IMG/VR virus record: IMGVR_UViG_3300043449_001915
Span: 1-35,475 of that record
DNA length: 35,475 bases
Reading direction: 5' to 3' (one strand)
From: a virus
Positions within the stretch are counted from its first letter, which is position 1. Each line of letters opens with the position of its first letter. This document shows, one piece after another, positions 1 through 35,475 of this stretch. The translations under genes were made by a program, and so were the position numbers. The notes beneath the pieces were generated by a model. It made no database searches. It saw only the letters and a list, made by a program, of their open reading frames with translations, and was not told where the DNA came from.

Positions 1-43
1 TGATAAGGTTGGAAAAACCGTTAATATCTTCGATTGGATCCAT
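1..43 (-). CDS. Small protein downstream of capsid, N-terminal 14 codons (partial)
   Basis: The ATG at 43-41 begins MDPIEDINGFSNLI and runs off the left edge. It is the start of the 79-aa protein encoded in full at 34445-34684, seen here because the contig ends overlap. The start is preceded by AAAAGG about eight bases upstream. See the full copy for description. Confidence 0.85.
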   Translation of the reverse strand, partial: MDPIEDINGFSNLI

Positions 44-57
44 GTGAGACCTTTTGG

Positions 58-94
58 AAAAAGGGGACGGTCACGGCTTAATGTGAACGCCCCC
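58..94 (-). terminator. Rho-independent terminator after major capsid gene
   Basis: On the minus strand a GC stem (GGGGGCG with CGTCCCC, one G-U pair, about 18-nt loop) is followed directly by five T. It lies between the capsid stop (141) and the next gene (start at 43), so it would end most capsid transcripts and let a fraction read on into the tail genes. The same hairpin is present in the right copy at 34699-34735. Confidence 0.6.
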
Positions 95-140
95 CGGAGT
101 TCTGAGATAAGGTAAAAACAGTAACCGTTTCTAGCCCGAA

Positions 141-1010
141 TTAAGCGCCAGTTTGAACTTTGATATGACGCGCAGCGCCCTGGATACCGATTTTCGCACC
201 AATTACCCAGTCAACAGACATGACGAAAGCAAACTCATTTTGGGAATGCTTGTCGGATATTTTAAAACGTGGTTCGTATTGGCTGACCATATAGAGATAA
301 TCAGGATGGAAAAATAGTCCACCAGCCGTTGCGCCAGCTGTCTGAGTATTGTCTTCGAAAATGCTAAAGCCATAGCGTTTAAGGCCGATCTGCCCACTGA
401 TCACGGGAGCATCACCGGCCACAAAGTCAGCGCTTGTAAAGGTCGTATCGACCAAAAGGTCCGAGTAATACTGTGGTGCGAGCAGGCCATACCAAGGCTT
501 GTTATAACTCCACTTTGCAATTGCAGCATTTTCACGCGCTAGGGCAACGGTAGCCGCTGTCATCGTGGCAATCGACGGAATCGTAGTAGTAGGTGCAGAA
601 AGCGAATAGAGATAGGTATTCAGCTGATTGCTGATAGCTTGCACCATGGCTTGACGAACCTCAGTTGCTCTTGACCCTACAGGGTCAATCATCGATTGAA
701 TAGCAACAAGGTCATGGAAGTCATAAGATGCGACGAGACGTTGATCCGCAGTGATCGTCACGCTGGAGAGAGACATTGTCTCTGGCGTGAATGTCCGACC
801 AACGCCAGCACCGTCAATTGTCAAACGTTGACCAGTTGGTGCATTAATCTGGTTGACCACAACACTGTTACCCATCTCGCGTAGGTCACCTGTGTATTCG
901 CGGTTAACGAGGTTAAAGAGCAGGTTAGTCTGGCGCAATTCATCCATGAACATTGGTGCCCAAAAGGTTTGAATTGCACTCGTTACGTTGTCTAGATCTG
1001 TATTAGCCAT
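141..1010 (-). CDS. Major capsid protein
   Basis: A 289-aa protein that forms the icosahedral head shell. I assign it by context and type: it follows terminase, portal and a coiled-coil scaffold on the same strand, has the usual size of an HK97-fold coat protein without a protease or delta domain, and starts MANTDLDNVTSAIQTFWAPM, an N-terminus pattern common in phage coat proteins. The central part is rich in short beta segments and there are no cysteines. Its leader (1019-1065) can form alternative hairpins over the ribosome binding site GGGAAGGGA, and a terminator follows the stop, both in line with strong, separately tuned expression. A partial second copy is at the right end. Confidence 0.85.
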   Translation of the reverse strand: MANTDLDNVTSAIQTFWAPMFMDELRQTNLLFNLVNREYTGDLREMGNSVVVNQINAPTGQRLTIDGAGVGRTFTPETMSLSSVTITADQRLVASYDFHDLVAIQSMIDPVGSRATEVRQAMVQAISNQLNTYLYSLSAPTTTIPSIATMTAATVALARENAAIAKWSYNKPWYGLLAPQYYSDLLVDTTFTSADFVAGDAPVISGQIGLKRYGFSIFEDNTQTAGATAGGLFFHPDYLYMVSQYEPRFKISDKHSQNEFAFVMSVDWVIGAKIGIQGAARHIKVQTGA

Positions 1011-1018
1011 TTGATCGT

Positions 1019-1065
1019 CCCTTCCCTGGCGTTTTTTATGGGAAGGGATGAAAAATCACCTTCCC
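1019..1065 (-). promoter_or_regulatory. Capsid mRNA leader with three mutually exclusive stem arms
   Basis: On the minus strand, between the scaffold stop and the capsid ATG, three arms follow each other: GGGAAGG (1065-1059), CCCTTCCC (1047-1040) and GGGAAGGG (1026-1019). The middle arm can pair with the first (7 bp) or the third (8 bp). The third arm is also the Shine-Dalgarno sequence of the capsid gene, so the choice of pairing would hide or free the ribosome binding site. The pairing is seen in the sequence; a switching role is inference. Confidence 0.45.
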
Positions 1066-1069
1066 GCGT

Positions 1070-1717
1070 TTACCATTTAAAGCTGTGGTTCACCCGTCCT
1101 GACTTCATTGCTTCCTGTTTTTCCTTGTAAGGAAGCTTCTTCCATTCCTCTACACTCATTTTTTGTGCCGAGTTTCCGGTTTTGTCATTCGGGAGAAACT
1201 TGCTAGCCGGTAGCGTTAGTCTTGGGTGCTCTTTTGCAAACATATCGACAGCACTTGCTACGGAGTTGTGATCAATAGATCCTTCATCCGTCATCTGTAT
1301 CTGATCGAGTGGCAAAAGGCCTAGATACTTAGCTTCCAGCTGAATACCTTTTTCCTGAAGGAGTCCCATAGCTGCATTCAGCTTCCGAAAGTCAGTCTGA
1401 TCGCGTTCAAGGCGCTGCGCTTTCTCAAGTGCCTCAGCCTTTTCTCGTTTCAACTGCTCAATGAATTCGAGATGTCTTTTTTCGTCCATTAGCTTCTGCT
1501 CTTGAACGGTTTTTTGCTCATTCTCGAATATCAAAAGTCTTTCTTGGGTTTCCTGCAGTCGCTTCCGAAGGCCCTTTTCCTGATTCAGCGTTTTCTCATA
1601 CGTTTCATAGGAAATGTGCTTCGGCTTATCACTGCCCGATAAGGTCCCACCAGGACCAATTGAATCCCCGCCAGGGATATCTGAGGGATGTGAATCTGAC
1701 ACTGTTATACCTTTCAT
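1070..1717 (-). CDS. Capsid scaffolding protein
   Basis: A 215-aa hydrophilic protein that would guide procapsid assembly and leave or be degraded before packaging. The N-terminal 35 residues are Gly/Ser/Pro-rich and likely disordered; residues about 36-115 are a long charged helix rich in E, K, Q and L, typical of coiled coil; the C-terminus is short and basic (KSGRVNHSFKW), as expected for the coat-binding helix-turn-helix of scaffolds. It sits directly upstream of the capsid gene, the classic scaffold position. No protease motif is seen, so it is a scaffold rather than a maturation protease fusion. The assignment rests on composition and gene order. Confidence 0.78.
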   Translation of the reverse strand: MKGITVSDSHPSDIPGGDSIGPGGTLSGSDKPKHISYETYEKTLNQEKGLRKRLQETQERLLIFENEQKTVQEQKLMDEKRHLEFIEQLKREKAEALEKAQRLERDQTDFRKLNAAMGLLQEKGIQLEAKYLGLLPLDQIQMTDEGSIDHNSVASAVDMFAKEHPRLTLPASKFLPNDKTGNSAQKMSVEEWKKLPYKEKQEAMKSGRVNHSFKW

Positions 1718-1740
1718 TAAAAATAGTTGTCAATGGCCCA

Positions 1741-2202
1741 CTAGCGTCTTGCCAAGTTACGTTTCACATACGCGGCTGCGTCCTTGATTTCCTTGCCTGA
1801 GAGAACGAGGAATCGACGTCCCTGTTCCTCTTGCCATTCGGCCTTATCAGCTTCCTTTTGCGACCTGAAACCTATGAACAGCTGGGATTTCGTCGCTCTC
1901 TTTAAAATCATGGCGTCGAGCATTTTCCCTTTGAAGGTGAGGTTGCTGGTCCGCCCGGTGGCTGCCTCTGGGTGTCTTTGTTGCTTTACTCTCCATTTGG
2001 CATACTTGTCTGTGACTCGCCTAAGCCTAGCAGCATTTCCACCGGGTACCGATACGCCCTTAGCTTCCCCGCGCGTCCGCTTTCGAATTGTCTGAATCAA
2101 ATAGCCGCCGAGGTTTCGCATGGCTTCGGGTGAATTGATCTGATCGATGATTTTGGAAAAGGCATTGACGAGGCTTTCCGTTCCTTTAAGTGTCGCTGTC
2201 AT
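1741..2202 (-). CDS. Virion morphogenesis / neck protein (second of two)
   Basis: A 153-aa basic protein. Its layout of an N-terminal helix, a middle LTFKGKMLDAM segment, then an IGFRS strand and a C-terminal GRRFLVLSGKEIKD segment resembles the Mu gpG-like / HK97 gp10-like morphogenesis proteins that act at the head-tail joint. The upstream gene has the same layout (LSHEMLDSI, then TVGYRKG, then ARPFLDI), so the two may be diverged paralogs. It overlaps the upstream gene by 17 bases, which suggests coupled translation, and lies before the scaffold. Family placement is from pattern only. Confidence 0.6.
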   Translation of the reverse strand: MTATLKGTESLVNAFSKIIDQINSPEAMRNLGGYLIQTIRKRTRGEAKGVSVPGGNAARLRRVTDKYAKWRVKQQRHPEAATGRTSNLTFKGKMLDAMILKRATKSQLFIGFRSQKEADKAEWQEEQGRRFLVLSGKEIKDAAAYVKRNLARR

Positions 2203-2638
2203 TTCTCACCTCATCTATCAGTTTTTGAAGGTCACGCCGGAGTATATCCAGGAATGGACGGGCCTTGCCCGGTATCGGTGCAGGCTTGCCATAGGTGCCG
2301 AGGATATTACCTTCCGCCTTCCTTTCGATCTTTGAACCTTTCCTATAGCCGACAGTAATTTGACCAGTCGGACTGAGCGAGGGAAGGTAGCTGATAGAGT
2401 CCAGCATTTCATGGCTGAGCGAAAGGTCAACGGGTCCATCCTCTGAAACTCCCTTCCGCTTTGCATAGGCTTCTGTATATTGGCCAGCTTTTCCGGACCA
2501 GTCGCGACCTGACACATTGTACCCAAGTTTGCTTCGATCCTGGATGAATTCAATAACCCGCTCTGCAAGGTCTGCCCGCATAGCCGGATTGAAGTCAGCC
2601 GGAATTTTTAACTTCAGGTGCGTGTCACGGTTCCGCAT
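2186..2638 (-). CDS. Virion morphogenesis / neck protein (first of two)
   Basis: A protein of about 150 aa between portal and the second morphogenesis protein. I chose the ATG at 2638 because GATGAGGA lies just upstream; in-frame ATGs at 2647 and 2653 are alternatives, and all of them fall inside the end of the portal gene. The pattern SGxxWSGKAGQYTEAYAKRKG, LSLSHEMLDSI, TVGYRKGSK and a C-terminal ARPFLDILRRDLQKL fits the gpG/gp10-type head-tail joining proteins. Function is inferred from this pattern and the position after the portal. Confidence 0.58.
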   Translation of the reverse strand: MRNRDTHLKLKIPADFNPAMRADLAERVIEFIQDRSKLGYNVSGRDWSGKAGQYTEAYAKRKGVSEDGPVDLSLSHEMLDSISYLPSLSPTGQITVGYRKGSKIERKAEGNILGTYGKPAPIPGKARPFLDILRRDLQKLIDEVRNDSDT

Positions 2639-4088
2639 TTTCCTCATCCTCATTATCAGTTGGTAGTTCAGGCGGCGCGATTATGACAGGATTTTCATCG
2701 TCTATTTCCTCGATCAGTTCTTCAATCTCCTCGTCGGTTAGGCCGGTGTTAAGCATCTTGATAGCCCGCTTACGCGACGTGAGGCCCTGATCCATTTCCG
2801 CTCCAAGCTCCGCAATTTTTTCGGCGCGTGTCTGCATCGGTACCGGCTCAGTGAACTTTGTCACCACGCGGGCATCTGCCGAAAATATGGTTTTATTTTC
2901 CACCACGCCTGCAGCAACCCATGCTGGATGAATATGATGCAAAAGCTTTTCCCAGAATTCAGCTTCGGTCTGCTCGTAAATCTTGATCTGCTTTTTAATG
3001 CTCTCAAAAGTGTCAGACTCGTCGATCATTTTACTAATTCCAGAGGCCAACTGATCGGCTCCAATCTGTGCAATCTGCCCAGGCCTGACGCCCTTTGTCG
3101 AAAGCCAAAGCGCCATCTGGCTTGATGCAAGGCTTAATGTTTGGGTGATATCAATCGTCGGCTTGATCACATCAAAGGAAGCTTTGTTATCGCCCTCTCC
3201 TGGCGGTGTCTGGAAACTAATGATGCTGTTCGGGCTGAACTCAACTTTTTTGTCATCGAGGTTAATTGCCACAAAAACTGAAAATGCCTGAAACTTCACG
3301 GCATAGTTCAGATCCGTAAGCAGTAGCGGTATCAAAAGCGCAAGGTCAAGGTTATCCGTCTGAACTGCAGGCATAGCTGCATCGTCGGAGTCATTCGAAT
3401 ATGCAAAAGGAGTAACCTGATATGGGTTGAATCCATCCAGTTCATTGTCAACCATGAGGTCTGCAATGATATCACCATTCTGATCCATGATTACAAATTG
3501 CAGATCGGTATAAACGTAATAGACCTGCTGATCAATCCCGTTGGCCAAGGTTCTCTTTTCCATGCAAAGGATAATCACGTCAGGGCTCGAATTATCGACA
3601 CGGCTGGCATTCATAACAAGGAACTGATGATTCGGAACAGTCCTGATGAAAGGCTGTCTGATCCTCGCGTCCAGGATTGAAGCAGTCGGGTTATCTTTCA
3701 GACCGATCTGCAAAAGAGCATAGTAGAAAGCGTTGAATTTGAAATTGTTCTTTCCCATCTTTCGATTGAGGTTAAACTTTCGTTCATACCACTGCACAAG
3801 CTCGAGGTCCTGATCCTTCCCGTTTTCAACGGTTCTTAGAATCGGCTGATCATAAATCTTGGTTAGTTTGTCGACGATCTTTCGAAAAACGTTGATAGGA
3901 GCCTTCCGCGTGCTTGCCGACATATAGGACTTGATGCCAAGGTCCTCTTTCATCCGCTGCTCAAGTAGTCCCTGGATTGCACCGTCCAGAATATCCTGAA
4001 TCTTTTCATTGTAAGACAGCCGGTCTTTTTCATTTCGAATGAATGCAGCAACTTTTTTCCGGTCAATGTCTGAAAAGAGGTCAATCAT
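2625..4088 (-). CDS. Portal protein
   Basis: A 487-aa protein expected to form the dodecameric ring at the packaging vertex that docks terminase and later the neck. It starts four bases inside the terminase stop (ATGA overlap), the usual terL-portal arrangement. The length, the acidic C-terminal tail (EEIEELIEEIDDEN and further D/E runs), and the mixed alpha/beta body with a long helix around residues 330-400 (SQMALWLSTKGVRPGQIAQ) fit SPP1-like portal proteins. No membrane segments or signal peptide. Confidence comes mainly from size and gene order. Confidence 0.85.
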   Translation of the reverse strand: MIDLFSDIDRKKVAAFIRNEKDRLSYNEKIQDILDGAIQGLLEQRMKEDLGIKSYMSASTRKAPINVFRKIVDKLTKIYDQPILRTVENGKDQDLELVQWYERKFNLNRKMGKNNFKFNAFYYALLQIGLKDNPTASILDARIRQPFIRTVPNHQFLVMNASRVDNSSPDVIILCMEKRTLANGIDQQVYYVYTDLQFVIMDQNGDIIADLMVDNELDGFNPYQVTPFAYSNDSDDAAMPAVQTDNLDLALLIPLLLTDLNYAVKFQAFSVFVAINLDDKKVEFSPNSIISFQTPPGEGDNKASFDVIKPTIDITQTLSLASSQMALWLSTKGVRPGQIAQIGADQLASGISKMIDESDTFESIKKQIKIYEQTEAEFWEKLLHHIHPAWVAAGVVENKTIFSADARVVTKFTEPVPMQTRAEKIAELGAEMDQGLTSRKRAIKMLNTGLTDEEIEELIEEIDDENPVIIAPPELPTDNEDEENAEP

Positions 4089-5449
4089 AGCTGGATCACC
4101 TTTGTTTTTTGGGTGCCTTCATCTTTTGCATGGCAGATCGCGTAGCCTAATGCGGTCGTTACGTGCTGATAGCGTTTCGAATCGTCCTCAATGCTGGTAC
4201 CTTCCTTTTTGCGTGCCAGCTTCATCCCCTGATTCAGAACAGGACAATCTCTATACACAAATAGTCTTACCTCATTTTTGGCATTCTGACACATTGCGTT
4301 GACCGTTGTCCATCGCCTGACCAGCGGCGGGTTGGTTCGCGGTACGGCCAGCTGGCAAACGGCTCTGCGCTGCGCAAACCATTCTTCGATGAGTTCATAG
4401 TTCGAGCGAAGGGAGTTCGATGAACGCGCCCGCCCTGTCGCATCGCCGTATACTATGAACTTTTGAAAGCCCTGGAACACGCCCTTTGCTTCCAGGTCGT
4501 CAAGGTTGTCAATGCACCATTTGGCATCGTCGATAATGGATTCCTGATAAAAATGAAAGGATTGATCCGGCCTAAGCTGAAAAACCGCACAGGACTGAGG
4601 TTTACCTTCTGCCGTGTTAAAGTCGAATGCTATGCGAAGCGGAAGCGTCATGTCCGCCTTATAAGTCTGCTTGAGAAAGTTATTCTCTTCCGAATATGCA
4701 TGATAGATACCTTTCCCAGCAATTGATATCCACCGTCCGCGCAGATAGCGTTCGGCCTCGAGCACCGAGTAATCCTGAAGTAGCTGATCGGTGTAGATGC
4801 GTTCGAGGTACGGGTTATCGCTCGTGATCGAATAATAAACCTTACGGCTTTGGAATCTTTCAGCGCCTTCGATGAAGTATTTGTACCAAAACGAATCCGG
4901 CTCGTCGGGGTTGGTCGCACAGATGAGAAGGTTCTGGCTCACGCTCGGGATACGGCGCAAGCGGGCCTTGAGAATTTTAAACCCGGGTTCGAAGTCGTCG
5001 TCGTTCTCCGTTAATTCCTCGATCAGCACCATGCTGAGCTTGAGTGATCGGAACTTTGCATAGCGCTGATCCCCCCAAGTCACAGAAATAATGCGCGAGC
5101 CGTTCACAAAGTCTATTTCCCCCGTATTGAACCGGGTTGAATAGTGCTCTCCTTCGATCATGCTATCTTCTAGGTGCTCAAGGATTTCCCGGAAGAGAGT
5201 TTTCTTAAGGTCCGAAAGCGAGCGCCGACCGATCGCAACGCATGCGCCTGGGTATTCAATGCAGTGCCTGATAGCTATGTGAGCGAGAAGAATTGACTTC
5301 GCCGACCCGACCGACCCACTCAGGAGTATTTCGGGAGTGAATAGCTTATAGTCATGATTTCGAATGAAGCGGAGAACGTCGCACTGGTAACCGAAGGGTA
5401 TGAAGCCAGACAAGTTAGCCTTAGAAATAACCGGCTCTTCTACTCCCAT
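4085..5449 (-). CDS. terL: Terminase large subunit
   Basis: A 454-aa ATP-driven DNA packaging motor and headful/cos nuclease. Walker A is visible as GSVGSAKS near residues 45-52, Walker B as LSMVLIEEL near residues 137-145, and a coupling motif as ICATNPDEPDSF. The C-terminal RNase-H-like nuclease shows its acidic metal ligands in RIAFDFN and IVYGDATGR, with a late ED pair in TSIEDDSKRYQH. Length is normal for the family. It begins at the base after the small-subunit stop and overlaps the portal start by four bases, so the three genes form a packaging operon. Confidence 0.95.
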   Translation of the reverse strand: MGVEEPVISKANLSGFIPFGYQCDVLRFIRNHDYKLFTPEILLSGSVGSAKSILLAHIAIRHCIEYPGACVAIGRRSLSDLKKTLFREILEHLEDSMIEGEHYSTRFNTGEIDFVNGSRIISVTWGDQRYAKFRSLKLSMVLIEELTENDDDFEPGFKILKARLRRIPSVSQNLLICATNPDEPDSFWYKYFIEGAERFQSRKVYYSITSDNPYLERIYTDQLLQDYSVLEAERYLRGRWISIAGKGIYHAYSEENNFLKQTYKADMTLPLRIAFDFNTAEGKPQSCAVFQLRPDQSFHFYQESIIDDAKWCIDNLDDLEAKGVFQGFQKFIVYGDATGRARSSNSLRSNYELIEEWFAQRRAVCQLAVPRTNPPLVRRWTTVNAMCQNAKNEVRLFVYRDCPVLNQGMKLARKKEGTSIEDDSKRYQHVTTALGYAICHAKDEGTQKTKVIQL

Positions 5450-5905
5450 TTAAACCTTCTTTGGATCATAGGCCAGACGAATTAGGTTCTTTTCGTCTTC
5501 TGGCTGCGCGTTGCTATCGATGTTCGATTTCGAATAATAGTCTGGAAAGCGGCGCGACATAAGGAATTGGATCATCTTGTCGTTTGCTTTTTTTAGGTGT
5601 TCATGGTCGGTGATCGCCTCACCGTCTTTGGTTTTCCTCTTCTGGTGAGCGGCTCCAGTGGCTATCGTCATCGCCAGTTTTTCCCACCAGCGTTGTGATT
5701 CCTCTTTGCCAAGCTCACAGGCATTACGAAACTCTGGGTGTCTTTGCTGCCATTCTAGGAAGGTTTTTCTGGGCACTCCGATCTCTGCACAGCACGCAGC
5801 AATGCTTTCGCCTTTGCTCATAAGTCGCCGAACGAGGTCGCAATACTCTGGCCTGTACTTCTCAGGTCGCCCTATTTTTTTCCTTTCGTTTAACTGATCT
5901 GACAT
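5450..5905 (-). CDS. terS: Terminase small subunit
   Basis: A 151-aa DNA-recognition subunit that would select the packaging site and activate the large subunit. An N-terminal helix-turn-helix is visible around residues 10-55 (RPEKYRPEYCDLVRRLMSKG, then IAACCAEIGVPRKTFLEW), followed by a helical oligomerisation segment and a C-terminal tail. I chose the ATG at 5905, which has AAAGGTCGG upstream, over an in-frame GTG at 5929. It is the first gene of the minus-strand packaging operon and faces the ParB-type gene across a short divergent spacer. Confidence 0.85.
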   Translation of the reverse strand: MSDQLNERKKIGRPEKYRPEYCDLVRRLMSKGESIAACCAEIGVPRKTFLEWQQRHPEFRNACELGKEESQRWWEKLAMTIATGAAHQKRKTKDGEAITDHEHLKKANDKMIQFLMSRRFPDYYSKSNIDSNAQPEDEKNLIRLAYDPKKV

Positions 5906-5929
5906 GCTGCCGACCTTTAAATTCCGCAC

Positions 5930-6031
5930 TTTTTATAGGTTCTATAACTATAATATGCCACATTTGCTGCTGTTGATCAACCATGAAGTTCCGTTGTAGG
6001 ATCTGCTTCGCATTTCAAATAGGGGCGAAAA
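5930..6031. promoter_or_regulatory. Divergent promoter region between terS and the ParB-like gene
   Basis: This AT-rich spacer must start transcription both ways. A perfect TATAAT at 5949-5954 on the plus strand sits in a small dyad (TATAG, 3-nt gap, CTATA at 5934-5946), but I see no good -35 for it. On the minus strand TTGATC and TATTAT are present with a 19-base spacer, which is long. I see promoter-like elements but cannot fix start sites. Confidence 0.35.
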
Positions 6032-6628
6032 ATGGAACACGAATACGAACTGGTTTCGGTCGAGAGCATTGTGCTTGATCCAGCTAACGCAAGACTCCAC
6101 CCAGAAAAGAACCTTGAAGCGATCAAAGGTTCACTGGCTCGCTTCGGTCAGCAAAAGCCTATTCTTGTCTGTCGCGCCAATCGCGTTGTTATTGCTGGAA
6201 ACGGAACTCTGACAGCGGCGCGTGAACTAGGATGGGCGGATATAAGGGTTAGATGGACGGATCTGTCTGGGCCAGAAGCGACCGCATATGCTCTGGCGGA
6301 TAATCGCACGTCTGAACTTGCTGAATGGGATTTCGCGGTATTGGGTACCCAGCTAAAGTCATTGACTGACTACGGAATCGAGATTGGTGACTTTGGTTTT
6401 GAGGCGAATGATTTCAATTTACCAGAGCCCGACTATGGAACCATGAATTCTGAACCTGATCCCGATTTCGAGGGGATGCGGGACGGAGTGAAGAAAGCCA
6501 TACAGGTTGAGTTCAACCTTGAGGATTACGATGAGGCATTCGCAATCATAAAATTCTGGCGTGAACGCGGTGCCTATGTTGGTGAAATGATAATCTCGCT
6601 CCTGAAATCTGAAAAGGAAAAGCTATGA
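6032..6628 (+). CDS. ParB/sulfiredoxin-fold protein (phage ParB-like)
   Basis: A 198-aa protein with a ParB N-terminal (ParB/Srx) domain in residues about 5-95: the segments FGQQKPILV and VIAGNGTLTAARELGW match the family's G-Q-x-x-PI-V and nucleotide-binding loop, with GNGT in place of the usual GHGR. The C-terminal half lacks the helix-turn-helix of partition ParB proteins, so a plasmid-partition role is unlikely. Free-standing domains of this kind in phages sit beside terminases and DNA methylases or base-modification genes. It overlaps the methyltransferase by four bases (ATGA), so the two are translationally coupled. Confidence 0.85.
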   Translation: MEHEYELVSVESIVLDPANARLHPEKNLEAIKGSLARFGQQKPILVCRANRVVIAGNGTLTAARELGWADIRVRWTDLSGPEATAYALADNRTSELAEWDFAVLGTQLKSLTDYGIEIGDFGFEANDFNLPEPDYGTMNSEPDPDFEGMRDGVKKAIQVEFNLEDYDEAFAIIKFWRERGAYVGEMIISLLKSEKEKL

Positions 6629-7323
6629 AACTACTCCAGGGCATCATCGACGGCGTCAAATTTTACTATAGAGATGGAACATCAGACATCAAAACGTTCA
6701 ATGAGGTCATTGGCAAGAACGTCTACGAAAAACGTGGCAACTCCATTAAGCGCGGGGAAAAATGGTACGATTGTGGCGGAAACGTAGGCGCTTTCACGCT
6801 GCTGGCGATATCAAAAGGAGCTTCGGAAGTCGAGATATATGAACCTGATCCATTCAATTGCGATATGATAGATCGCAATCTGTCTTTGAATGGTTTCAAG
6901 TCTCGAGCGAAACTTCATCAGAAAGCTCTGGTTCATGACGACCGTAAAGAGTCCACGCTTTTCGTAGGAAATAACGGCAACTACTGGCGAAACAGTCTTG
7001 CCAAGAACTGGAACGGAAAAGGCTTAAAGGTCGAGTGCGTCAAATTCAATGATGCTGTCTGGGACAGTTCCGCTTCAATAAAAATGGACATAGAAGGTTT
7101 AGAAATGCCGATAATCGAGCATATGAACAAAGCCTATCAAAAGCTAATTTTCGAATGGTCATTCGACATAGATCCGAATCTTATTCGCTTTTGGAACGTC
7201 CTGGACCGTCTGAAATTGAACTACGACGTTCATGCAACTGAATATCGTGACAAAGGCGTCACAATCTATCCTAAAACCTGGTTTCCACTTTGCACGAATG
7301 TGTTTTGCTATGCAAAAAATTAA
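6625..7323 (+). CDS. FkbM-family SAM-dependent methyltransferase
   Basis: A 232-aa class I methyltransferase. The SAM-binding loop is visible as WYDCGGNVGAFTLLAISKG (residues about 48-66), the acidic end of strand 2 as IYEPDP, and the FkbM signature as SIKMDIEGLEMPIIE (residues about 152-166). Known FkbM enzymes are O-methyltransferases for sugars or antibiotics. No target-recognition domain or cytosine/adenine catalytic motif (PCQ, DPPY) is visible, so this is not an ordinary DNA methylase. It sits between the ParB-like gene and a TET/JBP-type dioxygenase with overlaps at both ends, so a joint role in DNA or other phage modification is inferred. Confidence 0.85.
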   Translation: MKLLQGIIDGVKFYYRDGTSDIKTFNEVIGKNVYEKRGNSIKRGEKWYDCGGNVGAFTLLAISKGASEVEIYEPDPFNCDMIDRNLSLNGFKSRAKLHQKALVHDDRKESTLFVGNNGNYWRNSLAKNWNGKGLKVECVKFNDAVWDSSASIKMDIEGLEMPIIEHMNKAYQKLIFEWSFDIDPNLIRFWNVLDRLKLNYDVHATEYRDKGVTIYPKTWFPLCTNVFCYAKN

Positions 7324-8098
7324 CCTGACCAAGATCCAGCACACAATTACCGTCGGCGATAAGTGCGCTGATATAACGCCCAATGTGACCGAAGACAGCC
7401 TTTTCTATTCAGAGGGAGAGCTGATTGGCTTTTATATAAAAGACCTATCAAAATATTCTGAAAAAGCTGCACATTTCGCAGATATAGCGAACGCCGAATT
7501 ACTCAGCGATAGAGTTCCGAAATCGACGATGAAACGATCTAGCGGATTGACGAATCACGATCATGAGGTTTTGCAGTATTCGACAATCATCGGCGCAGTT
7601 CCTCCAAAGCCGAACATGAGGCGTTCATACCCAACTATGAGCAGCGTTCATAACGTAGAATCCGCTCGTCAATTTGTAAAGGCTATGACTCTTCTCTGCA
7701 GGGAATCAGAGGATCTCATCTGCAGAATCGCTCCCGCCATATTTGAACATCAGGTCAAAATATTCGCAGAGAATGTTCCTAAAAAGTGGCGGTTTGGTCG
7801 TATGTTTACCAGTTCTATTTCAAATTTCAACATAGCTGCTGCCTACCATCGAGATGCTGCTAATATTGTCGGTTGTGTTAATGTGATCATCGCAAAAAAG
7901 CACGCAGCTAGCGGCGGAAATACGACAATTCCAGACTATGGCGCGACAGTGGATAGCGCAGACAATTCGATGCTTGTCTACCCTGCCTGGAGAAATCTAC
8001 ACGCTGTTACACCGATTCATCTGCACACTCGGAAAGGATACCGAAATAGTCTGGTATTTTACCCGCTCAAAGCTTTCGCCACAAATCACCGCGATTAG
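7310..8098 (+). CDS. TET/JBP-type 2-oxoglutarate/Fe(II) dioxygenase
   Basis: A 262-aa protein starting at ATG 7310, 14 bases inside the preceding gene. The C-terminal half carries the double-stranded beta-helix signature: H180-x-D182 in AAAYHRDAANI, a GGNTTIPDYGATVD core (residues 202-215), distal H231 in LHAVTP and R245 in YRNSLVFY. The order and spacing, including the GG-x-x-x-P-x-YG strand and R-x-SLV-x-Y, match the Tet_JBP oxygenases that hydroxylate 5-methylpyrimidines in DNA. The N-terminal 150 residues have no family I recognise. It could also be a more distant 2OG oxygenase acting on protein or sugar. Linkage to ParB-like and methyltransferase genes supports a nucleic acid substrate. 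Confidence 0.75.
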   Translation: MQKINLTKIQHTITVGDKCADITPNVTEDSLFYSEGELIGFYIKDLSKYSEKAAHFADIANAELLSDRVPKSTMKRSSGLTNHDHEVLQYSTIIGAVPPKPNMRRSYPTMSSVHNVESARQFVKAMTLLCRESEDLICRIAPAIFEHQVKIFAENVPKKWRFGRMFTSSISNFNIAAAYHRDAANIVGCVNVIIAKKHAASGGNTTIPDYGATVDSADNSMLVYPAWRNLHAVTPIHLHTRKGYRNSLVFYPLKAFATNHRD

Positions 8099-8143
8099 TT
8101 CATATCAAAACTATGGCTTGCGTTTGCAGTCGCCGAACCATTG

Positions 8144-8247
8144 TTATCGGTGACTTGCGTTATTCGTTTTTAATTCTCTATTTCAAATCATATTGACAAT
8201 AGGACCAATACGGATTTGCGAAAGTTTTATCTTTTTTTCACCGATAA
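8144..8247 (+). promoter_or_regulatory. Possible promoter framed by a 10-bp inverted repeat
   Basis: In the 221-base gap before the lysine-rich gene, TTATCGGTGA (8144-8153) is repeated inverted as TCACCGATAA (8238-8247). Between them is a perfect -35, TTGACA, near 8193-8198, but the sequence 17 bases on (TTGCGA) is a poor -10. This could be an activator-dependent or repressor-controlled promoter with paired operator sites. The elements are visible; the role is inferred. Confidence 0.35.
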
Positions 8248-8319
8248 GTCTTTTGTAAGTGGCGCAGGTCACAAAAACTAATCGGGTAATCCAGCCCGAA
8301 ATATTGAAAGGATTTTATC

Positions 8320-8574
8320 ATGAAACTCGACACAAAAAAGAAAGTTGGCGGCAAAAAGAAAGTTGGCGGCAAAAAGACCAAGACAGCGGCCAAGCAGAAG
8401 TCAAGCCTTAGCACAGTGAGAGATATTCTGAAGAAGAACAAAGGCAAAAAGTTTCGCGCGGCTGATATATCTGAACTTTCCGGGATCGACGCCATATATG
8501 CGGCCAAGTGCCTCTACTATTTATATCGAAACGAAGAAGTAAAATCAGAAGAGAATGGTCTATATTACGCCTAA
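8320..8574 (+). CDS. Lysine-rich small winged-helix protein
   Basis: An 84-aa very basic protein. Residues 1-30 are almost all K, G, V and T and contain a tandem repeat of KKKVGG encoded by an 18-base direct repeat; residues 30-84 (LSTVRDILKKNKGKKFRAAD to ENGLYYA) look like a winged helix-turn-helix. The tail resembles histone-like or nucleoid-binding extensions, so binding to DNA is likely. The start has AAAGGA upstream. A weak terminator separates it from the next gene. Function unknown beyond nucleic-acid binding; a regulator or DNA-compacting protein are both possible. Confidence 0.65.
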   Translation: MKLDTKKKVGGKKKVGGKKTKTAAKQKSSLSTVRDILKKNKGKKFRAADISELSGIDAIYAAKCLYYLYRNEEVKSEENGLYYA

Positions 8575-8591
8575 TTTTATTCTCATAAATA

Positions 8592-8609
8592 GGCCATGGA
8601 TGGCCTTTT
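8592..8609 (+). terminator. Weak terminator or attenuator before the lipoprotein gene
   Basis: GGCC, a six-base loop, GGCC and then TTTT lie between the stop of the lysine-rich gene and the lipoprotein start. The stem is only four strong pairs, so read-through is likely and it may only reduce expression of the lipoprotein. Confidence 0.3.
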
Positions 8610-8631
8610 CACTATGAAAGGTATAGTCACA

Positions 8632-9006
8632 ATGAAAAAGCTTATTTTCCTGGCCATGCTCATAGCTTGCGGGACAGAGGAAACGACCACCACAACGTAC
8701 ACGACACCGGCTCAACCGATAACAAAGCTGCCGGATATCGAACACTTTACTGAGTTTGGAACTTCCAAGGAATACTGCAAGTCAGGCTCATGTTTTTCTG
8801 AATTCGTAAGCCCGATTGATTGCAAAGTTACTTACGTTGTGCTTCAGATCGTTTACCAGGGAAAACTTATAACCGGCTCTAGGATTGATGTTGAACTGGC
8901 CAAAGGAGAAAAAACTATTGTTGAATATGCTCCGGAATTCGTCAAACAAGAAAAAACTAGCTACAGTGAACAGAGCCGGACAATATTCTTATGCCCTGTG
9001 GATTGA
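8632..9006 (+). CDS. Small phage lipoprotein
   Basis: A 124-aa protein with a short lipoprotein signal peptide, MKKLIFLAMLIACGTEE, where LIAC is a good lipobox and C13 would become the lipidated residue. A Thr-rich linker (about residues 18-30) follows, then a domain with four cysteines (CKSGSC, IDC, LCPVD) that could form disulfides in the periplasm. I chose the ATG at 8632 because the signal peptide begins there; an in-frame ATG at 8596 would place 12 extra residues before it. Phage lipoproteins of this type often act in superinfection exclusion or as outer spanins, but it has no spanin-like proline-rich pattern. It ends just before a strong bidirectional terminator. Confidence 0.6.
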   Translation: MKKLIFLAMLIACGTEETTTTTYTTPAQPITKLPDIEHFTEFGTSKEYCKSGSCFSEFVSPIDCKVTYVVLQIVYQGKLITGSRIDVELAKGEKTIVEYAPEFVKQEKTSYSEQSRTIFLCPVD

Positions 9007-9011
9007 ACGAA

Positions 9012-9056
9012 AAAAAGCTCCTTCGTCTCTGGGCACACACGACGAAGAAGCTTTTT
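9012..9056. terminator. Strong bidirectional terminator
   Basis: A 16-pair stem with one mismatch (9012-9027 with 9041-9056, 13-base loop) is flanked by A-runs on the left and T-runs on the right, so it can end transcripts from both directions: the plus-strand lipoprotein operon and the minus-strand operon that ends with the tRNA-like element at 9068-9136. Confidence 0.85.
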
Positions 9057-9067
9057 CTTTTTTTGGT

Positions 9068-9136
9068 GGCTTGTGACCGGGATTCGAACCCGGAACCCGT
9101 GCGCTCCACTGTACGAATTGACCTTTCCCACAAGCC
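9068..9136 (-). ncRNA. tRNA-like element 1 (T-arm and long acceptor helix, no clear anticodon arm)
   Basis: On the minus strand the 69-base element has a perfect T-arm (CCGGG, TTCGAAT, CCCGG) and ends that pair over nine bases (GGCTTGTGG with TCACAAGCC, one G-U). A small D-arm-like GAA..TTC with GG in the loop is possible. From acceptor to T-arm there are only about 36 bases against 41 in a normal tRNA, and I find no 5-bp stem with a 7-base loop for an anticodon. It resembles element 2 closely, including the upstream bases TATCG and GTTCGCGAA. It lies just upstream of a strong terminator. A degenerate or very unusual tRNA is the alternative. Confidence 0.55.
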
Positions 9137-9163
9137 TTTTCGCGAACAACGATACTTACATAA

Positions 9164-9328
9164 TCATGGGCTTGCCTCAAGGCGAAATTCCTTTATAGCC
9201 TTATCCCAATACTCGTTAAAGCAGTCCAGACTGCAAAAGCTTTCCCGCCGCCTTAAACTTCCAAATAGGTGCCCTTTTTCCTTCTGGCACTTGTAGCATT
9301 TGAGCTTGATCGGCTGAGGTTTTTTCAT
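9164..9328 (-). CDS. Small zinc-finger-like protein
   Basis: A 54-aa protein starting at ATG 9328, four bases after the stop of the gene upstream (9333). It has C-x2-C (CYKC) and C-x3-C (CSLDC) pairs 18 residues apart, with a basic stretch between them, a pattern of small zinc ribbons or treble-clef knuckles. The N-terminus is lysine-rich. There is no good Shine-Dalgarno, so translation probably depends on coupling to the upstream gene. Function unknown; nucleic-acid binding is plausible. Confidence 0.6.
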   Translation of the reverse strand: MKKPQPIKLKCYKCQKEKGHLFGSLRRRESFCSLDCFNEYWDKAIKEFRLEASP

Positions 9329-9332
9329 TTTT

Positions 9333-10112
9333 TTAATCAAGTGTTAGACTCACATCAATACGCTCGCTGTCCTGCATATCAGCCGATACACGGTCGAGAG
9401 CATCGGTGAGGTTTCGGAATACCACGGTAGCAGCGCCGCCGCCGAGGTCATCAATCGTCGTCTTTCCAGCTGCCACGGCTGCGAGCACGCGCAGGATTTC
9501 CTCACCAGTGATCGGCCCATCAATGGATTTTTGCCAGACCGCATTCGCCAGTCCTTCCGGTGAAAGCGGAGTCGGCCCGCCTGCAGCCGCTTCCATATTC
9601 GCAAGGGCTCCCAGCGCTGAAGACGATGAAACTATGACCAGCGTTCCACTCGCCGAAATCGGAATCAGTCCACCGAGTGATGCTGATCCAGTCATCGTCA
9701 TGGATCCCGATGCAATCATGGCCACGGCTGATGAAAGCTGCGCCGAATTCACGGACAGGACCAGTGCGCCCGATGCGACCAGTTCAGCGAGCAGGCTCAT
9801 CGTTGCCGTTTGCACGGTGATTTGCATCGAGCCTGAGCCGTCCATGGGCAGAGCTGCAGTCGCAACTATTATCCCTTGTGTGATCGCTGCCGATGTCTCT
9901 GTGTAACTCGACAAGCTTCCTGGAACTGTCGGCAGGACGAACGAAGACGGGGAAATGTGCCCGTTAGCATACCCACCGAAAATGGACGACAGACCGCCTA
10001 CGAAGCGGTTTCGAAAGCCACCTTTTACCACGTTCCCGTAATCGCCATTGGTAAAGCTGCCACGAAAAACGCCTGGATTTTGGTATATGCTGCGCCCATT
10101 TCTCAAAAGCAT
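9333..10112 (-). CDS. Phage structural protein, hydrophobic repeat-rich
   Basis: A 259-aa protein. I chose the ATG at 10112, which follows the upstream stop at once and has GGGAG before it; a TTG at 10163 would add 17 residues. The middle (about residues 80-180) consists of small-residue, alternating segments rich in A, S, G, V and T, likely beta-strands of a fibrous or surface protein. The C-terminus (LSPEGLANAVWQKSIDG to ATVVFRNLTDALDRV) is a module I know from proteins of phage tail/structural clusters, where it ends with an AGKTT-x-DDLGGGAATV-x-FR pattern. It probably belongs to the virion with the genes upstream. No enzymatic motif. Confidence 0.5.
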   Translation of the reverse strand: MLLRNGRSIYQNPGVFRGSFTNGDYGNVVKGGFRNRFVGGLSSIFGGYANGHISPSSFVLPTVPGSLSSYTETSAAITQGIIVATAALPMDGSGSMQITVQTATMSLLAELVASGALVLSVNSAQLSSAVAMIASGSMTMTGSASLGGLIPISASGTLVIVSSSSALGALANMEAAAGGPTPLSPEGLANAVWQKSIDGPITGEEILRVLAAVAAGKTTIDDLGGGAATVVFRNLTDALDRVSADMQDSERIDVSLTLD

Positions 10113-10113
10113 T

Positions 10114-10302
10114 TTATGCAAACTCCCATTGAAAGCCTTTGCAAGTTTGTTTGGAAAGCCCAATTAAATTGTTGATCTTGGCGTAGATGCCTTTTTCCTG
10201 CCGCTTCTTTCTTCCCTGCTTGGCTTTGCCTAACTTTCGCTCCATCATTCGATAGTAGCGGCGATTGGTTGCATATCTTATATGCCTATAAACATTGAAC
10301 AT
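10114..10302 (-). CDS. Small basic hypothetical protein
   Basis: About 62 aa, very rich in R, K and Y (MFNVYRHIRYATNRRYYRMM, then KAKQGRKKRQEKG). The ATG at 10302 lies one base after the upstream stop (TGAAATG), which suits re-initiation; ATG at 10332 inside the upstream gene is an alternative adding ten residues. The composition suggests binding to nucleic acid or to an acidic partner. I do not recognise the family. It is in the second structural block, so a minor virion component is possible. Confidence 0.5.
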   Translation of the reverse strand: MFNVYRHIRYATNRRYYRMMERKLGKAKQGRKKRQEKGIYAKINNLIGLSKQTCKGFQWEFA

Positions 10303-10303
10303 T

Positions 10304-11185
10304 TCAAGACCAGCCCATTTCAAGCGATCCATAAAAGTTGCTCGATGCACCCGTAGCTGCACCTGTGAAATAAAGCCAAGTTAGACAGGATCCATCCTTA
10401 ATTTCAGGCAATGACGGTATTTGATTTAAAAAGTCACGTTCACTGGCGACCGATACCGTTGTCAGTGGAATCGTGAGCAGAGGTTTTGCCAGACAAAGTG
10501 CAGCCGTTCCAGCGCCTGAGGCAGCTGAGAGCGTGAGGGATTCGACCGATTTAATACCGGTGTCCCCATTAGCAAGCGGCAGGAACGGTCCATAATTGTT
10601 CGCGGCAGTTCCTGAATGCGTTATATGCGGAGTGATCGCAGAGGCCGTACAAGATACCGAGACGGGAAGAGTCCGCCCTGCAGTGCCCGCCGTATTTGTA
10701 TAGGAAATGGCTACGTTATGCGCGGTCGCACCGGAAGTTGTAACGATAACGAGATATGCCCTTAACCCTTCCCCGTTTGTATATCTGAGCGTCGGGGAAC
10801 CAACAAAGTTTTGTGCCGTGTTCGAGTTCATCGAAATGCCAGGAAAATAACCTTGCATGTCAACCAACATAAGCTGCGATGGAACGCCAGTTGCTACAGC
10901 TGTGATCGCAGAGCCGTTCAAAACATGCTTCGTATCAGTCGAAACGTTTCCGCCGTGCCTCATTCCAAAGATTTGTGTTCCATTGCCAGTCGATTCGTCA
11001 CAAGTCACCCAGTTGAGAGCAGTACCTGCCCAGGCATTTGCCACGGGAGTACCTGCCAGCGAGGAAAAGTCATACCAGCGTCCAGCCGTGTATGCTGCAG
11101 CGCCCGTGATTTTGTTCCAATCGTTTCGGAAAAATTTTCCGCCAGTGATCGAGGAAACAAGGTCATCAATAGATGTAAAAGCCAT
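10304..11185 (-). CDS. Putative virion surface/tail protein, paralog A
   Basis: A 293-aa protein starting MAFTSIDDLVSSITGGKFFR. It is predicted mostly beta, rich in T, S, A and G. The segment around residues 165-245 (TAGRTLPVSVSC, then PFLPLANGDTGIKSVESLTL, then CLAKPLLTIPL) matches the neighbouring 280-aa protein (GVSGRTVTANI, PFVPLDNGDTGVRSIQSVTM, AIVKPLATVP), so the two are paralogs. The conserved P-L-x-NGDTG-x-[KR]-S-[VI] motif is the best diagnostic feature. I infer a capsid-decoration, head-fibre or tail-associated protein from context; no enzymatic motif is visible. Confidence 0.6.
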   Translation of the reverse strand: MAFTSIDDLVSSITGGKFFRNDWNKITGAAAYTAGRWYDFSSLAGTPVANAWAGTALNWVTCDESTGNGTQIFGMRHGGNVSTDTKHVLNGSAITAVATGVPSQLMLVDMQGYFPGISMNSNTAQNFVGSPTLRYTNGEGLRAYLVIVTTSGATAHNVAISYTNTAGTAGRTLPVSVSCTASAITPHITHSGTAANNYGPFLPLANGDTGIKSVESLTLSAASGAGTAALCLAKPLLTIPLTTVSVASERDFLNQIPSLPEIKDGSCLTWLYFTGAATGASSNFYGSLEMGWS

Positions 11186-11199
11186 TTCTCTAAGTCCTT

Positions 11200-12042
11200 T
11201 CAGGAGTTGACGAAAAGCATTTCCCCGCGCAAAATAGCCGCTCCGGTGAAGCCACGTTGGATAATTAAGTTAATGCAGGCACCTTCCAGGATTTCTGGTG
11301 GACATTTACCAAACATTGCATAGTTTTTTTCGACAGCTGCCGTTGTTTCATAGGTAGGAACGGTTGCCAAAGGCTTAACGATAGCCGCGCAAACAAAACC
11401 ACCGCCGGCACCACCCATAGTCACAGATTGGATGGATCTTACGCCTGTATCTCCATTGTCAAGAGGTACGAATGGAGTTGCTTGTGCACCTCCACCGCCT
11501 ATTCCCATTCCTGTCGCACAAACACCGATTGCAGCACCGGGGATAATGTTGGCTGTCACTGTTCGCCCGGAAACCCCGTCCTGGTTTGTGTAATTGAGCG
11601 TCATAGGAGCTGTAGCCGCCAGAGGAGATTGGACGATCAAGACCACTCTCCCATCGTTATAACGCGGGAGAGTGATCGGATTATTCATCATTTGTTCAGA
11701 CTGTTCATCGGTATCAATCAGGGAGTAGAACATTAGATAATCGAGAATATAGATGTAATCTGGTGTCTGGGTTTGTTGCAAGAATTGGCAGGAAAGTAGA
11801 TGTTTTGACCGCCCTGAAATAAAATTTCCTGGATATATTCCGAAATTTCCCTGCCCAACTAGCTCCGTTGCTGTCAGTGCCGAACCTGCAAAAGGGTTAT
11901 ATTTTGGAATTCCTGAGGTTTGATTAAGGTCGATAAAAAACCCGTTCGCTCCAACTCCTGGAAGAGTTGGTTTATAAACATACTGCCAATGGATATTTTC
12001 GGCTGCATTTCTACCAATCGCTGCAAAGCTATTGAATCCCAT
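11200..12042 (-). CDS. Putative virion surface/tail protein, paralog B
   Basis: A 280-aa protein that shares the NGDTG core and flanking strands with the 293-aa protein just downstream, which points to a tandem duplication. The N-terminal third (IHWQYVYKPTLPGVGANGFF) also lines up in position with paralog A (KITGAAAYTAGRWYDF), but with low identity. The start overlaps the homing-endonuclease remnant by 14 bases. Two adjacent paralogs with conserved cores and divergent surfaces suit a two-component decoration or fibre complex. Exact location on the virion is unknown. Confidence 0.6.
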   Translation of the reverse strand: MGFNSFAAIGRNAAENIHWQYVYKPTLPGVGANGFFIDLNQTSGIPKYNPFAGSALTATELVGQGNFGIYPGNFISGRSKHLLSCQFLQQTQTPDYIYILDYLMFYSLIDTDEQSEQMMNNPITLPRYNDGRVVLIVQSPLAATAPMTLNYTNQDGVSGRTVTANIIPGAAIGVCATGMGIGGGGAQATPFVPLDNGDTGVRSIQSVTMGGAGGGFVCAAIVKPLATVPTYETTAAVEKNYAMFGKCPPEILEGACINLIIQRGFTGAAILRGEMLFVNS

Positions 12043-12304
12043 AAATAAACACCAAGCCTTTCCAGGTTTCCTTATGACCTGTCAGCACTTCTGCAATTCG
12101 TGCTCTCTTGGTCTTGAAATGTTGAGCAGTCTCTGTCACTGAAGGAAAAATTTCGCCGGTTGTCGGACGAACAACAGGCCTAGAATTCTTAGAGCCATTT
12201 ATTCTAGCCATTTCTAATTCTTCTTTTGAATATTTTCTTTCTTTGGCCGCGATACTTTGTTTTTGTTTTGTTTCATCACTCCTTTTGAGGCCATAAGAAG
12301 GATA
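12029..12304 (-). pseudogene. Homing-endonuclease remnant (NUMOD3/NUMOD1-like DNA-binding modules)
   Basis: Directly after the TAA of the 135-aa gene, and in the same reading frame, about 91 sense codons follow. They begin YPSYGLKRSDETKQKQSIAA, which fits a NUMOD3 motif (R/H-S-x-ETK-x-K), and continue to RPVVRPTTGEIFPSVTETAQ and IAEVLTGHKETWKGLVFIYG, which fits NUMOD1. These modules form the DNA-binding tail of GIY-YIG and HNH homing endonucleases. No catalytic domain and no start codon precede them; the first in-frame ATG is 12211, which would give a 60-aa NUMOD1-only protein. I read this as the tail left from a lost mobile endonuclease, possibly still making the short protein. Confidence 0.6.
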
Positions 12305-12712
12305 TTAGTCGAGTTGGAAACTCAGAGCACCCGGTGCAAACTGAGGCTGGACGCCAGTTGAGACCGTGATACTGGAAGAAAGTGCTGCGCGTACAATAAT
12401 TGTGCCCGCACCTGAAGCTGTATCGACGATCGAAGCATAGGTGATCACATTGGATCCAGATGTGCAGGTTGCAAACTGTTCAAGGTTGGCATTCGAAAGG
12501 AGGTTTCCTACGATAGAAAAATCCGTCGCCCTGGTAAGAACCGCGCGTGCATAATCGCCGTAAGTCGCCTCACTCGTGACCGCTGTTCCAGCTTCGCCTG
12601 GATCCGCCGTATGTAGAGCTATCCAAAGGTTGGTGTTTGCATTCCAAGGAAGTGCAGTACCGACAAAAATCTGATTTAGAACTGACGTTTCAGCTGAATT
12701 CGAAAAACTCAT
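12305..12712 (-). CDS. Phage tail fibre-type structural protein
   Basis: A 135-aa protein of a kind common in phage tail clusters: MSFSNSAETSVLNQIFVGTA, then LWIALHTADPGEAGTAV, then YGDYARAVLT. The ALHTADP and YARA segments are typical of the small structural proteins annotated as tail fibre or appendage proteins. The rest is beta-rich with T, S and A. It follows the collagen-like gene and is followed in frame, after its stop, by the NUMOD remnant. Virion location is inferred. Confidence 0.65.
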   Translation of the reverse strand: MSFSNSAETSVLNQIFVGTALPWNANTNLWIALHTADPGEAGTAVTSEATYGDYARAVLTRATDFSIVGNLLSNANLEQFATCTSGSNVITYASIVDTASGAGTIIVRAALSSSITVSTGVQPQFAPGALSFQLD

Positions 12713-12741
12713 GGATGCCCTCTAATGATTGAAAATTATAT

Positions 12742-13392
12742 TTAGCTCCACCCGCCCGGAAAATAGCTGTTTCCTCCACCTTCGCCAGCTGGACCTTGCG
12801 GACCTTCCGGCCCTTGGGGACCAGTCGCACCAATTGGACCTTGAGGACCAGTCGGTCCTTGAATGCCTTGCGGTCCCTGCACACCTTGCGTTCCTGGGTT
12901 TCCATCTGCGCCTTGCGGACCGATCGGACCTTGCGGTCCTTGTGTTCCGGTTTGGCCTTGTGGTCCTGGTTCACCTTTGTCGCCTTTTGGACCGGTAGCA
13001 CCTGCAGGACCCTGGGGACCTGTGGCGCCGGTCGGGCCAGCTGCACCTTGAGGACCGGCTGGACCAGTATCGCCCTGGGGACCAGTCGCACCGGTAGCAC
13101 CAGTGGGACCTGCAGGACCCTGGGGACCGGTTGGACCCGGGTCACCTTGCGGACCTTCGGGACCGACAGGACCTCCACTCGGACCGATTGGACCTTCAGG
13201 ACCTTCGGGACCTATCGGACCTTGTGGGCCTGGGATCCCAGGTTCTTTTAATTGTACAACGGTCGGATTGATCCCGATCGTTCTGATTTCAATTTTTGCC
13301 GTGCCAGCAATCGGTGAAGCTTTAATGATGGTGATTTCTGCGATTGATTCAACGCCACCAGTGATATCACGCTTTGTGATCGTGATATTCAT
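12742..13392 (-). CDS. Collagen-like repeat tail protein
   Basis: A 216-aa protein. Residues 1-50 form a small beta-rich head ([20 protein letters not shown]) and residues about 53-205 are nearly perfect G-x-y triplets ([10 protein letters not shown] and variants such as GATGPQGDT), ending in [14 protein letters not shown]. Such repeats form a trimeric collagen-like helix in phage fibres. It overlaps the upstream fibre-adaptor gene by four bases, so the two are co-translated. The repeats make this stretch prone to recombination and length variation. No hydroxyproline is expected in bacteria, so stability would come from charged triplets. Confidence 0.88.
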
Positions 13393-13730
13393 CTCGTCAC
13401 CTCGGGAGTAACTTCGAAGCGACCTTCGAGTAGACGCTGTACTTCCCCTGTCCCATTATCAAGTTCCAAATCGTAATAGTAATTCCATGCGGGGATTGCT
13501 GTTGTTTGCTCAGCAGTTAAAAGCAAGGTTACAGTATCAGATGCAATAGTTGCCGAAACCGTTGCCGTGATCACGGGAGCGGCTGGCGCTGTACGGATCT
13601 GCATCCTTGCCGTGTAACCGTCAATCGGGATAATGACGTTATTCTCATCCCGAAGCACTATTTCCCGCTCGAAAGTGCTTCCCTGCTTACAGTCCTCATT
13701 ATTTTGCCGGGTAAAGTTAAAGACTGCCAT
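13389..13730 (-). CDS. Fibre/baseplate adaptor domain protein
   Basis: A 113-aa beta-rich protein starting [20 protein letters not shown]. The pattern of [20 protein letters not shown], a Y-x-A-x-MQIR strand and a final [25 protein letters not shown] matches small phage domains that adopt a BppU-N-like or immunoglobulin-like fold and anchor fibres. It is the first gene of the second structural block, about 45 bases downstream of a good promoter, and is coupled to the collagen-like gene by a four-base overlap. I infer that it attaches the collagen-like fibre to the virion. Confidence 0.65.
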
Positions 13731-13775
13731 GTATGCTTACCTTCGGTTTGTTTTCGTGGGATGCGAATATGGATA

Positions 13776-13804
13776 ACTATATCCGATGGCGAAAGGCGAA
13801 TCAA
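13776..13804 (-). promoter_or_regulatory. Sigma70-type promoter for the second structural block
   Basis: On the minus strand TTGATT (13804-13799) and TATAGT (13781-13776) are separated by exactly 17 bases and lie about 45 bases upstream of the adaptor gene start. Both hexamers match the consensus at four or five positions. It would drive the genes from 13730 down to 9333 and possibly the tRNA-like element at 9136. Confidence 0.6.
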
Positions 13805-13856
13805 TACAGCGCAATACAAGATTGGGCATGACGCGGGGAACTTTTTCGCAAATGAA

Positions 13857-13932
13857 AAATCCCACCGTTGGGACTCGAACCCAATCTAGCTAAGGGTACC
13901 CTTTCGCTAGCCGTCCACACACAGCAGGATTT
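13857..13932 (-). ncRNA. tRNA-like element 3
   Basis: A 76-base element on the minus strand, eight bases downstream of element 2. It has a perfect T-arm (TTGGG, TTCGAGT, CCCAA) and ends that pair over 11 bases with G-U pairs (AAATCCTGCTG with CGGTGGGATTT). Inside it, CTAGC and GCTAG enclose the palindrome AAGGGTACCCTT, which does not make a normal seven-base anticodon loop. Five T follow the 3' end, so the acceptor helix plus T-run could also end the transcript. It may be a degenerate tRNA; I see no valid anticodon. Confidence 0.5.
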
Positions 13933-13940
13933 AGTCTTTC

Positions 13941-14008
13941 AGCTTGTGACCGGGATTCGAACCCGGAACCCGCGCGCTCCGCTACCGGGTTGACCATTCC
14001 CACAAGCT
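13941..14008 (-). ncRNA. tRNA-like element 2
   Basis: A 68-base minus-strand element with a T-arm identical to element 1 and a nine-base end helix (AGCTTGTGG with TCACAAGCT, one G-U). A D-arm GGG..CCC with GG in its loop is clear. The region where an anticodon arm should be (GTAGCGGAGCGCGCGGG) forms at most two or three of five pairs. It shares the block GGAGCGC and the upstream bases TATCG and GTTCGCGAA with element 1, and a possible promoter (TTGAAA, 17 bases, CAAATA) lies just upstream. Elements 2 and 3 would share one transcript. Confidence 0.55.
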
Positions 14009-14103
14009 CTTCGCGAACCCGATATTTGCACAATTGAGAGATCATTTTCAAGGTTATATTAGACGCAGCGGTTTGCTGGAGTTACCAAAAGGCGGCGCTA
14101 GCG

Positions 14104-14817
14104 TCAGAGGATGCTGGAAGCTGCACGAATTCCGGAAATCGTCCAGCCCTCGTTAGTACCGCCTGATGAACTGCATCCACCGTTGGTATGTACGCCAATC
14201 AGCTGACCGCTTTTATTGAGAATGCCTGACCCTGAGCTTCCACCCAGCGTATCGAGACCTGCATAATAAATACGTGATCCGCTGGCGCTGCCGGAAAGCG
14301 TGCCGAAGGCCACTACTTTGAGTTGAGCTTTCGGATGCTGAATAATGGTCAGGCTGCTCGTCGCCGAAGTACCGAGCGGAGTTGGAGTCACGCCAGGGTT
14401 GGCATTCAATTGAATAAGAGCATAATCCGGTGAGCTTTTGGATTCAATGAAAACGCCTTTCACAGTCACAATAGGACCATCGGCATTGGCTTCGTAATTG
14501 AATTGCACGGATGCGCTCTGCCCTTTTTTTCCGCAATGGCCTGCGGTCAGGAACAGATTTCTAGCACTGCCGATGGATCCGATATATGTTCCAGAACAGC
14601 TTCGATTTAAGCGACCGACAGCCTCTTCACGGGCATGTACAAAAGATACTGGTCCGCGATATTTATTGATTGGTACGAAGTCCTCGGTCTTCCCACAGAT
14701 GGAAATGACTTCGCCAATTTCCATTTCACTTGTTTCCACAGTGCCATCACCACAGCCTGACCCAACTGTCAAACCCATCAAAACCAGAGCCAAATAAAAA
14801 CTTTTCGCTTTTTGCAC
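14104..14817 (-). CDS. Secreted trypsin-like serine protease
   Basis: A 237-aa S1-type protease. It starts at GTG 14817 with GGAGG seven bases upstream. Residues 1-22 form a signal peptide (MQKAKSFYLALVLMGLTVGS then GC); C22 could be lipidated but its -3 residue is Gly, so the lipobox is weak. The catalytic triad is visible: H94 in LTAGHC, D131 in DYALIQL and S195 in GGSSGSG. Two or three disulfides are likely. Such a protein would act in the periplasm, at the cell surface or outside, so it is not a head maturation protease. It may help lysis, alter the host surface or exclude other phages. It is close to bacterial secreted proteases and may come from a host. Confidence 0.85.
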   Translation of the reverse strand: MQKAKSFYLALVLMGLTVGSGCGDGTVETSEMEIGEVISICGKTEDFVPINKYRGPVSFVHAREEAVGRLNRSCSGTYIGSIGSARNLFLTAGHCGKKGQSASVQFNYEANADGPIVTVKGVFIESKSSPDYALIQLNANPGVTPTPLGTSATSSLTIIQHPKAQLKVVAFGTLSGSASGSRIYYAGLDTLGGSSGSGILNKSGQLIGVHTNGGCSSSGGTNEGWTISGIRAASSIL

Positions 14818-14895
14818 CCGCGTCCTCCACTATGGTTGGCTGCCGTTTACCTCTTTCCTGCCTATATGGCTTAGGTTATATCACGAATTGACAAA

Positions 14896-15318
14896 TTATT
14901 TGTCCGAAATATCTGGGTTACTACTCGACGCACCAGCCGCTGCGCCAGTACCGGTTCCGAAAGATGCTTCCACGCGAACCTTAGTAGATCCATCAGCTTT
15001 TTTTTCGTAATCTACCACAATGCGACCTCCTACCCCGATAGACTTGGCAGCCTTGCCGACGATATCGCTCACCGCATCTGCAATTCCACCGACCTGACTT
15101 GGATCAGCATAGGCTGCTGGTCCATTTCCTGCCTTACGCGGAATGTCGGTCTGGAAAAATGTTTCGCAATTCGATTCGATACAAACTTCGAATTCTGAAA
15201 TATTCGGATCTTTTTCCATAACGGCGCTGCCAATTTTCTCAAAAATCATTCTGGGCGTGGGATTTGCGAACGCCATTGACGGCATTCCCAGCAATAGAAC
15301 AGCGAAAATGTTTTTCAT
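14896..15318 (-). CDS. Exported hypothetical protein
   Basis: A 140-aa protein with a clear signal peptide, MKNIFAVLLLGMPSMAFANP, cut probably after AFA. The mature part has two cysteines close together (VCIESNC), an amphipathic segment (VGGIADAVSDIVGKAAKSIG), a basic strand VVDYEKKADGSTKVRVEASF and a Gly/Ala/Ser-rich end. I chose ATG 15318 because GGAGAAAG precedes it and the signal begins there; an upstream ATG at 15357 is in frame. Family not recognised. It lies between a membrane protein and the secreted protease, so these may form an envelope-directed group. Confidence 0.6.
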   Translation of the reverse strand: MKNIFAVLLLGMPSMAFANPTPRMIFEKIGSAVMEKDPNISEFEVCIESNCETFFQTDIPRKAGNGPAAYADPSQVGGIADAVSDIVGKAAKSIGVGGRIVVDYEKKADGSTKVRVEASFGTGTGAAAGASSSNPDISDK

Positions 15319-15353
15319 CGAACTTTCTCCAAAGGAGACCATGACTTTGTTTC

Positions 15354-15545
15354 TCAAATTCTGGCCCTCATTTCCTCAATACCAAGCTTTTCTCTAAGAA
15401 TCGTATTTTCCTGAAACGCAAGCTCCCAGTTCCGATACCATTTCTCAGTTCTCAGCCTTTCCCGTCGCCACAGGATGAAAATAAAACCCGACGATACCAG
15501 CTGCATGGCTCCGAATATGGATAGCGCAATTTCGTTTGCGGTCAT
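15354..15545 (-). CDS. Small membrane protein with a coiled tail
   Basis: A 63-aa protein starting at ATG 15545, overlapping the upstream stop (ATGA). Residues about 7-25 (LSIFGAMQLVSSGFIFILW) form one membrane span, followed by a basic, helical cytoplasmic or periplasmic tail with R, E and L spaced as in a coiled coil (ENTILREKLGIEEM). The size and layout resemble phage holin-like or Rz-like (i-spanin) proteins, but it is far from the lysozyme genes. Function unknown. Confidence 0.5.
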   Translation of the reverse strand: MTANEIALSIFGAMQLVSSGFIFILWRRERLRTEKWYRNWELAFQENTILREKLGIEEMRARI

Positions 15546-16066
15546 CCCCCAACCCCGAACCAATTCGCAGCCATGCCCGCCACTTTTTTTCGCTGTAGCG
15601 GTTGGGGTAATTGGCTGATCATCTTTATCACGTCGCACAAAAGTTCTTCCGGCTCAGGAATGGTCGTACAATAGCGAGATTCCATTCCTTCGGGCTCAAA
15701 TTGCACTTCCAAGGCTTTTGATCCGATTGACTCAACTGGAAGGTGTCTCTCAAGTTCAAGAGGTTCAGAAATAGTATTAGGGCTATTAATACCTATTGCT
15801 TTTTTTGGCATGGAATCCATTGCCCGCGCTATTGATAATGGCGCAATGTTAACCTGATGGAATGCATCAGCTAAGCGTTCGATAAGCTGCCAGTGTCCGA
15901 GTTCAGCAAACCGTCCGACAAATTGGGAAAGCTCCTGCGCTTCTCGTCCAGCCGCTTCCATGACATGCGATATTTTGCTTATCTGTGTGCCCTGAGCGAT
16001 TAGCGCGCGTACACCGCTTTCGACATCCGAAACGAAATGCAGCTGTGATTCAGTTGGCTGTGCCAT
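15542..16066 (-). CDS. Hypothetical protein downstream of RecT
   Basis: A 174-aa soluble protein, mostly helical, starting at ATG 16066 with AGGTGG upstream (an in-frame GTG lies nine bases earlier). Residues 1-85 look like a helical bundle (ESQLHFVSDVESGVRALIAQ, then FGRFAELGHWQLIERLADAF); the C-terminal part has an acidic patch (EPEELLCDVIKMI). No family recognised. It comes 130 bases after recT on the same strand, so it may be an early protein working with recombination. Confidence 0.5.
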   Translation of the reverse strand: MAQPTESQLHFVSDVESGVRALIAQGTQISKISHVMEAAGREAQELSQFVGRFAELGHWQLIERLADAFHQVNIAPLSIARAMDSMPKKAIGINSPNTISEPLELERHLPVESIGSKALEVQFEPEGMESRYCTTIPEPEELLCDVIKMISQLPQPLQRKKVAGMAANWFGVGG

Positions 16067-16196
16067 AAATACCACCTATATAAAGCAGGGAGGAAAGGTT
16101 ATTTCCCCACTGCATAAAATGAGCTTGCTTAGAGCATTGTTTTCCAAACAGCCTTGGAATTTAGGACAGCCATGGCTCGGAAGTCCAGCCGATCTT

Positions 16197-17213
16197 TTAA
16201 AAACCTTTGAGAACCTGAAATACTGACAACAGGACTTTCGTCGGCTGCGCTTCGAGTTTTTCGAACGGCATACCGATCGCTTGCTCGATCTCGGCTTTGA
16301 CTTCAGGTCCACCGCCGCGAGACATGAGGACTTCGGCCAATTTCGCTTCCACTTTATTGAAGATCTCCATGCGCTGGCGCTCGGAATTATCGGCGCTTGA
16401 TTGAGCATCAATTTCTTGTGGCGTTGTTAATGGCTCAGACCAGCTAACCCCGGCATCAAGCAAAGTTTGAGCGTTATCCTGGCTATCTCCGATATCAGCC
16501 TGGTCGGATGCCATTGCAGCACCGGCCATTTCCACGGAAACCGGCAGGTATTTGAAGATTCGCCGTACAACGGTTTTACGCGCCATCTCGTCGAAATGGC
16601 TTTTCCAGACAGGGTTATTATTTCCCTTCGTTCGTATCGCTTCGACCTGCGCTCGGCTCATGACCTCCATCTGAATTCCGCCGTCTTTCAACTTTGCGAC
16701 GGCATAAACATGAGTCAGCTCTCCCGGCTCTCCCTCGGTCGGAACGTGTTCGATATATTCTTCGGTCCCATAGCCATAGCGGAAGTGATCATTTTCATGA
16801 ACTGCTCTTGCCGATATGGATACGATCTGTCCCGAGCGGCGGGCAAGGTCGATCAGACCCCTATAGCCAGGAATAAACTGAACTTCTCGACAGTTTTTCT
16901 TATTGTTCCAAAACGGGATAAGGTAGGCGTGACCCAGCGCATTTCCCGGTTCAAGTCCGAGCTGGCTGCATTGAATGATGGCGCCGAGAAATGAAACGGG
17001 ATCACACCCGAGTAGTTCAGGATTTTTTCTAACCTCTGTTGTCACGACACGTACCATTCTATCTGGCGTCATGTGTCTCGGAAGAGCAGCTGATATCTGC
17101 GACTTCTGGGCTTCGAGTAGCTTAAGTGCGCTGGGCCTATCTTCTGCCGGGCCAGATGATTTCATCGTTGCCGGTGCTGATTTAACTATTGCAGGTCTTT
17201 TTTGTTCGCTCAT
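16197..17213 (-). CDS. recT: RecT-family single-strand annealing protein
   Basis: A 338-aa phage recombinase that coats single-stranded DNA and promotes annealing and strand invasion. The RecT core is visible as MVRVVTTEVRKNPELLGCDP, then AIIQCSQLGLEPGNALGHAY, LIPFWNN, VQFIPGYRGLIDLARRSG and ARKTVVRRIFKYLPVS. The N-terminus (about 30 residues) is a linker and residues after about 240 form the variable tail. AAGGGGAT precedes the start. It is 16 bases after the Gp157 gene. No RecE/lambda-exo or YqaJ-type exonuclease is adjacent; the VRR-NUC protein at 20358 is the only other nuclease besides terminase. Confidence 0.93.
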   Translation of the reverse strand: MSEQKRPAIVKSAPATMKSSGPAEDRPSALKLLEAQKSQISAALPRHMTPDRMVRVVTTEVRKNPELLGCDPVSFLGAIIQCSQLGLEPGNALGHAYLIPFWNNKKNCREVQFIPGYRGLIDLARRSGQIVSISARAVHENDHFRYGYGTEEYIEHVPTEGEPGELTHVYAVAKLKDGGIQMEVMSRAQVEAIRTKGNNNPVWKSHFDEMARKTVVRRIFKYLPVSVEMAGAAMASDQADIGDSQDNAQTLLDAGVSWSEPLTTPQEIDAQSSADNSERQRMEIFNKVEAKLAEVLMSRGGGPEVKAEIEQAIGMPFEKLEAQPTKVLLSVFQVLKGF

Positions 17214-17229
17214 GGAGCATCCCCTTTGC

Positions 17230-17814
17230 TTAGTGTGCCGATTCGGTTGTTTTATTATTTTCGATAGGCTTTTTCAGAAGAAAAGCAACATAGTCCCGCT
17301 CTTTGAATTCACCGAGTTCCAGGGCCAGGGGATCGCCAGATTTAAGGCCTTCGGTGATCGATGACTTAGAATATGTATATTCAACTTTCACGTATTTTTC
17401 ATACTTGATCGAAGCCATAGCGTCGGCTTTCTCGCTGACCTTGAGTTCGACCGCTTTTGATTTACGCAGACTCGCCACATATTCATTGCCGGGAAACTTC
17501 TCGAACCCATGCCGCTTAAGGCTCTCCGCAACGTAGCCCTTCAGCCAATCGGCTCGATTCTCAGCCGCTCTTGCCATCGCTGTATAGCGCGCAGCCTTAG
17601 CTCTGTATCGCTCTGCGTTCACCGAAAGGCCATCGACCACATAGACGCAGTTATCAATCTTGACCATTCCGTTATCAACCAAAGCGGCGTGCTGCACCGG
17701 GTCGAAATGGTCCCCCTGATCGTCGAGCATCTCGATTTCAAAGAGGATGGAATCCAAAGTTTTCCGTTCCTCAGTTAATTCCAGGACCCTAAGCCCTGCG
17801 CCTTTTTTTGCCAT
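17230..17814 (-). CDS. Gp157-family phage protein
   Basis: A 194-aa protein of the siphovirus Gp157 family. The signature is the middle helix NAERYRAKAARYTAMARAAE followed by NRADWLKGYVAESLKRHGFE and the short beta part YVASLRKSKAVELKV. This family was first linked to phage resistance in Streptococcus thermophilus and occurs next to recT or other annealing proteins, so a role in early DNA metabolism is likely though its biochemistry is unknown. The start has GAGG nine bases upstream. It is the first gene of a minus-strand early group with recT and faces the plus-strand genes across a 120-base spacer. Confidence 0.8.
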   Translation of the reverse strand: MAKKGAGLRVLELTEERKTLDSILFEIEMLDDQGDHFDPVQHAALVDNGMVKIDNCVYVVDGLSVNAERYRAKAARYTAMARAAENRADWLKGYVAESLKRHGFEKFPGNEYVASLRKSKAVELKVSEKADAMASIKYEKYVKVEYTYSKSSITEGLKSGDPLALELGEFKERDYVAFLLKKPIENNKTTESAH

Positions 17815-17934
17815 GCAGCAACCTCATTCCAATGGATGTTTCGAGCATAAAAACCTCTTAAGCCATTGTTATGCCCTTTCTTCCGGCTCTAGAAAAGCTT
17901 TTTTTTGCATCAGGATTGCGGTATAAGGATTTTC

Positions 17935-18360
17935 ATGACCCATAACAGCCACACAGAAAGGCGTCCAAAAATGATCCCACAGAAAAAGCCGATGGAAATA
18001 ATAAGAGAAACTGGCATATACAGATGCGTCAAGTTGAATAGGAAATACTATTGCGTCGCCTGGGACGAGGCGGCCAATAAAACCAGCGCCATTATAAGCT
18101 CAGATCGCGTGGTGGGAGAGCTACGCAGTTTTGAGGGCTATAGCCACGCCGCAGTGGAATACGTCGCAAATGGTAGGAAGCGAGGTACAGCAATCGCCTA
18201 TTTCAATGCCTTTCTGCGCTCACAAAAGCGTGCTGGCTTGCTAAAGCAGGTTCAGCGTGCAATCGGGCATGACGCCGAACCAGCGCAGTCGATTTGCTCT
18301 TGGTGTAATGGGAGCGGCATAGACCATCGGAACGTCGAGTGGAGCTGCACGAAATGCTAA
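17935..18360 (+). CDS. Hypothetical protein with a C-terminal zinc-ribbon motif
   Basis: A 141-aa protein starting at ATG 17935 (AAGGA upstream; a TTG at 17905 is less likely). The body is basic (HTERRPKMIPQKKPMEIIRE, NGRKRGTAIAYFNAFLRSQK). The last 25 residues hold CSWCNGSG and CTKC, that is C-x2-C-x-G-x-G then C-x2-C, like half of a DnaJ-type zinc finger. It is the first plus-strand gene opposite Gp157 and overlaps the next small gene by seven bases. Likely an early protein that binds nucleic acid or protein; family unknown. Confidence 0.6.
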   Translation: MTHNSHTERRPKMIPQKKPMEIIRETGIYRCVKLNRKYYCVAWDEAANKTSAIISSDRVVGELRSFEGYSHAAVEYVANGRKRGTAIAYFNAFLRSQKRAGLLKQVQRAIGHDAEPAQSICSWCNGSGIDHRNVEWSCTKC

Positions 18361-18533
18361 ACCGAGAAGAACTACGCGAAGGATCGCCGGAAATGGGTCA
18401 AGGGTCGCCTGAGCAAGGGAAGTTGAATAAGTTACTCGTCGATAACTTCGTCGCGCTCCTGGCCGTATTTTCACCGGCTGAGCGGCAAGCCATTTTTAAA
18501 GCCATTATGGCTATGCCGGATTTCACAGGTTAG
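18354..18533 (+). CDS. Small hypothetical protein
   Basis: A 59-aa protein whose ATG (18354) lies inside the last seven bases of the upstream gene (ATGCTAA), with GGAG ten bases before it. The first 25 residues are polar (EELREGSPEMGQGSPEQGK) and the rest is a helical segment (LLVDNFVALLAVFSPAERQA then IFKAIMAMPDF). The overlap suggests coupled translation. Function unknown. Confidence 0.5.
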   Translation: MLNREELREGSPEMGQGSPEQGKLNKLLVDNFVALLAVFSPAERQAIFKAIMAMPDFTG

Positions 18534-18782
18534 ATAGCCCTTGGCTTTCCCGCTCTTTGAAAACTTCATACCGCAACGCGCTATTTTCCAAGGGGGGCTG
18601 CTCGCCCCCCACGACCTGATCGCTTACTGGCTTTTTTCCCCCCCAGTCTTCATTTTTTCTTGGTTCCTTGGGTTTCCTGCTTTTGATCGAATCAGGCCAA
18701 GGGCCACCTTAGAGCAAGGCGGAGCGTCAGCGTAGCCGCGCAGTGTTCGGCCAACTCAGAACCGGGAACGCCCTTCAATCGG

Positions 18783-18804
18783 TGCCCGTTAATTCGGGCA
18801 TTTT
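18783..18804 (+). terminator. Probable terminator after the small plus-strand genes
   Basis: TGCCCG, a six-base AT loop, CGGGCA and then TTTT form a compact six-pair hairpin with a short T-run. It would end transcripts from the genes at 17935-18533 before the inverted repeat. Confidence 0.5.
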
Positions 18805-18896
18805 AGGATTTCCAGGCTTGCCTTCGGCGGCTCCGAGATAACGGCGCTCGGAAGATATATAGAGGGAGCGAAATCAGCCCTTGCAGGGCATGGCTT

Positions 18897-18960
18897 ACGC
18901 CAAATTGTCGCACTTATGAGAGTGGCACACGAAACTCTCATAAGTGCAACAATTTGGCGT
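18897..18960. repeat. 27-bp inverted repeat with 10-base spacer
   Basis: The left arm 18897-18923 (starting ACGCCAAATTGT) is repeated inverted at 18934-18960 with a single mismatch (18909 against 18948). The spacer GGCACACGAA is not palindromic and no T-run follows, so it is neither a typical terminator nor a typical protelomerase site. It could extrude as a cruciform, be a resolution or nicking site, or bind a dimeric protein, perhaps the product of the gene starting at 19085. Confidence 0.9.
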
Positions 18961-19084
18961 GTCTCCTGTAAATGCACGCCATTTTGAATTAAAAAACCGA
19001 TTTCCAATTGAAAGGAAACCGATTCCAGCGCCTCGTATTTTTTGGTACAAGACATTTAAATAAAAACAATGCGAAAGTCTTATC

Positions 19085-19768
19085 ATGCCTATCATTCAGA
19101 GACAACGCTGCAAACGATTCAACAAAATCAATCATGCTTATTTTTTCCTGGATGCCGTGCGCAGAAAGGACCATTTGAATATTTGCCGCCATTTTTTATG
19201 GATCATGAATAGACAAAATAATCAGCCTCTTACTGCAAAGTCAATCGTATCAACCATTGCGGAGTTGACTAAGTATGCAGATCTTGATAGTCGAACTTTG
19301 ACCAACACGTTAGTTCAAATGAAAAATAGCGGAGAAATTGAGCGATTCAAAGGAATTCACAATCGTGTGGGTTGGAATCCAGATGCGACAAATCAGGTCA
19401 AGTGGACGAATTTCTATTCAACCTACTCAGGCTTACCGCTCAGGACATTATCCAAAGATGAGATAGATTGTGAAATCAAGCTTTTGAAACTAGCTGATGT
19501 AAATTCTTTTTCATATCGAAGTCTTGATGACTATGAACACACTAAACAATTGGAACAACAGAAAATAGAGGATCTGGATATGTCAGTAGCATTGACTAAA
19601 ATTGAAAATCTCGAGAAAACCGTCAAGGAAATGAGAGAAGAGCAGGCACGGCGGGATGCAGAGCAGACACGCCGACACGAAGAACTTATTTCCATACTCT
19701 CTGGAAACAATCAAAAACCCGAGGAAATTGTAGAGAAAGTTAAACGCCACCTGGAAGTTGTGAAATAA
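19085..19768 (+). CDS. Winged-helix and coiled-coil protein, possible replication or regulatory factor
   Basis: A 227-aa protein. Residues about 30-100 look like a winged helix-turn-helix (LTAKSIVSTIAELTKYADLD, then LTNTLVQMKNSGEIERFKGI); residues about 165-225 form a charged coiled coil (KIENLEKTVKEMREEQARRD). The start at 19085 has only GAAAG upstream; an ATG at 19205 would remove part of the first helix. Position next to the inverted repeat and iteron-like sequences suggests that it binds there as an initiator or repressor. I do not recognise a named family, so the role is inferred. Confidence 0.6.
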   Translation: MPIIQRQRCKRFNKINHAYFFLDAVRRKDHLNICRHFLWIMNRQNNQPLTAKSIVSTIAELTKYADLDSRTLTNTLVQMKNSGEIERFKGIHNRVGWNPDATNQVKWTNFYSTYSGLPLRTLSKDEIDCEIKLLKLADVNSFSYRSLDDYEHTKQLEQQKIEDLDMSVALTKIENLEKTVKEMREEQARRDAEQTRRHEELISILSGNNQKPEEIVEKVKRHLEVVK

Positions 19769-19795
19769 AAAACCGGCTGAGTATTTCCTCCTCTC

Positions 19796-19844
19796 TTGAC
19801 CGAACTGCAGTTCTGGACTAGGTCCCCTCGCAACGGAGGTGGAC
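19796..19844 (+). promoter_or_regulatory. Palindrome in a promoter-like site and a hairpin hiding the ribosome site
   Basis: TTGACC (19796-19801) is followed by the 12-base palindrome GAACTGCAGTTC (19802-19813), which would lie in the spacer of a promoter with a weak -10. Next, bases 19822-19829 pair with 19836-19844 (eight pairs, one bulged T, loop GCAACG). The 3' strand of this stem is the GGAGGTGG Shine-Dalgarno sequence of the gene starting at 19846. The structure is visible; control at transcription and translation is inference. Confidence 0.45.
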
Positions 19845-19845
19845 T

Positions 19846-20082
19846 ATGTCTCTCTGCAAGGAGTCAGCATTCATAAAAAATGCCATGGTCGAAATAGTGT
19901 ACGATACTAACAATAAAAAGATGAGAGCCCGATACGAAAACGGGTGGGTTCGCTTTCCTAAAAAGCTGCGCATCCATGGGTCACGATACTGCGTTACTGA
20001 ATTACGACCATCGCGCTCTGATTCCTGGCTGGCCTGTGGTAAAATAACGAGTATAATCGAGAGCAACCGTGAAACAATTTGA
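19846..20082 (+). CDS. Small hypothetical protein
   Basis: A 78-aa basic protein (MSLCKESAFIKNAMVEIVYD, then YENGWVRFPKKLRIHGSRYC) with the look of a small beta-barrel in its middle part. It has the strongest Shine-Dalgarno in the region (GGAGGTGG), which is placed inside a hairpin. It overlaps the next gene by 14 bases. Function unknown; an early host-takeover or nucleic-acid-binding peptide is possible. Confidence 0.6.
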   Translation: MSLCKESAFIKNAMVEIVYDTNNKKMRARYENGWVRFPKKLRIHGSRYCVTELRPSRSDSWLACGKITSIIESNRETI

Positions 20083-20380
20083 CATCGCCCTGTTCGAATC
20101 AACTCAAATTCGAAGCATAGCCTGGCTTATAGCTGTGGTCGCATCGGGAAGATCTTCGGCTGAAATACGGGAAGCGGAGCGAAGAGGTGAACCGATAGAC
20201 ATTGACTTCGATCGGATCAACCATAGCCGATTTTTCGCTGTCCTGGCTTTGGTCGCAGTTGAACATAGTCTTATTTTTGATCAGACAAAAACATGGACTA
20301 GGGATTCTTTTAACAAAGCATTAGACGCAGCCTTTGCGGCTACCATTGATAATGACTTCAAATCCAGCCAGAAATCTTAG
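20069..20380 (+). CDS. Hypothetical protein
   Basis: A 103-aa protein starting with GTG at 20069 inside the upstream gene. It is mostly helical: FESTQIRSIAWLIAVVASGR, an acidic/basic middle (EIREAERRGEPIDIDFDRIN) and RFFAVLALVAVEHSLIF, which is hydrophobic but probably buried helix rather than a membrane span. It ends 23 bases inside the opposite-strand VRR-NUC gene, so the two operons converge with no terminator between them. Function unknown. Confidence 0.55.
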   Translation: MKQFDIALFESTQIRSIAWLIAVVASGRSSAEIREAERRGEPIDIDFDRINHSRFFAVLALVAVEHSLIFDQTKTWTRDSFNKALDAAFAATIDNDFKSSQKS

Positions 20381-20789
20381 CCAGTTCTGTCAAGTCTTCG
20401 AGGGAACGGATCACATAGTATTCCCCACCAGCTCGCCGAAACCTCTGAGAGAATTCTATTTGGGATTGTAGGAGCTTTCCAGTTGGGCTTTTCACCTCGA
20501 TAGCAATGAACTGCCCAGAAATAACTCCAAGGATATCTGAAACGCCATTCGGTCGATATTTGTTGCATCGCTTACGTCCCTTGATGCCCACTGAGTCATT
20601 CTGCCAAAACATGCCCGATGTACTGGCATTCAGCCAGTCGAGGATATTATTCTGCAAAAACTTCTCTGAAACGAATTCCTGTACCACGGTTTTTTTGGCA
20701 GCCATTGTTTCATGCTCAAAATTAAAAAGTTCGCCCTGACAGGCAATGCATAAACTGGTTCGCATTCCATCTTTGGTCTGATCGTCCAT
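20358..20789 (-). CDS. VRR-NUC domain nuclease
   Basis: A 143-aa PD-(D/E)xK-fold nuclease. The VRR-NUC core is visible as YRPNGVSDILGVISGQFIAIE followed by VKSPTGKLLQSQIEFSQRFR, with the catalytic D in SDILG, the E-x-K in AIEVKS and the Q-x-x-F helix, then GGEYYVIRS. The N-terminus has a single C-x2-C pair (CIAC). I keep the ATG at 20789 because GGCGGGAA precedes it; MAAKK at 20705 is an alternative. Phage members may cut branched DNA or act in recombination. Because no other recombination nuclease is seen, it may serve RecT. Confidence 0.8.
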   Translation of the reverse strand: MDDQTKDGMRTSLCIACQGELFNFEHETMAAKKTVVQEFVSEKFLQNNILDWLNASTSGMFWQNDSVGIKGRKRCNKYRPNGVSDILGVISGQFIAIEVKSPTGKLLQSQIEFSQRFRRAGGEYYVIRSLEDLTELAKISGWI

Positions 20790-20808
20790 GATATTCCCGC
20801 CACGTAAC

Positions 20809-20949
20809 TCATCCCATATAATCGCGTCTCATTTCTTCGGTAACGTCCATAGCTTCCAAAAGGACCAAACACAGTAAGGCCAGCATGTCTAAGATCCAAC
20901 CGAGCCATACAATAAATTTGAAAATGATCAGACTGCTTGTTATTCGCAT
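20809..20949 (-). CDS. 46-aa membrane peptide
   Basis: A short reading frame starting at ATG 20949 with GAAGGG about ten bases upstream. It encodes MRITSSLIIFKFIVWLGWIL and then DMLALLCLVLLEAMDVTEEM, so one long or two short membrane spans followed by a charged tail (RRDYMG). It ends 19 bases before the VRR-NUC start. A holin-like or inhibitor peptide is possible. The strong hydrophobic pattern supports coding, but the start is not certain. Confidence 0.45.
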   Translation of the reverse strand: MRITSSLIIFKFIVWLGWILDMLALLCLVLLEAMDVTEEMRRDYMG

Positions 20950-21008
20950 TGCTGATGAACCCTTCGCTCGTGGTCATCTACAGTCGCTAGTAAAAAGAAA
21001 GCTCAATT

Positions 21009-21494
21009 CTAAATAGAACCAAAAACGCTTACGTTCTCACCGATAACAATTCCTTTATATTCAGCTTGCTTGATTCCAAAATCGTTTGTATTGATAAGGA
21101 ACTCAAAACTATATCCAGTCGAAGATTTTTCCGCTGTCCCATTGATTTGTTTTTCAATACCATGAAGGTTGAGCTTGCCTGTGAAATTCCCCCCAGCTTC
21201 GGGCATTGGGTCCAGACTTAGCAGGGCTTTCGGATATTTTTTGGTCTCTAAATAAGTATTATGTATGTAGTTATTCCGAAACCCAATTCCCGTATCTATC
21301 TTTGAAAGGTCCACCGAGAACTCCCCGGAAACTTTTCCCTGCTCGATTTTCGGGGCGCCTTCAATCGTGCAGCCGCTTCCAGTGAACTCCAAAATTCTGT
21401 TGGATGCTTGAACAAAGAACTCGCATTTCCCTTCCGAAAATGCTGCCGTTGGAGCAATTAGGATGGCAATAAGCAAAAAAACGTGTTTTAACAT
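21009..21494 (-). CDS. Periplasmic YceI-family protein
   Basis: A 161-aa exported protein. I chose ATG 21494, which begins a clear signal peptide (MLKHVFLLIAILIAPTAAFS). The mature part matches the YceI lipocalin-like barrel: EFTGSGCTIEGAP, GEFSVDLSKIDTGIGFRNNY, FTGKLNLHGIEKQINGTAE and a final FEFLINTNDFGIKQAEYKGI. Bacterial YceI proteins bind isoprenoid-type lipids in the periplasm. In a phage it is unusual and probably host-derived; it may act on the envelope during lysis or infection. It follows the lysis genes on the same strand. Confidence 0.8.
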   Translation of the reverse strand: MLKHVFLLIAILIAPTAAFSEGKCEFFVQASNRILEFTGSGCTIEGAPKIEQGKVSGEFSVDLSKIDTGIGFRNNYIHNTYLETKKYPKALLSLDPMPEAGGNFTGKLNLHGIEKQINGTAEKSSTGYSFEFLINTNDFGIKQAEYKGIVIGENVSVFGSI

Positions 21495-21565
21495 TCTTTC
21501 ATTCCTAAAGTATGGGGTCGGTCTAAAAATTGTTTGAGATAGTTGATTCATTAACAGCATAGTGG

Positions 21566-21697
21566 ATGATTGCAATGCAAGCTTATAAACATGATGTCAC
21601 GTTTGACGCGGAGTTTCTGAAAAAGACATTGACCGAAAGACTATTACCCATGGTTCTCTTGCCGGTGACTAAAAAGCCAGTACCAATCAAACGCTAA
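21566..21697 (+). CDS. Possible 43-aa peptide, doubtful
   Basis: A plus-strand frame from ATG 21566 to TAA 21697 encodes a basic, plausible peptide (DVTFDAEFLKKTLTERLLPM, then LLPVTKKPVPIKR). It fills the only gap between the YceI and M15 genes, which run the other way. I see no ribosome binding site, and it overlaps the peptidase stop. It may be a remnant or chance frame. Confidence 0.2.
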   Translation: MIAMQAYKHDVTFDAEFLKKTLTERLLPMVLLPVTKKPVPIKR

Positions 21698-22065
21698 CAG
21701 ACATTATCGCCGATCCAAAGCACCTTGGGCCCAAGCCGTGTATCTATATGGAAGTGTTTGCGGTATACCCCGACTGCAAAGCCAATGATTATTGCTGTGC
21801 CGACAAACTTCAGTTTTGTTGCTCCATCCCAATTCATGTGATCAATATCGGCGGCCTTCCCGACAAGGTGAAGGCTATTTGATGCACCACCCACGCGGGC
21901 ATTATATTCGATCGTACGGTAGCCACTAGTAATGCGGAAAGGTTGATCAACAATAGATCTTAACCTTTGAAGTTTCAGCATAAATTCCGCATCCATGATC
22001 GCTATATGGTTATCAGGGCTCCAGAATTCATCAACATAAAACTCAGCTGTTAGTTTCTTCCGCAT
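21694..22065 (-). CDS. M15-family (VanY/L-Ala-D-Glu type) peptidoglycan peptidase
   Basis: A 123-aa zinc peptidase, an endolysin or lysis helper that cuts peptide cross-links. The motif S-x-H-x-x-G-x-A-x-D is visible as SLHLVGKAADID, the second zinc histidine in KHFHIDTR, and the substrate region as FRITSGYRTIEYNARVGGAS. The segment FVGTAIIIGFAVGVY is a core helix, not a membrane span. The length fits the minimal catalytic domain. No signal peptide is seen, so export would depend on the holin. The start has AAGGAG nine bases upstream and overlaps the previous small gene by 23 bases. Confidence 0.85.
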   Translation of the reverse strand: MRKKLTAEFYVDEFWSPDNHIAIMDAEFMLKLQRLRSIVDQPFRITSGYRTIEYNARVGGASNSLHLVGKAADIDHMNWDGATKLKFVGTAIIIGFAVGVYRKHFHIDTRLGPKVLWIGDNVC

Positions 22066-22228
22066 TTAGTTCAACTCCTTTTCTAGATTGTCCATCAGTA
22101 TTTTCAGTTTTTCTCACAATAAAAAAGGACGTGGCAAAGATTCTTGCTGCGTCCTTGCTTATTCGTGCCTGCTGCCGAACCGTATTAGTGGGTACTTCTG
22201 AAAAAAGCGTTGTGTTGTCTATTCCCAA
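22043..22228 (-). CDS. Small hypothetical protein in the lysis block
   Basis: About 61 aa starting with TTG at 22228, overlapping both neighbours (10 and 23 bases), as in a tightly coupled operon. It is polar with a short hydrophobic stretch (ARIFATSFFIVR) and a charged end (GQSRKGVELNAEETNS). The TTG start and lack of a ribosome site make it uncertain. Function unknown. Confidence 0.4.
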   Translation of the reverse strand: MGIDNTTLFSEVPTNTVRQQARISKDAARIFATSFFIVRKTENTDGQSRKGVELNAEETNS

Positions 22229-22479
22229 TCTACATTGATCGGATCAGAAATAGCTTCAAAAAAGTTTATCTGCCTCTCTGAAAAATATATTTTTAATATT
22301 GAGCATATTAACCTTCGACCTATAAAAAAATGAAAGCTGAATTCACCTGAAACAACGCAGTCAAATTTCAGGTTAAATGATCGAAGCATGTCTGGTCGTT
22401 CAGCCCTCATAGTCGAAACTCTCCCATCAGAAAAAGTTCGTAAAGTATATAACCTGATGAAAATACGCATGCTTTCCAT
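22219..22479 (-). CDS. Hypothetical protein downstream of lysozyme
   Basis: An 86-aa protein, beta-rich, with many aromatic and basic residues (MRIFIRLYTLRTF, then SGEFSFHFFIGRRLICSILK). It starts five bases after the lysozyme stop; ATG 22470 is an alternative with GGAAAG upstream. I see no signal peptide and no family. Its position suggests that it is transcribed with the lysis genes. Confidence 0.45.
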   Translation of the reverse strand: MESMRIFIRLYTLRTFSDGRVSTMRAERPDMLRSFNLKFDCVVSGEFSFHFFIGRRLICSILKIYFSERQINFFEAISDPINVDWE

Positions 22480-22484
22480 CGTTT

Positions 22485-23056
22485 TTAGAAATATACCAAT
22501 CGACCTTCTATAAACATAGTTGACTCGATTTTGCGCCTATTAGAAAGTCCACGGTTCATAACTTTTATGTTTCGCCTTGGATCTGTAACATAAACCCAGG
22601 TCTTGAATTCTTCTGCAACTGCATACGGGTCAGCTCCCATGTTGTACTTTTTCATTAGAGTTGATGAAAACGCAGCGCCATGTCCTACGTTATAAGTCCA
22701 ACTGGCAATTGCATCAAACTGATGCTGCTTTAGATTTTCCCTTAATATGATTGTGTTCAACCATTTTTCAAGCTTAGCTATATCACTTCGAAACATTTGC
22801 TCAGCCTTTGCACGCGTGATCGTATAAGGGTAATTTACTGGAGATCTTGATCCATAGCCTATCGACCAGACACCGATATCCCGATAGGAGGTAAGGCTCA
22901 GTTTTTCAAACCACTTGATAAGGTTCTGCCCTTTGATGGAAACCCTGAGGTATTTTGACCTTTTTACAGGACGAAGGTTTTCAGATATCTTCCTGTTTAT
23001 TGAAAGCGCAACGTCTGATTCAAAAAAGAATAAAAAAAAACGATTATCCTAATCAT
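22485..23056 (-). CDS. GH24 phage lysozyme, interrupted by a one-base homopolymer frameshift
   Basis: The full gene would encode 190 aa from ATG 23056 (GAGG upstream, two bases after the previous stop). The first codons read MIRIIVF, then a run of nine T (minus strand, 23040-23032) shifts the frame. With ten T the frame continues through a membrane/signal-like start, then NLIKWFEKLSLTSYRD with catalytic Glu51 and Asp60, GVWSIGYG, and on to the C-terminal domain FDAIASWTYNVGHGAAFSS. Serine stands in place of the usual threonine in the SIGYG motif. As read, only the 103 C-terminal codons (ATG 22796 to 22485) remain open from a start, without the catalytic residues. A sequencing error, phase variation or slippage are all possible. 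Confidence 0.75.
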
Positions 23057-23057
23057 T

Positions 23058-23225
23058 TTACTCGGCCTCATCGTCTTTGTCTGGGCTAGGATTTTTGGAA
23101 TTCCTACGCATCGCTTTACGAAAATGTTTCGATATAGAACGACCGGCTCTGGTTTCATCAAAAAACCATTCAAGGAGTGCTAGAATGATCAAAACTGAAG
23201 ACAAAATAACCACAACCTCAAACAT
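23058..23225 (-). CDS. Small single-span membrane protein, holin candidate
   Basis: A 55-aa protein from ATG 23225 with AAGGAG nine bases upstream. Residues 2-20 (FEVVVILSSVLIILALLEW) form one membrane span, followed by a basic segment (KHFRKAMRRNSK) and an acidic end (DKDDEAE). It is the first gene after the lysis promoter, and its stop lies two bases before the lysozyme start. Position and size suit a one-span holin or pinholin, with the charged tail in the cytoplasm. No sequence family is recognised, so holin function is inferred from context. Confidence 0.65.
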   Translation of the reverse strand: MFEVVVILSSVLIILALLEWFFDETRAGRSISKHFRKAMRRNSKNPSPDKDDEAE

Positions 23226-23307
23226 ATTCCCTTACTCCTTTGGTTAGAGAATCGATTTGGTTTTTTTATTTTTTTAGGGTTTAAAAAAAAAGATGGGTCT
23301 ATTTCAG

Positions 23308-23336
23308 AATATAACAATTATATGATGGCCGTGCAA
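23308..23336 (-). promoter_or_regulatory. Sigma70-type promoter of the lysis operon
   Basis: On the minus strand TTGCAC (23336-23331) and TATATT (23313-23308) are 17 bases apart. They lie between the terminator of the fibre gene and the 55-aa membrane protein, which fits independent timing of lysis. The downstream leader is very A/T-rich with long homopolymers. Confidence 0.65.
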
Positions 23337-23390
23337 TTGTGCATTAGCAGGTAATGGAATCAACTGAGGTATATCTATATTTTTTGGAAA

Positions 23391-23418
23391 AATAAAAAAG
23401 AGCCGCCCGAAGACGGCT
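23391..23418 (-). terminator. Strong terminator after the tail fibre gene
   Basis: On the minus strand AGCCGTC and GGCGGCT (one G-U) enclose a TTCG tetraloop, followed by CTTTTTTATT. It starts ten bases after the fibre stop at 23429 and closes the late tail operon. Confidence 0.9.
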
Positions 23419-23428
23419 TAGGTTTGAT

Positions 23429-25576
23429 TTAAGCGATGCGAACAGCTCGCAGGCCACAATTTCCGTTTACTGTACTGGTTGTAAAACGTGCGAGCGCTTT
23501 GGGGTAATAGGTAGTATTAGCACTGATATTTACAACCCAGTTCGGCGATGCGTGGGTGTCGCTTAATCCCCTACTTCCGACAGTTCCTTGGCCGGTAAAG
23601 TCAAGCGATGTAATATTCGCAGTCGATAGGAGTCCTGCGGCTGAGTTACCTGACGCGGTTCCGATACCTACAAGATAGCCGTTGACAACCGTTGTACTGG
23701 CTACATCAAATTGAGCAACAGCCTGTATCATCCAAACACCAGGCGTAAGCGCGAGACCGGGATTTCCACCGTCGTTATATTGGTTTGTGGTCAGCGCTGT
23801 CGATGAGCCATTCGCCTCCTGCAGTTCTCCGATATATCCAGCGTCAATCGCTGAACCACTAGATAGCCCTCGCTGTGTGCCGGGAGTTAGGACCAACCCA
23901 CCAACGTAAGCAGTATGGGTACCAGACTGACCGCCCGAGGTTGCGATTTTAGTGCCGTTAGTTGCGTCAGCGTAACTTGCGGCTAGGTTGTAGCTATTGG
24001 CGTTTATCTTAACGACGTAATATGCTGTGTTTGCCGACACACCTGCAGGTAGTGCGCCTGTTGTGGTGAAATAAACCTTCTCGCCAGTGATGCGACCATG
24101 CGAGGTGTGTGATACTACGCCCGGCGTGGCAGAGGTTATTGTGACAGTCGCGGTCGAGAGTGAGCCACCAATATCACCAAGTAGTGAAGTCGGCAATCTA
24201 GTTTCGGTACCCGAAGAACCACCTACTATCATATCTCCCACAGCAGTCATGGGATTTGATAACACGGAAACCCAACCAAGCACTCCGCTCCCGTCAGTTT
24301 TTAGCACTTGATTTGCAGTACCGTCGTCTAACGGAAAGGTCAGTGTGTAGCTAGCTGACAATGTTTCCGGTGTCTTCAGGTTAACACGGAAAGCGAAACC
24401 GCTTTCATATATAGATAAGGCAGGCCCAGACGAGTTAGTGTTACGCAACCACAGCGCACCGTGAGTTCCTGAACTACCAGTAATCATGCTTGTACCAGGG
24501 CTGCTTACGGACAACGCTTCGGTACTAACTGTGCCTGTGAATGATGGAGAGTCTGAGAATACCAATGCTCCTGTCCCTGTTTCATCAGTTACTGCACTGG
24601 CTAGGTTAGCTGAGCTTGGGGTAGCTAGGAATGTCGCAACACCAAAACCGAGCCCAGAGATACCCGTCGATAAAGGAAGTCCTGTGGCGTTAGTAAGTGT
24701 AACTGCACTAGGCGTTCCTAGGTTTGGCGTGACTAGTGTTGGGTTAATAGAATTTACAACGAAACCAGTCCCCGTTCCATCCGTCAAGGCTAAGTTAAAA
24801 TTGGTTGAGGTAGGTGTTGCGAGGAACACTGACATACCGGCAGCCATCCCACTTACGCCGGTAGATATAGGAAGGCCTGTGCAGTTGGTAAGTGTTCCGC
24901 TTGTTGGTGTGCCGAGGACTGGTGTTGTCAGTATGGGACTGGTCAGGGTTTTGTTGGTTAGAGTTTGTATTTCTGTGAGACCTGCTACCGTTCCGACACC
25001 GTGAGTACTTGTATCTGATTCATGGTCAGTGAGTTCCGTTTTTGTAGCAAAATTACCGCTTGCTACCCAACGCAATCCCACCGTGTCATATTTAAAAGCC
25101 AGAATCTGAGATGCCTCTAAGGTAAAGTCGGATCCTCGTCCAGTGATAATGCGATTCGCAGCAGCAGCGCCAGCGTCCTGGTTTTTTATTATGATCGACG
25201 ATCCCTGGCCATTAACGAGATAAATCACTTTTTGAAGGCTCGGTATTATCCCACTGATCGAAGCAAGAGAACCATGTGAAAACTTGATGACCTGAGCCGA
25301 ACCAGTAGGCGTCACGGTTTGAAGTGATCCAGTGGTTGTCGTGTCGTTCTGGGTTTCAAAGCTCGTCTTATCGTTCTGCCACGTCGTTCCATTATATTCA
25401 CGCAAAAGTTGATTGGTCGTATTCCAATAAATGCTTCCCGCTTGTGGCGTAAACACTGCCTCGAATGCAGCGTCATTGGCGTATGCTTCCAATGCCTGTG
25501 ACGTGAACGCATTTGCATCAGGATTGGTTACATTCGCACCGTCGATGTTACTTAGATTCCTAGTTATCGTTGACAT
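23429..25576 (-). CDS. Tail fibre / receptor-binding protein
   Basis: A 715-aa protein. The first 200 residues hold an N-terminal attachment domain ([20 protein letters not shown]). Residues about 200-345 contain repeats typical of phage fibres ([20 protein letters not shown], then [20 protein letters not shown] with STGISG), probably a triple beta-spiral-like shaft. The C-terminal third is a beta-rich head (from about [13 protein letters not shown] to [11 protein letters not shown] and GLRAVRIA), likely the receptor-binding part. It overlaps the hub gene by 17 bases and is closed by a strong terminator. Host range would depend mainly on this gene. Confidence 0.85.
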
Positions 25577-27506
25577 AAAGATACCTTCCCTGGATCGCGC
25601 GCCCTTGAGGCAGCTGTTCTATAGCTGTAATGATAATTTTTTTCTGAAACTGAGGATGATCTAACTGGATCATATCGGCAAGCTCAAGCTCCACCTCATC
25701 ATCAAGGAGCGTGAACTTAATTGGAGTGACCGGGCTCCCATAGAAGTCGGATATTTCGTCAAAGCGTTCTGTCGAGTTGACTTCCAGGACATGCGAAATT
25801 TCCAGTGTCCTCTCGCTGCCCAATATTTCCGCGCGTGGCGAAGGCACTTTAACTGTCAGGAAGGCCAGGGCAATGTCCGAGCGGAAATATTTCGGTGAAA
25901 ATATCACCTGTTTAGTTTGGTCGCGATATTCACTCCCCCATGACAGGCCAGTGATCTGACTTTCGTCCAGCGTTTGGCTTGGCGATGCATAGGGGTTTAT
26001 TTGAACAAGGTAAGGCTCATCGTTTGAGGCAGGAAATACGATAACGGTTAGAAGCGTCCTATTTATCTCTGAAAGGAAAGTACCAAGTGTCGGAACGGTT
26101 GTCCCGAACCCAGCTCTTATTAATACTTTGTCTGGATAAATGGCATCAAGACTATCAAAACTTCCTGGTGATACCGCATAGCCATGTGATTCAAGTGCGA
26201 ATTCGATAACCTTAGGGCCTGATAGCGCTCCTGAAATATTATTCAGGACCACATAAAGTTCGGATTGAGTCAGATCAAGGCCTGTTACACCTGAAATTGT
26301 GAGCCAGCGATGACCACCAGGCGTGAGAGTGCTGGAAAGCACGGCTGGCGTGGTCCACGTTTCTCGCGGAATATTGGTCGAAAAAAAATGACGATATCTG
26401 TCGCAGTTGAGGATGGTATCGAAATTTCCGCCGCCCGGTGGGTCATCATACCCTAAGAAAAAGTATGAGCGTTCGGGTGCGGTAGTCCTTTGCCCATACA
26501 TTCTTCCCGCAACGATCAAGGCGGCAGCCACACGGTCCAGGACGCAATTTTCACCGAGAATCATATCGGACAACGTCACCGCATTGCTTGCCTGCTCAAA
26601 ACGTCCAAACAAGTGAGCCCCTCCGGTAATGGCTTCATTTATCGGGGACGGTGCTGGCAATGTCTGATAGGCAGGCATACGCCCAAGGATACCCGTTGTG
26701 GGTCCGGTGGGAATAACTTTGATGATGAAGCTATTTGTATCAGGGCCTCGGCTCATGGCTTTCGTGCTTGGAGGAATTAGGAAAAATCCGCCAGGTGTTC
26801 CAAGGTCGATTTCCTCAGTTTCTCCAAGCTCGTAGGGCGTTTCGGAACCGAATAGCATGGGAATCGCGATGTTTTCGAACTCTTTTGGTATGTTCGAACC
26901 ATCATAATATGCATTGAATGACCTAGTAACTCGGTTCAGGTATTCCGGATCTCCCCAGGTGCATTCAGAATCAAGGATGGTCTGCCGTTTTTGAATCGTA
27001 ACCGTCAAAGTGAAGTTCGAAACCGCCGAGCGGGTCGTGATACCTTTGAACTTTATGACGTCATCAAGGTATATGCGTACAGTCCGATTGGAAAAGATCA
27101 GGATATTCTGAATCAGTGGCAACCAGTCATCGTCAATCCGAATTCCAAAAGACCCTATCGTAATATCGGTTAGGCCAGTCTCAAAGGAACGTATCGAGGT
27201 CGAATAGCTGATAAAGGACGTCAGCCTGTTTTCCCAGAATACCAATGGCGATAATGGATTGGTTGGGTCGCTTGGAAGATACTGGCTGGGAGCGTTGAAC
27301 ATAAGATATAGACTAAATTCAACCAGGACCACGCCCGACTCATAAGAAGGGATATCGAGTGTAGCGGTTTCCTCATCATAGGTGAAGGCTGTATCAATCC
27401 CTTTGACATATACCAATGTAACTTCCCAAGGCCATTGGGCCTCAGTCCCAGAAATGATCGAAGTGATATCTGCAAGTGGGCTAAGCGTGACTTTTTGTAC
27501 CTGCAT
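25560..27506 (-). CDS. Tail hub / tail tip protein
   Basis: A 648-aa beta-rich protein between the distal tail proteins and the fibre. Its size and order match the central tail hub (Tal/gp27-like) of siphoviruses: an N-terminal region with repeated strands ([20 protein letters not shown], then [14 protein letters not shown] and [13 protein letters not shown]), a large insertion in the middle and a C-terminal domain ([20 protein letters not shown]). The [10 protein letters not shown] segment recalls the start of hub domains. No lytic motif is visible. Placement rests on order and size. Confidence 0.6.
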
Positions 27507-27508
27507 TT

Positions 27509-27973
27509 TTAGATCGCTCCGTAAAGTTCAAGCGCAACTGGTGCCGAGGATGCTGCACCAGGGCTGGCATTGAAACCCATGGTGACTGGCCAGTCCAGAA
27601 CCACGCCGATATATTGGATTTCGGAAAATGTGTAATTTGAAAGCTCAAGTTCAAAGCGTGTCGGAGCGGACGCATTCATGTTGAAACGCGGCGAAAATGT
27701 AAACGCTATCCATCCATAGAAATTATCGGTCGCGTCATAATCTTGTTCGATTGCCGATACCAAAACTTCCTGGCTCTCACCCAGCAGAACGTCCGAGACA
27801 TAGGCATTCACCCGCATGCTAACGGTCGGCTGCAGTCCTCTTTTAAAAAGCTGGATGCGATAGAGAGAGAGTTGTTGATTATCATCCGGTTCAACGGTTC
27901 CGAGGTCTATCGTGTAAGGCGCGCCGTTTGAAATGATCACTGCAATGCTGTCAGGATATTGCCGGAATGCCAT
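27509..27973 (-). CDS. Minor tail protein
   Basis: A 154-aa beta-rich protein (MAFRQYPDSIAVIISNGAPY, then LYRIQLFKRGLQPTVSMRVN and FYGWIAFTFSPRF) that starts on the last base of the upstream gene. No signal peptide and no cysteine pairs. It lies between the distal-tail and hub genes, so it is probably part of the tail tip complex. Specific role unknown. Confidence 0.55.
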   Translation of the reverse strand: MAFRQYPDSIAVIISNGAPYTIDLGTVEPDDNQQLSLYRIQLFKRGLQPTVSMRVNAYVSDVLLGESQEVLVSAIEQDYDATDNFYGWIAFTFSPRFNMNASAPTRFELELSNYTFSEIQYIGVVLDWPVTMGFNASPGAASSAPVALELYGAI

Positions 27974-28782
27974 TAGACTACCTCACGCAAAGCAAAGGCC
28001 ACATTGAACTTGTTCAGATAGGCATGTGTTAGCTTAGGAATATCCTCGAAATATGATAGGAGGCTTCCAAACTGGAATGAGTAAGCTATTTCAAGCGGGT
28101 CCAGTACGAAGACGAACGGGACCGAGAGTCCGAGTTTTTCGACCGACGATAGGAGTTTAGTTCGATCATCAGTGCCAAGGTAACTCCAGCCCATAGCAGA
28201 AAACATAGCGTATTGAAGTTTTCTAACACTATAGATAACACCCGAATCACTTGTCGCCCTTCTCGTTAGGTCATTCCGTTCGAATTGAAATTGCTGCTTT
28301 GCATTGAATTGAAAGTCAATGTGATCGCCAAGGAATATTGCAGAGACTTCGATATCACTTGGGTTAAGGCTGTCATCGATGGTTATTTGCCAAAATCTAT
28401 ATTGCTGGCCTGTTGGGTTATCATCATCGGTCAGATCACAGAAAACACCCTTATCAGTAACCTGGGCCTCCTTTATGAAAGGTTCATCGCCCTCGAATAT
28501 GTCAATCATATTGGCTTTTAGCGTGATCACGGCTTGATTGCTGATAGTCAGGTACTTATCGACTTCCCCAAACATTGCAAAAAAGCTGCACTGCTTATTT
28601 GCCTGCATATCAATCTTAATTAAAAAGGATTTCGTCGTCGGCTTCCATATTCTCCCGCGTTGTTTGAAGTTCAAGGCATTGGAAAATGGGAATCCTGGCT
28701 CCGCTGCTACCGTAATCACAGCATCATCCAGCTGGTTGTTATCGCAGATTCTGGCGTTGCGCCTTAGTTTGATATTACTCAC
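27973..28782 (-). CDS. Distal tail protein candidate
   Basis: A 269-aa protein following the tape measure gene, in the position of the distal tail protein (Dit) of siphoviruses. It is beta-rich with segments such as SFLIKIDMQANKQCSFFAMF, RFWQITIDDSLNPSDIEVSA and VFVLDPLEIAYSFQFGSLLS. The pattern of an SD-x-EVSAIFLGDHI strand is common in minor tail proteins. Placement from gene order; a tail-tip protein other than Dit is possible. Confidence 0.55.
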   Translation of the reverse strand: MSNIKLRRNARICDNNQLDDAVITVAAEPGFPFSNALNFKQRGRIWKPTTKSFLIKIDMQANKQCSFFAMFGEVDKYLTISNQAVITLKANMIDIFEGDEPFIKEAQVTDKGVFCDLTDDDNPTGQQYRFWQITIDDSLNPSDIEVSAIFLGDHIDFQFNAKQQFQFERNDLTRRATSDSGVIYSVRKLQYAMFSAMGWSYLGTDDRTKLLSSVEKLGLSVPFVFVLDPLEIAYSFQFGSLLSYFEDIPKLTHAYLNKFNVAFALREVV

Positions 28783-28791
28783 CGTGTCCCC

Positions 28792-31008
28792 TTACCTTGA
28801 TCTTTCTACGTCTTGCCGTTTATTTTTGCGCTGAACTGCCTGACTTGTCGGCTGCGGAGTAACCTGCGGCGGTTCTGATGGTATATCCCCTGTATTACCA
28901 GCACTAGAGGCAGTCGTTACAGAAAGCGAGAGCGCATCGACGCGATCGGAAACCCTTCCAAGACCAGCCACTATTTGCGTTAGCTTATCACTCACGGCAC
29001 CGAAAACGAGTTCATTCAGGATTTTTCCTTGGATCTCGTTTGATTGCTGCAAAAGGACTATTTGATCAGCTGTAACTCCGCTCTGCAGACTCTTTTGGAG
29101 GTCTTCGAAGTTCGACTTTGGTACGACGACTTCCCCAGGTGTGAGCAGTGCGGGAACCGTGTCTTTGTTTCCAACGCCGGGGACGATACCGCCCTCTGCG
29201 AATGCAAAACGCTGCGAACGGATTTCATTTAATCTTGATGTTCCTATGGCAATTGCTGCAGCGGCTGCTACAGCACCCAAAGCAGGCCCTACAATTGGTA
29301 TCCCAGCAAGTGACTTATAGGCTTCGATGGCTGTAACGGGAATGGATATGGCTGCCTGCGCAATAGCCGCAGCCTTACCGAGTTCAAATGCTTCCCTCGA
29401 CTTGCTTTTTGTGAGTTCTGCAATTGCAGAAAGGCCCTTTTGTGCGGTCTGCACACGCTGAGCATATGTCTGTTCATCAAATTGTTTTCGTGCATTTCCG
29501 GTTTGGACTAAAAGATTAAACTCATCATCCTGAGACTTTTTCAGCTGGGCTTTTCGCTTTTCATCCCCAGCTTTTTCTTGGGCCAGCTTTTTATTGATCC
29601 GTTCCTGGTCGCGAAGTAATTCAGCCTGACCAAATTGACCAAGCTGCGCGAGACGGTCGGACTCGATCTTAAGGCGTTCGGCTGTCAGCTCCGCTTCGCG
29701 TTCCTGCAGGCGAGCAATCTTTTCTTCGTCCTGCGTACCTTCCTGCTCGGCAAGTATCGCTTGTCTTACAGCTGATTCCTGGAAGGCTATTTCAGTTATC
29801 TTTTTTTCTTTTTCCTGGAGCCGTGCAAGGTCCTGAGCCGCTGACTTGCCGTCCTCTTCCTGTTTTCTGTCCCTCTCTTCTTTCTGTTTTGCTTGCCGTT
29901 CGGCCTGAGCCTTATCAGCCAGTGCCTGCGCTGCTTTCGCTGCGTCTGCATCTTTCGAAAGGGACTCTGCAACACCTTCCTGTTTTACAAGCTTAAGCCT
30001 TTCAAGGCCCAGCCTTTGAATAGAGCCAGTCACAGAATCAATGTTACCGGCAATAGTACTCGCGTCATCACCGAAAAAGCTGAAACCAGCCTTTTGCTGT
30101 TTTTGCAGTTCTTTCAGCTGTTCATCAAGTCCGCCGAGTTCCTCAGTGATAGCTCGAATGCGCTTTTGTGATTCGTTTTCATTCGCAATCTTTTGCTGCT
30201 CTTTCAGATAGCGAATATTGCCTTCGGTCGCCCGCGAAATCAGATTAATGAATTCATTAAGCGGACCTTTGGTTTCCCCTCCGATAGTCGCAGCGAGGAT
30301 TGAAAAGTTATCTTTCAGGGTCGAAATGGAGCCCGATACGGTTTTGGAAAGCCGATCAGTAGATCCGAAGAACTGCCCGCCCTCGCTTGTCATCTTTTGG
30401 AAGGCTTTACCGACCTCATCGGCGGTGATTTTGCTGTCGGATATCAGGCCGCGAATGGATGTGCTGGCAACGCCGAGGGACTTTGCAAGCTCTGGCCCGA
30501 TATTGATACCGCGTTCGATCAGCTGGTTGAATCGTTCGCCGGTTAGTTTTCCCTCTGCCTGTATCTGACCGAATATCGTCGCTATCTCGGAAAGGTCCTT
30601 CCCGGTCCCCGCCGATACCTCGCCTAATTGCCTTAGCTGTTCGATTGATTGTTCGGTACTCGATCCAAAGGCTAGCAGGATGCGATTAGCTTCGGCCACT
30701 TCTGCCAGCGCAAAAGGGGATTGCGAGGCAAACTGCGTCAGTCGCTCCATCTGCTTGGCTGCGCCCTGAGCCGATCCGGTGAAAGTGATGAACTGAGTGG
30801 TAAGGTCTTCCATTTCGCGCGTGGCATTCAGAACGAAATCAAAAGTCCCCTTAAGGGCCGCTATGCCGCCCAGTGCAACGCCGACCTTAGCAAAGGCAGA
30901 GCCGAGTCCCTCCACTCCCTTTTCGGCTTCCTTAGCCTGCTTTCCGAGGTTTCCAAGCGGGTCAGATGGATCGGTCTTAATTGCTATGGTTAGGCTGGCG
31001 TCCGCCAC
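28792..31008 (-). CDS. Tail tape measure protein
   Basis: A 738-aa protein that sets tail length and crosses the host envelope during DNA entry. It starts at GTG 31008 with AGAGGTG upstream, four bases after the stop of the frameshifted chaperone. The N-terminus (AEKGVEGLGSAFAKVGVALG, then GRFxxxxERGINIGPELAKSLG type segments) matches tape-measure N-terminal domains. Residues about 350-500 are a long charged coiled coil (KAEAK/QEEERDR-type). Near residues 545-605 are hydrophobic helices (IPIVGPALGAVAAAAAIAIG), followed by FAEGGIVPGVGNKDTVPALL, a standard tape-measure motif. At about 0.15 nm per residue the tail would be near 110 nm. Confidence 0.93.
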   Translation of the reverse strand: MADASLTIAIKTDPSDPLGNLGKQAKEAEKGVEGLGSAFAKVGVALGGIAALKGTFDFVLNATREMEDLTTQFITFTGSAQGAAKQMERLTQFASQSPFALAEVAEANRILLAFGSSTEQSIEQLRQLGEVSAGTGKDLSEIATIFGQIQAEGKLTGERFNQLIERGINIGPELAKSLGVASTSIRGLISDSKITADEVGKAFQKMTSEGGQFFGSTDRLSKTVSGSISTLKDNFSILAATIGGETKGPLNEFINLISRATEGNIRYLKEQQKIANENESQKRIRAITEELGGLDEQLKELQKQQKAGFSFFGDDASTIAGNIDSVTGSIQRLGLERLKLVKQEGVAESLSKDADAAKAAQALADKAQAERQAKQKEERDRKQEEDGKSAAQDLARLQEKEKKITEIAFQESAVRQAILAEQEGTQDEEKIARLQEREAELTAERLKIESDRLAQLGQFGQAELLRDQERINKKLAQEKAGDEKRKAQLKKSQDDEFNLLVQTGNARKQFDEQTYAQRVQTAQKGLSAIAELTKSKSREAFELGKAAAIAQAAISIPVTAIEAYKSLAGIPIVGPALGAVAAAAAIAIGTSRLNEIRSQRFAFAEGGIVPGVGNKDTVPALLTPGEVVVPKSNFEDLQKSLQSGVTADQIVLLQQSNEIQGKILNELVFGAVSDKLTQIVAGLGRVSDRVDALSLSVTTASSAGNTGDIPSEPPQVTPQPTSQAVQRKNKRQDVERSR

Positions 31009-31011
31009 GGT

Positions 31012-31541
31012 TCACCTCTTTTTTGACTGGTATTCATCGAGCCGAGCCGAAAGGTAAGTCACCAGCGAAAACTGCCTGGCTGAAAAGTCCTGGACCGTGA
31101 GGCCGGAAAGCCCGAGCCGCTGGGCACCACGGACGAGTTCGAGGATTTCCACGGCAAGCCTAACGTCCTCCCGGCATTCCTCGATCCCGTCAAGGTACGG
31201 GAGACCTGCGACTATGTTGACCGCCGCCAGCCTTAAAGCTTTTTTGCCGATTCACTCAGCCGCGCGCCTGCGAGGTCCCAAGCCATTTCAATAAAAGCAT
31301 CGACATTTTCCCGATCATTCAAAAGTTCATCAATTGAATCAATGGCGCCTTCAATAGCGACGATAAACGCGCGCCCGGCTTCAATGGCTTTAAGAGTTCT
31401 TAGGTAAATATCAGACTGGCACTGTTCAGAGTACCAGCCCGAATGCGAAAAGAACTGCAGCTGCTCGATAACGTTTGGAACGCGATACTTTATGCAGCCG
31501 CCGTTTTTGAGTTTTTGTTCTTTGATCTGACTCATATTCAT
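31012..31541 (-). CDS. Tail assembly chaperone, -1 frameshift product (gpGT analogue)
   Basis: If ribosomes slip back one base on A-AAA-AAG (31245-31239), translation leaves the 102-aa frame after residue 101 and continues for 75 codons (ALRLAAVNIVAGLPYLDGIE to YLSARLDEYQSKKR) to TGA at 31014-31012, giving about 176 aa. The added part has no start of its own and is helical. This is the known G/GT arrangement in which the rare fused protein recruits tail tube subunits to the tape measure. The open second frame runs exactly to the tape-measure start, which supports it. Confidence 0.8.
31233..31541 (-). CDS. Tail assembly chaperone, short form (gpG analogue)
   Basis: A 102-aa helical protein (IKYRVPNVIEQLQFFSHSGW, then EAGRAFIVAIEGAIDSIDEL and DAFIEMAWDLAGARLSESAK) between the tail tube and tape measure genes, the fixed place of tail chaperones. 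It ends SAKKL with the slippery sequence A-AAA-AAG just before its TAA. It would coat the tape measure during tail assembly and be absent from the virion. A second ATG two codons on is a possible start; neither has a clear ribosome site. Confidence 0.78.
   Translation of the reverse strand: MNMSQIKEQKLKNGGCIKYRVPNVIEQLQFFSHSGWYSEQCQSDIYLRTLKAIEAGRAFIVAIEGAIDSIDELLNDRENVDAFIEMAWDLAGARLSESAKKL
31239..31245 (-). other. Slippery heptamer A-AAA-AAG for -1 frameshifting
   Basis: The in-frame heptamer A AAA AAG is the same type as in E. coli dnaX. It is six bases upstream of the TAA of the short chaperone, and the -1 frame is open for 75 codons after it. Both tRNAs can re-pair with lysine codons after the slip. 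Confidence 0.8.
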
Positions 31542-31547
31542 CCAGTG

Positions 31548-33074
31548 TTAGAGGAAATTGATATAAATATCTTCCAGATCATCCCCGACAAACGCTGTAG
31601 CTTCAAACTGTTCTACGACATAACCATCCTGATCTGCGATCGTGTTGCTGGTGATCGAGCAGGTCGGGCAGAACACGGAAACGACAGTTCCAGGAACCCA
31701 GTTTCCTGCAGTCTTGCGGCCATGGACGAAGGATAGCTGGGTTTCCACGTTATTGATCAGGTTATAAAAACGCTGCACATCATGCTTTTTAAATTTGAGA
31801 GTTCCGGAAATAGTCACCTCACGGCTGAGGATGATGCTTTCATCAATCCCTGTTTCCGCGCACCAGTTGGGAACGTCCGTCTTAGGCGTTGCGATCGAAA
31901 CAGTGAGAGCCTGTCCGCCAACGCAGATATAATCTGAGAAAGTGCCGAGCAGGAGCATGTTATCCCGGACGACTTGCGGGGTCTGGCTGTCATAGGCGGG
32001 CGTGACAGCTGGATCATAGGTCTGCGCGTTGTCCGAGGTGTAAGTAAGTGCGCCAGTATCGTTGATATTGTTAAAGCCTAACTCGGTTTTGGCAGAGTTC
32101 GCCGTGTTTGCGCCCGTATTCCAAAGGAGCGATAGGACAGTCCCATCTGAGGTGATAGTGAACTTACCGTCAGTGTTTGACCAGGTGCAGCTGATGGTAT
32201 CCCCAGCCGATGCAGCCGAGGCTGCGGTCATTTTGCTGGCAATCTCAGCCGCAAGGTCGATCGGAGTCGAATACCACTCTTGATCTAGTTGGCATGATAC
32301 AGTACCAACCGAATCGGTAAAGTCGATGAAGCTAGTGCTGGCGGTGATTTCCATTGGGTTGACGTAATAGCGAACCCCGCCGATTTCAAAGGTCACGGCT
32401 GCGAGTTCATTCGCTGTGAATTCCATATTCATGGAGGTTGTCCTGCAGCCTGCGATCATCTGATGCAATGCAGACGATGCCGAGGCTTGATACATGTGGC
32501 TTGTGTATGTCGGTTGGGTTGTGCTCGGAAGGTAAAGGACGGCTTTTCCAAGGCCTACGCCAGCCGCTGGTGCTGTCTGAAAGTTGAATGACATTGGAAG
32601 GTCGGTCGCCGTTGCGCCGTCCCATACGTTCCGCACTGCATAGCCATTTACTCCGTCTTTCAGTAGGACTCCCTGGCCCTTTTGAAAGTTGGTCGATGCG
32701 CTTGTGGCTTTCAGAATTGCCCGCGTTGTGGCCGTCCCTGCAGTCGAAGATGCGTTGGTTGTGTATTCCGTTCCATTGACGTCAACCGCACCAAGGCACG
32801 CTTCCACAAGGATCCCGTAGTCGGGAGCTTGGCCCTCGATTCCACTTGGTTTAAGGTATTTTGGTATACTAGCTGTTGGTGCCTGGGAAGTCACAAAAGC
32901 TTTGGATGCACCGATCGAGTTTCGAAGCTCATCGGATGTGACCGTATTCACCGCGCCAGCAAAGCTTGCTCCTTCACGCACAACGGTGAAATCAGAGTCC
33001 GCTGGCAATTCTGGTTCGCCTTCGGTGACTTCTCTCACAAATGCGAATACTGATGACCGTGTAGCAAATGCCAT
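31548..33074 (-). CDS. Major tail tube protein with inserted domain
   Basis: A 508-aa protein, long for a tail tube protein. The N-terminus (MAFATRSSVFAFVREVTEGE then SDFTVVREGASFAGAVNTVT) and the C-terminus (SREVTISGTLKFKKHDVQRF, VEQFEATAFVG) are typical of this family. In the middle, about residues 235-340, is an inserted module (SVGTVSCQLDQEWYSTPIDL, AAEIASKMTAASAA, KFTITSDGTVLSLLWNTG, TELGF) of the kind also found in flagellar hook-type and other phage surface proteins. It would project from the tube as decoration. It sits between the tail terminator candidate and the tail chaperone. Confidence 0.8.
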   Translation of the reverse strand: MAFATRSSVFAFVREVTEGEPELPADSDFTVVREGASFAGAVNTVTSDELRNSIGASKAFVTSQAPTASIPKYLKPSGIEGQAPDYGILVEACLGAVDVNGTEYTTNASSTAGTATTRAILKATSASTNFQKGQGVLLKDGVNGYAVRNVWDGATATDLPMSFNFQTAPAAGVGLGKAVLYLPSTTQPTYTSHMYQASASSALHQMIAGCRTTSMNMEFTANELAAVTFEIGGVRYYVNPMEITASTSFIDFTDSVGTVSCQLDQEWYSTPIDLAAEIASKMTAASAASAGDTISCTWSNTDGKFTITSDGTVLSLLWNTGANTANSAKTELGFNNINDTGALTYTSDNAQTYDPAVTPAYDSQTPQVVRDNMLLLGTFSDYICVGGQALTVSIATPKTDVPNWCAETGIDESIILSREVTISGTLKFKKHDVQRFYNLINNVETQLSFVHGRKTAGNWVPGTVVSVFCPTCSITSNTIADQDGYVVEQFEATAFVGDDLEDIYINFL

Positions 33075-33076
33075 TT

Positions 33077-33526
33077 TTAAGTCTCCTCAATATAGTCAAC
33101 CGAAGCAGTGATCACGCAGATAATGAACTGTTTCCTATCGTCGATGAGATATTCGAGGCCATTATCCAGCGCAAAAAAAGAGTTTATGTTTTCCCCTGTA
33201 AGGGTTGGATCCTTTTCGAGTGCAGCCAAAACCAAGAATTCATCATCCATGAGAGAGTTTTCAAGGCTCTCCCTATAGTCTGCATCCATGTTTGGCGTAT
33301 AGACATTAGTTAGAATGATCTGAAACTGTCGCCTAATCCTAATGTAACCAGCGCAGAATTCATCTGATACTCGTTCGGCTGGCCCAAAACCAATCGAATA
33401 GCCCTTCACCATCAGAGTATTGGCATTATCCAAAGTTTCATAGCTATCGGAGAGCTTAACATAAGCAGGAAGAACGCCTTGCACAAGCGTATTGAGTGCC
33501 GATCTGATTTCTGTAACCTTACTCAA
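33077..33526 (-). CDS. Tail terminator / tail completion protein
   Basis: A 149-aa protein just upstream of the tail tube gene, where the tail terminator (gpU-like) is expected. Its layout, an N-terminal helix (VTEIRSALNTLVQGVLPAYV), then a strand-rich part (RIRRQFQIILTNVYTPNMDA, LEYLIDDRKQFIICVITASV), fits the alpha/beta fold of those proteins. It overlaps the upstream gene by four bases. Assigned by order, size and secondary-structure pattern. Confidence 0.6.
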   Translation of the reverse strand: MSKVTEIRSALNTLVQGVLPAYVKLSDSYETLDNANTLMVKGYSIGFGPAERVSDEFCAGYIRIRRQFQIILTNVYTPNMDADYRESLENSLMDDEFLVLAALEKDPTLTGENINSFFALDNGLEYLIDDRKQFIICVITASVDYIEET

Positions 33527-34470
33527 CGAATCGCCCTTCCCGTGGTAACAAGAGCTTTCTCTGCCCGCTCAAGCCTTGCGTTGCCGTTCACGTCCGTACG
33601 GAACTTGTCCTGCGTCATCGCCCGCTCAAAGTTTTCAGCTGCAAGCTTGATTTCCTCGGCATAGTTCCGCGCGCCCAATCCTGAATAGATGATATGCGCA
33701 GTTTTATGCACCGAAGGGCTTCGAAGCGTTGCAATGTCGAGAATCTGGTTATCGGAGAAAATGATATTTCTTTGGCGCATGATTTTAGCAATGTATAGCG
33801 CCGAAATAAGGTGCTGATCTTCCCAGTCGGTCTTTCCCTGCGCCCAACCTGCAAGTATTTGCTGGTTTTGAAGGATCGGATATTCCATGAATAGGTCATA
33901 GTCTGATGAAAATCGCTGGCCTATATATGAGAGCGTGAACGTGGTCGCTGTGGCGAACGAGATGCGCATCCAGTAGGCGTCATAAACCGTAGGACCGCCA
34001 GCGAGTGCATCAATATCCCGCTGCGAATCTGTGACCAGTCCCCAGTTTTTGTCAAAATTGGGTGTCCATTGGACAACCCCGCTTTGCCTCATCCCGCCCG
34101 TATAGTCGAGTGAATCGACGACAGGACTCCATTCATTCGGTGCATTCAAAAGTTCAATAAGAGGCGATCGAGCAGCCACACTACTAGTAAAAAAGCGAAA
34201 AAACTTATGATTGAATGGCAGAAAAGTTGAAATATAAAGATAATCGCCTGCGTTAAAAGTGAGCGCGATATTTTGCCCATTTTTCCACTCATTCAAGGCT
34301 ACCGTATAATCCGTCCAGCTTGGCGCTGAAGCATCGTAAAAGAATATTCGCTGGTCCAGGTTTGATTGCATGATCAAACTTCCTTCATTATGACGGACAT
34401 TCTCTGATAGGTAAGACCATTCAGTCCAAAGCCCGCCATGCTCTTTACTCCTGAATAATGCTCGAATCAT
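33523..34470 (-). CDS. Head-tail connector / neck protein candidate
   Basis: A protein of up to 315 aa between the small post-capsid gene and the tail terminator candidate. The N-terminal half is beta-rich (RIFFYDASAPSWTDYTVALN, DYLYISTFLPFNHKFFRFF), with a carbohydrate-binding look; the C-terminal third is helical (EDQHLISALYIAKIMRQRNI, ARNYAEEIKLAAENFERAMT). ATG 34371 has AAGGAAG eight bases upstream and is a strong alternative start that removes 33 residues; the 34470 start has no ribosome site but overlaps the preceding gene. I do not recognise the family, so the role rests on position. Confidence 0.5.
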   Translation of the reverse strand: MIRALFRSKEHGGLWTEWSYLSENVRHNEGSLIMQSNLDQRIFFYDASAPSWTDYTVALNEWKNGQNIALTFNAGDYLYISTFLPFNHKFFRFFTSSVAARSPLIELLNAPNEWSPVVDSLDYTGGMRQSGVVQWTPNFDKNWGLVTDSQRDIDALAGGPTVYDAYWMRISFATATTFTLSYIGQRFSSDYDLFMEYPILQNQQILAGWAQGKTDWEDQHLISALYIAKIMRQRNIIFSDNQILDIATLRSPSVHKTAHIIYSGLGARNYAEEIKLAAENFERAMTQDKFRTDVNGNARLERAEKALVTTGRAIR

Positions 34471-34684
34471 TAGCCGGTGGTGCTGACTTTTTTTCTTTTG
34501 CCGTTTTTTCCTTTGCTGTCACCTGCAGGATAGCAAAAGGAAAACCATTCGGTTTCAATCCGATTTCCACAATACGCGCAGGCACGCGTACCTGGGTTAT
34601 CATGCGTTCTTTTAGGTTATCAAAGCTGCGCCCGTCGATCATGATAAGGTTGGAAAAACCGTTAATATCTTCGATTGGATCCAT
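34445..34684 (-). CDS. Small protein following the major capsid gene
   Basis: A 79-aa protein (MDPIEDINGFSNLIMIDGRS, then VPARIVEIGLKPNGFPFAIL) with a lysine-rich end (TAKEKTAKEKKSAPPANDSS). It is the first gene after the capsid terminator and could be a head decoration or completion protein; similar-sized proteins with a basic flexible tail occur there. It overlaps the next gene's outer start by 26 bases. The first 14 codons are repeated at the left end of the window. Confidence 0.55.
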   Translation of the reverse strand: MDPIEDINGFSNLIMIDGRSFDNLKERMITQVRVPARIVEIGLKPNGFPFAILQVTAKEKTAKEKKSAPPANDSSIIQE

Positions 34685-34698
34685 ATGAGGCCTTTTGG

Positions 34699-34735
34699 AA
34701 AAAGGGGACGGTCACGGCTTAATGTGAACGCCCCC
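34699..34735 (-). terminator. Rho-independent terminator after major capsid gene, right copy
   Basis: Same stem and T-run as at 58-94, with no substitution inside the hairpin. The stem region is conserved between the two variants while bases around it differ. Confidence 0.6.
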
Positions 34736-34781
34736 CGGAGTTCTAAGATAAGGTAAAAAAAGTAACCGTTTTTGGCCCGAA

Positions 34782-35475
34782 TTAAGCGCCAGTTTGAACT
34801 TTGATATGACGCGCAGCGCCCTGGATACCGATTTTCGCACCAATTACCCAGTCAACTGACATGACGAAAGCAAACTCGTTTTGGGAATGCTTGTCGGATA
34901 TTTTAAAACGTGGTTCGTATTGGCTGACCATATAGAGATAATCAGGATGGAAGAATAGTCCACCAGCCGTTGCACCAGCTGTCTGAGTGTTGTCTTCGAA
35001 AATGCTAAAGCCATAGCGTTTAAGGCCGATCTGCCCACTGATCACGGGAGCATCACCGCCCACAAAGTCAGCGCTTGTAAAGGTCGTATCGACCAAAAGA
35101 TCCGAGTAATACTGTGGTGCGAGCAGGCCATACCAAGGCTTGTTATAACTCCACTTTGCAATTGCAGCATTTTCACGCGCTAGGGCAACGGTAGCCGCTG
35201 TCATCGTGGCAATCGACGGAATCGTAGTAGTAGGTGCAGAAAGCGAATAGAGATAGGTATTCAGCTGATTGCTGATAGCTTGCACCATGGCTTGACGAAC
35301 CTCAGTTGCTCTTGACCCTACAGGGTCAATCATCGATTGAATAGCAACAAGGTCATGGAAGTCATAAGATGCGACGAGACGTTGATCCGCAGTGATCGTC
35401 ACGCTGGAGAGAGACATTGTCTCTGGCGTGAATGTCCGACCAACGCCAGCACCGTCAATTGTCAAACGTTGACCA
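34782..35475 (-). CDS. Major capsid protein, partial second copy
   Basis: The C-terminal 230 codons or so of the capsid gene, cut by the right edge. The protein is identical to residues from about 60 on of the left copy except for Gly in place of Ala in SADFVGGDAP. The gene is open to the edge and has the normal stop at 34782. It is the same gene seen twice because of the end overlap. Confidence 0.88.
   Translation of the reverse strand, partial: GQRLTIDGAGVGRTFTPETMSLSSVTITADQRLVASYDFHDLVAIQSMIDPVGSRATEVRQAMVQAISNQLNTYLYSLSAPTTTIPSIATMTAATVALARENAAIAKWSYNKPWYGLLAPQYYSDLLVDTTFTSADFVGGDAPVISGQIGLKRYGFSIFEDNTQTAGATAGGLFFHPDYLYMVSQYEPRFKISDKHSQNEFAFVMSVDWVIGAKIGIQGAARHIKVQTGA

Follow-up and report, generated by a model that had tools for sequence, protein, structure and literature searches.

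True tRNAs are commonly carried by phages; to our knowledge, there are hardly any descriptions of phage RNAs that have dropped the decoding half of a tRNA and retained just the other half, which processing and modification enzymes recognise. The tRNA-like domain of tmRNA contains an acceptor and a T-arm, a stemless D-loop and a helix replacing the anticodon arm, and the truncated or armless tRNAs of mitochondria retain the anticodon but lack a D- or T-arm. The mascRNA-menRNA family (RF01684) comprises processing products of eukaryotic lncRNAs. YrlA RNA, which does not decode, contains a tRNA-like domain with D- and T-arm features and a long closing stem (PMC8394870). The nearest known design to the elements described here is SpF41 (Rfam RF02435; pneumococcal F41/srn277), an RNA of ~100 nt, whose expression as F41 has been seen by Northern blot (PMC3395615) and which occurs in few strains (PMC12323649). 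Pull-down with SpF41 gave RNase Z and Cbf1, and because csRNAs gave both proteins too, this recovery is not specific to the T-arm (PMC7196914).

The DNA analysed here is the whole 35,475-nt IMG/VR record IMGVR_UViG_3300043449_001915 (hereafter the window), which belongs to an uncultured, siphophage-like virus. On its minus strand two tRNA-like elements without an anticodon arm, A2 (13941..14008) and B (13857..13932), lie in tandem with a spacer of 8 bases (13933-13940) and are unrelated to each other in sequence. A2 is built in order from a 9-pair acceptor helix (AGCTTGTGG/TCACAAGCT), the connector GAAUGGUC, a hairpin AACCCG/CGGGUU bearing a 3-pair GCG-GAG-CGC tip, and the T-arm CCGGG-TTCGAAT-CCCGG (13950..13966, minus strand), with no gap between the acceptor helix and the T-arm. 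In B, an 11-pair acceptor helix with several G-U pairs (AAATCCTGCTG/CGGTGGGATTT) is combined with the connector TGTGTGGACGG (UGUGUGGACGG in the RNA), a hairpin CTAGC/GCTAG (CUAGC/GCUAG in the RNA) containing a short inner helix, and the T-arm TTGGG-TTCGAGT-CCCAA (13868..13884, minus strand), which the acceptor helix abuts directly; the final strand of B reaches TTTTT. Like canonical tRNAs, both A and B join a T-arm with a TTCRA loop directly to the acceptor. The five-pair, seven-base anticodon arm with U33 is absent from both, and in place of a 7-pair acceptor with the 12-pair acceptor/T stack of a tRNA they contain 9-11 acceptor pairs and stacks of 14-16 pairs. The D-loop residues G18-G19 of a tRNA contact its T-loop, and a GG is found at this place within the connectors of both A and B.

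A search of the whole record located a paralogue of A2, designated A1, on the minus strand at 9068..9136, which matches A2 at 84% over the shared block and whose acceptor helix is directly followed by ACCA (9064-9067). Terminase searches led to a clade of related virus contigs, among which three (L003, L005 and L007) carry family A beside the window, amounting to five copies within one phage clade, and one (L007) also carries family B, of which there are thus two copies in all. The layout of family A consists of a leader GTTCGCGAA(G/A), the 5' acceptor strand, a connector GAA(U/A)GGUC, a hairpin AAYNCG/CGGGUU with the small GCG-GAG-CGC tip, the T-arm and the 3' acceptor strand. Its 3' half (GGAGCGCRCGGGTTCCGGGTTCGAATCCCGG) has one variable base across all five copies, whereas the DNA flanking the copies is ~70-90% identical. 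Scores of the copies from the four contigs range from 79 to 109 bits with an A model that had itself been constructed from the five copies. A protein-coding nature was rejected on account of interrupted frames and indels of 1-3 bases between copies, and the alanine identity pair G3-U70, present in L003 and L005, was dropped as it is absent from A1, A2 and L007.

All five A copies are preceded, at constant spacing before the leader, by a CTTG -35-like box and an A+T-rich -10-like region. For A2 this promoter-like stretch (TTGAAA ... TGC-AAATAT, with a weak -10 match) would lie at 14022..14051 on the minus strand, followed by the conserved leader GTTCGCGAAG (14009..14018), and for A1 alignment places it at 9152..9180 (minus strand; TTGAGG ... 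TGT-AAGTAT), with the conserved leader GTTCGCGAAA at 9138..9147. The leader contains the palindrome TTCGCGAA, whose only two exact occurrences in the window precede A1 and A2. These stretches are weak sigma-70 matches and were not listed by a promoter consensus scan. A1 keeps the CTTG box, the -10-like region and the leader spacing, even though beyond this region its upstream DNA has no relation to that of A2. An intrinsic-terminator hairpin follows A1 (9010..9052, minus strand), as terminators also follow the A copy of L005 and the B copy of L007, and convergent genes lie after A1 and the L005 copy. The 13-base terminator loop GTGTGTGCCCAGA is identical in the window (9028-9040), in L005 (5553-5565) and in L007 (1003-1015), with different stems, and the connector of B also starts with (G)TGTGTGG like this loop.

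A preliminary description of the tandem pair, made from the sequence alone, had reported perfect T-arms with 9- and 11-pair helices, eight bases between the elements and no anticodon arm that could be drawn; its anatomy, coordinates and strand proved exact to the base, the spacing is as given and the arm is indeed lacking in A2 and B, while its 'element 1' is presumably A1. A common transcript of A2 and B with its end in the T-run, which it had also proposed, is plausible for this pair, where B meets TTTTT, but is not general, as A1 and the L005 copy have their own terminator without B.

ARAGORN at default settings found no tRNA and no tmRNA. When forced to a 70% threshold, it drew two tRNAs, both without U33: Tyr(GTA) on B, in which the anticodon stem is broken and whose GTA triplet is not kept in the L007 relative, and Arg(GCG) on A2, in which the acceptor contains mismatches. 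At 50% the only tmRNA calls were poor, permuted and without an identified tag. For tRNAs of split, permuted, intron-bearing or mitochondrial type, the forced calls were likewise poor and overlapped one another, and these types were rejected. An Rfam scan gave no match at the gathering score for A or B. The combination of a T-arm with a directly joined acceptor of at least 9 pairs occurs three times in the window, as against a mean of 0.003 in 300 dinucleotide shuffles of the whole window.

Comparison of the copies provided evidence for conservation of the fold. RNAalifold recovered the acceptor, the hairpin and the T-arm of family A without being supplied with them, and 91.7% of cells in the A structure are paired, compared with 21-41% in slid controls, with three pairs, all in helix 1, changed on both sides. 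For B, comparison of the window with L007 revealed 97.7% of cells paired versus 34-55% in slid controls and double changes in five of the 22 pairs, the T-stem in L007 being TCAGG/CCTGG due to two double changes and one wobble change, and these counts therefore support the acceptor, hairpin and T-stem of B. The T-stem of A is invariant, so covariation is no test of it, and its support comes from the T-loop signature and the direct junction. The inner hairpin of A varies on one side only, an alternative hairpin YGGAGC/GUUCCG also fits all five A copies and is not separated from it by covariation, and the A helix of L007 contains mismatches.

Family A was not found in more distant relatives with whole records searched, nor in the 25.9 kb searched of cyanophage MED4-117, despite common terminase and TET genes. 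Among 50,697 phage and 72,556 plasmid records no close DNA relatives were retrieved, the matches being T-arms of ordinary tRNAs and chance matches, and a terminase search of genome contigs yielded no prophage or host. One match to a relaxed viral pattern and two to a terminator-loop pattern look like chance and lie in protein-coding DNA, the latter two as judged by inspection of the sequence.

The main caution comes from folding energies, since RNAfold minimum free energy structures lack the T-arm and the tRNA-like fold is 1-10 kcal/mol less stable by nearest-neighbour energies; the predicted fold is thus founded on the sequence signature and covariation, not on energy. When the A model was applied to 398 genomes, the single match at E <= 1e-4, also the best match, was a genuine tRNA-Lys, in whose alignment the tip of A lands on a cut-down anticodon stem, which fits a putative descent of family A from a tRNA. 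Taken as a whole, we consider it very probable that A1, A2 and B are structured, anticodon-less RNA genes. A normal tRNA and random decay in related phages, the two outcomes that the preliminary description had named as contrary to its view, emerged neither from ARAGORN and the Rfam covariance models nor from the relatives, whose helices have been preserved through compensatory changes. Its suggestion of tRNA mimics stands in so far as the elements are genes for tRNA-like RNAs that lack an anticodon arm and persist in relatives, but the 14-16 bp stacks speak against ordinary handling by RNase P, CCA-adding enzyme or EF-Tu.

In the window, the two A copies flank a tail-fibre cassette (9333-13730). 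L005 has a single A copy (5459-5530), whose left flank matches that of A2 (13943-14899) and whose right flank matches that of A1 (8592-9164), and it resembles a single-copy ('empty') arrangement of the cassette region; such flanks would be the expected outcome had the region been shaped by recombination between A units. A gene for a trypsin-like serine peptidase (14104-14817, minus strand) lies directly upstream of A2, and its homologues precede A in L003 and L005. On the plus strand at 6032-8098, a ParB/DNA-methylase-like gene, an FkbM-type methyltransferase gene and a TET/JBP-type oxygenase gene, the latter carrying the PHROG label 'queuine tRNA-ribosyltransferase', are clustered, which suggests DNA base hypermodification; homologues of the TET gene and of the terminase gene adjoin each other in cyanophage MED4-117. 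The record ends in an 834-base repeat (1-834 and 34642-35475; 98.4% identity, 13 mismatches, no gaps), which reflects either terminal redundancy or strain variation in a circular assembly, and a near-perfect 27-base inverted repeat with a 10-base spacer is present at 18897-18960.

Family A could be a tRNA-derived att or recombination site, or a module boundary by which the tail-fibre cassette is moved, as the position of the two copies around the cassette, the composite flanks of L005 and the end of homology in L003 at the 3' end of A would have it. We regard this as quite unlikely, as compensatory changes would be needless in a pure DNA site and as in L007 the A-B pair lies upstream of the cassette, which no A copy follows. 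Moreover, an att site of this kind would be expected to match a host tRNA gene exactly in its 3' half and to have an integrase nearby. No integrase was seen in the set of proteins searched, and the tRNA genes of 84,980 species genomes, which need not include the host, do not contain the A 3' half, the three genome matches to it looking on reading like chance within protein-coding DNA. That the elements are processing or termination signals of the tail-fibre transcript, comparable to tRNA punctuation or a leader, would agree with the location of A2-B, which shares its strand with the fibre genes and lies upstream of them, and with the T-run ending B. Such a role seems very unlikely, given that L005 and L003 have no fibre-cassette homologue after A, that a terminator and then a convergent gene come after A1 and the L005 copy, and that in L007 B lies ~0.9 kb away from the fibre cassette.

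Decaying tRNA genes, or a functionless tRNA fragment of att type, are disfavoured and highly improbable. Integration commonly gives rise to tRNA fragments (PMC9897764), and A does resemble, in the tRNA-Lys alignment, a tRNA with a cut-down anticodon arm, yet the two acceptor strands are both retained, with covariation between them, only one position of the 31-base block differs among the copies, and B has five double changes. The compensatory changes, together with the promoter-like region, the conserved leader and the terminator facing a convergent gene, thus argue for stand-alone noncoding RNA genes rather than decayed tRNAs or leaders. An RNA of this kind might serve as a decoy, filling the tRNA-binding site of a phage-defence nuclease or of a tRNA-targeting toxin. 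Its location in a variable, moron-like island, the duplicated and diversified copies and the competitive-inhibitor role proposed for the tRNA-like YrlA RNA (PMC7790460) are in line with such a function. Bait for an anticodon nuclease would, however, usually be expected to show an anticodon loop, which A and B do not have, and PADLOC on the neighbouring proteins gave only a DNA methyltransferase-like match, so that the decoy, too, is an unlikely explanation.

The account we prefer, although as a whole it falls somewhat short of probable, is that A1, A2 and B are small noncoding RNA genes acting in trans, through the T-arm and acceptor end, on a host factor that recognises the elbow of tRNAs. 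The RNAs would be ~70-130 nt long, and each would copy the acceptor/T-arm half of a tRNA and probably its elbow, formed by the T-loop and the connector. Since the anticodon arm is replaced by a short hairpin without a seven-base loop, decoding is not possible. Family A at least may constitute an independent moron-like unit composed of the promoter-like region, conserved leader, RNA and terminator. The T-arm/acceptor rod and the T-loop/connector elbow would then be recognised by a host elbow-reading protein, for which RNase Z, RNase P, TruB/TrmA or a degradosome-linked nuclease are candidates, and either the RNA would be stabilised and matured or the protein would be tied up during infection, to the presumed benefit of the phage. 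The 14-16 bp acceptor/T stacks, as compared with 12 in tRNA, make ordinary charging or RNase P maturation unlikely, and being too long for canonical tRNA enzymes they argue against this preferred account.

Comparison with SpF41 reveals the same architecture as in family A: a promoter, a long acceptor helix (7+2 pairs in SpF41) that co-varies, a GG-containing connector, a short hairpin instead of the anticodon arm and without an anticodon loop, a perfect T-arm and an intrinsic terminator. It differs in phage group, location and sequence, and lacks the A leader GTTCGCGAA and the A terminator loop. With the SpF41 model, A1 and the L005 copy score 22.1 and 22.8 bits, below the gathering cut-off of 52 bits, sub-threshold matches also occur in 10 of 14 control genomes, and SpF41 in turn scores 11-15.5 bits with the A model; as scores in both directions are no better than those of ordinary tRNAs, A and SpF41 share an architecture and not family membership. 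A search with an SpF41 consensus fragment retrieved 15 records, all from Streptococcus phages or satellite phages, and SpF41 scores 95-117 bits in the seven records checked (MK448621, JX879087, MK448671, MK448354, MK448708, MK448831 and MK448488), lying directly upstream of the terminase genes in the four phages and between small genes in the three satellites. SpF41 is thus common to phages and satellites, beside packaging genes in the former.

Because their shape is kept via matched mutations and the unrelated SpF41 has the same design, A and B look like real tRNA-mimicking RNAs. Three sequence-unrelated families in different phages and satellites suggest selection for shape, and it is conceivable, if doubtful, that anticodon-less tRNA mimics form a general class of RNAs in phages and satellites that has gone largely unrecognised, in which A, B and SpF41 would have reached one plan and act in trans on an elbow-reading enzyme or a defence nuclease. 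Such RNAs are easily overlooked, A and B being missed by ARAGORN and SpF41 having no annotated feature over it in the public records of streptococcal phages; its presence in cultivable streptococcal phages and satellites makes a role during infection directly testable.

The other known designs are less close. No YrlA match to A or B was listed by Rfam at E <= 1, even sub-threshold, and the window proteins scanned with Pfam contain no Ro60/Rsr (TROVE) domain; A and B are like YrlA in their non-decoding tRNA-like domain with a long closing stem, but are without its added Ro-binding stem. B resembles mascRNA-menRNA in its acceptor, T-arm and reduced middle, scoring 25.2 bits, below the cut-off of 42.5, but has its own connector and hairpin. 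With tmRNA, for which the Rfam match covers the T-arm only (12.7 bits), A and B share the acceptor, the T-arm, a stemless D-loop region and a helix instead of the anticodon arm, but contain neither a tag frame nor pseudoknots. Finally, A and B and the truncated tRNAs of mitochondria both miss whole arms, but what A and B have given up is the anticodon.
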